This document shows, in pieces, positions 1 to 64,000 of a stretch of 64,000 nucleotides of DNA. Location: assembly GCA_006739055.1 (NCBI GenBank), contig AP019702.1:558501-622500 (forward strand), given 5' to 3'. How positions within the stretch are numbered: position 1 is the stretch's first letter; each line of letters starts with the position of its first letter. The position numbers and the translations under genes were made by a program. The DNA is from Allostella vacuolata. Its GTDB lineage: Bacteria > Pseudomonadota > Alphaproteobacteria > ATCC43930 > Allostellaceae. Below the pieces are notes generated by a model. It had not been told where the DNA came from. It saw only the letters and a list, made by a program, of their open reading frames with translations, and searched no databases.

Positions 1-2
1 GC

Positions 3-518
3 CCGTTCGTCGAGCTGCTGCCGGGCTTCGCCGCCGACGTGTTCGACCGCGGCGCCGACGGGCTGGCGCTGATGACCTCGGTGATCGGCGGCGGGGCGAT
101 CGTCGCCGGCGTGTGGCTGGCGCGGCGCGAGGGCATGCGCGGGCTGACGGTGATCACCCTGTGGAGCACGCTGCTCATCTCCGTCTCCACCCTGTGCTTC
201 GTGGCGAGCGGCCGCTTCGAACTGGGGCTAGCCTGCCTCGCCGTCTCCGGCATGGGGCTGGTGACGAGCGGCGTCGCCACCCAGACGCTGGTCCAGACCG
301 CGGTCGATGCGCGCATGCGCGGCCGTGTCCTCAGCCTCTACGGCATCATCTTCCGCGGCGGGCCGGCGGCGGGGGCGCTCGCCATCGGGGTGCTGTCGGA
401 TGCGATCGGGCTGCAGCTGGCGATGGGCATCGGCGCCACCGCCGGCATCTTCGCCTGGGCCTGGGCCTGGCGTCGCCGCGGGGTGATGAGCGCCGCGCTG
501 GAGCCGCCCGGGCCCTGA
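3..518 (+). CDS. MFS transporter, C-terminal part (5' end outside window)
   Basis: The open frame enters from the left edge, so only the last ~171 residues are visible. They form several hydrophobic helices (for example SVIGGGAIVAGVW and LACLAVSGMGLVTSG). A short basic loop, ARMRGRVLSLYGI, is followed by a glycine-rich helix, GGPAAGALAIGVLSD. That arrangement is typical of the C-terminal half of the EntS-like MFS_3 group of major facilitator exporters in the inner membrane. A GTG at 39 could be mistaken for a start, but coding continues upstream of it. The gene is convergent with ispH, with only a 37-base gap. The substrate cannot be inferred. Confidence 0.8.
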   Translation, partial: PFVELLPGFAADVFDRGADGLALMTSVIGGGAIVAGVWLARREGMRGLTVITLWSTLLISVSTLCFVASGRFELGLACLAVSGMGLVTSGVATQTLVQTAVDARMRGRVLSLYGIIFRGGPAAGALAIGVLSDAIGLQLAMGIGATAGIFAWAWAWRRRGVMSAALEPPGP

Positions 519-555
519 CCGGGGGTGTCCTGCCCGAGTCCGTCCCGACGGCCGA

Positions 556-1542
556 TCAGGCGGCCGGCTGGGTGTCGAGCAGCTCCGTCGGCAGGCGGAA
601 ATGCATGTCCTCGACGGCACCGGTCAGGCGGCGCAGGCGGGTCGGGCGCAGGGTGCCGAGTGCGGCGATCACGCCCTGCACCAGATGCTCCGGTGCCGAT
701 GCGCCCGCGGTGATGCCGACCGAGCGCCGGCCGTCGAGCCAGGCCGGGTCGATGCCGTCGGCGTCGTCGATCAGGTAGGCGGGCCGGCCCATCTCCTGGG
801 CCAGCTCGCGCAGCCGGTTGGAATTGGAGCTGTTGGGCGAGCCCACGACCAGGACCAGGTCCGTCTCCGCCGCCAGCAGGCGCACGGCCTCCTGGCGGTT
901 CTGGGTCGCGTAGCAGATGTCGCGGGTGCCGGGGCCGACGATGTCGGGAAAGCGCGCCTGCAGGGCCTGGATGACCTCCCGCGTGTCGTCGACGGCCAGC
1001 GTCGTCTGGGTGACGAAGGCCAGCGCCGTCCCCTCCGCCACCTCCATCCGGGCCACGTCGGCGGCGGTTTCCACCAGGTGGACCCGGCCCGGGATCTGGC
1101 CCAGCGTGCCGACCACCTCGGGGTGGCCGGCATGGCCGATCAACACCACCTCCCGCCCCTGGCGGACATAGCGCTGCCCGCCCAGGTGGACGCGGGTGAC
1201 GAGCGGGCAGGTGGCGTCGATCACGTGCAGGGACCGCGCGCCGGCGGCATCCTCCACCGTCCGGGCGACGCCGTGGGCGCTGAAGATGGTGATGGCGCCG
1301 GGCGGCACCTCGTCCAGCTCGGCCACGAACACCGCGCCCCTGGCGCGCAGATCCTGGACGACATGGCGGTTATGGACGATCTCGTGCCGGACATAGACCG
1401 GCGCGCCGTACTTGGCGATCGCCCGCTCGACGATCTCGATGGCCCGCTCGACGCCGGCGCAGAAGCCGCGCGGCTCCGCCAGGACGATGTCCAGCACCGG
1501 GGCATCCGTCGCGCGGCCGGGGGGCGCCTGATCGGTAATCAT
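556..1542 (-). CDS. ispH: 4-hydroxy-3-methylbut-2-enyl diphosphate reductase (IspH/LytB)
   Basis: This is the last step of the MEP isoprenoid pathway: a cytoplasmic iron-sulfur enzyme that reduces HMBPP to IPP and DMAPP. The protein is 328 residues. The three cluster-binding cysteines are in place: Cys28 in [12 protein letters not shown], Cys112 in [12 protein letters not shown] and Cys210 in [11 protein letters not shown]. The substrate-binding stretches HEIVHN (53-58), SAHGV and [10 protein letters not shown] are also present. I chose the ATG at 1542 because the family starts shortly before the [10 protein letters not shown] motif; a longer frame reaching 1650 would run into mlaA. It lies downstream of mlaA on the same strand. 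dxs and ispA, further right in the window, belong to the same pathway. Confidence 0.97.
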
Positions 1543-1563
1543 GCGAACGAGGATAGCAGAGAC

Positions 1564-1589
1564 CCTCCGCCCTGTCGCCAGGGCGGAGG
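1564..1589 (-). terminator. Perfect 10-bp hairpin between mlaA and ispH
   Basis: CCTCCGCCCT and AGGGCGGAGG form a perfect stem around a 6-base loop. It sits between the stop of mlaA and the start of ispH, both on the minus strand. No U-run follows, so it may be a weak terminator, an attenuator or an mRNA-end stabiliser rather than a classical intrinsic terminator. Confidence 0.45.
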
Positions 1590-1606
1590 CATGGCCGGGG
1601 CGATCC

Positions 1607-2440
1607 TCAGCGGCGCTCGGCCAGCGAGACCCGCTCCAGCAAGGAGGCATGGTCCGACGGGCCGGGCGCGGCCGCCGCGGACGCGCGCTCGATCTGCACC
1701 GGCACCGCCGCTGCGCGCTCCGCCGCGCGGCGCAGCTCCTCCTGCCGCCGCTGGCGGCTGAGCGTGCGGATCTGGGCGTAGAAGTCGAGCGAGTTGCGCT
1801 CGATCTCGTCCAGCGTGTCGATCACCTGGGCCCGCTTGTCGAGCACGTCGAGGCCGGTGCGGGTATAGGTGATCCACTCCAGATCGTTGGCGCTGGCGGC
1901 CCACATGAAGGGGTCCATCAGCATGTCGGCGACCAGGCCCGCGGTGTCGCGCGGGTTCGATGGCCCCAGCAGCGGCAGCACCAGGTACGGGCCCTCGCCG
2001 GTGCCCCACAGGTGCAGGGTCTTGCCGAAGTCGTTCGGCTGGCGCGGCAGGCCCATGTCGGCCGACGGCTGCATGATACCGGCGACGCCGACCGTGGTGT
2101 TGACCGCGAAGCGCGCCACCGCGTCGCCGGCACCGCCCAGGTCGCCCTGCAGCAGGTGGTTGGCGGCGTAGACCGGCTCCTTCAGGTTGCCGAGCACGTT
2201 GCGCACCGCGGTGCGCCCCTCCTCGGGCACCACGCCGCGATAGATCATGGCGGCGGGCTTGATCAGCAGCCCGTCGATGACGCGGTTGACCGCGAAGATC
2301 TCGCGGTTGAGCGGTTCGAGGGGATCGTTCTCCTCTTCCCACTGGGCACGCTCGTCGGGATCCTGCGGCGGCGAGGCGCAACCCAGGAGGCCGACCACCA
2401 CGGCGGAGGCGCAGATCAGGCTAAGGCAGGAGCGGTTCAC
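1607..2440 (-). CDS. mlaA: MlaA/VacJ-family phospholipid-transport lipoprotein
   Basis: This is an outer-membrane lipoprotein component of the Mla system, which moves mislocalised phospholipids out of the outer leaflet. The protein is 277 residues. It has a short signal sequence ending in a lipobox LLGC with the lipidated Cys at residue 21. The family signature [16 protein letters not shown] follows, then the NFGKTL-type motif (here [12 protein letters not shown]) and [16 protein letters not shown]. The start is a GTG at 2440, since no ATG fits the signal peptide. The C-terminal ~50 residues are Arg/Glu/Ala rich and probably disordered. No mlaBCDEF genes are in view, so it is separated from its partners here. 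It is divergent from the dehydrogenase at 2657. Confidence 0.93.
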
Positions 2441-2525
2441 GGGTCCTCGTCGGCAGGAAGAACCGAGATATCCTCGGAGAATGGGCTCAAGGCCGACGTT
2501 GACCGGAACCTGAGCGGAAATCCAT

Positions 2526-2546
2526 GGAATCGTGTAGCACGATTCC
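2526..2546. promoter_or_regulatory. Perfect inverted repeat in a divergent intergenic region
   Basis: GGAATCGTG-TAG-CACGATTCC has 9-base arms around a 3-base centre. It is placed almost midway between the divergent starts of mlaA (2440) and the dehydrogenase gene (2657). The symmetry and position fit a dimeric repressor operator. A small RNA hairpin is the alternative. No regulator gene is adjacent. Confidence 0.45.
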
Positions 2547-2656
2547 CGGAATGCGACGAGTCGCTTCGGCCGGATCGAACCGGCATAGTGGCACGAATAC
2601 AAGGGGCCCCGGCGCGCTGTGCGCCACCGGCCAGCCCCGTCGGAGGAAAGCCAGCG

Positions 2657-3736
2657 ATGAGCGATCTCAACATTTGCGTGCTGCCGGGCGACGGCATCGG
2701 GGCCGAGGTGATGGGGGCCGCGCGGGCCGTGCTCTCTACGCTGGAGCAGCGCTTCGGGTTCCGCCTGGCGGCCGAGGAGCACCCGGGCGGCGCCGCCTAC
2801 TGGCGCGAGACCGGGCGCGAGATGCCGCAGGGCGCATGGGAGGCGGCGCGCAACGCCGATGCGATCCTGTTCGGCTCCATGGGCCTGCCCGACGTGCGCT
2901 ATCCCGACGGCACCGAGATCGCCCCCCACCTCAAGATGCGCGTCGACTTTGAGCTGTTCGCCGGGGTCCGGCCGATCCGCCGCCTGCCCAACACCCCGGC
3001 CGTGCTGGCCCATCCGCGCGCGCCGGAGATCGACCTCGTTATCATCCGCGAGCTGACCGAGGGCCTGTTCGCGTCCCGCGGCAAGGGCGTGGTGATCGAG
3101 GATCGCGAGGCGCGCGACACGCTGGTGATCACCCGGGCCACCTCGGAGAAGCTGTTCGACTTCGCCTTCGACCTCGCCCGGCGGCGCAAGGCCAGGGGCT
3201 CGCCCGGCCTCGTCACCTGCGTCGACAAGTCCAACGTCTTCGTCTCGATGGCCTTCTTCCGCCGGATCTTCGACGAACGCGCCCGGGCCTTCCCCGACAT
3301 CGCCGCCGGCCACCATTATGTCGACGCCGCCGCCCTCGACCTCGTGCGGCGACCGTGGGACTTTGACGTCATGGTGATGGAGAACATGTTCGCCGACATC
3401 CTGTCCGACGTCGGCGGCGGCATCGTCGGCGGCATGGGGCTGGCGCCGTCGGCCGAGATCGGGCTGGAGCACGCCCTGTTCCAGCCGGCCCACGGCAGCG
3501 CCCCCGACATCGCCGGCCGGGGGCTGGCCAACCCGACCGCCATGCTGCTGTCGACCGCGATGATGCTGGACTGGCTCGGCCACCGCCACGGGCGGGAGCG
3601 GCTGGTGGAGGCGGCCGGCGCGCTCGACGCCGCCGTCGACCGGGCCTTCGCCGACGGCGCGGCCTTTCCGGCCGAAATCGGCGGCCCGCATGGAACGGCG
3701 GAGGTCACCCGCGCGGTTCTGGAACGGATCGCCTGA
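2657..3736 (+). CDS. Isocitrate/isopropylmalate dehydrogenase-family protein
   Basis: This is an NAD(P)-dependent beta-decarboxylating dehydrogenase of the IDH/IPMDH fold (359 residues, normal family length). Visible family motifs are the N-terminal LPGDGIGAEV, TRATSEKLFDFAF, VDKSNVF, the metal-binding MENMFADILSDVGGGIVGGMGLAPS (read in two halves) and the C-terminal PAHGSAPDIAGRGLANP. The substrate loop reads HLKMRVDFELFAGVRPIRR rather than the usual LeuB RxxLxxR pattern. I therefore do not call it leuB; tartrate or another malate-type substrate is possible. The ATG at 2657 has a strong GGAGGAAAG ribosome site. No leuC/leuD lies nearby. The lon-like gene follows 35 bases downstream. Confidence 0.88.
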   Translation: MSDLNICVLPGDGIGAEVMGAARAVLSTLEQRFGFRLAAEEHPGGAAYWRETGREMPQGAWEAARNADAILFGSMGLPDVRYPDGTEIAPHLKMRVDFELFAGVRPIRRLPNTPAVLAHPRAPEIDLVIIRELTEGLFASRGKGVVIEDREARDTLVITRATSEKLFDFAFDLARRRKARGSPGLVTCVDKSNVFVSMAFFRRIFDERARAFPDIAAGHHYVDAAALDLVRRPWDFDVMVMENMFADILSDVGGGIVGGMGLAPSAEIGLEHALFQPAHGSAPDIAGRGLANPTAMLLSTAMMLDWLGHRHGRERLVEAAGALDAAVDRAFADGAAFPAEIGGPHGTAEVTRAVLERIA

Positions 3737-3771
3737 CGCCCGCCCGCGAAACCAGCCGAGACCCGAGGATC

Positions 3772-6225
3772 ATGGCCAAGCTCACCGCCGACCAGCTCTA
3801 TCCCCGCACCGATCCCGCCGCGATTCCCTTCGACAGCTCGGCCGACGCCCAGCCGCTGACCGGCCTGGTCGGGCAGGAGCGGGCGGTGGAGGCGATCGAG
3901 TTCGCGATCGGCATGCGCCAGGACGGCTACAACCTGTTCGTCCTGGGGCCGGCCGGCACCGGCAAGCACACCCTGATCCAGCACCTGCTGGCGGCCCAGG
4001 CGGCGGCCGACGCGGTGCCGCCGGACTGGGCCTATGTCCACAACTTCGTGCAGCCGAGCCAGCCGCGGGCGCTCCGCCTGCCTGCCGGCCGGGCGGCGCC
4101 CCTCGCCGCCGCGATGCGCCGCCTGGTGCAGGAGCTGCGCGCCGCCCTGCCGGCCGCCTTCGAGGGCGACGATTATCGCCAGCGGCGCGAAGTGGTCGAC
4201 GAGCAGTTCAAGCAGCGCCAGGAGCGGGCCTTCGTCGACCTGTCGGAGCGCGCCCAGAAGGAGGGGGTGGCGCTGGTGCGCACCCCCAACGGCCTGGCGC
4301 TGGCTCCCGCCCGCGACGGCGAGGTGATGGCGCCCGACGCGTTCAAGGCCCTGCCGCAGGAAGAGCAGGACCGGCTCAAGGGGGCGATCGAGCGCTTCCA
4401 GGGCGAACTGGAGGGGATCGTCCGCAAGCTGCCGGAATGGGAGCGCGAGCACCGCGAACTGGTGCGCCAGCTCGCCCGTGACGTCACCCGCTTCGCCGTC
4501 GCCCATCTGATCGAGGAGGTGCGCAAGGGCTTCCTCGACCTGACCCAGGTGCAGGAGTATCTCGACGCCGTCGAGCGCGACCTGATGGAGAACGCCCACG
4601 AGTTCCTGCCCAGCCCGCAGCAGGGGCCGGAGGCGGTGATGGGCATGCTGGCCGGCGGCGGCCCGGGCGGCGGCGAGGCCGGCACCGGCCGGCGCTACCA
4701 GGTCAACGTCTTCGTCGACCACACCGGGGCCACCGGCGCGCCGGTCGTCTACGAGGACCATCCGACCCATCCGACCCTGGTCGGCCGCATCGAGCACCAG
4801 GCCCGCTTCGGCGCCCTCATCACCGATTTCAACCTGATGAAGCCGGGCGCCCTGCACGCGGCCAATGGCGGCTACCTGGTGCTCGACGCCTACCGGGTGC
4901 TGTCCAACGGCTTCGCCTGGGAGAGCCTGAAGCGGGCGCTCGCCGCGCGCCGGGTCAAGCTCGAGTCGCTGGAGGCGATGCTGGCCATGACCTCGACCGT
5001 GCTGCTGGAGCCGGAGCCGATCCCGCTCTCGGTCAAGGTGGTCCTGATCGGCCCGCCCCATCTCTATTATGCCCTGAGCCAGCTCGATCCCGACTTCGGC
5101 CGGCTGTTCAAGGTCGCGGCCGACTTCGACGACCGCATGCCGCGCGACGGCGGCAATACCGGGCTCTATGCCCGGCTGATCGCCGCCAGCGCGATCCGCG
5201 CCGGGGTCCGCCCGGTCGACCGTGGCGGCATGGCCCGCCTGATCGACCATTCCGCCCGCATGACGGGCGATTCGGAGCGGCTGTCGCTGCGCGTGCGCAT
5301 CCTGGAAGACCTGATGCAGGAGGCGGACTGGCACGCCTGCCGGGCCGGCTCGTCCACCGTCGACGCCGAGGCGGTGCAGCGCGCGATCGACGCCCAGCGC
5401 CGCCGCGACGACCGCATCTATACCCGCGCGCTGGAGGAGATGCGGCGCGGCACCTTCCTGGTCGAGACCGCGGGCAGCGCGGTCGGGCAGATCAACGGCC
5501 TGGCGGTGCAGAGCATCGGCGGCTTCGCCTTCGGCCTGCCGAGCCGCATCACCGCCCGGGTGCGCCTCGGCAGCGGCGAGGTGGTCGACATCGAGCGGGA
5601 ATCGAAGCTGGGCGGGTCGCTCCATTCCAAGGGGGTGATGATCCTGACCGGCTTCCTCGGCAGCCGCTTCGGCCAGGCGCGGGCCCTGGCGCTGGGCGCC
5701 ACCCTGGTCTTCGAGCAGTCCTATGGCGGGGTCGACGGCGACAGCGCCTCCTCGACCGAGCTCTACGCGCTGCTCTCCGCCCTCGCGGACATCCCGATCC
5801 GCCAGTCGATCGCGGTCACCGGCTCGGTCGACCAGCGCGGGCAGGTGCAGCCGATCGGCGGGGTGAACGAGAAGGTGGAGGGCTTCTTCGACGTCTGCGC
5901 CGCGCGCGGCCTGACCGGGGAGCAGGGGGTGATGATCCCCGCGACCAACGTCAAGAACCTGATGGTGCGGCCCGACGTGGCGGCCGCGGTCGCCGAGGGC
6001 CGCTTCCATGTCTGGGCGGTATCCTCGGTCGACGAGGGGATCGAGATCCTGACCGGAGTGCCGGCGGGCGAGCCCGATGCCGGCGGCAACTGGCCGGCCG
6101 GGACCGTCAACCATGCCGTCCAGCGGCGGCTCGCCCGCTTCGCCGAGCGGGCGGCGGAGATGCGCCAGCCCGCGCGCGGGGCGGCCTATCGCGGAAGGGG
6201 GCGCCATGACCGCCGGGACGACTGA
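3772..6225 (+). CDS. Lon-family ATP-dependent protease (AAA_32 type)
   Basis: This 817-residue protein is a soluble Lon-like protease of the LonB/YcbZ group. The Walker A motif is GPAGTGKHT at 59-67, followed by a long coiled insertion (about 130-290) rich in Glu, Arg and Gln. The C-terminal Lon proteolytic domain carries the Ser658 (DGDSASST) and Lys701 (GGVNEKVEG) dyad. The 43-residue Ser-Lys spacing equals that of classical Lon. The N-terminal substrate-binding LAN domain of LonA is absent. Family members act in protein quality control. The stop overlaps the start of the Usp-like gene by 20 bases, suggesting coupled expression of two stress-type proteins. Confidence 0.93.
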   Translation: MAKLTADQLYPRTDPAAIPFDSSADAQPLTGLVGQERAVEAIEFAIGMRQDGYNLFVLGPAGTGKHTLIQHLLAAQAAADAVPPDWAYVHNFVQPSQPRALRLPAGRAAPLAAAMRRLVQELRAALPAAFEGDDYRQRREVVDEQFKQRQERAFVDLSERAQKEGVALVRTPNGLALAPARDGEVMAPDAFKALPQEEQDRLKGAIERFQGELEGIVRKLPEWEREHRELVRQLARDVTRFAVAHLIEEVRKGFLDLTQVQEYLDAVERDLMENAHEFLPSPQQGPEAVMGMLAGGGPGGGEAGTGRRYQVNVFVDHTGATGAPVVYEDHPTHPTLVGRIEHQARFGALITDFNLMKPGALHAANGGYLVLDAYRVLSNGFAWESLKRALAARRVKLESLEAMLAMTSTVLLEPEPIPLSVKVVLIGPPHLYYALSQLDPDFGRLFKVAADFDDRMPRDGGNTGLYARLIAASAIRAGVRPVDRGGMARLIDHSARMTGDSERLSLRVRILEDLMQEADWHACRAGSSTVDAEAVQRAIDAQRRRDDRIYTRALEEMRRGTFLVETAGSAVGQINGLAVQSIGGFAFGLPSRITARVRLGSGEVVDIERESKLGGSLHSKGVMILTGFLGSRFGQARALALGATLVFEQSYGGVDGDSASSTELYALLSALADIPIRQSIAVTGSVDQRGQVQPIGGVNEKVEGFFDVCAARGLTGEQGVMIPATNVKNLMVRPDVAAAVAEGRFHVWAVSSVDEGIEILTGVPAGEPDAGGNWPAGTVNHAVQRRLARFAERAAEMRQPARGAAYRGRGRHDRRDD

Positions 6226-7030
6226 CGCGGCACCGGCGTCGTTCGCGGTCCGCCGCGTGGTGGTGGCGCTGGATGCCCAGTGCGACCATGCCGCGGCGAT
6301 CGCGACCGCCTGCGAGCTCGCCGGCCGCTGGCGCTGCCGGGTGGCCGGCGTGTTCGTGGTCGGTGCCGACCTGGTCCATCTGGGCGGGCTGCCGGGGGTG
6401 CGCCAGGTCTGCCTGTCGTCCGGGGCCCCGCAGGCGCTGCCGGCGGGCGACCTGGAGGCGGAGCTGGCGGCCCTGGAGCGCCGCGCGCGGCGCGCGCTGG
6501 CGGATGCGGCCCGGCGCATCGGCGCGGAGATGTCCTTCACCGTCGTCCGCGGCAGCCTGTCCCACGAGGCCGCCGGGCTGGAGGGGGAGGACCTGCTGAT
6601 CGTCGAGGGCTCGATGCGGCCGTTCGGCGGCGGGCTCGCCTTCGAGGCGCGCTGGCGGCGGGTGGCCGAGGGCGCGCGCCAGCCGGTGCTGCTGCGCCGC
6701 CGCCGCACCGCCGCGCCCGGCCCGGTCGCCTGCTTCCATGACGGGTCGGCCGCAGCCGACCGGGCGCTCGCCGCCGCCTTGCGCCTCGCCGAGGACCGGG
6801 CCCAGCCCCTGGCGATCCTGCTGGCGGCCGACCTGCCGGCCGCGGCGGAGGCCCGGCTGGCGTCCTGGCTCGCCGCCCGCCGCCCGCCCGCGCGGCTGGT
6901 CCGGGTCGGCCCCGGCGACGCCGCCTGGGCGCGCGCTGCCGGCCGGCCGGCGCTGCTGGTCGTCCCGGCCGAGATGCCGGGTGCCTCCTGGGCCCCGGTG
7001 CCGGACGCCGACGTGCTGCTGGTAAGATAG
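6206..7030 (+). CDS. Universal stress protein-like protein
   Basis: The protein is 274 residues. The N-terminal half has the Usp-like beginning RRVVVALDAQCDHAAAIATA followed by an alternating alpha/beta pattern. The second half (PVACFHDGSAAADRALAAAL onward) looks like a second degenerate Usp-type repeat. The ATP-binding GxxGxxS signature of classical UspA is not evident. I chose the ATG at 6206 because GGAAGGGG precedes it at good spacing, although it lies inside the end of the protease gene. Translational coupling to the Lon-like protease suggests a shared stress role. This is a weaker match to the family than the Usp gene at 53757. Confidence 0.6.
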   Translation: MTAGTTDAAPASFAVRRVVVALDAQCDHAAAIATACELAGRWRCRVAGVFVVGADLVHLGGLPGVRQVCLSSGAPQALPAGDLEAELAALERRARRALADAARRIGAEMSFTVVRGSLSHEAAGLEGEDLLIVEGSMRPFGGGLAFEARWRRVAEGARQPVLLRRRRTAAPGPVACFHDGSAAADRALAAALRLAEDRAQPLAILLAADLPAAAEARLASWLAARRPPARLVRVGPGDAAWARAAGRPALLVVPAEMPGASWAPVPDADVLLVR

Positions 7031-7050
7031 CCGCCTGCCCGCCGGTCGTA

Positions 7051-7148
7051 GCGTCCCTCGACCGGGCTCGGGATGAGGGACCTCTCCATTGGCGGAAGCG
7101 GTGCGGAATAGAGGAAATCTCCTCACCCCGAGCGCAGTCGACGGGCCA
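7051..7148. repeat. Pair of inverted REP-like elements
   Basis: Two related units face each other. One on the plus strand (about 7053-7081) contains CCCTCGACCGGGCTCGGG then ATGAGGGA. One on the minus strand (about 7148-7119) contains CCGTCGACTGCGCTCGGG then GTGAGGAG. They share the frame TCGACnGnGCTCGGGrTGAGG. The first unit also folds on itself (GTCCCTC with GAGGGAC). The layout resembles dispersed BIME/REP sequences of the TCGAC...GCTC...TGAGG kind found between convergent genes. Here it lies between the convergent usp-like and DUF1194 genes. Confidence 0.6.
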
Positions 7149-7151
7149 GGC

Positions 7152-7976
7152 TCAGTTCGGCCCCTCGATCCGCCGCCGGTACATCTCCAGCAGCTTCTCG
7201 CCGGCCAGGCAGTCGATGCGGCCGTCCGCGTCGACCATCGGCCGGTCGAGCTGGGCGTACTGCACGGCCGGGGCCCGGCCGGCGATCTCCAGCACCAGCT
7301 TGCGCTTCACCGCGGCGGCGAAGGTCGTGAAGTCCTCGGCCACGATGTAGAAGGCGCCCGGCCCGCCGATCACGCAGTCGCGGTAGTAGAGGTCGAGTTC
7401 CTTGAGGTTGGGCAGGCCCCAGGTGAATTGCCGCTCGTTGATGATCGGCAGCCCGTTGATGACGACCCCCGCCGCCACCGCCCGGTCGCGGGCGGGGGCC
7501 ACCGGCGGTCCGTCGTTGTTCGGACCGTCGCCCGAAACATCGATCACCTTGCGGGTGCCCTCGTAGGCGGTGCCGAAATAGGGCAGGGCGAACTCGATGG
7601 CGGCCGCGATCGAGGTGCGGCGGCCGCGCAGGAAGGGCTGGGCCGCCAGCCGGTTGGCGAAGGCGGCGGCGGTCGCGGGCCCGTCCACCAGCTGCCAGTC
7701 GAGCACCACCCGGTTCTCGTGCTGGCTCGCCCACTCGACATAGAGGACGGCGATCCGCCCGACCATGCCGGAGCGGATCGCGCGCACCACCTCGGGGTCG
7801 CGGAAAGCCGCGACATAGCCCTCGCGCTGCAGGCGGGCCTCGACCGTGTCGACGCTGCCGGACACGTCCACCGCCAGGACAAGCTCCAGGTCGACCGGCT
7901 GGTGCTCGGCCCGCGCGGCGGTGATGCCGGCCAGCAGGGCGAGCGCGAAGGCGAGGATGATGCCGGGGACGGACAG
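7152..7976 (-). CDS. DUF1194 (von Willebrand A-like) secreted protein
   Basis: After a hydrophobic signal sequence ([19 protein letters not shown], cleaved around ARA) the protein continues [18 protein letters not shown], a DxSxS MIDAS-type vWA motif. Conserved blocks [23 protein letters not shown] and INGLPI then match the DUF1194 family. Its function is unknown; it is probably periplasmic. The frame is open back to a GTG at 8114, but that start has no ribosome site and lies upstream of a likely -10 box for this gene (TAGACT, 8016-8011). A CTG at 7976 sits 7 bases after GGGAG, just before the signal peptide, so I prefer it. The start remains uncertain (other options: GTG 8114, TTG 8081). Confidence 0.8.
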
Positions 7977-8003
7977 TACCGGGCTCCCGCGATTGGGCCG
8001 TTC

Positions 8004-8100
8004 GACCGTCAGTCTAGCGCCGATTCCCGGGCCGCTGGCAAGGTCGTGCCGGGCGACAGGCGTTGCCTGCCGGTGGCGCAATCGTGCTAGCCTCGGAATG
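8004..8100. promoter_or_regulatory. Divergent promoter region between the DUF1194 gene and the CMD-like operon
   Basis: On the minus strand TAGACT (8016-8011) and on the plus strand TAGCCT (8088-8093) look like -10 boxes. The plus-strand box has TTGCCT (8063-8068) 19 bases upstream. Neither is a perfect sigma-70 promoter, but the TAGnnT form recurs upstream of other genes in the window. Confidence 0.35.
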
Positions 8101-8138
8101 CATTCTATTCCCACCGACGAAGATCAGGCTCCCAGCCC

Positions 8139-8693
8139 ATGAACTCCCGCATTCCCCTGGTCGGGCCGGAAGGCCTCGACGCGGACCAGAAGCGCGTCTT
8201 CGACGCCATCGCCGGCAGCCGCGGCCATGTCGTCGGCCCCTTCCTCGGCCTGCTGCACAGCCCCGAACTGGCCGACCGGGTCCAGAACCTGGGCGCCTTC
8301 CTGCGCTACCGCACGAAGCTCGGCCCGCGCCTGTCGGAGCTGGCGATCCTCGTCACCTCGCGCGCCTATTCCTGCCAGTTCGAATGGTTCGCCCACGAGA
8401 AGCATGCCCGCGAGGCGGGGCTCGCCGACGGCATCATCGAGGCGATCCGGCTCGGCCGCCGGCCCGAGGCGATGGCGCCCGACGAGGCCGCCGTGCACGA
8501 CTATGCCCGCGAGCTGCTCGAGCAGCGCGGCGTCTCCGACGCGCTGCACGCCCAGGCCACCGCCGCCTTCGGGGTGCCGGGCGTGGTCGAGCTGACGGCC
8601 CTGGTCGGCTACTACACGCTTCTCGCCATGACCCTGAACGCGCACCGCATCGGCCCGCCGAACGGCGAGGCGCCGCTGCCGGTCGTCCCATGA
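8139..8693 (+). CDS. Carboxymuconolactone decarboxylase-family protein
   Basis: The protein is 184 residues of all-helical AhpD/CMD-like type. It contains the core stretch LSELAILVTSRAYSCQFEW followed by FAHEKHAREAGL, where the family's conserved Glu and His residues fall. The redox CxxC of AhpD is missing: there is one Cys (in YSCQFEW) and no second at +3. A peroxidase-reductase role is therefore unlikely, and a decarboxylase or hydrolase-like role on a ring-opened acid is more plausible. Its stop overlaps the ATG of the alpha/beta hydrolase (ATGA), and that gene in turn overlaps a dehydrogenase. The three are probably co-translated as one catabolic cassette. Confidence 0.85.
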   Translation: MNSRIPLVGPEGLDADQKRVFDAIAGSRGHVVGPFLGLLHSPELADRVQNLGAFLRYRTKLGPRLSELAILVTSRAYSCQFEWFAHEKHAREAGLADGIIEAIRLGRRPEAMAPDEAAVHDYARELLEQRGVSDALHAQATAAFGVPGVVELTALVGYYTLLAMTLNAHRIGPPNGEAPLPVVP

Positions 8694-9556
8694 GCGCAGC
8701 GGACAGCCCTGCCGCCCTGGTCGCTGCCGTCGAGTCGCGGGCGGAACGGCTGACCACCCCCTGCGGCGACGGCCGGATGGTCTGGCACCGCTGGGGCAGC
8801 GGGCCGACGGTGGTGCTGTTCCATGGCGGCTTCGGCTCCTGGACCCACTGGATCCGCAACGTCGAGGTGCTGGCCCGGCACTACACCGTACTGGCGGCCG
8901 ACCTGCCGGGCCTCGGCGATTCCGCGCTGGCGCCGGAGCCCTATGACGGCTGGACCATCGCGCGCATCTGCGCCGACGGGCTGGAGCAGCTGATCCCGGC
9001 CGGCGAGCGCTTCCACCTGGTCGGCTTCTCGTTCGGCGGCGTGGTCGGCGGCCCGACCGCGGTGTATCTGGGCGACCGGCTGAAGTCCTTCACCTTCGTC
9101 GGCTCGGGCGGCGTCGGCCCCCGCCGCCGGACGCTGGAGCTGAAGTCCTGGCGGCACCTCTCCGACCCGGCCGAGCAGGACGCCATGCACCGCGAGAATC
9201 TGGCGATCCTGATGATCGCCGATCGCGCCAAGATCGACGATCTGGGCGCCTATCTGCAGGCCGGCAATGCCCGGCGCGGCCGCACCAGGAGCCGGCCGAT
9301 CTCCATGTCGCCGATCCTGCTCGATGCCCTGCCGCGGGTGACGGCGCCGGTCGCCGCTATCTTCGGCGAGCTGGACGCGACCGCCCACCCGTGGCTGGCC
9401 GACCGCGAGGCGACGCTGCGCCAGATGCGCCCGGAGCTCGACTTCCGGGTGATCCCGGACGCCGGCCACTGGGTGCAGTACGAGGCGGCCGACCGCTTCA
9501 ACGCCGAGCTTCTCGACCTGCTGGCCAGCCGCGAACAGCTGAAGGACACGCCATGA
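8690..9556 (+). CDS. Alpha/beta-fold hydrolase
   Basis: The protein is 288 residues. The oxyanion-hole motif HGGFGS is at 45-50, the nucleophile elbow GFSFGG carries Ser114, and the catalytic His260 is in DAGHWVQYE. A late acidic residue in GELDAT probably completes the triad. The size and motif order fit single-domain esterases, C-C hydrolases or lactonases. The substrate is unknown. Context (CMD-like protein before, 2-hydroxyacid dehydrogenase after, both joined by ATGA overlaps) suggests hydrolysis of a ring-cleavage product or ester. A cap region lies between ~140 and ~215. Confidence 0.88.
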   Translation: MSAADSPAALVAAVESRAERLTTPCGDGRMVWHRWGSGPTVVLFHGGFGSWTHWIRNVEVLARHYTVLAADLPGLGDSALAPEPYDGWTIARICADGLEQLIPAGERFHLVGFSFGGVVGGPTAVYLGDRLKSFTFVGSGGVGPRRRTLELKSWRHLSDPAEQDAMHRENLAILMIADRAKIDDLGAYLQAGNARRGRTRSRPISMSPILLDALPRVTAPVAAIFGELDATAHPWLADREATLRQMRPELDFRVIPDAGHWVQYEAADRFNAELLDLLASREQLKDTP

Positions 9557-10509
9557 CGCTGCGCATCGCCATCCTCGACGACTACCAGCAGGTCGCGCTC
9601 AAGCTGGCCGACTGGGCCTCGATCGGCGCCGACGCCGAGGTGGTCAGCTTCGGCGACCACCAGGCCGACGAGGCCGCGGTCGCCGCCCGCCTCGCCGACT
9701 TCGACGTCGTCTGCATCATGCGCGAGCGCACGCCCTTCCGCCGCTCGCTGGTGGAACGGCTGCCGCGCCTGAAGCTGCTGGTCACGACCGGCATGCGCAA
9801 CGCTGCCGTCGACCTGCCGGCGCTGGCCGAGCGGGGCGTCACGGTGTGCGGCACCGGAGCCCCCGGCGGCCCGACGGCGGAGCTGACCTGGGGCCTGATC
9901 CTGGCCCTGATGCGGCAGATCCCGGCCGAGGACCGCAACCTGCGCGCCGGCCGCTGGCAGCAGACCGTCGGCCAGGAGACGGCCGGCCGCACCCTGGGCG
10001 TGCTCGGCCTGGGCCGGCTCGGCGCCAAGGTGGCGAAGATCGGCCAGGCGTTCGACATGAACGTCATCGCCTGGAGCCCCAACCTGACGGCCGAGCGCGC
10101 GGCCGAGGCGGGCGCGCGGCTGGTGTCGAAGGCGGAGCTGTTCTCGCAGGCCGACGTGGTAACGATCCACGTCGTGCTGTCCGACCGATCGCGCGGGCTG
10201 GTGGGGGCGGACGACCTCGCCCGGATGAAGCCGTCGGCCTACCTCGTCAACACCGCGCGCGGGCCGATCGTCGACGAGGCGGCCCTGGTGGCGGCGCTGC
10301 GGGAGCGGCGCATCGCCGGCGCCGGCCTCGACGTCTACGGGGTCGAGCCGATCCCCGCGGACCACCCGCTGCTCGGCCTGGACAACACGGTGCTGACCCC
10401 GCATCTCGGCTACGTCACCGAGGGCACCTACGCCCAGGTCTATCCCGAGACCGTCGAGGACATCGTCGCCTGGCGCAAGGGGCAGCCGATCCGGGTGCTG
10501 GGCGGCTGA
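9553..10509 (+). CDS. D-2-hydroxyacid dehydrogenase-family protein
   Basis: This is a 318-residue NAD(P)-dependent oxidoreductase. The Rossmann motif GLGRLG is at 152-157. The catalytic set is Arg236 (NTARGPIVDE), Glu265 (YGVEP) and His284 (LTPHLGY), as in the D-isomer-specific 2-hydroxyacid dehydrogenases. It is shorter than SerA and lacks an ACT domain, so a phosphoglycerate role is unlikely. Start at the ATG overlapping the hydrolase stop. It is the third gene of the coupled cassette from 8139. It converges with the AtuA cluster, 4 bases from its stop. A second, more divergent member of the family is at 38807. Confidence 0.92.
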   Translation: MTLRIAILDDYQQVALKLADWASIGADAEVVSFGDHQADEAAVAARLADFDVVCIMRERTPFRRSLVERLPRLKLLVTTGMRNAAVDLPALAERGVTVCGTGAPGGPTAELTWGLILALMRQIPAEDRNLRAGRWQQTVGQETAGRTLGVLGLGRLGAKVAKIGQAFDMNVIAWSPNLTAERAAEAGARLVSKAELFSQADVVTIHVVLSDRSRGLVGADDLARMKPSAYLVNTARGPIVDEAALVAALRERRIAGAGLDVYGVEPIPADHPLLGLDNTVLTPHLGYVTEGTYAQVYPETVEDIVAWRKGQPIRVLGG

Positions 10510-10513
10510 TCCC

Positions 10514-10867
10514 TCAGCCGCCGGGCTCCTCCGGCGGCAGCGTCACCTCCAGCGACAGGACGCGGAAGGACAGGGTCTTTCCGTGTCCGTCCAGGCCGAG
10601 GCTGCGGTTGACGCCGCCCTCCAGGACGCCGTCGATGACGAAGTTGAGGGCGCCCAGCCGGGGCAGCTCGTAGCGGGTGACCTGGCCGGCATGGCGGTGG
10701 CCGAACAGCGCCGCCACCCGCTCCGCCGTCACCTGCTCCAGCAGCAGCGGATAGTGGCGCCGGTCGTAGGCGGTGACGCTGACGTTGAGCCGGTCGCCCT
10801 TGTCGCCGGCCCGGGCGTGCGCGACCTGGTGCAGCGGCACGCCGGCATTGGCGGTGTCGTTGGCCAT
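10514..10867 (-). CDS. AtuA C-terminal-domain-like small protein
   Basis: The protein is 117 residues. The opening PLHQVAHARAGDKGDRLNVS is the hallmark of the C-terminal domain found fused to AtuA (DUF1446) in many bacteria. The rest (YPLLLEQVTAERVAALF, VTRYELPRLGALNFVI) follows the same compact alpha/beta pattern. Here it is encoded as a separate gene whose ATG overlaps the stop of the AtuA core gene (ATGA). The two very probably form one functional unit made in similar amounts. Its biochemical role in acyclic terpene utilisation is not established. Confidence 0.85.
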   Translation of the reverse strand: MANDTANAGVPLHQVAHARAGDKGDRLNVSVTAYDRRHYPLLLEQVTAERVAALFGHRHAGQVTRYELPRLGALNFVIDGVLEGGVNRSLGLDGHGKTLSFRVLSLEVTLPPEEPGG

Positions 10868-12222
10868 CAGACGAACCGCCAGGTCGCCTGCACCCGCTCG
10901 CGCGGGACATAGGCCGAGCCGGTGTGAAACACCGGGGTCAGCGACTGCCGCACCCCGCCGCCGCCGGCCGGCCCGCAGCAATAGAGCGACAGCACCTCCC
11001 GCGTCGCCCGCTCGACCCAGTCGCGGTCGGTGTGGTTGACGGCCAGCCGCAGCCGCACGTCCTCCCCCGCCTGTGGCAGGCCCGCCCAGTAGGTGCCGCC
11101 GTCGTCGCCGAAGACGCTGGCGACGCCGATCAGGTCGAAGCGCATCCGCCCCGGGAAGCCGCGCGTCCGCAGCCGGTCGCGGACCACGCCCGCCGCCAGC
11201 CGCGCGCGCTCGGCCGCATGCGGCCCGGCATAGGAGATTTCCGCCTCGCCCAGGAACCCGCCCGAGACGCAGACGGTCGCCTTCAGCGTGTCCGGGCGGG
11301 CCCGGCCGCGCGCGCCGGTGACGCGCACCCGGTCGCGGCCCGCGGCCTCGATCTCGACCTCGGTCACGTCCAGCACCACGTCGGGGGTCAGGTAGCGGGC
11401 CGGGTCGTGGATCTCGTAGAGCAGCTGCTCGGTGACGGTCGCGGTGGAGACGATGCCGCCGGTGCCGTCGGGCTTGGTGATGACCATCGAGCCGTCGCCC
11501 GCGATCTCGGCGATCGGGAAGCCGACCTCGTCCAGGCCCGGCACGTCCTTCATGCCGGGGTCGGCGAAGTAGCCGCCGGTCACCTGGGCACCGCATTCCA
11601 GCAGGTGCCCCGCGGCGGTGCCGAAGGCGAGCCGGTCCCATTCGTCCCAGCCCCAGCCGAAATGCGCCATCACCGGGCCCAGCACCAGGGCCGGGTCGGC
11701 GACGCGGCCGGTGACCACGATCTCTGCCCCCGCCGCCAGCGCCTGGGCGATCTCGCGCGCGCCGAGGTAGGCGTTGGCCGCGACGATGCCGCTGCCGTCG
11801 CCGAAGTCCGCATCCGTCGTCCAGCGGGCGATCTCGTCGCGGCCGGCGACGGCCAGCAGGTCGTCGCCCTCGACCACCGCGATGCGCGGCGCCGGCAGGC
11901 CGGCGGCGGCCGCCAGGCGGTGGATGGCGGCGGCCGCCGCGGTCGGATTGGCGGCGCCGAAATTGCCGACGATGCGGATGCCGTGGGCCAGGCACTCGGC
12001 CAGGATCGGCGCCAGGATCGCCTCCAGCTGCGGTTCGTAGCCGCGCCCGGGGTTCTCGCTGCGGGCGCGCTGGGCGAGCGCCAGGGTGCGCTCGGCCAGG
12101 GTCTCGAAGATGATCGCCGCCGGGCGGCCGGACCGGGCGAGTGCCGCCACCACCGGGATCGGCGCGTCGACGCGGTCGCCGGAGAAGCCGGCGCCGCCGC
12201 CGACCAGGAGGGGTTCGGTCAT
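10867..12222 (-). CDS. atuA: AtuA-family (DUF1446) acyclic terpene utilisation protein, core domain
   Basis: The protein is 451 residues. It begins PLLVGGGAGFSGDRVDAPIP, a DUF1446 glycine-rich opening. NPGRGYEPQLE, IVGNFGAANPTAAA, ARWTTDADFGDGSGIVAANAYLGAREI (positions 146 onward, quoted in part) and the GYFADPGMKDVPGLDEVGFP block follow. The family was named from the Atu (citronellol/geraniol) pathway of Pseudomonas, but the reaction is unproven. The usual C-terminal domain is split off as the next gene. The start overlaps the nitroreductase stop by 4 bases. The cluster order is DehI-like, nitroreductase, AtuA, AtuA-C. Confidence 0.85.
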   Translation of the reverse strand: MTEPLLVGGGAGFSGDRVDAPIPVVAALARSGRPAAIIFETLAERTLALAQRARSENPGRGYEPQLEAILAPILAECLAHGIRIVGNFGAANPTAAAAAIHRLAAAAGLPAPRIAVVEGDDLLAVAGRDEIARWTTDADFGDGSGIVAANAYLGAREIAQALAAGAEIVVTGRVADPALVLGPVMAHFGWGWDEWDRLAFGTAAGHLLECGAQVTGGYFADPGMKDVPGLDEVGFPIAEIAGDGSMVITKPDGTGGIVSTATVTEQLLYEIHDPARYLTPDVVLDVTEVEIEAAGRDRVRVTGARGRARPDTLKATVCVSGGFLGEAEISYAGPHAAERARLAAGVVRDRLRTRGFPGRMRFDLIGVASVFGDDGGTYWAGLPQAGEDVRLRLAVNHTDRDWVERATREVLSLYCCGPAGGGGVRQSLTPVFHTGSAYVPRERVQATWRFV

Positions 12223-12959
12223 TCCTCGTGGAACCGGGCGAAGGCCGCGACCGGCTCGCGCTCGGTCTCCAGCCGGTTGACGATGGCGTCGGGGTCGGCA
12301 TGGCCCAGCGCCAGGCCGCAGACGACGATCTGGTCGTCCGGGATCGGCAGGTGGCGGCGCAGCACGCGGTGGAAGTTGGCGAAGGCCGCCTGGGCGCAGG
12401 TCTCCAGCCCCAGGCCGCGGGCCGCCGTCATGACGTTGGCGAGGAAGATGCCGAGGTCGATCCACGACCCCTGTTCCATGTCGCGGTCGATGGTAAGGAT
12501 CATGCCGACCGGGGCATCGAAGAACAGGTAGTTGCGGCCGCGCTGCTCGTGCATCCGCTCCTTCTCGTGGCGCCCGATGCCGAGGATGCCGTAGAGGCCC
12601 CAGCCGACCTTGCGCCGCCGCGCCAGGTACGGGTCGCGCCAGTTGACCATGTAGTATTCGTACTCGCGGACGTGCTGGTCCTCCTCGTGCATGTGGGCGT
12701 GCAGCACGTCGGCGGTCAGCCGGTCGCGGGCGGCGCCGGTCACGACATGGATCTTCCAGGGCTGGGTGTTGGAGCCGCTGGCGGCCCGGCTCGCCACCGC
12801 CAGGATGCGCTCGATCGTCGCCCGGTCGACCGGGGTCGGCAGGAAGGCGCGGACCGAGGTGCGCCCGGCGATCGCTTCCAGCACCGGGTTGCCGCGGGCA
12901 TGGCGGTCGAGGATCTCCTGCCGCGACAAGGGCGGCGGCGGCGACAGGTCGTTGGCCAT
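12219..12959 (-). CDS. Nitroreductase-family FMN oxidoreductase
   Basis: The protein is 246 residues. GRTSVRAFLPTPVDRATIERIL is the N-terminal phosphate-binding Arg/Ser region for FMN. SGSNTQPWKIHVV is the second FMN contact typical of this family. GLGLETCAQAAFANFH and VVCGLALGHADP close the fold. Such enzymes reduce nitro groups, quinones or enones with NAD(P)H. The ATG at 12959 gives the expected length. It is coupled to the AtuA gene by an ATGA overlap and follows the DehI-like gene by 38 bases. It is likely part of a degradation pathway rather than a general detoxification gene. Confidence 0.92.
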   Translation of the reverse strand: MANDLSPPPPLSRQEILDRHARGNPVLEAIAGRTSVRAFLPTPVDRATIERILAVASRAASGSNTQPWKIHVVTGAARDRLTADVLHAHMHEEDQHVREYEYYMVNWRDPYLARRRKVGWGLYGILGIGRHEKERMHEQRGRNYLFFDAPVGMILTIDRDMEQGSWIDLGIFLANVMTAARGLGLETCAQAAFANFHRVLRRHLPIPDDQIVVCGLALGHADPDAIVNRLETEREPVAAFARFHEE

Positions 12960-12997
12960 GGCTGGGCTCCGGATCGGCGGGTCAGGCGGGTGTAGAG

Positions 12998-13834
12998 TCA
13001 GGCGGGCATGAGCCGGCGCAGCAGGGCCGCGACCGGCACCATGCGGGCCAGGGGATGGCGGGTGAATTCCTCGATGCCGCGCTTGGCCGCGGCCCGCGTC
13101 GCGGGGTCGAGCGGCCGCTCGGGCGGGGTCAGCTCGGCCGCCACCCGGCGCGCGCCGTCGCGGGCGAGCGCGGCGGCGGCCTCGATCGCGGCGGCGAGCC
13201 GGCCGTCGGCGGCCAGCGGCCCCAGCTGCACCAGCGACAGCGCGAGGTAGGCCGGCCAGTGGGCGAGGTGGCGGTACATGCTGGCGACGATGCGCTCGTC
13301 CGGCCGCCGGCCCAGCGCGTCGAGCCTGGCCACCAGGCTGGCCGCGTCGGGCGTCATCTCGGACCGGGCGAGCAGCCGCGGCATCGGCCCCTCGATCGCC
13401 TGGATGCGCGTCCGTCCGCCCGATTCCGCGGCCGGGACCCGCCCGTCGATGCGCAGCGACAGGGCGGTCAGCGCGACCAGCGCCATGGCGTTGGTCTGGT
13501 CGTAGGAATCGACGACGCGCCGGATGTGCGCCCGGTCGTCGGCCCCGACCCCGATCGCGTCCAGCACCACGGCCGGTGGCGGCGTCAGGGCCGGCAGCGG
13601 CAGGGCGCGCCGCAATGCGGCGGCCTGGAAGGCGATGGCGCCGTCGCGATAGGCCGGCCGCACCGCGGCCCAGCACCACGGCAATGCCCCCGGGATCGTC
13701 GCCAGGTGGCGCCAGACGAGGTTGACGACCGCCACCCCGAAGGTCGCGCGAATGTCCGCGAAGATCGCCGCCGTCTCGCCCTCGGCCGCCGATTCCGGAA
13801 TGGCCGGAACCGGGTCGCCCGCCGCTGTCGTCAT
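12998..13834 (-). CDS. DehI-like (group I haloacid dehalogenase) family protein
   Basis: The protein is 278 residues. It resembles DehI-family proteins in its opening, ESAAEGETAAIFADIRATFG. Then comes VNLVWRHLATIPGALPWCWAA, and a second internal half (LLARSEMTPDAASLVARLDAL, SMYRHLAHWPAYLAL) consistent with the duplicated pseudo-dimer of DehI. The true dehalogenases act on 2-haloacids through an Asn/Asp pair. I cannot confirm those residues by eye, so a dehalogenase reaction is not claimed. It is the first gene of the AtuA cluster and is divergent from an enoyl-CoA hydratase. Confidence 0.75.
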   Translation of the reverse strand: MTTAAGDPVPAIPESAAEGETAAIFADIRATFGVAVVNLVWRHLATIPGALPWCWAAVRPAYRDGAIAFQAAALRRALPLPALTPPPAVVLDAIGVGADDRAHIRRVVDSYDQTNAMALVALTALSLRIDGRVPAAESGGRTRIQAIEGPMPRLLARSEMTPDAASLVARLDALGRRPDERIVASMYRHLAHWPAYLALSLVQLGPLAADGRLAAAIEAAAALARDGARRVAAELTPPERPLDPATRAAAKRGIEEFTRHPLARMVPVAALLRRLMPA

Positions 13835-13847
13835 GTTTCCTCCCGTT

Positions 13848-13873
13848 GGGACTTCACTCTAGGCTGAAGTTCC
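13848..13873. promoter_or_regulatory. Inverted repeat overlapping two divergent -10 boxes
   Basis: ACTTCA and TGAAGT (13851-13856 and 13865-13870) are perfect arms around 8 bases. With flanks the match is 8 of 9. The centre CTCTAGGC carries TAGGCT (13860-13865) reading right and TAGAGT (13861-13856) reading left, both plausible -10 boxes. A protein bound here would control the DehI/AtuA cluster and the enoyl-CoA hydratase together. The 58-base gap leaves no other room for the promoters. Confidence 0.45.
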
Positions 13874-13892
13874 GGCGATGGGGAGCAGGACG

Positions 13893-14663
13893 ATGACGGT
13901 TCGGGTGGAGTTCGATGACCGCGGCGAGGGGCGGGTGGCGCGGGTCGTGTTCGACCGCACGGGACGGGCGAACGCGTTGGATTCCGCCACGCTCGGCGAA
14001 CTCGCCGTCCGCTTCGAGGAACTGGCCGGCGACGCGGCGTTGCGGGTCGCGGTGCTGATGTCGGCGGGCGGCGGCGCCTTCTCGGGCGGGGCCGACGTGG
14101 CCGAGATGGCGGGCCTGGACGCGGACCGCGCCGGCCCCTTCATCGGCCGCATCCACCGCGTGTGCCAGGCGGTGCGCGACCTGCCGGTGCCGGTGGTGGC
14201 GCGCATCCAGGGCCCCTGCATCGGCGGCGCCATGGAGATCGCGGCCGCCTGTGACCTGCGGGTCGCTTCCGTCGCCGCACGCTTCTCGATGCCGGAGGTG
14301 CGCATCGGCATCCCCTCGGTGGTCGAGGCCGCCCTGCTGCCGCGCCTGGTCGGCTGGGGGGCGGCGGCCGACCTGGTCCTGACCGGCGAGGCGATCGACG
14401 CGGCCGAGGCGCATCGGCTCGGCTTCGTGCAGCGGCTGGCGGCAGCCGACGGGCTCGACGCGGCGGTGGCGCGGGTGGTGGACGCGATCGCGACATCGGG
14501 CCCGGCCGCCATCCGCCAGCAGAAGCGCCTGCTGCGGCTGTGGGAGCAGCTGCCCCTGGATGCGGCGGTCGAGGCGGGGGCGGCGATGTTCGTCGAGAGC
14601 TGGCAGGGCGACGAGCCGGGCCGGATGCTGGCCGCGGCCCTCGCCCGCCGCCGGCCCGGCTAG
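13893..14663 (+). CDS. Enoyl-CoA hydratase/isomerase-family protein
   Basis: This is a 256-residue crotonase-fold protein. RANALDSATLGELAVRFEEL begins the fold, SGGADVAEMA supplies one oxyanion-hole position, and GPCIGGAMEIAAACDLRVAS the second. The A-X-F/M-X-M-PEVRIGIPS segment follows. The catalytic Glu of true hydratases (in the GGG.El region) falls at MEIAAACD, while the second Glu position reads PSVVEAALL. Hydratase or isomerase activity is therefore possible but not fixed. I prefer the ATG at 13893: GGGAGCAGG sits just before it, and an earlier ATG at 13878 would be only a few bases from the likely transcript start. Confidence 0.88.
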   Translation: MTVRVEFDDRGEGRVARVVFDRTGRANALDSATLGELAVRFEELAGDAALRVAVLMSAGGGAFSGGADVAEMAGLDADRAGPFIGRIHRVCQAVRDLPVPVVARIQGPCIGGAMEIAAACDLRVASVAARFSMPEVRIGIPSVVEAALLPRLVGWGAAADLVLTGEAIDAAEAHRLGFVQRLAAADGLDAAVARVVDAIATSGPAAIRQQKRLLRLWEQLPLDAAVEAGAAMFVESWQGDEPGRMLAAALARRRPG

Positions 14664-14753
14664 GGGCGGTCATTCAATCCGCAACTCCTGCGGGTCGCCG
14701 GCCAGAACCAGATCGCGCGCTGCGGCGACTGCAAGGGATCGGGGGAATCATCC

Positions 14754-16733
14754 ATGCAGCTCACGATCCGCACTCTCGGCCGCTTCGCGGTCCAGATCGA
14801 CGACACGCCGGTCGCGTTCGCCACCCGCAAGGCCGCGGCCCTGCTGGCGCTGCTGGCCCATGCCGGCGGCCGGCCGGTGTCGCGCGAGCGGCTGGCGGCC
14901 ATGCTGTGGCCGCGCGGCGATGCGCTGCAGGCGCGCGCCAGCCTGCGCCAGGCCGTGGCCCAGCTGCGCCGGGCGCTCGGCCCCCTCGCCGGCCGGGTCG
15001 GGACGGCCGCCGACACGCTGTGGCTGGGGCGCGATCGGGTCACGGTCGATGTGGACGCGGTGCAGGCGGCGCTGGCGGCGGACGATCCAAATCTCGGCGC
15101 GCTTTACGGCGGTCCGTTCCTGGACGACCTCGCCCTGCCCGAGGAGCCGTTCGAGGACTGGCGGCGGGCCGAGGCGGCCCGGTTGGACGAGCGGGTCCAG
15201 GCGGCGCTGGTGCGGATGCTGCTGCAGGCGGTGGCGGATGGCGACGGGGATCGCGCGGCCGAGCTGGGCGAATGCCTGCTGGCCATGGACCCGGCGCTGG
15301 AGGCAGCCCACGCTGCCCTGATCCGCCTGCATCTCGGGCGCGGGGCGCTGGGCTCGGCGATGCGCCAGTACGAACGGTGCCGCGCCGCCCTGGCGCGCGT
15401 CTATGGCGTCGCGCCGTCGGCGGAAACCGAGGCGCTGCGGCGCCGGATCGCCGCCCCGCCCGCCCGGCGGGAAGAGCCGGGTGGTCCGCCGCCTGGCCCG
15501 CCCGTCGTCGCGGTTCTGCCCTTCACGGACCTGTCGGACGGGCCGGACGCCCCCTACCGGGCGGCCGGCATCGCCGAGGACATCACGGCCGAGCTGTCGC
15601 GATTCCGCTCGCTGCGGGTGATCGCGCGGCATTCGGCCTTCGCCGTCGCCGGGCCCGGCGTCGACGCGGCCGACGCCGGACGGCGGCTCGGCGCGCGCTA
15701 CATCCTGACCGGCAGCGTGCGGGGCGGCGGCGCGCTGCGGGTGGTGACGGAACTGATCGATGTCGCCACCGGCCACTATCTCTGGTCGCACCGCTACGAC
15801 TTCGGCGCCGACGGCGTCGGCGCCGCGCTGGCCGACATCGCCGGCTCGGTGGTGGGGGCGCTGGCGGCCCGGATCGACACCGCCGTCCTGGAGGAGGGGC
15901 GGCGGCGGCCGATCGACGATCTCGGCACCTACGACCTGTGGCTCCGGGCGCTGGCCCGCCTGCGCGTCGGCTCGGGCGACGCCCACCTGGAGGCGCGCGG
16001 CCTGCTCGAGCGGGCGCTCGCGGCCGATCCGGACTGCGCGCGGGCCCATGCCGGGCTGTCGCTCACCTACTTCAACGAATGGAGCTGTCTCGCCTGGGAC
16101 CGCTGGGAGGAGAATGCGACCCAGGCCCAGCGGCACGCCGAAGCGGCGGTCGCCCGGGACCCGACCGACCATGTCACCCATGCGGTGCTGGGGCGCATCC
16201 TGCTCTATCGCCGCGATTTCGTGCGTGCCGAGCGCCATGCCGAGCGGGCGATGGCGCTCAACCCCAACGACGCCGACACACTGGTGCAGAACGCCCTGTC
16301 GTTCGCCTATCTGGGCGATCCGGCGCGCGGGATCGCCGCGGCGGAGGCGGCGATCCGGCTCAACCCCTTCCACGACGACTGGTACTTCGTATTCGCCGCC
16401 GCCCCGTACCTGATCGCGCGCGACATGGGGCGGCTGGTCGACCTGGCGCAGCGCGCGCCGGACGTGGCGATCGACATCCGGGCCTTCATCGCCGTCGGCC
16501 TGGCGCTGCTCGGCCGGGAGGACGCGGCGGCCCGCCAGATGTCCCGCTTCCTCGACCATTTCCGGCGCTTCGTCACCACCGGGCGGGAGCCGGCGCCGGG
16601 CGAGCCGGCGCGCTGGATCATGCACGTCAACCCGCTGCGCCGCCCCGAGGACCGCGCCTTCCTGCGCCAGGGCCTGGCGCAGGCCGGGCTGCCGGTCCCG
16701 CCCGACGCCGGCGAGGAGCCGGCGCCGGGCTGA
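14754..16733 (+). CDS. SARP-like regulator: winged helix, BTAD, TolB/adenylate-cyclase-like linker and TPR repeats
   Basis: The protein is 659 residues. Residues 1-95 form an OmpR/SARP-type DNA-binding domain (MQLTIRTLGRFAVQ ... LRQAVAQLRRALG). Residues ~95-235 are a BTAD all-helical domain. Residues ~245-370 carry PVVAVLPFTDLSDG, IAEDITAELSRFRSLRVIAR and GARYILTGSVR, a block common to CadC-like and cyclase-associated regulators. The C-terminal ~290 residues are TPR-like (ALNPNDADTLVQNALSFAYL, LNPFHDDWY). No cyclase catalytic domain is present. It is a cytoplasmic transcription factor with unknown target. It is convergent with another TPR protein gene, 13 bases away. Confidence 0.85.
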   Translation: MQLTIRTLGRFAVQIDDTPVAFATRKAAALLALLAHAGGRPVSRERLAAMLWPRGDALQARASLRQAVAQLRRALGPLAGRVGTAADTLWLGRDRVTVDVDAVQAALAADDPNLGALYGGPFLDDLALPEEPFEDWRRAEAARLDERVQAALVRMLLQAVADGDGDRAAELGECLLAMDPALEAAHAALIRLHLGRGALGSAMRQYERCRAALARVYGVAPSAETEALRRRIAAPPARREEPGGPPPGPPVVAVLPFTDLSDGPDAPYRAAGIAEDITAELSRFRSLRVIARHSAFAVAGPGVDAADAGRRLGARYILTGSVRGGGALRVVTELIDVATGHYLWSHRYDFGADGVGAALADIAGSVVGALAARIDTAVLEEGRRRPIDDLGTYDLWLRALARLRVGSGDAHLEARGLLERALAADPDCARAHAGLSLTYFNEWSCLAWDRWEENATQAQRHAEAAVARDPTDHVTHAVLGRILLYRRDFVRAERHAERAMALNPNDADTLVQNALSFAYLGDPARGIAAAEAAIRLNPFHDDWYFVFAAAPYLIARDMGRLVDLAQRAPDVAIDIRAFIAVGLALLGREDAAARQMSRFLDHFRRFVTTGREPAPGEPARWIMHVNPLRRPEDRAFLRQGLAQAGLPVPPDAGEEPAPG

Positions 16734-16746
16734 GGACCGTCGTGGC

Positions 16747-18081
16747 TCACGCCGCCGCCGGGCGTTCCTGCAGCCGGCCGCGCAGGAGCTGCGTCAGCGG
16801 GCTGGCCGGGCGCAGGTCGGCGCGCTCGGCGACCAGGGCGGCGGCGGTCGCCTGCTCGCCCGAGCGGATCGCCGCCTCGATCATGGTGAGGTCGATCAGG
16901 TCGCGCTGGGCATGGCTGCCGCCGAAGCGGCTGGCGATGTTGCGCACCGGCCGCAGCAGCCGCAGGGCGGCGGCATGGTCGCCATGGACGAAGGCGGCAA
17001 GCGCCAGCGCCACCGGCCGGCCGACCTCACGGGTGATGCGGCCATGGTCGCCCGCGCCGCGGATGGCGTCGGACTGGGACGACAGCACGGCCTCGACCAG
17101 GTCGTGGCGGCCGGCGCAGGCGAACGCCATCACCGCGTGGGCGTCGTTGAAGGCCGACAGGCCCGACCGGGCGAGCGGCGCCCAGGCATCGGCGAGCGGC
17201 TGCCAGCGCGGGCCGACATCGACCCCGCGCAGCATGAGCCGCCACAGCATGGCCGAGGCATCGATCATGTCGAACACCACCGGCGAGGCCGCGCCCTTGA
17301 TCTTTTCGGCGTCGTCGTAGAGCGCCAGCACCGTGTCGACCTCGCCCAGCTCCAGGTGGAAGAGGGCGAGGTGCCACCAGTTGTGGACCGAGAAGAAGCT
17401 GTCGTCGGCCCAGTGGGCGACGCTGTCGCGCATGAAGCGGATGCCGTCGGCCGGGCGGCATTCCATCTCGATCACGTGGGCGACCGCGTGGGTGGCCCAG
17501 GTGTCGCGCGGCTCCAGCTCCAGGGCGCGGCGGCCGGCGGCCTCGGCCCGCGCATACTGGCCCATCTCCTCCAGGCCGAAGGCGTGCATGCCCAGCATCG
17601 CATGGTAGCCCGGCATCGCGGGCGACCATTCCGGCAGGGCGCGGGCGACCCGATCGCGCAGCATCCGCGAATCGCCGATCAGGAAGTCGAGCAGCTGGCC
17701 CGCCTGGATCGCCAGCAGGTCGCGGGGATGGGCGATGGCCACGTCCTCCAGCGCGGCGGCCGCGGCGATCAGGTTGCCGTCGAGGGCCTGGCGCACGGCC
17801 TCCAGGTGGCCCCGCTCGCGGTCGTTGGCGGGCGCCAGCCGGGCGGCGGCGTAGCTTTCGCGCGCCGGCGCCAGGCCGGCCGGCTCGGCCCCCAGCAGCA
17901 TGAGGTAGGCGCGCATGGCATGGGCCAGGACGAACTGCGGGCAGCGCTCGATGACGGCGTCGATGGTCGCGACCGGGTCGCCGATGTAGCACGAGAACTG
18001 GTGCTGGGCCGCCTCGAAGCCCGCGATCGCGGCCGCGTCGGCGCCGGACAGGGCAAGGCCGCGGGAATCTCGGTGAAGCAT
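16747..18081 (-). CDS. TTC38-like tetratricopeptide repeat protein
   Basis: The protein is 444 residues with no signal peptide. Helical repeats such as ESYAAARLAPANDRERGHLEAV and AEAAGRRALELEPRDTWATHAVAHV match TPR units. The block DDSFFSVHNWWHLALFHLELG is highly characteristic of the TTC38 (tetratricopeptide repeat protein 38) family, whose function is unknown. A GAGGAG ribosome site lies 7 bases before the ATG at 18081. The gene stands alone between the convergent SARP-like gene and the upstream SDR gene. The terminator at 18160-18181 separates it from the latter. Confidence 0.85.
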   Translation of the reverse strand: MLHRDSRGLALSGADAAAIAGFEAAQHQFSCYIGDPVATIDAVIERCPQFVLAHAMRAYLMLLGAEPAGLAPARESYAAARLAPANDRERGHLEAVRQALDGNLIAAAAALEDVAIAHPRDLLAIQAGQLLDFLIGDSRMLRDRVARALPEWSPAMPGYHAMLGMHAFGLEEMGQYARAEAAGRRALELEPRDTWATHAVAHVIEMECRPADGIRFMRDSVAHWADDSFFSVHNWWHLALFHLELGEVDTVLALYDDAEKIKGAASPVVFDMIDASAMLWRLMLRGVDVGPRWQPLADAWAPLARSGLSAFNDAHAVMAFACAGRHDLVEAVLSSQSDAIRGAGDHGRITREVGRPVALALAAFVHGDHAAALRLLRPVRNIASRFGGSHAQRDLIDLTMIEAAIRSGEQATAAALVAERADLRPASPLTQLLRGRLQERPAAA

Positions 18082-18159
18082 GGGGGAACTCCTCGGTGGT
18101 GGGTTCGTGGAGCCCCTCTCCTAGAGGCCGGCCGTGATGGGCGGCGGCGGCGGCGCGTG

Positions 18160-18181
18160 AAAACGCCGTGAAAAACGGCGT
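18160..18181 (-). terminator. Intrinsic terminator overlapping the SDR stop codon
   Basis: On the minus strand ACGCCGT-TTTTC-ACGGCGT is followed by TTT. The 7-bp GC-rich stem begins inside the TGA stop of the SDR gene, so transcription of the SDR/cox15 unit should end before the TTC38-like gene. Confidence 0.6.
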
Positions 18182-18987
18182 CAGCCGCCGTTCATGGTCA
18201 GCGACAGGCCGCCGTCGACGACCAGCTCGGTGCCGGTAATGTAGCGCGCTTCCTCGGACGCCAGGAAGACCACCGCGTTGGCCACGTCCCAGCCGTCGCC
18301 CATCGTGCCGAGCGGCACCTGCTGGTCGCGCTTGTGGCGCAGCTCCTCGAAGGGCAGGTCGGGGAAGGCCCTGGCGACCGTCAGGCGGATGCGCGGGGTG
18401 TCCATCAGCCCCGGCACGATGGTGACCGCCCGGATGCCGTCGGCGGCGTACTGGGCGGCGATCATCCGGGTGAAGTGGGTGGCGGCCGCCTTGGTGACGC
18501 TGTAGGCGAGGTGCGGGAAGCCGACATAGCGCTGGCCCGCGATCGACGAGGTGGTCAGGAAGACGCCCGAGCGCCGCTCGCGCATGCCGGGCAGGAAGGC
18601 GCGGGCGGCGATCAGCAGGGCGGTGACGTTGGTCCGGTGGGTGCGGTCCCAGTCCTCGATGTCGATGTCGAGCGGCCCGCCGACCCGGCCGATGCCGACA
18701 TTGTTGTGGACGACGTCGACCCGGCCGAAGCGCTCGACCGCGGCCGCGGCCAGCGCCTCCACCGACCGGGGGCAGGCGACGTCGACCGTGACGGCCAGCG
18801 CCTCGCCGCCGGCGTCCGCGACCAGCCGGGCGGTTTCCGCCGCCGCCTCGCCGTCGATATCGGCCGCGACCACCCGGGCGCCGGCCCGCGCGCAGGCGAC
18901 CGCGGTCGCCTTGCCGATGCCCCAGCCGGCGGCGATCGAGCCCGCGCCGGTGATGACGACGACCTTGTCCTGCAGACGCCCGGTCAT
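18181..18987 (-). CDS. SDR-family oxidoreductase
   Basis: This is a 268-residue classical short-chain dehydrogenase. The cofactor motif TGAGSIAAGWGIG (13-25) carries an insertion relative to TGxxxGxG. The acidic residue after beta2 (Asp43, AADIDG) favours NAD(H). Further motifs are Asn120, the Ser in TTSSIAG (~147) and Tyr162-x3-Lys166 (YSVTK). The C-terminal VDGGLSLTMNGG is typical of the family. The substrate is unknown. It lies 6 bases downstream of heme A synthase on the same strand but has no obvious functional link to it. A terminator overlaps its stop. Confidence 0.93.
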   Translation of the reverse strand: MTGRLQDKVVVITGAGSIAAGWGIGKATAVACARAGARVVAADIDGEAAAETARLVADAGGEALAVTVDVACPRSVEALAAAAVERFGRVDVVHNNVGIGRVGGPLDIDIEDWDRTHRTNVTALLIAARAFLPGMRERRSGVFLTTSSIAGQRYVGFPHLAYSVTKAAATHFTRMIAAQYAADGIRAVTIVPGLMDTPRIRLTVARAFPDLPFEELRHKRDQQVPLGTMGDGWDVANAVVFLASEEARYITGTELVVDGGLSLTMNGG

Positions 18988-18993
18988 GCTGCC

Positions 18994-20070
18994 CTATCCC
19001 CTCGATGCCGCGGCCGGGCCATCCGGCCGGCGCAGGGTGGCGTGGGCAAGGCAGACGAGCAAGGTCAGCAGGGTGACGGCGCCCGCCTGATGGGCCGCAC
19101 CCAGCGCCACCGGCACATGCAGCAGCAGGGTCGCCACACCCAGCGAGAACTGCGCCAGCACCGCCGCACCGGCGGCCCAGGCCAGGCCGCGGACCAGGGG
19201 GGCGGATGCGCCGGCCAGGCGCGCCGCCGCCGCCAGCACCGCGCAGGCGGTCAGGATCGCCAGCATCCGGTGGTGGAACTGCACCGAGGCGGCATTCTCG
19301 AACGGGTCTACCCACCAGGGGGCCATGCTGCCGTAGAGGTCGGGGACCCACTGCCCGTCCATCAGGGGAAAGCTGTTGTAGATCATGCCGGCATCGAGCC
19401 CCGCGACGAAGCCGCCCGACAGGATGGTGAGGAAGGCCAGCGCCGCCACGGCCGGTGCCGCCCGCCGCCCCGGCGCCGCCCGGTCGGTCGGCCGGTCGCC
19501 GCGCCACAGGCCAAGGCCGAGCCAGACCAGATAGACATAGATCGCCAGCGCCAGTCCCAGATGGGCGACCAGGCGGTACTGACTGACCGACGGCCGGTCG
19601 ACCAGGCCGCTCGCCACCATCACCCAGCCGACCGCCCCCTGCAGCCCGCCCAGCGCCAGGGCGGCCCACAGGTGCGGGCGGTAGGGGCGCGGCACGGCGC
19701 CCTTCCACAGGAACCAGGCAAACGGCAGGGCGTAGGCGAGGCCGATCAGCCGGCCCCACAGGCGGTGGACGTACTCCCACCAGAAGATCCGCTGGAAGTC
19801 CGCGAGCGACATGCCCTGGTTGACCTGCCGGTACTGCGGCGACTGGCGGTACTTCTCGAACTCGGCCGTCCAGGCGGCCTCGCCGATCGGCGGCAGGGCG
19901 CCCGTGACCGGCCGCCAGTCGACGATCGACAGGCCGGATTCGGTAAGGCGGGTGATGCCGCCGATCACCGTCATCAGGAAGACGAGGGCCGCCACGAAGA
20001 AGAGCCAGGCGGCGACCCGCCGCCTGGCCGGAAGCGACGGCGGGGCCTCGGCCGGAAGGGCTGCGATCAT
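18994..20070 (-). CDS. ctaA: Heme A synthase (Cox15/CtaA)
   Basis: This is an inner-membrane enzyme that oxidises the C8 methyl of heme O to give heme A for aa3-type cytochrome oxidase. The protein is 358 residues with about eight transmembrane helices. The conserved motifs are TVIGGITRLTESGLSIVDWRPVTG (quoted from 35), EFEKYRQSPQYRQVN, WWEYVHRLWGR with a heme-ligand His, AHLGLAL, FVAGLDAGMIYNSFPLMDG, QFHHRMLA with the paired His, and AHQAGA. The arrangement is that of the alphaproteobacterial/mitochondrial Cox15 class. No cytochrome oxidase structural genes are in the window. The ATG at 20070 gives full family length. Confidence 0.96.
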   Translation of the reverse strand: MIAALPAEAPPSLPARRRVAAWLFFVAALVFLMTVIGGITRLTESGLSIVDWRPVTGALPPIGEAAWTAEFEKYRQSPQYRQVNQGMSLADFQRIFWWEYVHRLWGRLIGLAYALPFAWFLWKGAVPRPYRPHLWAALALGGLQGAVGWVMVASGLVDRPSVSQYRLVAHLGLALAIYVYLVWLGLGLWRGDRPTDRAAPGRRAAPAVAALAFLTILSGGFVAGLDAGMIYNSFPLMDGQWVPDLYGSMAPWWVDPFENAASVQFHHRMLAILTACAVLAAAARLAGASAPLVRGLAWAAGAAVLAQFSLGVATLLLHVPVALGAAHQAGAVTLLTLLVCLAHATLRRPDGPAAASRG

Positions 20071-20147
20071 GCCGCGGGAATATGCCCGTCCGCCGCCCGC
20101 GGGCAAGCGGCGGCATGCCGCAGCCGCTCGCCGGGTTCCCGGGCCCT

Positions 20148-20411
20148 CTAATGCAGGGTGACGGCGATCCCCGCGATGCGGATCTCGGCCGGGGCGATCA
20201 GGCGCTGGCTGGCGACCTTGACCGAGTGCAGCTTGCCGTCGAGGCGGCGCTGCCAGAAGTCGAGGAAGCGGGCCAGTTCCGGGAACTGCGGCGCCCGGTC
20301 GAGGTCCTGCCAGACGAAGGTCTGCAGCAGGCCCGGATGGTCCGGCATGTGATAGAGGATCTCGGCGGTGGTCAGCCGGTAGTCGGCAAGCTGTTTCACG
20401 AACTGCGTCAT
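20148..20411 (-). CDS. Usg-family small protein
   Basis: The protein is 87 residues. It starts MTQFVKQLADYRLTTAEILYH and continues MPDHPGLLQTFVWQDLDRAP and FLDFWQRRLDGKLHSVKV. This is the Usg family, a short cytoplasmic protein of unknown function found almost only in alphaproteobacteria and first noted upstream of aminoacid-biosynthesis genes. The ATG at 20411 begins the conserved part; the frame remains open to 20465. It sits upstream of heme A synthase on the same strand and is divergent from groES. Confidence 0.88.
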   Translation of the reverse strand: MTQFVKQLADYRLTTAEILYHMPDHPGLLQTFVWQDLDRAPQFPELARFLDFWQRRLDGKLHSVKVASQRLIAPAEIRIAGIAVTLH

Positions 20412-20566
20412 CGGTCTCGACCCTGGTTCGCGGGAGGGGGCTCCACGAGAGGAGCGTGCATCCATCCCAACCCTGGCGCAAATAAAAAGTTCCGATAGAT
20501 CAATATGTTAGCAGCATGGCCGGGTGAGTGCTGCCGGAAACCCGGATTTGCCGCAGGGGCATGGGG

Positions 20567-20595
20567 TTGACAGGGCATCGGCCCTCCACTATCTG
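20567..20595 (+). promoter_or_regulatory. groESL promoter
   Basis: TTGACA (20567-20572) is a perfect -35 hexamer. A 17-base spacer leads to TATCTG (20590-20595). The CIRCE operator begins three bases downstream, where HrcA would block the start of transcription. Confidence 0.65.
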
Positions 20596-20597
20596 CC

Positions 20598-20624
20598 CTG
20601 GCACTCGGGGGGTGGGAGTGCTAG
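20598..20624. promoter_or_regulatory. CIRCE operator (HrcA-binding) upstream of groESL
   Basis: CTGGCACTC, 9 bases, GAGTGCTAG closely matches the consensus TTAGCACTC-N9-GAGTGCTAA with only outer-base changes. Its place just after the promoter and before groES fits repression by HrcA, relieved at heat shock. hrcA is not in the window. Confidence 0.93.
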
Positions 20625-20680
20625 CAGCGCCCTGCCGGCCCCGGGCAATGTTCCCTATCGGACCTATGGAGGGGTTCCCC

Positions 20681-21001
20681 ATGAAATTCCGGCCGCTGCA
20701 CGACCGGGTCGTCGTCCGTCGCCTCGAAGGCGAGGAGAAGACCAAGGGCGGCATCATCATCCCCGACACCGCGAAGGAAAAGCCCCAGGAGGGCGAGGTC
20801 GTCGCCGTCGGCGCCGGCGCGCGCAACGAGCAGGGCCAGCTGGTTCCGCTCGACGTCAAGGCGGGTGATCGCGTCCTGTTCGGCAAGTGGTCCGGCACCG
20901 AAGTCAAGATCGACGGCGAAGAGCTGCTGATCATGAAGGAGTCGGACATCATGGGCGTTGTCGACGCCACCGCACCGAAGTCGGGTAAGAAGGCCGCCTG
21001 A
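20681..21001 (+). CDS. groES: Co-chaperonin GroES
   Basis: The protein is 106 residues and forms the heptameric lid of the GroEL folding chamber. It begins [20 protein letters not shown]. The mobile loop ([20 protein letters not shown], 22-41) contains the GGI(I)I GroEL-contact motif. [20 protein letters not shown] is the conserved dome region (here [20 protein letters not shown]), and the protein ends [13 protein letters not shown] plus a lysine-rich tail. The start is preceded by GGAGGGG. groEL follows 39 bases downstream in the same operon, controlled by CIRCE. Confidence 0.98.
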
Positions 21002-21022
21002 GGCGCCGCTCCGACCACATAG

Positions 21023-22684
<1,662 letters not shown>

Positions 22685-22720
22685 TCCAGTCCGCTTCCAG
22701 TCGACCGAACGTTCGGGAAG

Positions 22721-22751
22721 GGGCCGCGGGAAACCGCGGCCCTTTTCTCTT
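22721..22751 (+). terminator. Intrinsic terminator of groESL
   Basis: GGGCCGCGG-GAAA-CCGCGGCCC forms a 9-bp stem closed by a GNRA-type tetraloop. TTTTCTCTT follows immediately. It lies 37 bases after the groEL stop. Confidence 0.92.
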
Positions 22752-22779
22752 GCGCAGCCTCTTTCCGCCGCAGGTGCGA

Positions 22780-22809
22780 TTGAACCGCCGCCGATTCGTC
22801 GGCTAGCCT
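22780..22809 (+). promoter_or_regulatory. Candidate promoter of the MarR-DUF1330 pair
   Basis: TTGAAC (22780-22785), 18 bases, TAGCCT (22804-22809). It is located between the groEL terminator and the GTG start at 22852, leaving a leader of about 35 bases. Confidence 0.45.
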
Positions 22810-22851
22810 CTCCGCCCAGGCATTCCCTGGCGGCTGGAAGAGGGAGCGCCG

Positions 22852-23352
22852 GTGGCGAGACGCGACGATCCATCCGACGACGACCTGGCCGATGCCGGGG
22901 GGGCCGGTTTTGCCCTGTGGCAGGTGAGCAACCTCTGGCAGCGCACCATGCGCCGCACGCTGGTCGATTTCGGCCTGACCCATGTCCAGTTCGGGCTGCT
23001 CGCCGGCCTGGCCGGCATGCAGGAGGAGCGCGACGGCCTGGTCACCCAGGCGGAACTCGCCGCCTTCTGCCACGTCGACCCGATGATGACCTCGCAGGTG
23101 CTGCGAACCCTGGAAGCGGCCGGCTACGTCACCCGGGCGCCGCATCCGACCGACACAAGGGCGAAATGCCCGACGCTCACCGCTGCCGGCGAGGACCTGC
23201 TGGCGCGTGCCACCCCGGCGGTGGCGCGCTCCGACCGCGCCTTCTTCGCCATGGCCGGCAAGAAGGGCGACCGCCTGGTCCGCAGCCTGCGCAAGCTGCG
23301 CCGCCGGGCCGAGAGCGCGATGGCCAGGCACGACGAGGAGGAGAACCCATGA
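22852..23352 (+). CDS. MarR-family transcriptional regulator
   Basis: The protein is 166 residues, and a winged-helix dimer is predicted. The order is a helix-rich start (ALWQVSNLWQRTMRRTLVDFGLT), then VQFGLLAGLAGM, TQAELAAFCHVDPMMTSQVLRTLE as the recognition helix-turn-helix, and the wing VTRAPHPTDTRAKCPTLTAAG. The start is GTG with AGAGGGAG upstream. Its stop overlaps the start of the DUF1330 gene (ATGA), so the regulator and that small enzyme-like protein are co-translated. Autoregulation is the usual pattern for this family. The ligand is unknown. The single wing Cys (KCPT) could be redox-sensitive, though that is only speculation. Confidence 0.92.
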   Translation: MARRDDPSDDDLADAGGAGFALWQVSNLWQRTMRRTLVDFGLTHVQFGLLAGLAGMQEERDGLVTQAELAAFCHVDPMMTSQVLRTLEAAGYVTRAPHPTDTRAKCPTLTAAGEDLLARATPAVARSDRAFFAMAGKKGDRLVRSLRKLRRRAESAMARHDEEENP

Positions 23353-23642
23353 AGGGCTATGTGATCGCCAGCGTCGAGGTCGAGGACCCGGCGCTCTACG
23401 AGACCTACCGCGCCGGCGTGCTGGCCACCGTCGAGAAGCATGGCGGGCGCTTCCTCGTCCGCGGCGGCCGCACCGAGCAGAAGGAAGGCGCCTGGCAGCC
23501 CGGCCGCATCGTCGTGCTGGAGTTCCCGTCCCTGGAGGCGGCGCGGACCTGGTACGAGTCGGCGGAATACCAGCCCCTGGCGGCGCTGCGCGGCCGGGCG
23601 TCGCGCACCGACATCCTGCTGCTGACCGAAGGCGTGCCCTGA
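23349..23642 (+). CDS. DUF1330 (dimeric alpha/beta barrel) protein
   Basis: The protein is 97 residues. MKGYVIASVEVEDPALYETYR, GGRFLVRGG, RIVVLEFPSLEAARTWYES and YQPLAALRGRASRTDILL follow the DUF1330 pattern exactly. This is a ferredoxin-like dimeric alpha-beta barrel protein of unknown activity. It is coupled to the upstream MarR gene. A 12-base palindrome lies just downstream (23653-23664) but no U-run follows. Confidence 0.93.
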   Translation: MKGYVIASVEVEDPALYETYRAGVLATVEKHGGRFLVRGGRTEQKEGAWQPGRIVVLEFPSLEAARTWYESAEYQPLAALRGRASRTDILLLTEGVP

Positions 23643-23811
23643 GCGCCGGGCACGCCTGCAGGCGCCGAGCGGGCCCGCGCCCGGCTGGTATGCCAGCACG
23701 GCGCCGGATGCAGAGCAGCCCTGCAATGCGTGGGGTTTTATCCGGCGGTGACTGCGGCTAGACAGGCGCCTTCGTCGTCCGGAACGGGCGGCGGCATTCT
23801 GGGAGGAATGA

Positions 23812-24675
23812 ATGGCAGCCTGGACCTATTTCGAAGGCGCGTGGCACGAGGGCAACCCCAAGATCATGGGCCCGCTGACGCAGGCCGCCTGGCTCTGCTG
23901 CACGGTCTTCGACGGCGCGCGGGCGTTCGAAGGGCAGGCCCCGGACCTCGACCAGCATTGCCAGCGGGTGGTGCGCTCGGCCCGGTCGCTCGGCATGAAG
24001 CCGATGCTGGCCCCGCCGGAGATCGAGGCGCTGGCCCGCCAGGGCATCGCGCGCTTCCCGGCCACGGCCGAGCTCTATATCCGGCCGATGTTCTGGGCCG
24101 AGGCCGGCGGCGTCGAGCCCGATCCGGACAGCACGCAGTTCTGCCTGGCCGTCTATGAATCGCCGATGCCGAAGCCGACCGGCTTCAGCGCCTGCCTGTC
24201 GCGCTTCCGCCGCCCGTCGCCGGAGATCGCGCCGACCGACGCCAAGGCCGGCTGCCTCTACCCGAACAGCGCCCGCGCCCAGGCCGATGCGCGCGCCCGC
24301 GGCTTCGACGCCGCCATCATGCTGGACATGCACGGCAACGTGGCCGAGTTCGCCAGCTCCAACCTCTTCATCGCCCGCAACGGCGAGGTGCATACCCCGA
24401 TCGTCAACGGCACCTTCCTGGCCGGGATCACGCGCTCCCGGGTGATCGAGCTGTTGCGCGCGAGCGGCGTCACGGTGCATGAGCGCACCATCACCTATCC
24501 CGAGGTGATGACCGCCGACGAGGTCTTCTCCACCGGCAACTACGCCAAGGTCGTGCCGGTCACCCGGATCGAGGACCGCCAGCTGCAGCCGGGGCCCTTC
24601 TACCGCCAGGCCCGCGAGCTCTACTGGGACTACACCCACGGCGACAGCCGCCAGGCGCAGCGCGCCGCCGGCTGA
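23812..24675 (+). CDS. Branched-chain-type aminotransferase (class IV)
   Basis: This is a 287-residue PLP enzyme of fold type IV. The catalytic Lys145 lies in TDAKAGCLYPNSARA. VFDGARAFEG is the dimer/substrate loop, and EFASSNLFIARNG and NGTFLAGITRSRVIELL bind the PLP phosphate. These features match IlvE-like enzymes that transfer amino groups between branched-chain amino acids and 2-oxoglutarate. D-amino-acid or 4-amino-4-deoxychorismate types are less likely. The start at 23812 follows GGGAGGA; another ATG at 23808 is in a different frame. It is convergent with the HAD gene (3-base gap). A TAGACA box at 23759-23764 may be its -10. Confidence 0.88.
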   Translation: MAAWTYFEGAWHEGNPKIMGPLTQAAWLCCTVFDGARAFEGQAPDLDQHCQRVVRSARSLGMKPMLAPPEIEALARQGIARFPATAELYIRPMFWAEAGGVEPDPDSTQFCLAVYESPMPKPTGFSACLSRFRRPSPEIAPTDAKAGCLYPNSARAQADARARGFDAAIMLDMHGNVAEFASSNLFIARNGEVHTPIVNGTFLAGITRSRVIELLRASGVTVHERTITYPEVMTADEVFSTGNYAKVVPVTRIEDRQLQPGPFYRQARELYWDYTHGDSRQAQRAAG

Positions 24676-24678
24676 CCG

Positions 24679-25413
24679 CTACCGCACCAGGGCGGTCACC
24701 GCCGACAGGCGGTCGATGATCCGCTCCGCGCCGGCCGCGCGCAGGCGGTCGGCGTGGGCCGGGCCGCAATGGCTGCCGCCGACGAAGCCGACGGCGCGCA
24801 TGCCGGCGGCGACGGCCGCGGTCACCCCGGCGGTGCTGTCCTCGACCACCAGGCAGCCGGCAGGGGCGACCCCCATGCGGCCGGCGGCATGGAGGAACAG
24901 GTCGGGCGCCGGCTTGCCGCGCGCCACCTCGGTCGCGCTGAAGACGTTGGGCCGGAACAGGTCGAGCAGGCCGGTCAGGCCCAGCGTATGGGCGAGCCGC
25001 TCATGGTCACTGCTGGAGGCGACGCAGACCGGCAGGCCCAGCCCGCCGATGCCCAGCCCGCCGATGGTCGCGGCGGCGCCCGGCATGGCCTGCAACTCGG
25101 CCGTGAAGCGGGCGAACAGCCGGGCCCGCTCGCACGTGGCCAGGTCCGGCGGCATCGGCCCGAACCGGGCCTCCAGCTCCGCCCGGATGTCGCGCGCGCT
25201 GCGGCCGACGAACTGCAGGTATTCCGCCAGTGAGATGGCGTAGCCGAACTCGGTCATCGTCTCGGCCGCGGTGCCGCAGGCCAGCACCTCGCTGTCGATC
25301 AGCACCCCGTCGCAATCGAAGATGACGAGCTTGACCGGCGGCTGGCGGGGCGGCGGCTGGCGGGACGGGGCGGTTCGGGCAGAGTGGGGTTCATCCAGCG
25401 GGAGTTCCTTCAT
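24679..25413 (-). CDS. HAD-superfamily phosphatase (phosphoglycolate/beta-PGM-like)
   Basis: The protein is 244 residues. Motif I is FDCDGVLIDSE, motif II is CVASSSDHERL, motif III is the Lys in GKPAPDLFLHAA, and motif IV is VVEDSTAGVTAA. The alpha-helical cap after motif I places it with subfamily I HADs that hydrolyse or isomerise small sugar phosphates. The ATG at 25413 overlaps the ATG of the divergent cupin gene (shared CATG), and the 26 residues before VIFDCDG are low-complexity Pro/Arg, unusual for the family. The true start may be a non-ATG codon nearer 25335, but none with a good ribosome site is visible. Confidence 0.85.
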   Translation of the reverse strand: MKELPLDEPHSARTAPSRQPPPRQPPVKLVIFDCDGVLIDSEVLACGTAAETMTEFGYAISLAEYLQFVGRSARDIRAELEARFGPMPPDLATCERARLFARFTAELQAMPGAAATIGGLGIGGLGLPVCVASSSDHERLAHTLGLTGLLDLFRPNVFSATEVARGKPAPDLFLHAAGRMGVAPAGCLVVEDSTAGVTAAVAAGMRAVGFVGGSHCGPAHADRLRAAGAERIIDRLSAVTALVR

Positions 25414-25693
25414 GACCGAAGCGGCCAAGCCTACGGTGTTCATCGACAATGACCGGGTGCGGGTGACCGAGTGGCGTTTCGCCCCGGGTGCGGCCACCGG
25501 CTGGCACCGGCACGAGTTCGACTATGTCGTGGTGCCGGTGACCAACGGCACGCTGCTGCTGCGCACGCCGGATGGCGACCGCGAGGCGCCGCTGCAGCTG
25601 GGCGTTCCCTACCATCGCGATGCCGGGGTGGAGCACGACGTGATCAATGGCGGGACCGAGGAACTGGCCTTCATTGAGATCGAGATGAAGTGA
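25412..25693 (+). CDS. Small cupin-domain protein
   Basis: This is a 93-residue single-cupin barrel. The metal-binding motif reads GWHRHEFDYVVVPVTNG, with the two His and one Glu of cupin motif 1. The C-terminal motif 2 region is YHRDAGVEHDVINGGTEEL. Ribosome site GGGAG 8 bases before the ATG. Such proteins may act as small dioxygenase/isomerase enzymes or ligand sensors; nothing further can be said. Its stop is 4 bases from that of the convergent RTX gene. Confidence 0.88.
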   Translation: MTEAAKPTVFIDNDRVRVTEWRFAPGAATGWHRHEFDYVVVPVTNGTLLLRTPDGDREAPLQLGVPYHRDAGVEHDVINGGTEELAFIEIEMK

Positions 25694-25697
25694 CGCC

Positions 25698-27521
25698 TCA
25701 GACGTACATGCTGCCGTCCCATTTGAGGACGTAGACGATGTCGTCGCCGGGGTGCTCCACGGTACCCGGCATCAGGTCCGGCCCGATGTCGCGAATATTG
25801 ATCAGCCGCACGGCGTCGGGATCCACGGTGGTCCGTCCCGACCCGTCCTTGAAGCCGATGGTCCAGGTGCCGTCGAAATTGTTGATGAACTCCAGGTCGC
25901 CGGGCGTGATCCGCTCATACTCGCCGGGCACGCGGCCGGCATAGAAGGACAGGCCGTTGCCGCGGACGCCGGGGTCGGGATCCGGCTCGTAGGTGTCGAT
26001 GATGGTCACCGGGCCGTTGCCGCGGCCGACATAGTAGGCGTCGGAGCCGCTGCCGCCGGCCAGCGTCGTCGGGCCGGTGCCGGCATAGAGGAAGTCGTCG
26101 CCGGTATCGCCGAACAGCCGGTCGCTGCCGGCGACCGCGAAGATGGTGTCGTCGCCCGCCCCGCCATAGGCGAGATCGTCGCCGCCGGTGGCGACGATCT
26201 CGTCGTTGCCGGCCCCGCCCAGCAGCGTGTCGTTGCCGTCGCCCGGCAACGGATCGAAGAACCCCTCGAACGGCCGGTCACCCCAGATCGTGTCGGCGCC
26301 GGCCTGCCCGATCAGCAGGTCTCCTCCCGTGCCGCCGGCCAGGAAGTCGGGGCCGTCGCCGCCGTCCAGCGTGTCGGCGTCGCCGTTGCCCAGCAGCACG
26401 TCGAAGCCCTTGTCGCCATTCACGAAGTCGCGGCCGCCGCCGCCCGTGAAGTTGTCCTCGCCCTGGCCGAGCCAGACATGGGCGGTGCCGTAGGCCCCGT
26501 CCGGGCGCTCGGCCCCGTCGATCACGATGGTGTCGTTGCCGGCGCTGCCATAGGCCCCGTTGAAGACCGGCAGCGAGCCCGCGAAGTCGTCATTGTCCCA
26601 GCCGGGGGCAAAGCGCAGCATGATCGAGTCGTTGCCCATGCCGCCATCGACCAGGCCGGCGCCGTCCTCGTCGATGATGACGTCGTCGCCCGCGCCGCCG
26701 ACCAGCGTGTCGAGTGCCCCGCCGCCGCCCAGGATCAGGTCGTTGTCCGCCCCGCCGGCGACGAAGTCGTCGCCCAGGCCGCCCTGCAGCGTATCCGGGC
26801 CGCTGCCGCCGTCGATGACGTCCCGCTCGGACCCGCCATCGACCGAGTCGGCGCCGTCGCCGCCGAAGATCCAGTCCTCGCCGCCCTGGCCGATGATCGT
26901 GTCGTCGCCGTCACCGCCCGACAGCCAGTCGTCGCCGCTCGCCCCGTCGACCGAGTCGCGGCCGGCCCCGCCCTCGACGCTGTCGTCGCCGCCGCCGCCG
27001 CTCAGATTGTCGTCGCCGGCCCGCCCGCGGATGGTGTCGCGGCCGCTGCCGCCCTGGACGTTGTCGCGGTAGCTGCCGCCGGGGATCAGGCCGAGCTCGT
27101 CGCCCCCCTCGTACAGGTTGTCGCCGTCGCCGAGGACGCCCTGCACCTGGGCATAGACGCCGCCCAGCAGGATGGTGTCGTTGCCGCCGCCGCCGAAGCC
27201 GGCCGGCCCGTCGCCCCGCACCTCGATGGTGGCGTCGGGATGAAGCAGGAAGACGGAGATGCTGTCGCTGCCGTCGCCGCCGATGATCGGCGGCGCGCCG
27301 GCCTTGCCCGATTCGTTGAGCCAGTCGGGCGCGAAGGCGATGTCGATGGTGTCGTCGCCGGCGCCGCCATCGGCCGCGCCGACGCCATCCGGGTCGGTCA
27401 GGAAGTCGTTGCCGTCATGGCCGAACAGGGCGTCGAAGAATCCGCCGGCGCCGTTCAGCGTGTCGTTGCCGTCGCCGCCTTCCAGCGTGTCGTTGCGGGC
27501 GGTGCCCGTGAGGGTGACCAT
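25698..27521 (-). CDS. RTX (hemolysin-type calcium-binding repeat) protein
   Basis: The protein is 607 residues. Most of it (about 1-510) consists of more than twenty nonapeptide repeats of the GGxGxDxLx type, for example GGDGNDTLNGAGG and GGAGDDTIFAVAG. These form Ca-stabilised beta-rolls and indicate type I secretion. The last ~95 residues are non-repetitive (YYVGRGNGPVTIIDTYEPD, EYERITPGDLEFINN) and would hold the C-terminal secretion signal. There is no N-terminal signal peptide, as expected. No enzymatic domain is visible, so an adhesin or surface/S-layer role is more likely than a toxin. No HlyB/HlyD/TolC genes are in the window. Confidence 0.9.
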   Translation of the reverse strand: MVTLTGTARNDTLEGGDGNDTLNGAGGFFDALFGHDGNDFLTDPDGVGAADGGAGDDTIDIAFAPDWLNESGKAGAPPIIGGDGSDSISVFLLHPDATIEVRGDGPAGFGGGGNDTILLGGVYAQVQGVLGDGDNLYEGGDELGLIPGGSYRDNVQGGSGRDTIRGRAGDDNLSGGGGDDSVEGGAGRDSVDGASGDDWLSGGDGDDTIIGQGGEDWIFGGDGADSVDGGSERDVIDGGSGPDTLQGGLGDDFVAGGADNDLILGGGGALDTLVGGAGDDVIIDEDGAGLVDGGMGNDSIMLRFAPGWDNDDFAGSLPVFNGAYGSAGNDTIVIDGAERPDGAYGTAHVWLGQGEDNFTGGGGRDFVNGDKGFDVLLGNGDADTLDGGDGPDFLAGGTGGDLLIGQAGADTIWGDRPFEGFFDPLPGDGNDTLLGGAGNDEIVATGGDDLAYGGAGDDTIFAVAGSDRLFGDTGDDFLYAGTGPTTLAGGSGSDAYYVGRGNGPVTIIDTYEPDPDPGVRGNGLSFYAGRVPGEYERITPGDLEFINNFDGTWTIGFKDGSGRTTVDPDAVRLINIRDIGPDLMPGTVEHPGDDIVYVLKWDGSMYV

Positions 27522-27674
27522 GACCGTCTCCTCGCCCGCGGTCGGCCGTCAGCCGGCGAGCGGTGCAGGCGCCGTCAGCCGTCGCGGCAGCAGATCTCGT
27601 ACAGTGTCTTCATTACCCGGTCCGGGGGTCCGCCGTCGAGGGGGAATGCCCGGTTGCGGGCACCCCCCCGCGGG

Positions 27675-28781
27675 TCAGGCGGCGAAGAGACGCTGGGCCG
27701 CAAGCTCGGCCGGCGCCAGGCCCATGGCGGCCAGGTCGGCCGGCATCGCGGCGCCGGTCGCGACGGCCGCCACCAGCCGGCCCATCGCCGGCGAGGTCAT
27801 GATGCCGTAGCCGCCCTGGCCCGCGCACCAGAAGAAGCCGGGGGCGTCCGGCGCCTCGCCCACGACGGGAGTCTTGTCGGCGACGAAGCTGCGCAGGCCG
27901 GCCCATTTGTGGGTGATGCGGCGCACCTGCAGGGTGGTCGCCCGTTCGATCCGGTCGACGCACACGGCGACGTCGTACTCGTCGGGCTGGGCGTCGCAGG
28001 GATCGGATGGGGTCTCGTCGGCCGGGGATGCCAGCACGCGGCCGGCCTCGGGCTTGAAGTAGAAGGTCTCCTCGATGTCGAGGCCCATCGGCCAGCCATG
28101 CACCGGCGTGTCGGACGGCGCGTCGAAGGTGATCGCCGTCCGCCGCTTCGGCACCAGGCCGATCGGCCGCACCCCGGCCGCCTCGGCCACCATGTCGGCC
28201 CAGGCCCCGGCGGCGTTGACCACCACCGGCGCGCGGAAGGTGCCCTGCCGGGTCTCGACCTCCCACCCCTTGCCGGTCGGCCGGGCGACGGCGTCGCCGG
28301 CCGACGTCACCAGCTGCCCGCCGCGGTCGCGCAGGCCCTTCAGGAAGGCCTGGTGGATGCCGTGGACATCCATGTCGGTCGCGTCGGGCTCATGGATGGC
28401 GCGGGTGAAATAGTCCGGCCGCAGGATCGGCAGGCGGCGCAGCGCCTCGGCCTTGGAGATCTCCTCGAACGTCTGCGGGAAGGCCTTGCCGTCGGCCAGC
28501 GCGCGCTCGATCGCGGCATCCTGCTCGGCGGTGCCGACGAACACGACGCCGCGCGGGCTGAGGAAGCCGTGCCGGTCGAAGAACGGCTTGCTGGCGATCG
28601 TCAGGATGCGGATGACGCGGTTGCCGTAGTTCTCGGTGTAGAGCGCGGCCGAGCGGCCGGTCGTGTGGTAGCCGGGGGTGTCCTCGCGCTCCAGCACGAC
28701 GACCCGGCCATGGGCGGCCAGCTCGCAGCCGGCAGATGCACCGGCGACGCCGCCGCCGATGACGATGAAATCAGTGTCCAT
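27675..28781 (-). CDS. FAD-dependent oxidoreductase (DAO/DadA-like)
   Basis: The protein is 368 residues. The N-terminal dinucleotide motif IVIGGGVAGASAGCELA is followed by VVVLERE, the ribose-binding acidic residue. HTTGRSAALYTENYGN, VVNAAGAWADM and the C-terminal FFWCAGQGGYGIMTSPAMGRL close the FAD fold. It belongs to the glycine/D-amino-acid oxidase superfamily, and the substrate is not evident. It is transcribed toward the RTX gene, with a 153-base gap that contains a 6-bp GTTG-loop hairpin (27647-27662) and a very short open frame. It is downstream of a glycosyltransferase on the same strand. Confidence 0.92.
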   Translation of the reverse strand: MDTDFIVIGGGVAGASAGCELAAHGRVVVLEREDTPGYHTTGRSAALYTENYGNRVIRILTIASKPFFDRHGFLSPRGVVFVGTAEQDAAIERALADGKAFPQTFEEISKAEALRRLPILRPDYFTRAIHEPDATDMDVHGIHQAFLKGLRDRGGQLVTSAGDAVARPTGKGWEVETRQGTFRAPVVVNAAGAWADMVAEAAGVRPIGLVPKRRTAITFDAPSDTPVHGWPMGLDIEETFYFKPEAGRVLASPADETPSDPCDAQPDEYDVAVCVDRIERATTLQVRRITHKWAGLRSFVADKTPVVGEAPDAPGFFWCAGQGGYGIMTSPAMGRLVAAVATGAAMPADLAAMGLAPAELAAQRLFAA

Positions 28782-28852
28782 GGGTGGGGACCCTAGCCGA
28801 CCGCGTTGCGGCCCGCCAGGGGCCGGCGTGCGGTCTCCTCGTCGCAGGGGGG

Positions 28853-30058
28853 CTAGGCCGCGGGCGGCCCGCCGGTCAGGTCGTGGCAGGCCTGGACGAT
28901 GCGCGGCATCGCCGGCTGGTGCCCGCGCCCCGCGACGACGCCGGCCGCCCGCTGGGCGCGTTCGATCAGCGCCTCGTCGCCGAAGGCCGAGCGCAATGCG
29001 GTCGCCACCGTCTCGGCGGTCAGCCCCTGCCGCAGCCGGCCGCCGACCCGGTGGCGGAACAGCACGTCGGCGGTCAGCTGCTGCTCGAAGCTGGTCGGCG
29101 CCAGGATCTGCGGCCGGCCCATCGCCAGCATGTCCTGGCTGGTGCCGACGCCGCCATGGTGGATGACGCAGCGCGCGCGGCCGACCGCCTCGCGGAAGGC
29201 CGGGCGCGGCAGCACCTCCGACAGCACCGTGATGCCGGCGCCGCGGAAGCTGTCGGCCACCTTGCGGGAGGCGTTGCGGATGTAGGCCTGGCCGGTGGCA
29301 CCCGCCTGGGACAGGCCCTCCGCGATCTGGTCCAGCTTTTCGTAGGAGCCGCTCAGGTAGAGGAACACCTCGTTGCCGGGCGGGGGCGGGGGCAGCATCT
29401 CCGGCAGGGCGCGGAGCGGCCCCACCGTGCGGCCCGGCACGGTGCGGGCATAGGGGTCGAATTCCGGCAGGATGCAGACGAACTCGCGGTCGCCGGCGAC
29501 GATCGACGGCAGGTGCGCCGGCACCGCGCGCCCGCGCGCCTTCTGCAGGCGGGTCACCACGTCCAGGATGATGGCGGGCTCGATCTGCGGCTCCGCCTCC
29601 TCGCGCAGGACCGGGAAGTCGGCGGCCGCGCTGGGCGGCTGCGAGAAGCCGTCGCCGATGGCGATGACCGGCACGCCGCCGCGCGCGGCCAGGGTCACCG
29701 TCGGGGCGAAGTCGCAGATGACGAGGTCGGGCTTGACCGCCTGGAACAGGTGCTCCCAGGCCCGGACCAGGGGCGTCAGCAGGTCGAGATGGCCGTAGCC
29801 GACGAAGTAGAGGATGTCCGAGAAGCTCGCGACCTTGAAGCGCGCGTCGTTGAGCGCGAGGTGCGGCAGGGCGCGGCTGACGGGCGCCTGCCACACCGGC
29901 CAGGGGCGATGGCCCAGGATCGGGAAGGTCTCGCAGACGTCGCCGACGGCGAACACCGGCCGGTAGCCGAACGGCTCGAGGGCGTCGGCGACCGCGATCA
30001 GGCGGCTGACATGGCCAAATCCATAGCCGAGTTCGGCAGCGAAGAGGACGGTGCGCAT
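28853..30058 (-). CDS. UGT-like (GT1) glycosyltransferase
   Basis: This is a 401-residue GT-B fold protein. The N-terminal half begins VLFAAELGYGFGHVSRLIAVADAL, typical of acceptor domains. The C-terminal donor-binding half has CVIHHGGVGTSQDMLAMGRPQILAPTSFEQQ (from about 315), the HGG(xG)T motif of the UDP-glycosyltransferase and macrolide glycosyltransferase families. No membrane segments are evident. The acceptor is unknown; lipids, carotenoids or small hydrophobic compounds are common for this class. The start at 30058 gives the family-typical GHVxR motif within the first 20 residues. The FAD oxidoreductase follows 71 bases downstream. Confidence 0.87.
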   Translation of the reverse strand: MRTVLFAAELGYGFGHVSRLIAVADALEPFGYRPVFAVGDVCETFPILGHRPWPVWQAPVSRALPHLALNDARFKVASFSDILYFVGYGHLDLLTPLVRAWEHLFQAVKPDLVICDFAPTVTLAARGGVPVIAIGDGFSQPPSAAADFPVLREEAEPQIEPAIILDVVTRLQKARGRAVPAHLPSIVAGDREFVCILPEFDPYARTVPGRTVGPLRALPEMLPPPPPGNEVFLYLSGSYEKLDQIAEGLSQAGATGQAYIRNASRKVADSFRGAGITVLSEVLPRPAFREAVGRARCVIHHGGVGTSQDMLAMGRPQILAPTSFEQQLTADVLFRHRVGGRLRQGLTAETVATALRSAFGDEALIERAQRAAGVVAGRGHQPAMPRIVQACHDLTGGPPAA

Positions 30059-30107
30059 GGCTTCCGGGCAAGGAGGGAGGGTGGGGCGACTCGGGACGGG
30101 CGGCAGC

Positions 30108-30998
30108 TTACCGCGCCGCCACCGGGTCCTGGTGGATGATGATCTCGGCGTGTGGAAAGGCGCGGCGGATCGCCGCCTCCACATCCTCGGCCACGGCATG
30201 GGCCCGGCTGAGCGGGATCTCCCCGTCCAGCTCGACATGCATCTGGACGAAGGTCTGCGGGCCGGAGGCGCGGGTCTTGAGGTCGTGGACGCCCAGCACC
30301 TCGGGCCGGGCCAGCGCGATCGCCCGGATCTGCTCGCGCTCCTCGTCCGGCAGCTCGCGGTCCATCAGCTGGGTGACCGACAGCCGCAGGATCCCGAGCG
30401 CGCTCCACAGGATGAACAGGCCGATGCCGATGCCGAACAGCGGGTCGAGCCACGGCACGGTCATGTAGCGGCTCGCCAGCAGCGACACGATGACCGAGCC
30501 GTTGAGCAGGAGGTCGCCCTGATAGTGCAGGGAATCGGCGCCGATGGCGACGGAGCCGGTGCGGCGCACGACGCTGCGCTGGTAGGCGACGAGTGCCAGG
30601 GTGGCGAGGATGCTGACCACCATGACGGCGATGCCGGCGCCGGTGTTGGCGACCGGCTGCGGCGCCGCCAGGCGGCGCGCCGCCTCGAAGAAGAGCAGGA
30701 TGGCCGAGCCGGCGATGAAGGCCGACTGGGCCAGCCCGGCCAGCGGCTCGGCCTTGCCGTGGCCGAAGCGATGCTCGGCGTCGGCCGGGGTCAGCGCGTG
30801 GCGGATGGCCAGCATGTTGACCAGCGAGGCGGCGAGGTCGAGCAGCGAGTCGATCAGGCTGGACAGCAGGCTGACGGAATCGGTCGCGACATAGGCCACG
30901 GCCTTCATCGCGATCAGCATGGCGGCGACCGCGACCGACGCCCGGCCGGCCCGGCGCAGCAGGCGGGCGGTCAGCGCGGGGTCGCGGACGGGGGTCAT
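30108..30998 (-). CDS. Cation diffusion facilitator (CDF/FieF-like) metal transporter
   Basis: The protein is 296 residues with about six transmembrane helices. SLLSSLIDSLLDLAASLVN carries the DxxxD metal site of TM2. HRFGHGKAEPLAGL is the signature loop. DSLHYQGDLLLNGSVI supplies the HxxxD site of TM5. The cytoplasmic C-terminal domain (VLGVHDLKTRASGPQTFVQMHVELDG) ends with AHAVAEDVEAAIRRAFPHAEIIIHQDP, typical of the family. It is an inner-membrane exporter of Zn, Fe or similar divalent ions by proton antiport. The DxxxD/HxxxD set favours Zn/Fe/Cd over Mn. It starts at the ATG 30998, 13 bases after pdxH. Confidence 0.93.
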   Translation of the reverse strand: MTPVRDPALTARLLRRAGRASVAVAAMLIAMKAVAYVATDSVSLLSSLIDSLLDLAASLVNMLAIRHALTPADAEHRFGHGKAEPLAGLAQSAFIAGSAILLFFEAARRLAAPQPVANTGAGIAVMVVSILATLALVAYQRSVVRRTGSVAIGADSLHYQGDLLLNGSVIVSLLASRYMTVPWLDPLFGIGIGLFILWSALGILRLSVTQLMDRELPDEEREQIRAIALARPEVLGVHDLKTRASGPQTFVQMHVELDGEIPLSRAHAVAEDVEAAIRRAFPHAEIIIHQDPVAAR

Positions 30999-31011
30999 GG
31001 ATCCGGGGCCC

Positions 31012-31602
31012 CTAGGGGAAGAGCCGCTCGGTGCGCCAGCTGCCGCCCTCGCGGGCATAGATCAGGCGGTCATGCAGGCGGAACGGCTTGTCCTGCCAGA
31101 ACTCCATGCGCTCGGGCGCGACCCGGAAGCCCGACCAGTGCGGCGGGCGCGGCACGGTCCCGATGGCATAGCGCGCGGTATAGGCCGCGACCTGCTTCTC
31201 CAGGTGGAAGCGGCTTTCCAGCGGCCGCGACTGGGCCGATGCCCAGGCCCCGATCTGGCTCGCCCGCGGGCGCGAATGGTAATAGGCGTCGGCCTCGGCG
31301 GCGGAGACCGGGGTGACCGCCCCCTCGATGCGGACCTGGCGGCGCAGCGACTTCCAGTGGAACAGCAGGGCCGCGCGCGGGTTGGCGGCCAGCTCCCCGC
31401 CCTTGCGGCTTTCCAGGTTGGTATAGAAGACGAAGCCGGCCTCGTCGGCATGCTTGAGCAGGACCATGCGGGCCGACGGGAAGCCGTCCGGCGTCGTCGT
31501 CGCCAGCGTCATCGCGTTGGGGTCGTTCGGTTCGGTCTTCTCCGCCTCGGCCAGCCAGTCGGCGAAGAGGCGGATGGGGTCGGTGGTGCGGATTTCGTCC
31601 AT
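31012..31602 (-). CDS. pdxH: Pyridoxamine 5'-phosphate oxidase
   Basis: This is the FMN enzyme that oxidises PNP or PMP to pyridoxal phosphate in vitamin B6 synthesis and salvage. It is 196 residues, the usual short form. [22 protein letters not shown] and [27 protein letters not shown] form the FMN-binding barrel. RVEG-type [25 protein letters not shown] and the C-terminal [12 protein letters not shown] plus [10 protein letters not shown], ending WRTERLFP, are diagnostic. It is the first gene of a unit with the CDF transporter. Upstream lie a possible promoter and an 18-base tandem repeat. Confidence 0.97.
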
Positions 31603-31634
31603 GATGCGCCGATCTCGTGCGGGGGGCCCGATCA

Positions 31635-31670
31635 TGCAAGGATGCGGGCTCGTGCGAGGATACGGGCTTG
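31635..31670. repeat. 18-base tandem direct repeat upstream of pdxH
   Basis: TGCAAGGATGCGGGCTCG (31635-31652) and TGCGAGGATACGGGCTTG (31653-31670) stand head to tail with 15 of 18 identities. They lie in the untranslated leader between the likely promoter (31712-31739) and the pdxH start. Period and position fit a regulatory protein site or an RNA element, but neither is proven. Confidence 0.6.
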
Positions 31671-31711
31671 GCGCGTTTTTTCCATCCTGTCCGTTCTGGA
31701 TGCGGACGCGG

Positions 31712-31739
31712 GCCATACCCATTTGATTGATCGGGACAA
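31712..31739 (-). promoter_or_regulatory. Candidate pdxH promoter
   Basis: On the minus strand TTGTCC (31739-31734), 16 bases, TATGGC (31717-31712). It would give a leader of about 100 bases that includes the 18-base tandem repeat. Confidence 0.35.
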
Positions 31740-31757
31740 TTGGTGGACCAGGCGGTG

Positions 31758-32234
31758 ATGCGGGCAGGAACGAATGCAGCGGGGCGGGGCCGCCGGTGGC
31801 GCGGGCCGGCACTGCTGGCCGGCCTGCTGGCGCTCGCCGGCTGCGACGGCGGCGAGAAGGCGGCGGGGGCAGCGCCCGGCATCGTCGGCGCCGGCCCGGC
31901 TGCGGCCGAACAGCCGCTCCTGGCGCTGTTCGGGAGCGGCGACGGGGCGCCGGCGCTGGTGGAGGCGGACCGGCGCCAGCTGCGCGCGGCGGAGCGGCGG
32001 GCCTTTGCCGCGGACGACGGGCGCGTGCTGCACTGGCAGAACCCGGGCACCGGCACCTTCGGCGAGATCGTGCCGGTCGGCCGTCCGCAGCGGCGCCAGG
32101 GCCAGGTCTGCCGGGAGTTCCGCCACAAGGTGCTGGTCGATGGACGGAGCCACCAGGCGGTGGGGACGGCGTGCAGCGTCGAACCGCGGCCGGCGGCGCA
32201 AAGGGTTGGAACGGATGCGGGTCAGCAGGGCTAG
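31758..32234 (+). CDS. Small lipoprotein with a 17-kDa surface-antigen-like domain
   Basis: The protein is 158 residues. A basic start (RGRRWRG) and hydrophobic core end in the lipobox LLALAGC with Cys at residue 29. The mature part contains the segment [19 protein letters not shown], then [26 protein letters not shown]. This is the pattern of the RT0821/Lpp0805 surface-antigen domain (17kDa_Anti_2 type), with its paired cysteines. An outer-membrane or periplasmic anchor role is likely; its function is unknown. The start could also be GTG 31743 or TTG 31740. The dnaJ-like gene begins 9 bases after its stop. Confidence 0.75.
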
Positions 32235-32243
32235 GGTGCAGTC

Positions 32244-33182
32244 ATGAACGATCCCTATCAGGTCTTGGGCGTCCCCCGCACGGCGAGCGCGGCGGAGGTC
32301 AAGCAGGCATACCGGAAGCTCGCCAAGAAGCTGCACCCCGACATGCAGCAGGGCAAGGTCGGCAACGAGCAGCGCTTCAAGGACGTGACGGCGGCCTATG
32401 ACCTGCTGTCCGATGCCGAGAAGCGGGCCCGCTTCGACCGTGGCGAGATCGACGCCTCCGGGGCCGAGCGGATGCCGCCAGGCTTCCGCGGGGCGGGCGA
32501 GGGCCGCGCCCGCGGGCCATGGGGTGCTGCCCATGGGCCGGCCGGTGCAGGCGCCGGGGCGGCCGGCGGCCGCTTCAACTTCGAGTTCGCGGACGACATC
32601 TTCTCCGACCTGTTCGGTCGCGGTCGCCGTCCGTCGCCGCCGCCGCCCGACGGCGACGGGCAGGACATCCGCCTGACGCTGCGGGTTCCGTTCCTGGAGG
32701 CGGCGCAGGGCGGCAAGCGGCCCCTGCAGCTGCCCGACGGGCGGGTCGTCAACGTCACCATCCCGCCCGGCACCGAGGACGGCCAGCAGCTTCGTCTGCG
32801 CGGCCAGGCCCCCCAGGGCATGGGCGGCGGCGACGTCTACGTCGTGATCGAGGTCGAGCCGCATCCGGACTTCACCCGGTCGGGCGCCGACATCCTGTCC
32901 ACCGTGCCGGTCACGCTGGCCGAGGCGGTGCTGGGGGCACGGATCCGGGTCGCCACGGTCGATGGCCCGGTCGGCCTCAAGGTGCCGCCCGGCGCCAATC
33001 ACGGCCGGCGGATGCGCCTGCGCGGCAAGGGGCTGCCGACGGCGGGCGGCGGGCGGGGCGACCATTACGTGACGCTGGCGGTAACCCTGCCCGAGGTGAT
33101 CGACGAGGACCTGACCCGCCTGGTCGAAACCTGGTCGGCCGCCCATCCCTACCGGGTGCGGCCGGATACCGGGTCGGAATAG
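32244..33182 (+). CDS. DnaJ-domain cochaperone (CbpA/DjlA-like type II-III)
   Basis: The protein is 312 residues. The J domain (3-70) has DPYQVLGVPRTASAAEVKQAYR and the HPD motif at 31-33. A Gly-rich linker with FEFADDIFSDLFGRGRR follows, then two C-terminal substrate-binding domains (IRLTLRVPFLEAAQGGKRPL; DVYVVIEVEPHPDFTRSGAD; VPPGANHGRRMRLRGKGLP). There is no zinc-finger CxxCxGxG region, so it is CbpA-like rather than true DnaJ. It stimulates DnaK ATPase in the cytoplasm. Its end overlaps the convergent yihY gene by 34 bases. Confidence 0.93.
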   Translation: MNDPYQVLGVPRTASAAEVKQAYRKLAKKLHPDMQQGKVGNEQRFKDVTAAYDLLSDAEKRARFDRGEIDASGAERMPPGFRGAGEGRARGPWGAAHGPAGAGAGAAGGRFNFEFADDIFSDLFGRGRRPSPPPPDGDGQDIRLTLRVPFLEAAQGGKRPLQLPDGRVVNVTIPPGTEDGQQLRLRGQAPQGMGGGDVYVVIEVEPHPDFTRSGADILSTVPVTLAEAVLGARIRVATVDGPVGLKVPPGANHGRRMRLRGKGLPTAGGGRGDHYVTLAVTLPEVIDEDLTRLVETWSAAHPYRVRPDTGSE

Positions 33183-34459
33183 GCCGCTCCCGGCGGCAGG
33201 ACCTCGTCGAGCACGGCGCTGATCGGCACGTCGAGCGCAGCCTGCTCGGCCCGGGACAGGCCGCGCATCATGGCGTTGAAGCGCGGCGTCCAGGCGGCGG
33301 TGGGGAATTCGGGACCGAGCTCGCCCGCCCGGTGCAGGCCCAGCGCATGGGCCAGGCCGTCGACCGTGGTCGTGTGCAGGTCGCGGGCGAGCAGCCAGCG
33401 CCCGCCGCCGGTCGGCGCGACGTAACCCGCCTCGTAGAGGGCGTGCAGCCGGTCGTCGATCATGGTCGTGGCAAGGCCGAGGCGGCGGGCCAGTTCCCGC
33501 ACCCGCCGCCCGCCCGGCGTGCGCAGCCCGTCCAGGATGGCCAGGCTCAGGGCCAGCGTCAGCGTGTGGGTGCCGGACGTGCGGCCGCCGAAGCGCTCGG
33601 CCCGCCATTCCGGCAGGCCGGCGGTGACGACCGCGCCCAGCATCACCACCGCCCACATCAGGTACATCCACAACAGGAAGATCGGCAGGGCGGCGATCGC
33701 GCCGTAGACCGCCTGGTAGCTGACGAAGCGGGTGACGTAGTAGCCGAAGGTCATCTGGATGAGCTGGAACAGGAGGGCCGCCACCAGGCCGCCCATGAAG
33801 CCGTCCGCCCAGCGCACCGTGCGGTTGGGGATGATGAGGTAGAGCGACGAGAAGGCGGCGACGCTGAGCAGGAAGGGGAAGACCCAGGCGACCCGGGCCA
33901 GGATCACCCCCAGTCCTGCCTCGTCGGCCAGGGCCAGCGCCCGGCTCGACAGGGACAGGCTGGCGCCCAGCAGCAGCGGTCCCAGCGTCAGGATCGCCCA
34001 GTAGGCGAGGATACGGCCGAGCCACGGCCGCTCGGTCGGCACCCGCCAGATGAAGTTGAAGCGCCACTCGATGGTCGCCAGCAGCAGGACCGCGGTGACC
34101 GCCAGGCCGACCACGCCGACCGCGGTCAGCTGCACGGCGGCACCCGCGAACTGCGAGACGTAGGTGTCGATGACCTCGCCCACCTCCGGCACCATGTTGC
34201 GCAGGATGAGGGCCGAGATCGCCTGCCGGGCGTCGGAATAGAGCGGGAACGCGGTCAGCGCCGACAGCCCGACCGCGAATGCGGGCACGATCGCCAGCAG
34301 CGAGGTGTAGCTGAGCGAGCCCGCCGCCTCCAGGCACTGGTCGCGATAGAAGCGCCGCAGCGCATAGAGGCTGAAGCCGCCGGCCAGCCGCAGCCGGTCG
34401 ATGCCGGCACGCATCCAGCGGCGGACGGAAGCCTCCCAATCGAATCGCATCGCGGTCAT
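33149..34459 (-). CDS. YihY/BrkB-family membrane protein
   Basis: The protein is 436 residues with about six transmembrane helices in the first ~300 residues. FYRDQCLEAAGSLSYTSLLAIVPAFAVGLSAL (from about 37) is the family signature. IPNRTVRWADGFMGGLVAALLFQ and SYQAVYGAIAALPIFLLWMYLMWAVVMLGA complete the core. The C-terminal ~130 residues (REL-ARRLGLATTMIDDRLHALYEAGYV) look like a winged-helix domain, an extension seen in a subset of the family. The function is unsettled; older reports as ribonuclease BN are not supported. It is convergent with the DnaJ-like gene with a 34-base overlap and divergent from fabI. Confidence 0.9.
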   Translation of the reverse strand: MTAMRFDWEASVRRWMRAGIDRLRLAGGFSLYALRRFYRDQCLEAAGSLSYTSLLAIVPAFAVGLSALTAFPLYSDARQAISALILRNMVPEVGEVIDTYVSQFAGAAVQLTAVGVVGLAVTAVLLLATIEWRFNFIWRVPTERPWLGRILAYWAILTLGPLLLGASLSLSSRALALADEAGLGVILARVAWVFPFLLSVAAFSSLYLIIPNRTVRWADGFMGGLVAALLFQLIQMTFGYYVTRFVSYQAVYGAIAALPIFLLWMYLMWAVVMLGAVVTAGLPEWRAERFGGRTSGTHTLTLALSLAILDGLRTPGGRRVRELARRLGLATTMIDDRLHALYEAGYVAPTGGGRWLLARDLHTTTVDGLAHALGLHRAGELGPEFPTAAWTPRFNAMMRGLSRAEQAALDVPISAVLDEVLPPGAAYSDPVSGRTR

Positions 34460-34496
34460 GATGGATATATAGCGTGGGTGGGGTTGGGCCGGCGCG

Positions 34497-34524
34497 TTGC
34501 TGCCGCGATTCTATGGTGTAGGAT
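34497..34524 (+). promoter_or_regulatory. Candidate fabI-aroC promoter
   Basis: TTGCTG (34497-34502), 16 bases, TAGGAT (34519-34524), 40 bases before the fabI start in the 104-base gap divergent from yihY. Confidence 0.45.
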
Positions 34525-34563
34525 GCCGGCCGTCCGCCGGTTTGGGTTGCGAGCGAGGCACGC

Positions 34564-35376
34564 ATGCAGGAAGCACGGCCGCTGATGGCCGGCAAGAGAG
34601 GCTTGATCATGGGGGTGGCCAACGACCGGTCCATCGCCTGGGGCGTCGCCCAGGCGGTTGCCGGAGCGGGGGCCAGACTCGCCTTCACCTATCAGGGCGA
34701 AGCGTTGGAGAAACGGGTGCGTCCGCTGGCCGAATCGGTCGGCTCGGACATCCTCCTCAGCTGCGACGTTCTCGACGGGGCAAGCCTCGACGCCGTTTTC
34801 GCCACATTGCAGGAACGCTGGGGCGGGCTCGATTTCCTCGTCCATGCGATCGCCTTCTCCGACAAGGAGGAACTGAAGGGGCGCTACGTCGACACCAGCC
34901 GGGAGAACTTCGTCCAGTCGATGCTGGTCTCCTGCTACTCCTTCACCGAGGTCTCGCGCCGGGCGTCGGCGATGATGGGCCCCGGCGGGGCGCTGCTGAC
35001 GATGACGTATTACGGCGCCGAGAAGGTGATGCCCCACTACAACGTCATGGGCGTCGCCAAGGCCGCCCTGGAGGCGAGCGTGCGCTATATCGCGGCCGAC
35101 CTCGGCGGCGACGGCGTGCGCGTCAACGCCATCTCGGCCGGGCCGATCAAGACGCTGGCCGCGTCGGGCATCGGCGACTTCCGCTACATCCTGAAGTGGA
35201 ACCAGTACAACGCGCCGCTGAAGCGCAACGTCACCATCGAGGATGTCGGCGGCTCGGGCCTCTACCTGTTGAGCGACCTGGCGTCCGGGGTGACGGGCGA
35301 GGTGCACCACGTGGACTGCGGCTACCATGTCGTCGGCATGAAGAACGCCTCCGCCCCCGACATCGCCACCGTCTGA
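34564..35376 (+). CDS. fabI: Enoyl-[acyl-carrier-protein] reductase (NADH), FabI
   Basis: This enzyme reduces trans-2-enoyl-ACP in the last step of each fatty-acid elongation round. It is 270 residues and an atypical [18 protein letters not shown] is the modified cofactor motif. [35 protein letters not shown] with Tyr149/150, Tyr159 and Lys166 (Tyr-x6-Lys), and [16 protein letters not shown] with the substrate-loop Ile are all typical. It ends [14 protein letters not shown]. It is followed 17 bases later by aroC; this fabI-aroC pairing recurs in alphaproteobacteria. Confidence 0.97.
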
Positions 35377-35393
35377 GGGCGCAGCCGCCACCC

Positions 35394-36464
35394 ATGTCCC
35401 ACAACAGCTTCGGCCACCTGTTCCGCTTCACCACCTGGGGGGAGAGCCACGGCCCGGCGCTGGGCGTCGTCGTCGACGGCGTGCCGCCCCGCATCCCCCT
35501 GGCGGAGGAGGACATCCAGGTCTGGCTCGACCGTCGGAAGCCGGGCCAGTCCCGCTTCACCACCCAGCGGCGCGAGCCCGACCGGGTCGAGATCCTGTCC
35601 GGCGTGTTCGAGGGCCTGACCACCGGCACGCCCATCAGCCTGATGATCCGCAACGAGGACCAGCGGTCCAAGGACTATGCGGACATCAAGGACAAGTTCC
35701 GGCCGGGCCATGCCGACTTCACCTACTGGGCCAAGTACGGCATCCGCGACTATCGCGGCGGCGGGCGGTCGTCGGCGCGCGAGACGGCGGCCCGCGTCGC
35801 CGCCGGCGCGGTCGCCCGCAAGGTGCTGGGCTGCGGCATCCGGGTGCGCGGCGCCCTGGTGCAGATCGGCCCGCATGCGATCGACCGCGGCCGCTGGGAC
35901 TGGGACGCGGTCGAGGACAACCCGTTCTGGTGTCCCGACCGGGTGACGGCGCAGAGCTGGGAGGGCTATCTCGACGGCGTCCGCAAGTCCGGCTCGTCGG
36001 CAGGCGCCGTGATCGAGGTGGTGGCGGACGGGGTGCCGGCCGGCCTCGGCGCGCCGATCTACGGCAAGCTCGATTCCGACATCGCCGCCGCCTTCATGAG
36101 CATCAACGCCGTGAAGGGGGTGGAGATCGGTGCCGGCTTCGCCGCCGCCGCCCTGTCCGGCGAGGAGAACGCCGACGAGATGCGGATGGAGGGCGGGCAG
36201 CCGCACTTCACCTCCAACCAGGCGGGCGGCATCCTGGGCGGGATCGCCACCGGCCAGCCGGTGGTCGCCCGCTTCGCGGTCAAGCCGACCAGCTCCATCC
36301 TGGCGCCGCGCCACACGGTGACGACCGGCGGCGAGGAGGCCGACATCGTCACCAAGGGGCGCCACGACCCCTGCGTCGGCATCCGCGCGGTGCCGGTGGG
36401 CGAGGCGATGATGGCCTGCGTCCTGGCCGACCACCTGCTGCGCCACCGCGCCCAGGTCGGCTGA
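35394..36464 (+). CDS. aroC: Chorismate synthase
   Basis: This enzyme makes chorismate from EPSP, the last common step of aromatic biosynthesis, and needs reduced FMN. The protein is 356 residues. The three family signatures are present: [21 protein letters not shown] near the N-terminus (17 onward), [19 protein letters not shown] in the middle, and the C-terminal [19 protein letters not shown] and [35 protein letters not shown] carries the conserved His. The length suggests the monofunctional form without a flavin reductase domain. It is probably co-transcribed with fabI. Confidence 0.98.
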
Positions 36465-36490
36465 GATCGAGTTCTTCAGGAGTACCGGCC

Positions 36491-38800
36491 ATGGATGATG
36501 GCGCGATCCGCGTTCCCCACAGCTCCCACTGGGGCGCCTTCACCGCCTGGAAGTCGGGCGACGGCATCGCGGTGGCGCCCCATCCGGCCGACCCGGAGCC
36601 TTCGCCGCTCCTGGCGAACATCCCCCAGGCGGTGCGCCATGCCGCCCGCATCGCCCGGCCGATGGTCCGCCGCGGCTGGCTGGAGCACGGCCCCGGCCCC
36701 GACCCGATGCGCGGGCGCGACGGCTTCGTGGAGATGCCGTGGGACGAGGTCCTCGACCGCCTCGCGGCCGAGATCGGCCGGGTCTATGACGGCCCGGGCG
36801 CGGAAGCCGTGTTCGGCGGCTCCTACGGCTGGTCGAGCGCCGGGCGCTTCCACCACGCCCAGAGCCAGGTCCATCGGTTCCTGAACATGCTGGGCGGCTA
36901 TATCCGCTCGGTCAACAGCTACAGCGCCGGGGCGGCCTCGGTGATCCTGCCGCGCGTGCTGGGCAATTTCGTCGACTATGCCCGGCGCAACGTGCCCTGG
37001 ACGCATCTGGAGCAGCACACCGACCTGGTCGTCAGCTTCGGCGGCATGGCGATCAAGAACGCCACCGTCGGCAGCGGCGGCACCAGCCGGCACCTGGCCC
37101 GCGGCCACATGGCGGCGGCGCGCCGGCGCGGCGCGGAATTCGTGGTGGTCGGGCCGCTGCGCGACGACCTGCCGGAGGAGGCCGGCGCCGAGTGGCTGCC
37201 GATCGCGCCCGGCACCGACACCGCGCTGATGCTCGGCATCGCCCACACCCTGGCGACCGAGGGGCTGCACGACCGCGCCTTCCTCGACCGCTTCTGCGAG
37301 GGCTACCCGGTCTTCGAGGACTACCTGGCCGGCCGGTCCGACGGGGTCGCCAAGGACGCTGGCTGGGCGGCACCCATCTGCGGCCTGCCGGCCGACGCCA
37401 TCATGGCGCTGGCGCGCCGCATGGCCGGGCGGCGCACCCTGGTGGTGGTCAGCCAGTCCCTGCAGCGCGCCGAGCATGGCGAGCAGCCGATCTGGATGGC
37501 GCTGACGCTGGCCGCCATGCTGGGCCAGGTCGGGCTGGAGGGCGGCGGGTTCTCGTACGGCCTGGGCTCGATCGCCAACATCGGCAAGCCCGCGCTCGAC
37601 GTGCCGACGCCGACCCTGTCCCAGGGCCAGAACCCGATCCGCCCCTTCATCCCGGTCGCGCGCATCGCCGACATGCTGCTGCATCCGGGCGAGATGTTCG
37701 ACTATGACGGCCGCCGCATGGCCTATCCCGACATCAGGCTGGTCTACTGGGCGGGCGGCAACCCTTTCCACCACCACCAGGACCTGGCCCGCCTGCGCCG
37801 CGCCTTCGCCCGGGTCGACACGCTGGTGGTGCAGGATTCGGTGTGGACCGCGACCGCGCGCCATGCCGACATCGTCCTGCCGGCGACGGTGACGCTGGAG
37901 CGCGACGACATCGGCGCCGCCGGCTTCGATCCCACCATGGTGGCGATGAAGAAGGTGCTGGAGCCGTTCGGCGAGGCCCGCGACGACCATGCCATCTTCG
38001 CCGCCCTGGCCCGGCGCCTCGGTGTCGAGGCGGAGTTCACCGAGGGGCGGACGCCCGACCAGTGGCTGCGCCATCTCTACGAGCCGACCCGCCGCGCGCT
38101 GGAGGCCAAGACCGGATCGGCCCCGAGCTTCGACGAGTTCTGGGCGGCGGGCGAGATGGTCCTGCCGATCCAGCCCGAGGATGGCGGCCCGACCCGCGCC
38201 TTCCGCCTCGACCCCGAGGGCCAGCCCCTGCCGACGCCGAGCGGACGGATCGAGATCTTCTCCAGCACCATCGCCGGCTTCGGCTACGACGACTGTCCGG
38301 GCCACCCGACCTGGATGCCGCCCTCGGACGGCGTCGGCTCAGCCGCGCTGCAGGAATGGCCGCTGCAGCTGGTCGCCAACCAGCCGGCGACCCGGCTGCA
38401 CAGCCAGCTCGACTTCGGCGGCTGCAGCCAGGAATCCAAGGTGCGCGGGCGCGAGCCGGTGCGCATCCATCCCGACGACGCCGCCCGCCGCGGCATCGTC
38501 GACGGCGACGTGGTCCGCCTGTTCAACGCCCGCGGCGCCTGCCTGGCCGGCGCGATCGTCAGCACCGACGTGCGGCCGGGCGTCATCCAGCTCGCGACCG
38601 GGGCCTGGTACGACCCGGCGGACGCGGCCGAGGACAACCCGCTCTGCGTCCATGGCAACCCCAACGTGCTGACCCGCGACGTCGGCACCTCGCGCCTCGC
38701 CCAGGGCTGCACCGGCCAGCTTACCTGCGTCGAGGTGGAGCGGTTCGCCGGCAACCTGCCGCCGATCCGCTGCTTCGACCCGCCGGGCGTGACCGGCTGA
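36491..38800 (+). CDS. Molybdopterin oxidoreductase of the BisC/TorA/DMSO-reductase family
   Basis: The protein is 769 residues, with a bis-MGD cofactor. The N-terminus starts directly with SSHWGAFTAWKSGDG and lacks a Tat signal and any 4Fe-4S cysteines, as in cytoplasmic BisC. The block GGSYGWSSAGRFHHAQSQ is followed by NSYSAGAASVILPRVLG, where a Ser would ligate molybdenum. YWAGGNPFHHHQDL, LPATVTLERDDIG, NQPATRLHSQLDFG, GDVVRLFNARGACLAGAIV and the final GNPNVLTRDVGTSRLAQG are MGD-binding. The likely reaction is S- or N-oxide reduction (biotin sulfoxide, TMAO or methionine sulfoxide). No dedicated cytochrome or chaperone gene is adjacent. Confidence 0.92.
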   Translation: MDDGAIRVPHSSHWGAFTAWKSGDGIAVAPHPADPEPSPLLANIPQAVRHAARIARPMVRRGWLEHGPGPDPMRGRDGFVEMPWDEVLDRLAAEIGRVYDGPGAEAVFGGSYGWSSAGRFHHAQSQVHRFLNMLGGYIRSVNSYSAGAASVILPRVLGNFVDYARRNVPWTHLEQHTDLVVSFGGMAIKNATVGSGGTSRHLARGHMAAARRRGAEFVVVGPLRDDLPEEAGAEWLPIAPGTDTALMLGIAHTLATEGLHDRAFLDRFCEGYPVFEDYLAGRSDGVAKDAGWAAPICGLPADAIMALARRMAGRRTLVVVSQSLQRAEHGEQPIWMALTLAAMLGQVGLEGGGFSYGLGSIANIGKPALDVPTPTLSQGQNPIRPFIPVARIADMLLHPGEMFDYDGRRMAYPDIRLVYWAGGNPFHHHQDLARLRRAFARVDTLVVQDSVWTATARHADIVLPATVTLERDDIGAAGFDPTMVAMKKVLEPFGEARDDHAIFAALARRLGVEAEFTEGRTPDQWLRHLYEPTRRALEAKTGSAPSFDEFWAAGEMVLPIQPEDGGPTRAFRLDPEGQPLPTPSGRIEIFSSTIAGFGYDDCPGHPTWMPPSDGVGSAALQEWPLQLVANQPATRLHSQLDFGGCSQESKVRGREPVRIHPDDAARRGIVDGDVVRLFNARGACLAGAIVSTDVRPGVIQLATGAWYDPADAAEDNPLCVHGNPNVLTRDVGTSRLAQGCTGQLTCVEVERFAGNLPPIRCFDPPGVTG

Positions 38801-38806
38801 GCGGTT

Positions 38807-39898
38807 TCAGCCGGCGCCGAACCGCCGGGCCAGCCCGGCCAGCCGGGTCTGCCAGACCGGGTTGTCGAGCACGGCCCGGTTGACGAGGCCCGCCGGCACG
38901 GTGCCGCGCTTGACGGCCAGGGTGGCCCGGACGTCGGCGGCGCCGATGCCGGCGAAGCACTCGTCGGTCCAGCACAGGGAATGCGGGCTGAAGATGACGT
39001 TGTCGAGCCGCAGCAGCGGGTCGTCGGCGGGGCAGGGCTCGACCTCGAACACGTCGAGCCCGGCGCCGGCGATCCAGCCCTCGGTCAGGGCCCGGGTCAG
39101 GGCCGCCTGGTCGACCACCGGTCCGCGCGCGGTGTTGATCAGGTAGGCGGAGGGCTTCATCGACCGCAGGCGCCCGGCATCGACGATGGCGCGGGTCTCG
39201 GGATTGAGCGGCACCGACACCGACAGGAAGTCGGCCTCCGCGAACAGCCGGTCGATGCCGACCATTTCCACTCCCAGGCCGGCCACCGCGGCCGGGTCGA
39301 TGTAGGGATCATGGGCGATCAGCCGCATGCCGAAGGGCTGCAGCAGGCGCAGCGCCTCCATCCCGATATTGCCGACCCCCAGTTGCGCGAAGGTCCGGGT
39401 GGTGAGGCCGAGCCCCATATGGTCGCTGCGCTGGTGCCAGGTGGCGGGGCCGCCGCGGGTCAGCCGGTCCTTCGCCATCAGCCGGCCGGCCAGAGCCAGA
39501 AGGTAGGTGACGATGGCGACCGCGACCGGCCGGCGCACCCCGTCCGGGGTGATGGCGACGGCGATCCCGGCCGCCGTGCAGGCATCGACGTCGACGCTGT
39601 CGTAGCCGACGCCGAAGCGCGCGACCAGGGCCAGCCGTCCGTCGTCGGGGATGCTGCGGGCGTCGAACCGCGGCACCAGGAGGATCGCCGCGTCGAAGCC
39701 GGCCAGCCGGTCGGCCGGCAGGTGGCCGTCGACCGGGTCGACATGGACGACCTCGATGTCGGGGTCGGCCTCGAGCGGCCCCAGGTCGAACATCGGATAG
39801 GCGGGGCTGCCGTCCGGCCGGCGGAAGTCGCCGCTCAGGGCGACGCGGAATCGGTCGTTGGACAATCTGGCATTGGCCAACCTGGCATTGGGCGGCAT
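38807..39898 (-). CDS. D-2-hydroxyacid dehydrogenase-family protein (second copy)
   Basis: The protein is 363 residues. The catalytic Arg is in NTARGPVVDQAAL, the Glu in FEVEPCPADD, and the His in FSPHSLCW. The Rossmann motif LGVGNIGMEALRLL replaces the usual GxGxxG first Gly context but keeps GVGNIG. FGVGYDSVDVDACTAAGIAV is the common substrate-domain signature. The ~16-residue N-terminal lead (MPPNARLANARLSNDRFR) is repetitive and may not all be translated. The ATG at 39898 follows GGGAGGGGAAGG. It is the last gene of the minus-strand run that includes a glycosyltransferase and the dxs genes. Confidence 0.9.
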   Translation of the reverse strand: MPPNARLANARLSNDRFRVALSGDFRRPDGSPAYPMFDLGPLEADPDIEVVHVDPVDGHLPADRLAGFDAAILLVPRFDARSIPDDGRLALVARFGVGYDSVDVDACTAAGIAVAITPDGVRRPVAVAIVTYLLALAGRLMAKDRLTRGGPATWHQRSDHMGLGLTTRTFAQLGVGNIGMEALRLLQPFGMRLIAHDPYIDPAAVAGLGVEMVGIDRLFAEADFLSVSVPLNPETRAIVDAGRLRSMKPSAYLINTARGPVVDQAALTRALTEGWIAGAGLDVFEVEPCPADDPLLRLDNVIFSPHSLCWTDECFAGIGAADVRATLAVKRGTVPAGLVNRAVLDNPVWQTRLAGLARRFGAG

Positions 39899-39959
39899 GG
39901 TCCTTCCCCTCCCGTTCCGGCCGGTATGGGTCCGGCCTGGCGTGCCGGCCGCGCGCCTC

Positions 39960-41630
39960 TCAGCCATCGAGGATGCGGACGGCGTCGAACTTCAAGAGAT
40001 GGCCCAGCCAGCGATAGGCGGCGGCGCGGCGCGCCGGCGGCACCGCGGCCGCCAGCGCGCTGATCGGCTGCGGCCCGCGGCCGAGCATGTCCAGCACCAC
40101 CTGCTGCTCGGGCGCACGCAGGAAATGGCGGTCGGCCAGCGTGTTGAGGGTCGAGCGGGCGATGGCCGCGACCGGCGTGCCGGCCCCGGCCGGCGGCAGG
40201 CCGATCACCATCTCGCCCGCCAGCTGGCGGGTGGCGAAATGGCCGTAGAGGCGGAACGGGTCCTCGACCCGGGGCTCGTGGGCGTGCTCGCTGCGGCGGG
40301 GGGCGTTCTCGCTGTCGCGGACCCGGCGCGCCGCCAGGTCGCTCCACAGCGCGCGGTACTGCTCCATCACCACCGGCCAGTCGAACACCTCGGCACCGCG
40401 CCGCGCGGCGCTGGCGGCCATGCGCTGGCGCAGATCGCGATTGGTGGCGAGCGCGGCGAAGGCGGCGGCCGCGCGCGGCACGTCGACCGCGGTCATCAGC
40501 GCCGCCATTCCGACATAGCGCTGGAAGCTCTCGTTCAGCCCGGCATTGCCGAGCGGCAGCGCACTGCCGGTGCCGCCGGGCGGGGCCACGGTGGCGATGC
40601 GGAAGCCGTCCTCGCCGTCGCGCACGGTGTCGCGGTAGCCGTCCCAGTCGGACACCACGACCGGCAGGCCGGCCGCCATCGCCTCGACGGGGGCGAGGCC
40701 GAACGTCTCCTGGATGTTGTCGACCAGCGAGGCGAAGACGTCGGCGGCGTGCCAGATCTCGGTCTTGGCCGGCTCGATCCGGGCGTCGACCAGGCTGAGC
40801 CCGACCGAGGGGGCATAGATCCGCGCCGCCTCGCGGAAGGCGGCTTCGTGCTCGGGCATGGGGAACCAGCCGGCCAGGATGGCGTGCATCCGCCGCCCGC
40901 TCGCCCGCGCCGCCTGCTCCAGCGCCATGAACATCGGTGTCGGGTGCGCCTTCTCGACATAGGAGAGGCGGCCCAGATAGAGCACCGCCATGGTGTCGTC
41001 GGCGATGCCGAGGCGCTGTCGCCAGGCCCGGCCGGCGGCGGCCCGCGCCTCGGTGCGGCGGAACTTCGCCACGTCGACGCCGAGCGGCAGGATCGGCAGT
41101 TGCGGCATCGGCTGGCGGGTCGCGCCGAAGCGGTCGGCCAGGTAGGCATGCCAGCGCTCGAACACCATCTCGACCGTCTTGCGGACGGCGCGCGAGGTGC
41201 AGACCAGCGCATCCCAGCTCTGCACCGGGCCGAACACCGTCTCCATGTGGGAGTCGAGGTTGAACGGGCCGGCCATGGTGTGGATCAGGGCGGCGATGCT
41301 GTAGCTGCGCTGGCCGATGCGGCGCCGATCCCAGGCGTCGCGCCCGAGATGCGGGTCGAGATGCATCAGGCAGCCGGGCTCCGACAGGCGCTGCTGGGAG
41401 TCGAGGCCGAGAAAATGCGTCTTGAACCTGCGCTGAGTGAGCGACGCCAGGACTTCGCGGTACTTCTCGGCCGCGCCGGCCACCGGGGCGTAGAGAAACA
41501 GGTCCTCGTGCGGCGTGGTGGCAAGGTACGCGGTGAGAAAGGCGTTGTTCGCCATGTCCTTGCCGAACGGGCGGTCGGTCGGAATCTTGCCGGCGGCGCG
41601 TGCGACGGAGAAGGCTGCGTTGGTGGTCAT
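39960..41630 (-). CDS. GT4-type glycosyltransferase with C-terminal extension
   Basis: The protein is 556 residues. The GT-B donor domain has AVLYLGRLSYVEKAHPTP (about 220), HAILAGWFPMPEHEAAF, ADVFASLVDNIQETFGLAPVEAMAAGLPVV with the E-x7-E motif, and SDWDGYRDTVRDGEDGF. The last ~120 residues (from RVEDPFRLYGHFATRQ) lie beyond the usual domain. They end in a helical module, LGRGPQPISALAAAV...RRAAAYRWLGHLLKFDAV, that resembles a small winged helix. The acceptor is unknown; exopolysaccharide or glycolipid is likely. It is 35 bases after the upstream methyltransferase stop. Confidence 0.88.
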   Translation of the reverse strand: MTTNAAFSVARAAGKIPTDRPFGKDMANNAFLTAYLATTPHEDLFLYAPVAGAAEKYREVLASLTQRRFKTHFLGLDSQQRLSEPGCLMHLDPHLGRDAWDRRRIGQRSYSIAALIHTMAGPFNLDSHMETVFGPVQSWDALVCTSRAVRKTVEMVFERWHAYLADRFGATRQPMPQLPILPLGVDVAKFRRTEARAAAGRAWRQRLGIADDTMAVLYLGRLSYVEKAHPTPMFMALEQAARASGRRMHAILAGWFPMPEHEAAFREAARIYAPSVGLSLVDARIEPAKTEIWHAADVFASLVDNIQETFGLAPVEAMAAGLPVVVSDWDGYRDTVRDGEDGFRIATVAPPGGTGSALPLGNAGLNESFQRYVGMAALMTAVDVPRAAAAFAALATNRDLRQRMAASAARRGAEVFDWPVVMEQYRALWSDLAARRVRDSENAPRRSEHAHEPRVEDPFRLYGHFATRQLAGEMVIGLPPAGAGTPVAAIARSTLNTLADRHFLRAPEQQVVLDMLGRGPQPISALAAAVPPARRAAAYRWLGHLLKFDAVRILDG

Positions 41631-41665
41631 GTGGCGAATCGGCCCAGGGATTCGGGACCGCGACC

Positions 41666-42933
41666 TTAGGCGGAGCGCCGGAAGACCGCCACCAGCTCGA
41701 CATGGGGCGACCAGAGAAACTGGTCGACCGGGGTGATCCGCTGGGGCCGCAGGCCGCCCGATGCCAGGACGGCGGCGTCGCGCGCGAAGGTAGCCGGGTT
41801 GCAGGAGACGTAGACGACGATCGGCACGGCCGCGCCGGCCAACGTCGCGGCCTGGGCGGCGGCGCCCGCCCGCGGCGGGTCGAGGATGGCCGCGGTCCAG
41901 TCGCGCATGTCGCGCGTGGTCAGCGGCCGGCGATCGAGGTCGCGGCGCTCGACGGCGACCTTGGCGCCGAGCCCGGCCGCCCGGGCGCCAGCCAGCAACG
42001 CGTCGAGCGCCGGCCCGTCGCGGTCGAACGCCCGCACCCGGCGGGCCCGGGACGCCACCGCCAGCGCGAAGGTGCCGCAGCCGGCGTGAAGGTCGCCCAC
42101 CACCGCGCCCGCCGGAATCGCCTCGGCCACCAGCCCGGCCAGCGTCCGCTCGGCCGCCAGCCCCGCCTGCAGGAAGCCGCCCGGGGGCGGTACCACGGCG
42201 GCCGGGCCGAACCGGACCGCGGGCGGCCGGCGGATCGCGATCGGCTCCGCCAGGGTGCGGTCGTCGGGCGCGATCGACAGGCGGGCGAGGTCGAGCTCCT
42301 CGGCCAGGCGGGCGAGCGCGGTCCGGGCGGCGCCGGTGAACTCCCCCGGCACGACCAGCAGCAGGTCGACCCCGCCCTCGGTCAGGGTCAGCGCGATGTC
42401 GCCGTCCTTGCGCCGCGGCCAGACCGGCGCCAGGGCCGTGCGCAGGCGGGGCAGCAGGGTGGCGAGCGCGGGGGCCGCGACCGGGCATTCCGTCACCTCG
42501 ACGATGCGGTGGCTGGCGGCGGCGTTGAAGCCGAGCAGCAGGCGCACGCCCATCGGCCGCACGGCCAGCCGCAGGCGGCGGCGGTCGCCCGGTGCCGCCG
42601 GGACCAGCGGGGCGATGCAGGCGGTGTCGATGCCCTGTCGCGCCAGCGCCTCGACCACCCGGTCGCGCTTCCAGGCCTGGTAGGCGGCGGCGGACACATG
42701 CTGCAGGCTGCAGCCGCCGCAATCGCCGAAATGACGGCAGGCGGGGGGCACCCGGTCCGGCCCGTCCGCCAGGTGCTCGACGATTCGGGCGCGCCAGCCA
42801 TCGCCGGCCTTCCCTTCGCGTTCCACCACCAGCCGGTCGCCCGGCGCGCCATGGGGGATGTAGAGCCGTTCCCCGCCATCGTCGGCCAACCCGTCGCCGC
42901 CGCTGCCGATCGCGGTGACGGTGACGGTGGCGG

Positions 42934-42937
<4 letters not shown>
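41666..42937 (-). CDS. TrmA/RlmC/RlmD-type 23S rRNA (uracil-C5) methyltransferase
   Basis: This is a 423-residue SAM-dependent RNA m5U methyltransferase. An N-terminal TRAM-like OB domain (about 1-55) precedes the 4Fe-4S cysteines Cys67, Cys73 and Cys76 (CRHFGDCGGCSLQH), with a fourth in VTECPVA. The SAM pocket is GDLHAGCGTFALAVASRARRV, then LDPPRAG, and the nucleophile Cys in VVYVSCNPATFARD. It is in the RlmD/RumA class rather than tRNA-type TrmA, by the TRAM domain and cluster; the exact target uridine is not determined. The start overlaps the tlyA stop by 4 bases. Confidence 0.9.
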
Positions 42938-43695
<758 letters not shown>

Positions 43696-43720
43696 CGCCT
43701 GTGGTCCAGTGAAGGGCGGC

Positions 43721-45688
43721 TCAGGCGGTTGCCGGCAGGGCCACGTCGTTGCGGCCGAGCGCGGCCAGCGCGGTCGTCACGACATGGCGGGCGTTGAGCC
43801 CGGCCTCGTCATACTGGCGGGCCGGCGTGTCGTGGTCGATGAAGCGGTCGGGCAGGGTCATCGGCCGGACCTTCAGCCCCTCGTCGAGCAGCCCCTCGCG
43901 GGCGAGGAAATGCAGCACATGGCTGCTGAAGCCGCCGATCGCGCCTTCCTCGATCGTCACCAGCACCTCGTGCTCGGCCGCCAGCCGGCGCACCAGGCGG
44001 GTGTCGAGCGGCTTGGCGAAGCGGGCGTCGGCGACCGTCGCCGATACCCCGAAGCTGGCCAGGTCCTGGGCCGCCTTCAGGCATTCCTGCAGGCGGCCGC
44101 CGAAGTTCAGGATGGCGACGGTGGTGCCCTCGCGCAGGACGCGGCCGCGGCCGATCTCCAGCGGCGTGCCGCGGGCCGGCAGCGCCAGCCCGACCCCGTC
44201 GCCGCGCGGATAGCGGACGGCCGACGGGCGATCGTCGATGGCGGCACAGGTCGCGACCATATGCATGAGCTCCAGCTCGTCGGCCGCCGCCATGACCACG
44301 AAGTCCGGCAGGTTGGCGAGGTAGCTGACGTCGAAGGCGCCGGCATGGGTCGCCCCGTCCGCGCCGACCAGGCCGGCACGGTCGACCGCGAAGCGCACCG
44401 GCAGGCGCTGGATCGCCACGTCGTGCACCACCTGGTCGTAGGCGCGCTGCAGAAAGGTGGAGTAGATGGCCGCGAACGGCTTCATGCCCTCGGTCGCCAT
44501 GCCGGCGGCGAAGGTGACGGCATGCTGCTCGGCGATGCCGACATCGAAGGCGCGGGTCGGGAAGCGCTCGGCGAAGCGGTCGAGGCCGGTGCCGGACGGC
44601 ATCGCCGCCGTCACCGCGACGATGCGGTCGTCGGCCTCCGCCTCGGCGATCAGGGCGTCGGCGAAGACCCGGGTGTAGCTGGGAGCGGTCGACTTGCTCT
44701 TGGCCTGGGCGCCGGTCACCACGTCGAACCGCTGGACGCCGTGGTACTTGTCGGCAGAACGCTCGGCCGGGGCGTAGCCGTGGCCCTTCTCGGTCACGAC
44801 ATGGACCAGGACGGGCCCGTCCTCGCCGGCGTCGCGGACGTTGCGCAGCACCGGGATCAGGTGGTCGAGATTGTGCCCGTCGACCGGCCCGACATAGTAG
44901 AAGCCCAGCTCCTCGAACAGGGTCCCGCCCCCAACCAGTCCGCGGGCATAGCCCTCGGCCCGGCGCGCGGCCTCCTCCAGGGGGCGCGGCAGGTGGCGGA
45001 CCATGTCCTTGGCCAGGTCGCGCAGCGAGCGGTAGGGCTTGGACGAGATCAGCCGCGACAGGTAGGCGCTCATGGCGCCGGCCGGCGGGGCGATCGACAT
45101 GTCGTTGTCGTTCAGGATCACGACCAGGCGCGACCTGGACGAGCCGGCATTGTTCATCGCCTCGTAGGCCATGCCGGCGCTCATCGCCCCGTCGCCGATG
45201 ACCGCGACCACGCGCCGGTCCTCGCCCTTCAGGTCGCGGGCGACCGCCATGCCGAGCCCGGCCGAGATCGAGGTCGAGCTGTGGGCGGCGCCGAACGGGT
45301 CGTACTCGCTCTCGGTGCGCCGGGTGAAGCCGGACAGGCCGCCGCCCTGGCGCAGCGTGCGGATACGGTCGCGGCGGCCGGTCAGGATCTTGTGCGGATA
45401 GGCCTGGTGGCCGACGTCCCAGATCAGCCGGTCGCGGGGCGTGTCGAACAGGTAGTGGATCGCCACCGTCAGCTCGACCACGCCCAGCCCGGCGCCGAGA
45501 TGGCCGCCGGTGATCGACACGGCGTCGATGGTCTCGCGCCGGAGCTCGTCGGCCAGCTGGCGCAGGGCCGATTCCGGCAGGCGGCGCAGGTCGGACGGAA
45601 GTCGCACGCCGTCGAGGAGCGGTGTCTTGCTGGTCGTATTCAAGGTGCCGTTTCCCATCTCCAGCACGGGCGCCGTGCCCCTGGCCAT
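43721..45688 (-). CDS. dxs: 1-deoxy-D-xylulose-5-phosphate synthase
   Basis: This thiamine diphosphate enzyme condenses pyruvate and glyceraldehyde-3-phosphate, the first and controlling step of the MEP pathway. It is 655 residues. [15 protein letters not shown] is near residue 95. [18 protein letters not shown] is the ThDP-binding GDG...NN motif. [26 protein letters not shown] begins the second domain, then [20 protein letters not shown] with the catalytic Glu, and [22 protein letters not shown]. An ATG at 45658 is an alternative start; neither has an ideal ribosome site. It lies between ispA and tlyA, with ispH elsewhere in the window. Confidence 0.98.
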
Positions 45689-45759
45689 CCTTCAGGAACG
45701 GGGCAGGGGGCGGTCGGTTCAATCCCCGTGATCGCGCGGCCACAATCGCGCACCATGCG

Positions 45760-45790
45760 CCCTCGGGGGCGCGGCAGGCAACCCCGAGGG
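45760..45790 (-). other. Hairpin between ispA and dxs
   Basis: CCCTCGGGG (45760-45768) pairs with CCCCGAGGG (45782-45790) around 13 bases. It lies in the 106-base gap between ispA and dxs on the transcribed strand. No U-run follows on the minus strand, so it is more likely an mRNA-processing or leader structure than a terminator. Confidence 0.4.
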
Positions 45791-45794
45791 GGCG

Positions 45795-46703
45795 TCAGGA
45801 CTTCCGGACCAGGACGAACCGCGCGACGTCGCGCAGGAGATCGGCCTTGCCGTCGAAGATGTCGAGGTGCCGGACGGCCTGCTCGGACAGCATCGCCGCC
45901 TGGCCGCGCGCCCGCTCGATGCCCAGGATCGAGACGAAGGTGGCCTTGCCGCGCGCCGCATCCTGCCCGACCGACTTCCCGGTCTCCGCCTCGCTGCCCT
46001 CGGCGTCGAGCAGGTCGTCGACGATCTGGAAGGCGAGGCCGAGATCGTGGGCATAGGCCTTGAGCGCGTGGCGCGGCTCGGCCGCCGCCTTGCCCTGGAT
46101 GGCGCCGGCCTCGCAGGCAAAGGCGATCATCTCGCCGGTCTTCATCCGCTGCAGCCGGGTGATGGCGCCGATGTCGAGCGCCCGCTTCTCGGCCAGGAGG
46201 TCGATCATCTGGCCGCCGACCATGCCCTGGCTGCCCGCGGCCGCGGCCGCGGCCTGGACCAGTTCGCAGCGCACGGCGGGGTCGGAATGGGTCGCATCCT
46301 CGGCGAGCACGCCGAAGGCCCGGGTCAGCAGGCCGTCGCCGGCCAGGATCGCGGTCGCCTCGTCGAACGCCTTGTGGACGGACGGGCGGCCGCGGCGCAG
46401 GTCCGAATCGTCCATCGCCGGCAGGTCGTCATGGACCAGCGAATAGGCGTGGATCATCTCGATCGCGGCCGCGACCCGCAGCGCCGGGATGCGCCCGACG
46501 GTGAAGAGGTGGGCCGAGACCACGGCCAGGAACGGGCGCAGGCGCTTGCCGCCGCCCAGCGCCGCGTAGCGCATGGCGTCGACGACCGGCGCCTCCGGCC
46601 CGGGGGCCGCCGGCAGCAGCCGGTCGAGCGTCTCGTCGACGGCCGCCGCGACCGAGCGCATCGCCGCGTTCAGGTCGCCGGCCTGGAGGAACCGGTCAAG
46701 CAA
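45795..46703 (-). CDS. ispA: Farnesyl/geranyl diphosphate synthase (short-chain trans-prenyltransferase)
   Basis: The protein is 302 residues. The first Asp-rich motif is LVHDDLPAMDDSDLRRG, the second FQIVDDLLDAEG. GGGKRLRPFLAVVSAHLF, GGQMIDLLAE and MKTGEMIAFACEAGA give the family pattern. Elongation of DMAPP/GPP with IPP yields farnesyl diphosphate for quinones, hopanoids and lipid carriers. The start at 46703 is a TTG that overlaps the xseB end; an ATG at 46661 is the other option. It is between xseB and dxs, the conserved isoprenoid operon order. Confidence 0.95.
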   Translation of the reverse strand: MLDRFLQAGDLNAAMRSVAAAVDETLDRLLPAAPGPEAPVVDAMRYAALGGGKRLRPFLAVVSAHLFTVGRIPALRVAAAIEMIHAYSLVHDDLPAMDDSDLRRGRPSVHKAFDEATAILAGDGLLTRAFGVLAEDATHSDPAVRCELVQAAAAAAGSQGMVGGQMIDLLAEKRALDIGAITRLQRMKTGEMIAFACEAGAIQGKAAAEPRHALKAYAHDLGLAFQIVDDLLDAEGSEAETGKSVGQDAARGKATFVSILGIERARGQAAMLSEQAVRHLDIFDGKADLLRDVARFVLVRKS

Positions 46704-46965
46704 GCTTCATCGGCTCCGCGGTCACCGACCCGTCGGGGCCGATGGCGATCTGCTCGATCTTGGCCTGCGCCTCGGCCAGCTTGCGCTCGCAATGGCGCTT
46801 CAGCAGCACGCCGCGCTGGTAGGCGTCGATCGCCTGCTCCAGGCCGCCCTGGCCGCCCTCGAGCTGCCGGACGATCTTCTCCAGTTCCGCCAGCGCTTCC
46901 TCGAAGCTGAGGCGGGCGACATCCGCCTCGGGGGCGGCGTCTTTGACATTCGGTTCCTTGGCCAT
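46696..46965 (-). CDS. xseB: Exodeoxyribonuclease VII small subunit
   Basis: The protein is 89 residues. After a short acidic lead (MAKEPNVKDAAPEADVA), LSFEEALAELEKIVRQLEGG and LEQAIDAYQRGVLLKRHCERKL form the two-helix XseB core. The tail DGSVTAEPMKLA is short. With XseA (not in the window) it makes exonuclease VII, which degrades single-stranded DNA. The ATG at 46965 gives normal length. It is the first gene of the ispA-dxs unit, overlapping ispA. A TATAGA box (46980-46975) with CTTGCC 16 bases upstream might be its promoter but would leave almost no leader. Confidence 0.93.
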   Translation of the reverse strand: MAKEPNVKDAAPEADVARLSFEEALAELEKIVRQLEGGQGGLEQAIDAYQRGVLLKRHCERKLAEAQAKIEQIAIGPDGSVTAEPMKLA

Positions 46966-47050
46966 CGGCGCCTTTCTATAGGCGGGGCGGGGCGTGGGCA
47001 AGGCGGGCAGCCGGATCAACCTTGCCGAACGAACACCACGCAGCAAGTAG

Positions 47051-47435
47051 TCAGAGTGCGCTTTCGATGTCCGTGCGACGGAAATCGTTGCCGATGTAGA
47101 GGAGGCAGCAGCCATATCGCTTGGCAAGTTCGTAGGAGAAGCAATCACCGAAATTCAAGCCGGCAGGATGCATTCCTCTTCCCCATCGCCGATGGGCCTC
47201 CGCGGCCCGGCGGGCTGCAGAGGGGGTGAGCGTGACGACATCCAGGCGAAATGTCTCGAAAAAGGGCAGCCATCTCGTCGCCGACACCGCGGTGTCCTGC
47301 AACGATCAGAGCCTCGGCCATGGTTCCGGCGGAAATGATTACCTCAGGCTCGGCGGCGAGAACGCCGATGCAAGCTTCGGCCTCTTGTTCGCCCAGCACG
47401 ACGGCCATGAGGGCGGATGTGTCGACGACGATCAC
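47051..47435 (-). pseudogene. VapC-like PIN-domain toxin, frameshifted
   Basis: The first part, from the ATG at 47435, reads MIVVDTSALMAVVLGEQEAE ... AEALIVAGHRGVGDEMAALF. This is a PIN ribonuclease beginning with the acidic Asp5 and the conserved Glu. The rest of the domain, FRLDVVTLTPSAARRAAEAH ... LNFGDCFSYELAKRYGCCLLYIGNDF with the later acidic site GD and ND, is in another frame ending at 47051. The join lies at a run of five A (47259-47263; T on the coding strand). Removing one base gives a continuous ~130-residue VapC. Either the toxin is inactivated, or the run is a sequencing error or a slippage site. Confidence 0.82.
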
Positions 47436-47689
47436 CTGGGAATGCCGTCCTCGTCGTAAAGATAATCCTGACTTCGTGCGGCGCTCGGGCCTGGTGTGGC
47501 CTTGGCCGCCCCAGCCTTGCTGATGGCTTCCAGGATTTTCCGACGTTCGGCTGGATCCTGTCGGGGGAGAACCGGTACCAAGCGTACGGCCGGTTGTCCG
47601 TGGCGGGTCAGGATGACCTCGTCACCGGCTTCGGCACGTCGCACGAGATCCGTCAGCTGCTCCTTGGCCTCGGTTACGGAAATCCGCAT
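47432..47689 (-). CDS. Phd/YefM-type antitoxin (VapB-like)
   Basis: The protein is 85 residues. MRISVTEAKEQLTDLVRRAEAGDEVILTRHGQPAVRLVPV is the classic Phd/YefM N-terminal DNA-binding and dimerisation domain. The C-terminal tail (SQDYLYDEDGIPR) is the typical segment that wraps the toxin. Its stop overlaps the VapC-like start (ATGA), as in most type II toxin-antitoxin operons. An inverted repeat upstream (47714-47734) is the likely operator. The toxin partner is frameshifted, so this gene may now be an orphan antitoxin. Confidence 0.9.
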   Translation of the reverse strand: MRISVTEAKEQLTDLVRRAEAGDEVILTRHGQPAVRLVPVLPRQDPAERRKILEAISKAGAAKATPGPSAARSQDYLYDEDGIPR

Positions 47690-47713
47690 GGCTGATCGCC
47701 TTCACGCTGTCGA

Positions 47714-47734
47714 ATGGTCCAATAGTTGGATCAT
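47714..47734. promoter_or_regulatory. Candidate antitoxin operator (inverted repeat)
   Basis: TCCAA-TAG-TTGGA is perfect (47718-47730). With ATG and CAT outer bases the arms match 8 of 9. It begins 25 bases before the antitoxin start on the minus strand, where toxin-antitoxin complexes normally autoregulate. Confidence 0.5.
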
Positions 47735-47758
47735 CCGGGGACCGTATACCAGATCGGC

Positions 47759-50044
47759 TCAGCGCCCTATTGGCCGCAACCGCGTCACCCGCCCGAACTC
47801 GGCCGCCACCGTCTCGGGCCGCAACGGCACGCGGATCGAGCGGCGGTCGCGCCACAGCGGGATCTGGTCGGCATAGGCGGCGCTGCCGATCCAGCCGTCC
47901 TGGCCGCCGAACAGGGTGAACCAGTTGGCATCGGGGTCGGCCATGTCCGAGACGTGGCGGGCCATCGAGCCGAAGCTGGCGTGATGCGGGCCCTCGACCA
48001 GCCCGTGGCTGGTCTTCATCGGCGTCTCGCGCGACCCGCCCACCGGCCAGCGGCCGGCGATGAAGAAGCGCTCGCCGATCACCGGCAGGTTGACCAGCCA
48101 GTGGGCGGCGCGCAGCTGGTGCACGTCACCCCAGCCGGGGAACGGCCGGGCGAGCGGTGCCGCCTCGGCGACGGCGTCGCGCAGGATTGCCTCCCGCCGC
48201 CCGGCCGGCACGGCGTCGAGGTCGGCCAGGGCGAAGCTGGTGAGGAAGTTCCAGCCCGATTCCGCCCCGCGCGGGTTGCCGGCATCGCCGCCCGCACTGC
48301 CCTCCCGCTGGACGGCCGGGACGAGCCGGCCGAGCAGGAACTCCAGCACCACCGGGGCGCGGGCGCCGACCGCATAGTCGCCGTTCCAGCCGCGGAGCGG
48401 GGCCAGGAAGACCGGGGCGGGCGCCCCGCCGGGCAGCGCATCGAGCCGGGCCAGCAGCCCGGCCGCCAGCCGCGCCGCCTTGGGTGCCACCGTGTCGGCC
48501 TGGATCGCCGCCAGGTCGGCCGGGGCGATGCGCGGCAGGGCGGCCAGCCGCTCGCGCAGCCGCGCCACCCGGTCGCCGTCGGAGAAGAAATAGCCGATCG
48601 GCCCGGCATCGTCGGGCGGCCGGTCATTGGCCGACGCCAGCGTGCCCCCCGGCGGGTCGCGGGTGAAGGGGAAGTCGCGGGCGTCGCGCAGGCGCGACCA
48701 GGGCCGGGTGGCGGCCGGGTCGGTGCCGTCCAGCACCGGGCCGTCGGCCGGGAAGCCCATCCGGTCGGGCAGGGTCGCGGCATAGAGATGGGCGATGCTG
48801 CCGCCGCTGTCCACCACCAGCATGTTCTGCGGTGACACGCCGAACCCGGCGAAGGCGTCGCGGAACTCCGCCACGTCGCGGGCCCGCGAGGCGCGCAGGA
48901 GGGCGGTGATCTCGTCGGTCGGCTCGTGGCCGACCCAGCGCAGCGCCAGCGGCCCCGGCTGCGCCGGCACCAGCGGGCTGTCGGTGACGACGGGCCCGAG
49001 CGGCGTCGTGCGCACGGTCCGGGTCGCCGTCGTCCACAGGCGGCGGCGGATCTTGACCTCCTCGGTGCGGAACTGTTCGGGCGGCAGGCGCGACACGTCG
49101 AACAGGTCGGAGGCCGCCGCGCGCAGGTTGGTGCCGCCCCAGCTGATGTGCGGGCTGCGCCCGATCGCCAGGAAGGGCAGCCCCGGCACCATCATCCCGA
49201 CCGCGTGGTAGGAGGGCGACCGCATGCCGGCGACCAGCCACAGGTTGGGCAGGTTGAGGCCGAGATGCGGGTCGCTGGCCATGAGCGCGCCGCCGCTCGC
49301 CGAACGGCCGGCCGCGACCGCCATGCTGTTGCTGCCCGACCGGCTGGTGCCGCGCAGGATGTCGCCCAGCAGCGCCGCCTGCGGGGGACCGCCCGGTTCG
49401 CCGGCGCCGCTGCCGGCCGCCAGCGTGCGCTGCCACAGGCGGGCGAACTCCGGCCGGCCGCGCTGGGCCAGCAGCGAGAAGTAGCCGAGCCAGTTGATGT
49501 CGGTGCCGGCCAGCCGGCCGATCGCCACCAGGTCCTCGGCGCTGTAGGGCTCGCGGTCCAGCCCCAGCAGGCCGGCCTCGGGCGGGCGCGGCCCATGGCG
49601 GACCGAATGGTTCAGGCCCTCCACGAAGCGGGCGACGAACGTCCGCGTCTCCTCCGGCCAGCGGCGCACCACCTCGGGCGCGGCGCGGCCGAAGTCGAGG
49701 ATGCGCAGCGCATGGTCGATGTCGGTGGCGAACGGCCCCGCCGCCTCCGACAGGCGGCCGCGGCTGACCAGTCGCAGGAGCGCGATCTGCGCGCCGCGCA
49801 GGTGGCCATGGACCAGGCCGAGCGCGAAGGCCAGGTCGCCGTCGCTACCGGCCTCGATCCAGGGGACCAGATGGTCGTTCCAGCGGATCTCGACCGGACC
49901 ATCGAGGGGAAGCTGCCGGTCGGGCAGGGCCGCCAGCCGCGCGGCCACCGTCGTCTCGGCCGGCACCAGGGCGCCGCAGCCGACCAGCCCCGCCGCCAGG
50001 GCCAGCAGCCCCGCTATGGCCCAAACCTTTCTCGCACGCCGCAC
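47759..50044 (-). CDS. Penicillin acylase-family lipoprotein (Ntn hydrolase)
   Basis: The protein is 761 residues. A signal sequence ends in a lipobox AAGLVGC (Cys23), so it is membrane-anchored. The expected self-cleavage site is SRSG|SNSMAVA at Gly237/Ser238, giving an alpha chain, a spacer and a beta chain with Ser as N-terminal nucleophile. ALMASDPHLGLNLPNLWLVAGM, the HISWGGTN motif and the late GWNFLTSF are family blocks. Members include penicillin and cephalosporin acylases, AHL acylases (quorum quenching) and others. The substrate cannot be told from sequence. It is 52 bases after the HDAC-like gene on the same strand. Confidence 0.92.
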   Translation of the reverse strand: MRRARKVWAIAGLLALAAGLVGCGALVPAETTVAARLAALPDRQLPLDGPVEIRWNDHLVPWIEAGSDGDLAFALGLVHGHLRGAQIALLRLVSRGRLSEAAGPFATDIDHALRILDFGRAAPEVVRRWPEETRTFVARFVEGLNHSVRHGPRPPEAGLLGLDREPYSAEDLVAIGRLAGTDINWLGYFSLLAQRGRPEFARLWQRTLAAGSGAGEPGGPPQAALLGDILRGTSRSGSNSMAVAAGRSASGGALMASDPHLGLNLPNLWLVAGMRSPSYHAVGMMVPGLPFLAIGRSPHISWGGTNLRAAASDLFDVSRLPPEQFRTEEVKIRRRLWTTATRTVRTTPLGPVVTDSPLVPAQPGPLALRWVGHEPTDEITALLRASRARDVAEFRDAFAGFGVSPQNMLVVDSGGSIAHLYAATLPDRMGFPADGPVLDGTDPAATRPWSRLRDARDFPFTRDPPGGTLASANDRPPDDAGPIGYFFSDGDRVARLRERLAALPRIAPADLAAIQADTVAPKAARLAAGLLARLDALPGGAPAPVFLAPLRGWNGDYAVGARAPVVLEFLLGRLVPAVQREGSAGGDAGNPRGAESGWNFLTSFALADLDAVPAGRREAILRDAVAEAAPLARPFPGWGDVHQLRAAHWLVNLPVIGERFFIAGRWPVGGSRETPMKTSHGLVEGPHHASFGSMARHVSDMADPDANWFTLFGGQDGWIGSAAYADQIPLWRDRRSIRVPLRPETVAAEFGRVTRLRPIGR

Positions 50045-50096
50045 CGCCGCTCCTCTTGCCGGGTTCCGGCAAGAGATAGGGCGCGGGCGGCGTCCG

Positions 50097-51035
50097 TCAT
50101 CCGGCGGCGGCGCGCATCAGCGCCTGGACGTGCACGGCCGACGAACTGGCCAGCGCCTCCAGGTCGTAGCCGCCCTCCAGCACCGACACGACCCGGCCCT
50201 GGCAGTGGCGGGCCGCCAGCCCGGTCAGCTTGTCGGTGACCCAGGCATAGTCCTCCTCGAACAGGTTGAGGGCGGCCAGCGGGTCGCGGCTGTGGCCGTC
50301 GAAGCCGGCGGAGATGAAGAGGAAGTCCGGGCGGAACTCCTCCAGCGCCGGCAGCACGAACTCGGCGACCACGAAACGGAAGTCGGCCGAGCCGGCATTG
50401 GCGGGCAGGGGGGCGTTGACGACGTTGCCGGCGGCGCCGCGCTCGTCGCGGGCGCCGGTGCCGGGATAGAGCGGCCACTGATGGGTCGAGGCGTAGAAGA
50501 GCCGGGCGTCGGGCGCGAACATCGCCTGGGTGCCGTTGCCGTGGTGGACGTCGAAGTCGATCACCGCCACCCGGTCGCAGCCATGCACCTGATGGGCGCG
50601 CAGCGCCCCGACGGCGACGTTGTTGAAGAGGCAGAAGCCCATGGCGCGGTCGGGCTCGGCATGATGGCCGGGCGGGCGCACGGCGCAGAAGGCGTTGCCG
50701 CCCTCGCCCGCCATCACCGCATCCACCGCCGCCGTCACCGCGCCCGCCGCGCGGAGCGCGGCCTCGCGGGAACCGGGCGAGACCACCGTGTCGGCATCGA
50801 GGCTATTGCGCCCGCTCTCCGGGATGGCCGCCAGCACGCCGTCGATATGCGCCTGGGGGTGGACGCGCAGCAGGTCCGCGAAGGCGACCAGCGGCGCCTC
50901 GCGCCGGTCGAGGGCGGCGAACTCCGGCGCGTCGAGGGCGGCCAGCACCGCGCGCAGCCGGTCGGCCCGCTCCGGATGGTAGCTGCCGGTGTCGTGGTCG
51001 AGACAGGCGGGATGGCTGTAGAGCAGCGTGCTCAT
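50097..51035 (-). CDS. Histone-deacetylase-family amidohydrolase (possible acetylpolyamine amidohydrolase)
   Basis: The protein is 312 residues. It is a zinc hydrolase of the arginase/deacetylase fold. AVRPPGHHAEPDRAMGFCLFNNVAV contains the paired active-site His. IDFDVHHGNGTQAMF supplies the Asp/His metal ligands, and ISAGFDGHSRDPLA the last Asp. Bacterial members deacetylate acetylpolyamines or other acetyl-amides. Its ATG overlaps the stop of the agmatinase-family gene, so the two are co-translated. This supports a polyamine or guanidino-compound role over a protein deacetylase one. That link is an inference. Confidence 0.9.
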   Translation of the reverse strand: MSTLLYSHPACLDHDTGSYHPERADRLRAVLAALDAPEFAALDRREAPLVAFADLLRVHPQAHIDGVLAAIPESGRNSLDADTVVSPGSREAALRAAGAVTAAVDAVMAGEGGNAFCAVRPPGHHAEPDRAMGFCLFNNVAVGALRAHQVHGCDRVAVIDFDVHHGNGTQAMFAPDARLFYASTHQWPLYPGTGARDERGAAGNVVNAPLPANAGSADFRFVVAEFVLPALEEFRPDFLFISAGFDGHSRDPLAALNLFEEDYAWVTDKLTGLAARHCQGRVVSVLEGGYDLEALASSSAVHVQALMRAAAG

Positions 51036-52042
51036 GCGGGCTCTCCGCTGCCGCGGCGGCGGGCGACGGCGTCGGCCAGCACGCACAGGATCTCGAACAT
51101 CATGGTGGCGCCGACCAGGGCCGTGTTGCCGGTCTGGTCGAAGGGCGGCGACACCTCGACCACGTCGCCGCCGACCAGGTCGAGCCCCTGCAGGCCGCGC
51201 AGCATGCGCTGCGCCTCGTGGGTCGAGAAGCCGCCGACCTCGGGCGTGCCGGTGCCGGGGGCATAGACGGGGTCGAGCCCGTCGACGTCGAAGCTGACAT
51301 AGGTCGGCCCGTCGCCCACCACCCGGCGCGCCTCCTCGATCACCCGGGCGACGCCGAGGTCGAAATACTCCTCGATGCCGATCACCCGGATGCCCTGTTC
51401 GTAGGCCCAGTCCATGTCGTCGGCATTGTAGAGCGAGCCGCGGATGCCGATCTGCACGGTGCGCCTGGGGTCGAGCAGCCCTTCCTCGATGGCGCGGCGG
51501 AAGGGCGTGCCGTGGGTGAACTTGTAGCCGCCGAAATAGCTGTCCCAGGTGTCGGAATGGGCGTCGAAATGGACCATCCCGACCGGCCGGTGCCGGGCGA
51601 TCGCGCGCATGATCGGCAGGGTGATCAGATGGTCGCCGCCCGCGGACAGCGGGATGGCGCCGGCGGCATGGACGCGGGCGAAGAAGCGCTCGACCCGGCC
51701 CAGCGTGTCGGTCAGGTCGGCCGGGTTGACCGGCACGTCGCCATGGTCCCCGACCCGCGCCAGGCGGTAGGGCTGGATGCCGCTCACCGGGTGGATCTTG
51801 CGCATCATCGACGACATGTTGCGGATCTCGCGCGGGCCATGCCGGGCGCCGGGGCGGTTGGTGGTGCCGCCATCCCAGGGCACGCCGACCAGCGCGATGT
51901 CGAGCCGGGCGGCGTCGCGCTCGACCGGCAGGCGCATGAAGGTCGGGATGTCCGCGAAGCGCGGCATCACCGTACCCTCGACGGGCTGGGGAAAGCTCTC
52001 GGGCGACGGGGCTTGGGGCGAGGGCGCGCTCGGCTCGGCCAT
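51032..52042 (-). CDS. Agmatinase/ureohydrolase-family protein
   Basis: The protein is 336 residues. It is a binuclear Mn enzyme with GGDHLITLP, MVHFDAHSDTWDSYFGG and VSFDVDGLDPVYAPGTGTPEVGGF, which carry all the metal His and Asp residues. The HGTPFRRAIEEGL block fits agmatinase, guanidinobutyrase or proclavaminate amidinohydrolase more than arginase. It releases urea from a guanidino compound. I chose the ATG at 52042; a start at 52123 would invade the divergent gene. It is coupled to the HDAC-like gene downstream. An uncommon Pro/Ser-rich lead of ~35 residues precedes the fold. Confidence 0.9.
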   Translation of the reverse strand: MAEPSAPSPQAPSPESFPQPVEGTVMPRFADIPTFMRLPVERDAARLDIALVGVPWDGGTTNRPGARHGPREIRNMSSMMRKIHPVSGIQPYRLARVGDHGDVPVNPADLTDTLGRVERFFARVHAAGAIPLSAGGDHLITLPIMRAIARHRPVGMVHFDAHSDTWDSYFGGYKFTHGTPFRRAIEEGLLDPRRTVQIGIRGSLYNADDMDWAYEQGIRVIGIEEYFDLGVARVIEEARRVVGDGPTYVSFDVDGLDPVYAPGTGTPEVGGFSTHEAQRMLRGLQGLDLVGGDVVEVSPPFDQTGNTALVGATMMFEILCVLADAVARRRGSGEPA

Positions 52043-52110
52043 GCGGTTCAGCTCGTGGTAAGGTCGGTTGCGGGCAAGGGGGGCGACCCCTGGAAAGGTA
52101 AGGGGAGCCG

Positions 52111-53706
52111 ATGACGGGTGCAAACGCCGAAGCGGCCGACTCCCCGGAACAGGCGGAGATCGCGGCCATGCTGGCCGATCCCGCCAGCCATGGCGGGCAG
52201 GCGGTGACCCGGGTCCGGACCCACGGCGCGCTCGTCTTCCTGGCCGGCGACCGCGCCTGGAAGCTGAAGCGGGCCGTGCGCTTCCCCTACCTGGACTTCT
52301 CGACGCCCGAGCTCCGGCGCGCGGCGTGCGAGGCCGAGATCCGCCTCAACCGCCGCACCGCGCCCGAGATCTACGAGGGGGTGGTGCCGGTGACCCGCGG
52401 GCCCGATGGCCGGCCGCGGATCGGCGGCGAGGGCCCGGCCATCGACTGGCTGGTGGCCATGCGCCGCTTCGACGACGATCAGGTGCTGGACCGGCTGGCG
52501 GCGGCGGGCCGCATCGACTTGGCCCTGATGGAGGCGCTGGCCGACCATGTCGCCCGCTTTCATGCGGATGCCGAGCGCCGGCCGGACCAGGGCGGCGTCG
52601 CGGCCATGGCCCGGGTGGTGGACACCAACGACCGGGCCCTGGCCGATTGCGCGCCCGTGCTCGACCGGGCGGCGACCGCCGGCCTGACGGCGGCGACCCG
52701 CGCGGCGCTGGAGGCGGCAGGGCCGCTCCTGGAGCGCCGGCGGCGCGAGGGCTACGTGCGCCTCGGCCATGGCGACCTCCATCTCGGCAATATCTGCCTT
52801 CTCGACGGGGAGCCGCGGCTGTTTGACGCGCTGGAGTTCGACCTGCGGCTGACCTGCCTCGATACCGTCTACGACATCGCCTTCCTGGTCATGGACCTGT
52901 GGGCGCGCGACCTGCGGCCCCAGGCCAACCGCTTCCTCGAGCGCTATGTGGAGCGGACGCGAGACCTGGCCGGGCTGGCCCTGCTGCCGCTCTGCCTGTC
53001 GATGCGCGCGGCGATCCGCGCCCATGTCTCGGTGGCGATGGGCGGGCCGGGCGCCGCCGGCCGCGAGTGGGCTGACCGGGCGCGTGGCTATCTCGATCAT
53101 GCATGTGCCTTCCTGGCGCCGCCGCCGCCCCGGCTGGTGGCGGTGGGCGGCCTGTCCGGCTCGGGCAAGTCGACGGTCGCCCGCGCCGTCGCGGCCGGCG
53201 TCGGCGCGCCGCCGGGCGCGCTGGTCCTGCGCAGCGACGTCACCCGCAAGCGGCTGGCCGGCATCGACCCGATGGAACGGGCGGGCCCGGAGGCCTACGG
53301 TGCCGACAGCTCGGAGCGGGTCTATGCGGCGTTGCGCGCCGATGCGGCGGCGGCGCTGGCCGCCGGCCGGTCGGTCATCGTCGACGCCGTCCATGCGCGG
53401 CCCGACGAGCGCCGGGCGATCGAGGCGGTGGCCCAGCGGCTGGGCGTACCGTTCACCGGCCTCTGGCTCGATGCCCCGGCCGAGGCGCTGGTGCGGCGGG
53501 TCGAGGCGCGCCGCGGCGACGTGTCGGATGCGACCGCCGCGGTGGTGCGCGCGCAGCTCGGCTATGACCTGGGTGCGGTGGCGTGGCAGCGCGTCCCGGC
53601 CGCGGCCGACCCGGCCGCGCTGGCGGCCCGAGTCGCCGCCCTCCTGGAACCGGGCGGGGATGCCGGTTTTGACATGGCTCAATGCCGGAAACCGGGCGTC
53701 GCCTAG
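52111..53706 (+). CDS. Fusion of an aminoglycoside-phosphotransferase-like domain and an AAA/zeta-type kinase
   Basis: The protein is 531 residues. The N-terminal ~335 residues have an APH-like fold, with WKLKRAVRFPYLDFSTPELRR near residue 50 and the catalytic GHGDLHLGNICLL (about 226) with LFDALEFD. The C-terminal domain opens with Walker A GLSGSGKST at 347-355 and continues RSDVTRKRLAG, VIVDAVHARPDERRAIE and a lid. It is similar to gluconate-kinase/zeta-toxin-like P-loop kinases. This two-domain architecture is a recurring bacterial family of unknown substrate and does not by itself imply antibiotic resistance. It is divergent from the agmatinase gene and precedes a Usp gene by 50 bases. 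Confidence 0.88.
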   Translation: MTGANAEAADSPEQAEIAAMLADPASHGGQAVTRVRTHGALVFLAGDRAWKLKRAVRFPYLDFSTPELRRAACEAEIRLNRRTAPEIYEGVVPVTRGPDGRPRIGGEGPAIDWLVAMRRFDDDQVLDRLAAAGRIDLALMEALADHVARFHADAERRPDQGGVAAMARVVDTNDRALADCAPVLDRAATAGLTAATRAALEAAGPLLERRRREGYVRLGHGDLHLGNICLLDGEPRLFDALEFDLRLTCLDTVYDIAFLVMDLWARDLRPQANRFLERYVERTRDLAGLALLPLCLSMRAAIRAHVSVAMGGPGAAGREWADRARGYLDHACAFLAPPPPRLVAVGGLSGSGKSTVARAVAAGVGAPPGALVLRSDVTRKRLAGIDPMERAGPEAYGADSSERVYAALRADAAAALAAGRSVIVDAVHARPDERRAIEAVAQRLGVPFTGLWLDAPAEALVRRVEARRGDVSDATAAVVRAQLGYDLGAVAWQRVPAAADPAALAARVAALLEPGGDAGFDMAQCRKPGVA

Positions 53707-53756
53707 GATCGGCAGCGAATGCGAAGAACTTGCCCAGCGCAACGGAGGAATGGAAC

Positions 53757-54638
53757 ATGGCGATCCGGACGATCCTGGTGCCCGTCAGCGGCGGCGTGAG
53801 CGGGGATACCGCGCTCGACGCGGCGATCCTGGTCGGGCGCCGCGCCGGCGCCCATGTCGAGGCCCTGCATGTCGCGCCCGACCCGCGCGACGCGGTGCCG
53901 ATGCTGGGCGAGGGCGCCAACGCCTCGCTGATCGAGGACCTGATCCAGGCGGCGGCGGACGAGGCCCGGCTGCGGGCGGAGCGGGCGCGGGCCGCCTTCG
54001 ACGTGCGGGTCGCCGCGGGCCAGCTGCCGCGCGTCGACGGCCATCCGAGCGCGGCCGACGCGGCCATGCGCCGCCTGACGCTCGGCTGGCGGGAGGCGGT
54101 CGGGCGCGAGGACGAGGAGGTGGCGCGGCGCGGCCGGGTCTTCGACCTGATCGTGGTCGGCCGGCCGGGCGGCGATGCCGACGTCGCCCCGGAAACGACG
54201 CTGGAGGCGGCCCTGATCGAGAGCGGCCGCCCGGTCCTGGTGTCGCCGCCGGTGCTGGGGCCGGCCATCGGCAGCCACATCGCCATCGCCTGGAATGCCA
54301 GCACGGCCGCCTCCCGGGCGGTGTCGGCCGCCCGTCCGCTCCTGTCGAGGGCGCAGTCGGTCACCATCCTGGAGGGCGACGACGCGGCCGCGGACAGCGC
54401 TTCGGCCGAGGAACTGGCGGCCATGCTCGCCTGGCGCGGTGTCAACGCCCAGATCCACCGCTTCCGGTCGGACGCCGGCGGGATCGGTGCCGCCCTGTTG
54501 GCGGCGGCCGGGCAGGTGGGGGCCGACCTGCTGGTCATGGGCGGCTACGGCCACAGCCGGCTGCGCGAGATGATCTTCGGCGGTGCTACCATCGACGCCA
54601 TGTTCCAGTCGGACCTGCCCCTGTTCATGACCCATTGA
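53757..54638 (+). CDS. Universal stress protein UspA-family, tandem-domain type
   Basis: The protein is 293 residues with two Usp modules. The first begins IRTILVPVSGGVSGDTALDAAILVGR. The second has HIAIAWNASTAASRAVSAARPLLSRA and ends with DLLVMGGYGHSRLREMIFGGATI, the full ATP-binding GxxGHSRLRE..FGG signature. The ATG at 53757 follows GGAGGAA. It is a cytoplasmic stress protein. It lies between the APH/kinase fusion and a 124-residue hypothetical gene 11 bases later. This pairing with a kinase-like protein may be meaningful but is unproven. Confidence 0.93.
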   Translation: MAIRTILVPVSGGVSGDTALDAAILVGRRAGAHVEALHVAPDPRDAVPMLGEGANASLIEDLIQAAADEARLRAERARAAFDVRVAAGQLPRVDGHPSAADAAMRRLTLGWREAVGREDEEVARRGRVFDLIVVGRPGGDADVAPETTLEAALIESGRPVLVSPPVLGPAIGSHIAIAWNASTAASRAVSAARPLLSRAQSVTILEGDDAAADSASAEELAAMLAWRGVNAQIHRFRSDAGGIGAALLAAAGQVGADLLVMGGYGHSRLREMIFGGATIDAMFQSDLPLFMTH

Positions 54639-54649
54639 GGTGCTCCGCG

Positions 54650-55024
54650 ATGCTTCGCCGAATCCGAATCGAACTGGCCCGCACCAAGGATTTCCCCGAG
54701 GGCAGCCACGCCCACGGCTACGAGCTGGTGGCACCCCTGACCGAGGACGGCCGTCTCGACGTCGACGACTGGAAGGCGAACCGGCAGGTCTGCACCGTCC
54801 ATCGCTTCTGGCGCGGCGAGCCCGACCAGACCGGCCAGCTCGTCCGCACCCGGGCGGACCGCTGGGCCTTCTCGTACGAGCCCGGGCCCGACGACGACGA
54901 GCCGATCCACCGGCTGGAGGAGCATCGCTTCGTCGAAGGGGAGTATGTCTCGGTGCGCGAGGCCGACGGCGACGTCCACCCGTTCGTCGTGGTCCAGGTG
55001 CGCCCGGTGCCGGGCCTGTCCTGA
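54650..55024 (+). CDS. Conserved hypothetical protein (124 aa)
   Basis: I do not recognise a named family. The protein is 124 residues, soluble, acidic and rich in charged pairs. Motifs are RIELARTKDFPEGSHAHGYE, CTVHRFWRGEPDQTGQLVR, and the acidic loop GPDDDEPIHRLEEHRFVEGE. The His-rich first 25 residues and the aromatic-rich middle suggest a small beta-barrel-like domain, possibly ligand binding. It starts 11 bases after the Usp gene, suggesting one operon, and is convergent with the VOC gene (7-base gap). The function is open. Confidence 0.7.
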   Translation: MLRRIRIELARTKDFPEGSHAHGYELVAPLTEDGRLDVDDWKANRQVCTVHRFWRGEPDQTGQLVRTRADRWAFSYEPGPDDDEPIHRLEEHRFVEGEYVSVREADGDVHPFVVVQVRPVPGLS

Positions 55025-55031
55025 CCAGCCG

Positions 55032-55415
55032 TCAGGCGGGCGGGGCGGCTTCCACCAGTTCCACCCGGTTGCCGCCCGGGTCGCGGACGAAGAGCCGGCG
55101 CCGGCCGGGGATCGGCCGGGCGTCGGGCAGCCGCGCGATGCCGGCCGCCTGGAGCGCCTGCTCCATCCGATCGAGGTCGGTCACGAGGAAGGCGACGTGG
55201 CGGCGGCTCGCCGCCGGGTCGCCGGCTGCGGCGGCATCGCCGCGCAGGTGCAGCTCGATCGCGCCCACGCGATACCAGGCGCCGGCCTCCGGCCGGTCGC
55301 GGGACGGCTGGGCGATCTCCTCCAGGCCGAGGATGCCGCGGTAGAACGTCATGGCGGCGGCCATCCGGTCGGCCGCCACCGTCACCTGCACATGGGCGAT
55401 GCCGACCACGCTCAT
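55032..55415 (-). CDS. VOC (glyoxalase/bleomycin-resistance-like) protein
   Basis: This is a 127-residue single-module VOC fold. VVGIAHVQVTVAADRMAAAMTFYRGILGLEE is the first betaalphabetabetabeta unit with a metal His. HVAFLVTDLDRMEQAL and LFVRDPGGNRVELVEA give the second unit with the terminal Glu. Such proteins include glyoxalase-like isomerases, dioxygenases and resistance proteins; the exact type is unclear. Its start overlaps the ankyrin gene stop by 4 bases. Confidence 0.9.
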   Translation of the reverse strand: MSVVGIAHVQVTVAADRMAAAMTFYRGILGLEEIAQPSRDRPEAGAWYRVGAIELHLRGDAAAAGDPAASRRHVAFLVTDLDRMEQALQAAGIARLPDARPIPGRRRLFVRDPGGNRVELVEAAPPA

Positions 55416-56131
55416 GGCGCGCCGGCCGCTTCCAGCAGCGGGACGACCTCGGCCTGTCGACGCTGGCGGGCGTGTGCGAGCGTCGTCACCCCGTCGCGGT
55501 CGGCGATCGCGGTCGAGGCGCCGTGCGCCAGCAGCAGGCGCACGATCTCCACATGGCGCGGGCCGCCATCGCCCAGGACCACGGCTTCCAGGAGCGCGGT
55601 CCAGCCGAGGTCGTTGACGTGGTCGACGTCGATCCGCGAGCGCGTCAGCAGCAGCCGCACCGTCTCCACATGGCCGCGCTCGCAGGCCGGGATCAGGGCG
55701 TTGCCGCCGTAGCGGTTGCGCCGCCCATAGTCGACGCGGCCGGTCTCCAGCATCCGTTCCAGCATGGCGGTGCGGCCGCGCGCGCCGGCCAGGAGCCAGG
55801 GGGTGTCGCGGTTGGCGGCGACGGCGTTGATGTCGGCGCCGGCATCGATCAGCCGGCGGGCGACGGCGTCATGGCCGGTCTCGACGGCCAGCAGCAGGGC
55901 GGTGCGCCCGGCTGCATCGCGGCCGTCCAGGCCGGCGCCGGCGCCGGCGGCGAGCGCGGCCTCGACCCGGAGCAGGTCGCCCCGCGCTGCCGCGTCGTGC
56001 AGGGAATGGTCCGGCGGGGCGGCCACGGCCATGGCGGATATCCAGAACAGGATGCCGGCCAGCGCGGCCAGGCGCACGGGTTCGGCAAGTGGGCGGGCGC
56101 CCGGCACCCTCGGGTGCGCGGACGCCCGCAT
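55412..56131 (-). CDS. Ankyrin-repeat protein, probably exported
   Basis: The protein is 239 residues. A hydrophobic N-terminal segment (VRLAALAGILFWISAMAVAAP) looks like a signal peptide, preceded by ~18 residues. About five ankyrin repeats follow, for example DAAGRTALLLAVETGHDAVARRLIDAGADIN and GGNALIPACERGHVETVRLLL (part). These would form a protein-binding solenoid, probably periplasmic. The start at 56131 might be replaced by a shorter one nearer the signal segment. It is downstream of an aminotransferase with a 3-base gap and overlaps the VOC gene. The partner is unknown. Confidence 0.88.
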   Translation of the reverse strand: MRASAHPRVPGARPLAEPVRLAALAGILFWISAMAVAAPPDHSLHDAAARGDLLRVEAALAAGAGAGLDGRDAAGRTALLLAVETGHDAVARRLIDAGADINAVAANRDTPWLLAGARGRTAMLERMLETGRVDYGRRNRYGGNALIPACERGHVETVRLLLTRSRIDVDHVNDLGWTALLEAVVLGDGGPRHVEIVRLLLAHGASTAIADRDGVTTLAHARQRRQAEVVPLLEAAGAP

Positions 56132-56134
56132 CGC

Positions 56135-57529
56135 TCAGGCGACCTTGGCCAAGCCCTGGCCGGCCAGCCACGCCTCGGTCTCGCCCAGTGCCTTGTCGAA
56201 GCGCCGGAACATCTCGTCCAGCTCGTCCCCGGTGATGATCAGGGGCGGGCAGAAGCCGATCGCATCGCCCATCGCGCGCAGGATCAGGCCGCCTTCCTGG
56301 GCCCGCGCGGCGAGATAGGCGCCGACGCCAAGCTTGGGATCGAACGGCGCATGGGTCGCCTTGTCGGCGACCAGCTCGATGGCACCGATCAGGCCGACGC
56401 CGCGGCACTCGCCGACCAGCGGCCGGTCGGCGAAGCTGCGGATCCACTTCTGCATCTTCGGCCCGACCTCCCGGACATGGCCGACGAGGTCGCGCTCCTC
56501 GTAGATCTTCAGCGTCTCCAGCGCGACCGCGCTCGAGACCGGATGGCCGGAATAGGTGAAGCCATGGGCGAAGACGCCGATCTTCTCGCTCTGGCGGACC
56601 ATCGCCTGGTAGATCGGCTCCGAGATCATCACCGCCGAGATCGGCAGGTAGGCCGACGAGAGCGCCTTGGCGCAGACCAGGATGTCGGGCTTGAGGCCGA
56701 AGGTCTGGCTGCCCCACATGTTGCCGGTGCGCCCGAAGCCGCAGATCACCTCGTCGGCGATCAGCAGCACGTCATACTTCTTCAGGACCGCCTGGATCTT
56801 CTCGAAATAGCCGGCCGGCGGCAGCAGCACGCCGCCCGCGCCCATGACGGGCTCGGCGATGAAGGCGGCCACCGTCTCCGGCCCCTCGGCCAGGATGCGC
56901 TTCTCCAGGTTGTCGGCCAGGCGCGTGGAGAAGGCCTCCTCGCTCTCGCCCGGCTCGGCGAAGCGGTAATGGTGCGGGCAGTCGACATGCATGATGTTGG
57001 CGATCGGCAGGTCGAAGTCGCGATGGTTGTTCGGCAGGCCGGTCAGGCTGGCCGAGGCGACGGTGACGCCGTGATAGCCCTTGGTGCGGGCCAGGATCTT
57101 CTTCTTGGCCGGACGCTCCAGGGCGTTGTTGTAGTACCAGACCAGCTTGACGGCGGAATCGTTCGCCTCGGAGCCGGAATTGGCGAAGAACACCTTCGAC
57201 ATCGGCACCGGCGCGGTCGCCAGCAGCCGCTCGGCCAGGTCGACGCCGACCTCCGTCGTCTTGCCCCCGAACGTATGGTAGTATGGCAGGCGCCGGAACG
57301 CCGCGATCGCGGCCTCGACCAGGCGCTCCTCGCTGAAGCCGAGCGAAGCGCACCACAGCCCGGCCATCCCCTCGATGTACTCCTTGCCGGCCTCGTCCCG
57401 GATGTAGATGCCCCGGCCCTCGTTGACGACCAGCGGGCCATCCGTCTCGTGCTTCTTCAGGTTGGTGTACGAGTGCAGGACGGTCGCGATGTCGCGGCTG
57501 GCGATCGAGTTGCCGGGCGGGCGCTGCAT
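56135..57529 (-). CDS. Class III (omega) aminotransferase
   Basis: The protein is 464 residues and is a PLP fold type I enzyme. SGSEANDSAVKLVWYYNNAL is the dimer/PLP region, GYHGVTVASASLTGLP follows, then LIADEVICGFGRTGNMWG with the PLP-pyridine Asp, and the Schiff-base Lys288 in DILVCAKALSSAYLP. The sequence resembles putrescine/beta-alanine:pyruvate-type transaminases (MQRPPGNSIASRDIATVLHSYTN start, GPLVVNEGRGIYIRDEAG). It is divergent from the first of four family-5 substrate-binding proteins, so it could act on the imported amine or peptide-derived product; that is inference. Confidence 0.93.
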   Translation of the reverse strand: MQRPPGNSIASRDIATVLHSYTNLKKHETDGPLVVNEGRGIYIRDEAGKEYIEGMAGLWCASLGFSEERLVEAAIAAFRRLPYYHTFGGKTTEVGVDLAERLLATAPVPMSKVFFANSGSEANDSAVKLVWYYNNALERPAKKKILARTKGYHGVTVASASLTGLPNNHRDFDLPIANIMHVDCPHHYRFAEPGESEEAFSTRLADNLEKRILAEGPETVAAFIAEPVMGAGGVLLPPAGYFEKIQAVLKKYDVLLIADEVICGFGRTGNMWGSQTFGLKPDILVCAKALSSAYLPISAVMISEPIYQAMVRQSEKIGVFAHGFTYSGHPVSSAVALETLKIYEERDLVGHVREVGPKMQKWIRSFADRPLVGECRGVGLIGAIELVADKATHAPFDPKLGVGAYLAARAQEGGLILRAMGDAIGFCPPLIITGDELDEMFRRFDKALGETEAWLAGQGLAKVA

Positions 57530-57678
57530 GGGAGAAATCCTTTCGGGAGGGCCGGGGTGGGACGGCCGACAATATCCGTCCCCGCCGCGGCCGAAGTCAA
57601 ACCGCGGGGCGCGGCCGGCGACCTTCCGCGCAGGAGATTCCTCCCTTGGGTGCGGCCGGCCGAACGGATAGTGTGGAT

Positions 57679-57728
57679 CGCTCCCCCATGGCGGGAGCGC
57701 CGGGACGGCGGCGGATCGTGGATCCGCC
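57679..57728 (+). promoter_or_regulatory. Two adjacent inverted repeats ahead of the binding-protein array
   Basis: CGCTCCC and GGGAGCG (57679-57699, 7-base centre), and GGCGGATC-GTG-GATCCGCC (57710-57728, perfect 8-bp arms). They lie in the 229-base divergent region, with the second 30 bases before the first binding-protein start. They may be operators or leader RNA hairpins. Confidence 0.45.
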
Positions 57729-57758
57729 CGGCCCCGGGGACCATCACGGGAGGTTTCG

Positions 57759-59339
57759 GTGAAATCCAGATTTGCGCTCGTGGCCGCGATTGCGCTGGCC
57801 GCGCTGGCGTCGCCTGCGGCGGCGAAGACGTTCAAGTACTCGACGACCGGCGACGTCATCGGCATGGACCCTCACATCAACAACGAGGGGCCGACCAATG
57901 CGATGAAGGACCATATGTACGAGGGGCTGGTCACCCGCCATTGGGACCTGACGGTGCGCCCGGCGCTGGCCACCGAATGGACCCAGGTGAACCCGACGAC
58001 GACGCGCTTCAAGCTGCGCCAGGGCGTCACCTTCCATGACGGCTCGCCCTTCACGGCCGACGACGTGGTGTTCTCGTTCGACCGCATCCGCGGCGAGCAG
58101 TCGGACATGAAGACCTACGTCACCGGGGTCAAGGAGGTGCGCAAGGTCGACGACCTGACGGTCGACCTGGTGACGGAGGCGCCGGACCCGGTGCTGATCC
58201 AGAACCTGACGCTCTTCCACATCATGTCGAAGTCCTGGGCGCAGAAGCACAACACGCTGCTGCCGCTGCGCGGCGCCAATGCCGAGAGCTTCGCCAACCG
58301 CAACGTCAACGGCACCGGGCCCTTCAAGCTGGCCGAGCGGGTGCCGGACACCCGCACCGTGCTGGTGCCGAACGAGAAGTGGTGGGGCAAGCCCGAGCAC
58401 AACCTGACCCGGGTCGAGTTCCGGCCGATCGGCAACGCGGCGACCCGCGTCGCGGCCCTGCTGACCGGCGAGATCGACATGATGTTCCCGGTGCCGCTGC
58501 AGGACATCCCGCGGCTGGAGCGCACCGCCGGGATCAAGGTCCTGCAGGGGCCGGAGCTGCGCACCATCTTCCTCGGCTTCGACCAGTTCCGCGACGAGCT
58601 GCTGGACATGCCGGGCTCGGGCAAGAACCCGTTCAAGGACGTGCGGGTGCGGCGCGCCTTCTACCAGGCGATCGACATCAACGCGATCCATCGCGTCGTC
58701 ATGCGTGGTGCCTCCACCCCGACCGGGCTGATGATCGCGCCCGGCATCAACGGCTTCGCCAAGGACCTGAACGACCGCTATCCGCTCGACCCGGAAGGGG
58801 CGAAGAAGCTGCTGGCCGATGCCGGGTACCCGACGGGCTTCACCGTGACGCTCGACTGCCCGAACGACCGCTACGTCAATGACGAGGCGATCTGCCAGGC
58901 CGTCGTGCCGATGCTGAGCCGGATCGGCGTGACCGTGCGCCTGAACTCCCAGACCAAGGGGCTGCACTTCGACAAGATCGGCCTCAAGGAAGGGCGCCGG
59001 ACCAGCTTCTACATGCTGGGCTGGACGCCGGGCAGCTACGACGCCCACAACATGCTCTACAACATCATCACGCTGAACGCCGGCCCGGGCGCGGGCGCCA
59101 ACAACAGCGGTCGCTACACCAACCCGCGGGTCGAGGAACTGACCAAGCTGATCGGCCAGGAGCTCGACAAGGAGAAGCGGACGGCGATGATCCACGAGGC
59201 CATGAAGATCCACAAGGAGGACTTCGGCCATATCCCGCTGCACCAGCAGGCGCTCGCCTGGGGTGTGCGGGACACCGTCGCCACCATTCCGCAGGCCGCC
59301 AACGACGCGGTGATGCTGAAGTACGTCCGGATGAAGTAG
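57759..59339 (+). CDS. ABC transporter substrate-binding protein, family 5 (array copy 1)
   Basis: This is a 526-residue periplasmic binding protein of the DppA/OppA/NikA type. The signal peptide MKSRFALVAAIALAALASPA is followed by KTFKYSTTGDVIGMDPHINN. The family block RFKLRQGVTFHDGSPFTADD, the lobe segments NPFKDVRVRRAFYQAIDI and CPNDRYVNDEAICQAVVPML, and the C-terminal HKEDFGHIPLHQQALAWG follow. The GTG start has GGGAGG upstream. The typical ligand is a peptide, opine or other oligomer. It is the first of four paralogues and the most divergent in the N-terminal lobe (DHMYEGLVTRHWDL). No permease genes are in view. Confidence 0.93.
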   Translation: MKSRFALVAAIALAALASPAAAKTFKYSTTGDVIGMDPHINNEGPTNAMKDHMYEGLVTRHWDLTVRPALATEWTQVNPTTTRFKLRQGVTFHDGSPFTADDVVFSFDRIRGEQSDMKTYVTGVKEVRKVDDLTVDLVTEAPDPVLIQNLTLFHIMSKSWAQKHNTLLPLRGANAESFANRNVNGTGPFKLAERVPDTRTVLVPNEKWWGKPEHNLTRVEFRPIGNAATRVAALLTGEIDMMFPVPLQDIPRLERTAGIKVLQGPELRTIFLGFDQFRDELLDMPGSGKNPFKDVRVRRAFYQAIDINAIHRVVMRGASTPTGLMIAPGINGFAKDLNDRYPLDPEGAKKLLADAGYPTGFTVTLDCPNDRYVNDEAICQAVVPMLSRIGVTVRLNSQTKGLHFDKIGLKEGRRTSFYMLGWTPGSYDAHNMLYNIITLNAGPGAGANNSGRYTNPRVEELTKLIGQELDKEKRTAMIHEAMKIHKEDFGHIPLHQQALAWGVRDTVATIPQAANDAVMLKYVRMK

Positions 59340-59419
59340 CCGGCCGCATGAAGTAATCGGCGGACGCGAGAAGCCCCTTCCCAAGCCACGCCCGCGTCGC
59401 AATGATCTGGGGATCGCTT

Positions 59420-59460
59420 CTCCGCCGCCGTCGCCCCGCAAGGGGCGACGGCGGTCGGAG
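59420..59460 (+). terminator. Long GC hairpin between array copies 1 and 2
   Basis: CCGCCGTCGCCCC-GCAA-GGGGCGACGGCGG is a perfect 13-bp stem with a GNRA-type loop. CTCCG and CGGAG extend it to 18 pairs past one bulged base. No U-run follows, so transcript stabilisation or partial termination is as likely as full termination. Confidence 0.6.
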
Positions 59461-59485
59461 GCGTTAACAGGGAAGGGGAATCAGA

Positions 59486-61075
59486 ATGATCAGACGACTG
59501 CTCCTGACGACCGCGATGGGCTTCGTGCTCGCCGCGACCGGCGCCGCAGACGCCAAGGTCTTTCGCTTTTCGACGTCGGGAGACATCAACGGGCTCGATC
59601 CGCACCTCAACAACGAGGGCCCGACCAACGCGATGAAGAACAACCTCTACGAGGCATTGATCTTCCGCGACCATGAACTGAAGCTGCGGCCGGCCCTGGC
59701 CACCGCGTGGAGCCAGACCGCCCCCACCGTGTGGCGCTTCAAGCTGCGCCCGGGGGTCAAGTTCCACGACGGCACGCCCTTCACGGCCGACGACGTGGTC
59801 TTCTCGATCCAGCGCAACAACCACCCACAGTCGGGGATGCGCACCTACAGCGCCTCGATCGTCGATGCCAAGAAGGTCGATGACCTGACCGTCGACCTGA
59901 TCACCAAGGCGCCGGACCCGATCCTCGACCAGAACCTGCCGGCCGTCTTCATCATGTCGAAGGCCTGGGCCGAGAAGCACAATACCGCCACGCCGGTGCA
60001 GGGCATCGTCGGCAACGAGACCTTCGCCAACGTCAACGCCAACGGCACCGGGCCCTTCCGGATGCTGGACCGGGTGCCGGACACGCGCACCGTCATCGTC
60101 CCCAACCCCGCCTGGTGGGGCAAGGTCGAGCACAACCTGACCCGGGTGGAATTCCGGCCGATCGCCAACGCCGCGACCCGGGTCGCCGCCCTGCTGTCGG
60201 GCGAGATCGACATGATGTTCCCGGTGCCGCTGCAGGACGTGCCGCGCCTCAAGCGGTCGCCCGGGGTCAAGGTCCTGGAAGGGCCGGAGCTGCGCACCGT
60301 CTTCTTCGGCATGGACCAGTGGCGCGACGAGCTGAAGGACATGCCGGGCTCGGGCAAGAACCCGTTCAAGGACGTGCGGGTGCGGCGCGCCTTCTACCAG
60401 GCGATCGACATCCAGGCGATCCACCGCGTCGTCATGCGCGGCGCGTCGACGCCGACCGGGCTGATGATCGCTCCCGGCATCAACGGCTTCTCCAAGGAGC
60501 TGAACGACCGTTACCCGTTCGATCCGGACGGGGCCAAGAAGCTGCTGGCCGACGCGGGCTATCCCTCGGGCTTCCCGGTGACGCTCGATTGCCCGAACGA
60601 CCGCTACGTCAATGACGAGGCGATCTGCCAGGCCGTCGTGCCGATGCTGGCCCGCATCGGCATCAACATCAAGCTCAACTCCCAGACCAAGTCGAAGCAC
60701 TTCGACAAGATCGGCACCCGCCAGGGCAACGACACCAGCTTCTACATGCTGGGCTGGACGCCCGGCACCTACGACGCCCACAACATGCTCTACAACATCC
60801 TGATGACCCGCAACCAGGCGACCGGCACCGGGTCCAACAACAGCGGCCGCTACTCCAACCCGAAGCTGGACGAACTGACTCTCCAGATCGGCAGCGAGAG
60901 CGACCGCGAGAAGCGCAACCGGATGATCTATGAGGCCATGAAGATCCATAAGGAGGACTTCGGCCATATCCCGCTGCACCAGCAGGCGCTGGCCTGGGGC
61001 CTGCGCGACACCGTCGCGTTCCTGCCGCAGCCGCCGAACGATGCGGTGATCGTGCGCTTCGTGAAGATGAAGTAG
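59486..61075 (+). CDS. ABC transporter substrate-binding protein, family 5 (array copy 2)
   Basis: The protein is 529 residues. The signal peptide MIRRLLLTTAMGFVLAATGA is followed by KVFRFSTSGDINGLDPHLNN. It shares long near-identical stretches with copies 1 and 3 (for example IHRVVMRGASTPTGLMIAPG and CPNDRYVNDEAICQAVVPML). It differs in the probable ligand-facing parts: NPILDQNLPAVFIMSK-like TKAPDPILDQNLPA, FRDHELKLRP. The ATG at 59486 follows GGGAAGGGG. It is in the same orientation as the others and may have its own ligand range. The C-terminus IVRFVKMK matches the conserved ending. Confidence 0.94.
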   Translation: MIRRLLLTTAMGFVLAATGAADAKVFRFSTSGDINGLDPHLNNEGPTNAMKNNLYEALIFRDHELKLRPALATAWSQTAPTVWRFKLRPGVKFHDGTPFTADDVVFSIQRNNHPQSGMRTYSASIVDAKKVDDLTVDLITKAPDPILDQNLPAVFIMSKAWAEKHNTATPVQGIVGNETFANVNANGTGPFRMLDRVPDTRTVIVPNPAWWGKVEHNLTRVEFRPIANAATRVAALLSGEIDMMFPVPLQDVPRLKRSPGVKVLEGPELRTVFFGMDQWRDELKDMPGSGKNPFKDVRVRRAFYQAIDIQAIHRVVMRGASTPTGLMIAPGINGFSKELNDRYPFDPDGAKKLLADAGYPSGFPVTLDCPNDRYVNDEAICQAVVPMLARIGINIKLNSQTKSKHFDKIGTRQGNDTSFYMLGWTPGTYDAHNMLYNILMTRNQATGTGSNNSGRYSNPKLDELTLQIGSESDREKRNRMIYEAMKIHKEDFGHIPLHQQALAWGLRDTVAFLPQPPNDAVIVRFVKMK

Positions 61076-61128
61076 CCGGCGACCGCTCCCCCCCCCCCGG
61101 TGGCAGTAGGGCGGGTGGCGGCATGAAG

Positions 61129-61157
61129 GGGCGGGTCCGGGGAAACCGGGTCCGCCC
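61129..61157 (+). other. Hairpin between array copies 2 and 3
   Basis: GGGCGGGTCCGG pairs with CCGGGTCCGCCC around GGAAA, with two G-U pairs in the middle. Only TT follows. It resembles the terminator after copy 3 in its GGTCCGCC arm, suggesting common descent of the spacers. Confidence 0.45.
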
Positions 61158-61242
61158 TTGCCTTCGCGGCACGGCTTGGCCCATAGATCGTCGCGTCGAA
61201 GATGGCCGGCGGCTTCACGCCGGCCGCAATCGGGGAGAAATG

Positions 61243-62829
61243 ATGCGACGACATTTGTTGATGGCGGCCGCCGCCATCGCGCTGCTCACGGCTGCTTCCG
61301 CCGAGGCCAAGACCTTCCGCTTCTCGACGTCGGGCGATATCAACGGGCTCGACCCGCACCTCAACAACGAGACGCCGACCAACGCGATGAAGAACAACCT
61401 CTATGAGGGGTTGATCTATCGCCTGCCGGACCTGAAGCTCGTCCCGTCGCTGGCGACCGAGTGGAAGCAGACCAGCCCGACCGTGTGGCGCTTCAAGCTG
61501 CGCCAGGGCGTGAAGTTCCATGACGGCAGCCCGTTCACGGCCGACGACGTGGTCTTCTCGATCAAGCGCAACAACCACGAGCAGTCGGGCCTGCGCACCT
61601 ACAGCTCTTCGGTCGTGGACGTGAAGAAGATCGACGACCATACCGTCGACCTGATCACCGCGGTTCCCGACCCGATCCTCGACCAGAACATCCCCGCCGT
61701 CTTCATCATGTCGAAGATCTGGTCGGAGAAGAACAACACCGCGACCCCGGTGCGCGGCATCGTCGGCAACGAGAGCTATGCCAACACCCACGCCAACGGC
61801 ACCGGGCCGTTCAAGGTGGTCGACCGGGTGCCGGACACGCGCACGGTGCTGGTGCCGAACCCCGACTGGTGGGGCAAGGTCGAGCACAACCTGACCCGGG
61901 TCGAGCTGCGGCCGATCGCCAACGCCGCCACCCGCGTCGCCGCCCTGCTGTCGGGCGAGATCGACATGATGTACCCGGTGCCGCTGCAGGACATCCCGCG
62001 CCTCAAGCGCACCCCCGGCATTAAGATGCTGGAAGGGCCGGAACTGCGGACGGTCTTCTTCGGCATGGACCAGTGGCGGGATGAATCGCTCGACATGCCG
62101 GGCTCGGGCAAGAACCCGTTCAAGGATGTCCGCGTCCGCCGCGCCGTCTACCAGGCGATCGACATCAACGCGATCCATCGCGTCGTCATGCGCGGCGCCT
62201 CGACCCCGACCGGGCTGATGATCGCGCCCGGCATCAACGGCTTCTCCAAGGAGCTGAACGAGCGCTATCCGTTCGATCCCGAGGGCGCCAAGAAGCTGCT
62301 GGCCGATGCCGGCTACCCGACCGGCTTCCCGGTGACGCTGGACTGCCCGAACGACCGCTACGTCAACGACGAGGCGATCTGCCAGGCGGTGGTGCCGATG
62401 CTGGCCCGCATCGGGGTGCAGGTGAAGCTCAACGCGCAGACCAAGTCGAAGCATTTCGACAAGATCGGCCAGCGCCAGGGCAACAACACCAGCTTCTACA
62501 TGCTCGGCTGGACGCCCGGCACGTTCGACGCCCACAACATGCTCTACAACATCCTGGGCACCCAGAACTTCGCCCCGGGCGCCGGGTCGAACAATGGCGG
62601 GCGCTATTCCAACCCCAAGCTCGACCAGCTGACGCTGCAGATCGGCGAGGAGTCGGACCAGGAGAAGCGCAACCGGATGATCCACGAGGCCATGAAGATC
62701 CACAAGGAGGACTTCGGCCATATCCCGCTGCACCAGCAGGCGCTGGCCTGGGCGCTGCGGGATTCCGTCCTGTCGATGCCCCAGTCGCCGAGCGATTCGG
62801 CCCAGGTGCGCTTCGTCCGGATGAAGTGA
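61243..62829 (+). CDS. ABC transporter substrate-binding protein, family 5 (array copy 3)
   Basis: The protein is 528 residues. The signal peptide MRRHLLMAAAAIALLTAASA ends before KTFRFSTSGDINGLDPHLNN. I chose the second of two adjacent ATGs (61240, 61243) because GGGGAG then lies 5 bases upstream. It is closest to copy 2 over most of its length (QHNLTR-type VEHNLTRVELRPIANAATRVAALLSG, quoted in part). Ligand-lobe differences are YRLPDLKLVPSLATEW and the NFAPGAGSNNGGRYSNP region. A strong terminator follows, so the first three copies may share transcripts and copy 4 may not. Confidence 0.94.
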   Translation: MRRHLLMAAAAIALLTAASAEAKTFRFSTSGDINGLDPHLNNETPTNAMKNNLYEGLIYRLPDLKLVPSLATEWKQTSPTVWRFKLRQGVKFHDGSPFTADDVVFSIKRNNHEQSGLRTYSSSVVDVKKIDDHTVDLITAVPDPILDQNIPAVFIMSKIWSEKNNTATPVRGIVGNESYANTHANGTGPFKVVDRVPDTRTVLVPNPDWWGKVEHNLTRVELRPIANAATRVAALLSGEIDMMYPVPLQDIPRLKRTPGIKMLEGPELRTVFFGMDQWRDESLDMPGSGKNPFKDVRVRRAVYQAIDINAIHRVVMRGASTPTGLMIAPGINGFSKELNERYPFDPEGAKKLLADAGYPTGFPVTLDCPNDRYVNDEAICQAVVPMLARIGVQVKLNAQTKSKHFDKIGQRQGNNTSFYMLGWTPGTFDAHNMLYNILGTQNFAPGAGSNNGGRYSNPKLDQLTLQIGEESDQEKRNRMIHEAMKIHKEDFGHIPLHQQALAWALRDSVLSMPQSPSDSAQVRFVRMK

Positions 62830-62854
62830 GAAGCGACCCCACGGGGTAGCCGGG

Positions 62855-62887
62855 CGGCGGGCCGGGTGACCGGTCCGCCGTTTTTTT
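62855..62887 (+). terminator. Intrinsic terminator after array copy 3
   Basis: CGGCGGGCCGG-GTGA-CCGGTCCGCCG makes an 11-bp stem with one G-U pair. Seven T follow at once. This is the only hairpin in the array with a real U-run. Confidence 0.9.
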
Positions 62888-62894
62888 GCGGCTT

Positions 62895-62929
62895 CGATCG
62901 TACGATCGGCACGCCGCCTGCATTGCAGG
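62895..62929. promoter_or_regulatory. Palindromes upstream of array copy 4
   Basis: CGATCGTACGATCG (62895-62908) is a perfect 14-base palindrome. CCTGC-ATT-GCAGG (62917-62929) is a second small inverted repeat. They lie between the terminator of copy 3 and the start of copy 4, so they could be operators for that copy. Confidence 0.4.
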
Positions 62930-62982
62930 TTTCCAGATGACGGCCGACGGCCTCCCGCCTGCCGCAACCGGGAGCCCGCGCG

Positions 62983-64000
62983 ATGCGACGTCGACTGCTG
63001 GTGGCCGCTGCCGCCGCCCTGCTCCTCCTGGCTGGACCCACGGCCGCCAAGACCTTCCGCTTCTCGACGTCGGGGGACGTGAACGGGCTCGACCCGCACC
63101 TCAACAACGAGACCCCGACCAACGCGATGAAGCACAACCTCTACGAGGGGTTGGTCTATCGCAACGACCGGATCGAGACCGAGCCGGCCCTGGCCGAGAG
63201 CTGGCAGCAGGTCTCGCCCACCATCTGGCGCTTCCGGCTGCGCCGCGGCGTGGTTTTCCATGACGGCACGCCCTTCACGGCCGACGACGTGGTCTTCTCG
63301 CTGGCGCGCGCGGCGCACCCGCAGAGCTCGATGCGGATCTACACCCAGACCATCCGCGAAGTGCGCCGGGTCGACGACCACACGGTCGACATCGAGACCA
63401 AGGTGCCCGACGCGATCCTGCTGTCGAGCCTGGGCTATCTGTGGATCATGTCCAAGGACTGGTCGCAGATGCACGGCACGGCGGCGCCGGTCGCCGGCAT
63501 CGTCGGCAACGAGAGCTATGCCAACACCCACGCCAACGGCACCGGGCCGTTCCGGCTGGCCGAGCGCGTGCCCGACACGCGCACCATCCTGGTGCCCAAC
63601 CCGAGCTGGTGGAACAAGAGCCCGCAGCACAACCTGACCCGGGTGGAGTTCCGGCCGATCGCCAACGCGGCGACCCGGGTGGCGGCGCTGCTGTCGGGCG
63701 AGCTCGACATGATGTACCCGGTGCCGCTGCAGGACATCCCGCGCCTGAAGCGCAGCCCGGGGCTGTCGGTGTTGGAAGGACCGGAGCTGCGCACCCTGTA
63801 TTTCGGCATGGACCAGTGGCGCGACGAACTGCTGGACATGCCGGGCACGGGCAGGAACCCGTTCAAGGACCGGCGCGTCCGCGAGGCCTTCTACAAGGCG
63901 ATCGACGTCCAGGCGATCCACCGGGTGGTCATGCGCGGTGCCTCGACCCCGGCCGGGCTGCTGGTCGGGCCCGGCATCAACGGCTTCTCGAAGGCGCTGA
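62983..64000 (+). CDS. ABC transporter substrate-binding protein, family 5 (array copy 4, runs off the window)
   Basis: The first 339 codons are present; the 3' part lies beyond the right edge. The signal peptide MRRRLLVAAAAALLLLAGPT precedes KTFRFSTSGDVNGLDPHLNN. It shares family stretches with the others (FHDGTPFTADDVVFS, MYPVPLQDIPRLKR, IHRVVMRGASTPAG). It is the most diverged in the ligand region: VYRNDRIETEPALAESW, TKVPDAILLSSLGYLWIMSK, NPSWWNKSPQHN. GGGAG lies 8 bases before the ATG. The missing end is due to the window and is no sign of decay. Confidence 0.93.
   Translation, partial: MRRRLLVAAAAALLLLAGPTAAKTFRFSTSGDVNGLDPHLNNETPTNAMKHNLYEGLVYRNDRIETEPALAESWQQVSPTIWRFRLRRGVVFHDGTPFTADDVVFSLARAAHPQSSMRIYTQTIREVRRVDDHTVDIETKVPDAILLSSLGYLWIMSKDWSQMHGTAAPVAGIVGNESYANTHANGTGPFRLAERVPDTRTILVPNPSWWNKSPQHNLTRVEFRPIANAATRVAALLSGELDMMYPVPLQDIPRLKRSPGLSVLEGPELRTLYFGMDQWRDELLDMPGTGRNPFKDRRVREAFYKAIDVQAIHRVVMRGASTPAGLLVGPGINGFSKAL

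Follow-up and report, generated by a model that had tools for sequence, protein, structure and literature searches.

Six tandem family-5 binding-protein genes beside one PepT-type ABC importer operon in Stella vacuolata

Organisation of the array and its transporter

The window analysed here is a stretch of 64,000 bases (558501-622500) from the 5,834,761-base contig of Stella vacuolata ATCC 43931 (chromosome AP019702), which was obtained by 330x hybrid long- and short-read assembly (PMC6687932). Stella vacuolata is a soil bacterium with star-shaped cells. The window contains four family-5 binding-protein genes, S1 to S4, all on the plus strand at 57759-64000. The features of the locus are given below in window positions or, beyond the window end, in genome positions.

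56135-57520, minus strand: class-III aminotransferase, PRK06105-like, divergent from the array
57759-59339, plus strand: S1, family-5 binding protein, 526 aa, GTG start
59340-59485, plus strand: S1-S2 intergenic region, a conserved block and then a strong hairpin
59486-61075, plus strand: S2, family-5 binding protein, 529 aa, AlphaFold2 mean pLDDT 91.8
61243-62829, plus strand: S3, family-5 binding protein, 528 aa
62855-62887, plus strand: terminator-like hairpin after S3, 11-bp stem, GTGA loop, seven T
62983-64000, plus strand: S4, family-5 binding protein, runs past the window end
genome 623202-624788: S5, family-5 binding protein, beyond the window end
genome 624909-626492: S6, family-5 binding protein, beyond the window end
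genome 626869-627855: permease 1
genome about 627876-628802: permease 2
genome 628805-629791: ATPase 1
genome 629784-630860: ATPase 2
genome 631044-633587: hybrid histidine kinase downstream of BCDF, followed by a response regulator

A preliminary description of this DNA had placed four consecutive same-strand DppA/OppA-like genes correctly, and all four products match Pfam SBP_bac_5 (E 8e-63 to 1e-89; 213-301 bits, cut-off 32.4). For S3, the start at 61243 is better than that of the listed open reading frame, which lies further upstream at 61123. The N-terminus of S1 resembles a signal peptide without a lipobox Cys. The whole S4 protein has 529 aa and its gene ends at genome position 623072. 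The earlier count of "at least four" copies is true, and the full genome has six family-5 genes in tandem, the window edge having concealed copies 5 and 6. Full-length alignments of S5 and S6 show 66-79% identity; pairwise identity across all six copies is 65-82%.

The same description had reported an array without a permease. This was an artefact of the window edge, because the operon starts just past it: the extension beyond 64000 that had been proposed revealed two more binding genes and then a complete BCDF-type operon at genome 626869-630860, 4.4 kb beyond the window end and separated from S6 by 377 bp. All six binding genes and BCDF lie on one strand. The permeases carry BPD_transp_1 (twice) with BPD_transp_1_N and OppC_N, and both ATPases carry ABC_tran and oligo_HPY, so that two permeases and two oligo_HPY ATPases stand beside a binding gene as in PepT-type (dpp/opp) importers. 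The suspected repertoire beside one permease set thus takes the form of several paralogous binding genes, six in tandem, at one BCDF locus. The argument named against such a repertoire, a full operon with just one additional binding gene, does not apply, as the extra genes number five.

A further suggestion was a sensor role. For some copies, signalling by way of the hybrid kinase and response regulator encoded downstream, and not transport, would then be the main task. S. vacuolata, S. humosa and ATCC 35155, the three complete Stella genomes, all have these two genes after the transporter. However, PAS, HisKA, HATPase and receiver are the only domains recognised in the kinase, and the domain search recognised no binding-protein docking domain in it. 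The kinase is also less conserved (54-78% identity by segment) than BCDF (93-98%) and did not turn up in the 5.4 kb beyond BCDF on the SJ646 MAG contig; the loci of Oceanibaculum and the marine MAG likewise yielded no kinase or response-regulator gene. We therefore consider a sensor set very unlikely.

Copy number and origin among relatives

We compared the locus with S. humosa (5,832,650 bp), Stella sp. ATCC 35155 (5,339,096 bp) and the MAG SJ646. The search revealed six copies each in S. vacuolata and S. humosa, three in ATCC 35155 and at least five in SJ646, where they are spread over separate contigs. Sixty of the non-Stella loci fetched have one binding gene and the others at most two; at the matching locus, a single binding gene accompanies BCDF in Oceanibaculum, the marine MAG, Microvirga and others. 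Matches in the same order were mostly single, with two adjacent in one genome. Among the genomes and loci examined the amplification is confined to Stella, and the proposed amplification with divergence is borne out, with one or at most two genes outside the genus against 3 to 6 in Stella.

The S. humosa set consists of S1, S2, S3, S5 and S6 orthologs and an S7 type in the last place, and the ATCC 35155 set of S1, S2 and S6. Between S. vacuolata and S. humosa, ortholog identity is 88-95% and the gene order is the same. In the tree, groups S1, S2, S3, S5 and S6 each unite different species, so most duplications are older than these species. S4 forms a long branch as sister to the S5 group; the tree settles the order among the groups only in part. 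Short matches to the S7 3' end were detected just upstream of the permease in S. vacuolata and ATCC 35155. We read them as putative remnants of a lost seventh gene, i.e. of gain and loss. The examined loci offer a natural series from one receptor gene in outgroups to 3 to 6 in Stella, in which gains, losses and a presumed remnant can be traced.

Repetition of a single gene by misassembly, which the preliminary description had also considered, has nothing in its favour beyond the likeness of the copies. These differ at 18-35% of residues, the assembly was a 330x hybrid, and ordered orthologs occur in separately assembled genomes; those of S. humosa refute an artefact, the chance of which we regard as negligible.

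Divergence and selection among the copies

Ortholog dN/dS values were 0.08-0.28, and S4 compared with S5 between species gave 0.36; the ortholog groups, to which most of the copies belong, are under purifying selection. The proposed comparison of synonymous and non-synonymous change was thus informative for orthologs, whereas paralog values were uninterpretable and discarded, as synonymous sites are saturated because of a GC content of about 95% at third positions. Gene-conversion-like windows with an excess over 3% numbered 5 among 496 window positions in two genomes; they are short and scattered, and no widespread gene conversion was seen.

Paralogs are on average 61% identical in domain II (S2 63-184), compared with 78% and 74% in the remaining lobes; the domain limits are approximate and follow the OppA layout. 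Group-defining substitutions, at positions fixed within groups but different between them, numbered 22 at most 3 residues from OppA contact positions, against 11.6 expected (circular-shift p 0.008); a Fisher test restricted to within-group conserved sites gave odds of 2.1 (p 0.011). This pocket enrichment is moderate, and it relies both on aligning distantly related OppA and on contact positions that come largely from a docking study (PMC6305025). Several half-widths (window sizes) were tried and every one gave p below 0.05. Sites that vary within groups avoid the OppA contact positions. The copies thus appear to diverge most strongly in the domain that covers the ligand and near the pocket loops, in agreement with the earlier remark on ligand-lobe segments.

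Such divergence bears on a dosage array, in which functionally equal copies would have been amplified to supply more protein for one ligand. The same-strand tandem genes with their uniform length and fold are consistent with this, and binding proteins are normally required in excess of the permease. However, the paralogs are far more different from each other than the S. vacuolata and S. humosa orthologs are, group-specific substitutions cluster near pocket loops, and the homogenisation expected of such arrays is at odds with the little conversion seen. Old groups, purifying selection, little conversion and pocket divergence together argue for distinct ligand roles over dosage or misassembly, and we consider dosage unlikely.

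Fold and candidate ligands

The S2 AlphaFold2 model has the three-domain cluster C fold, and its best structural match is dipeptide-bound DppA (1dpp; Z 41.8, rmsd 2.0, 474 residues). Opine, glutathione and nickel binders follow close behind, and the fold alone therefore names no ligand. In E. coli DppA, R383 holds the carboxyl end of the dipeptide and D436 the amino end (PMC12136057). Every Stella copy retains the Arg but has Gly in place of the Asp; in S2 these residues are Arg373 and Gly427. In the rest of the 79-row alignment the Asp position is Gly, Pro, Ala or Ser. D430, which lies three positions further on, is invariant and might still bind an amine. Scores against the DppA equivalog NF043070 were 80-142 bits, compared with a cut-off of 1005. 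As curated NCBIfam cut-offs were missed and the amine-binding Asp is lost, a classical dipeptide receptor was rejected; the array proteins are probably not ordinary dipeptide receptors, because that Asp is Gly in all copies.

In single-copy relatives the transporter adjoins an M20 amidohydrolase, a prolidase-like amidohydrolase, a DUF2817 or an acetylornithine-deacetylase-like gene, and in the two nearest relatives (Oceanibaculum and the marine MAG) a divergent aminotransferase also lies beside it. We tentatively propose peptide-like or N-blocked amino acids as ligands, with somewhat less than even confidence.

Cys residues at S2 positions 369 and 381 are invariant in 52 aligned relatives and flank the conserved Arg373; they may form a disulfide next to the pocket.

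Intergenic regions and putative expression signals

The intergenic gaps of the array are 120-167 bp long and contain strong hairpins. In the S1-S2 region, the block at 59376-59407 is kept in three Stella genomes and is unique in the S. vacuolata genome. The region contains CCCCTTCCC (a CCUUCCC stretch) complementary to the GGGAAGGGG ribosome-binding region, and its hairpin has a stem sequence that varies between species and a constant GCAA/GCGA loop. No known riboswitch was matched in the leaders at three loci at Rfam gathering thresholds. The S1-S2 region may be a regulatory leader RNA.

Terminator-like hairpins comparable to that after S3 follow some S. humosa copies. A terminator scan gave 15 sites against 7.6 expected, most of them within genes or on the opposite strand, and single sites are therefore not to be over-read. 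A promoter-like block, TTGACG-N18-TAGT, precedes the permease (genome 626725-626745) and is kept in four Stella genomes, spacer included. Genome-wide it has one perfect match and one hit with 3 mismatches; with a single perfect match, an operator shared with other genes was rejected. The conserved spacer hints at an operator, and the sequence signals suggest that receptors and transporter are transcribed separately.

A shared importer as the preferred reading

The array is real and functional-looking. We read it, with a probability of roughly 75%, as a lineage-specific periplasmic binding-protein repertoire that shares one peptide/opine/nickel-type (PepT-type) ABC importer. An ancestral single binding gene would have given rise to the array by tandem duplication, with later gains and losses within Stella. 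Each binding protein would close around its particular set of small ligands, and all six proteins would dock on the same BC permease, so that one importer could take up a wider range of nutrients; the sharing of the permease by all six copies is suggested by adjacency and precedent. The ligands, the least certain step, would probably be small carboxylate-bearing compounds, e.g. peptides or amide-linked amino acids, with the amine blocked or bound otherwise. The array poses a testable question, namely how duplicated receptors split ligand space yet keep a docking surface for one permease, and a receptor family without the amine-binding Asp possibly leads to new ligand classes.

A second array (L019/L020) lies outside the window at genome 3869015-3890222. 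Its seven family-5 genes, six of which were compared pairwise (69-77% identical), are interrupted by an aminotransferase-like gene, a two-gene RND-type efflux pair and other genes, and permease genes follow at genome 3890654 and 3891609. Its copy number varies, from seven in S. vacuolata to eight clustered in S. humosa and four in ATCC 35155. A search of the whole S. vacuolata genome with the S2 protein gave 64 matching places at E <= 0.001, and the species appears very rich in family-5 binding proteins. A broader and more speculative reading, which we find doubtful, is that Stella repeatedly evolves large repertoires before single permeases, that this array binds amine-blocked or non-classical ligands, and that every receptor gene would be controlled independently, through a terminator and a leader RNA belonging to it alone, which would make the whole a modular import system of the 'swap the receptor' type.

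Comparison with known systems

The principle of a shared importer is already known in other bacteria. E. coli DppABCDF resembles the Stella locus in fold, in A-B-C-D-F gene order and in the conserved R383; it differs in its single binding gene, in D436 and in a structural-alignment identity of only about 24%. In Pseudomonas aeruginosa, DppA1-A5 (four beside the operon, one distant) are described as serving one BCDF and have distinct ligand profiles (PMC4206461, PMC12728205). Several family-5 genes to one BCDF transporter are common to both; however, the Stella copies are six and all adjacent, and the Gly-Asp-Asn amine-binding motif conserved in P. aeruginosa DppA1-5 is absent from them. The Pseudomonas locus also has a dipeptidase and a porin gene, neither of which was seen beside the Stella array.

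Borrelia burgdorferi OppA1-A3 are encoded by three tandem chromosomal genes with individual promoters and show pocket substitutions (PMC5736914). The tandem arrangement on the chromosome and pocket substitutions among copies are shared with Stella. In contrast, the amine-docking Asp, which is Gly in Stella, persists in Borrelia (Asp431 in OppA4), and Borrelia has five proteins, two of them plasmid-encoded, and two permeases, against six copies, all chromosomal, and a single permease pair in Stella. No six-member family-5 array is described in the open-access literature searched, which is no proof of absence. The Stella array is large, old relative to the species and, among the relatives examined, confined to its genus. 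Its organisation is of a known kind; it stands out by how many copies lie side by side, by its stable ortholog groups, by the lost amine-binding Asp and by the presence of two arrays in the genus.
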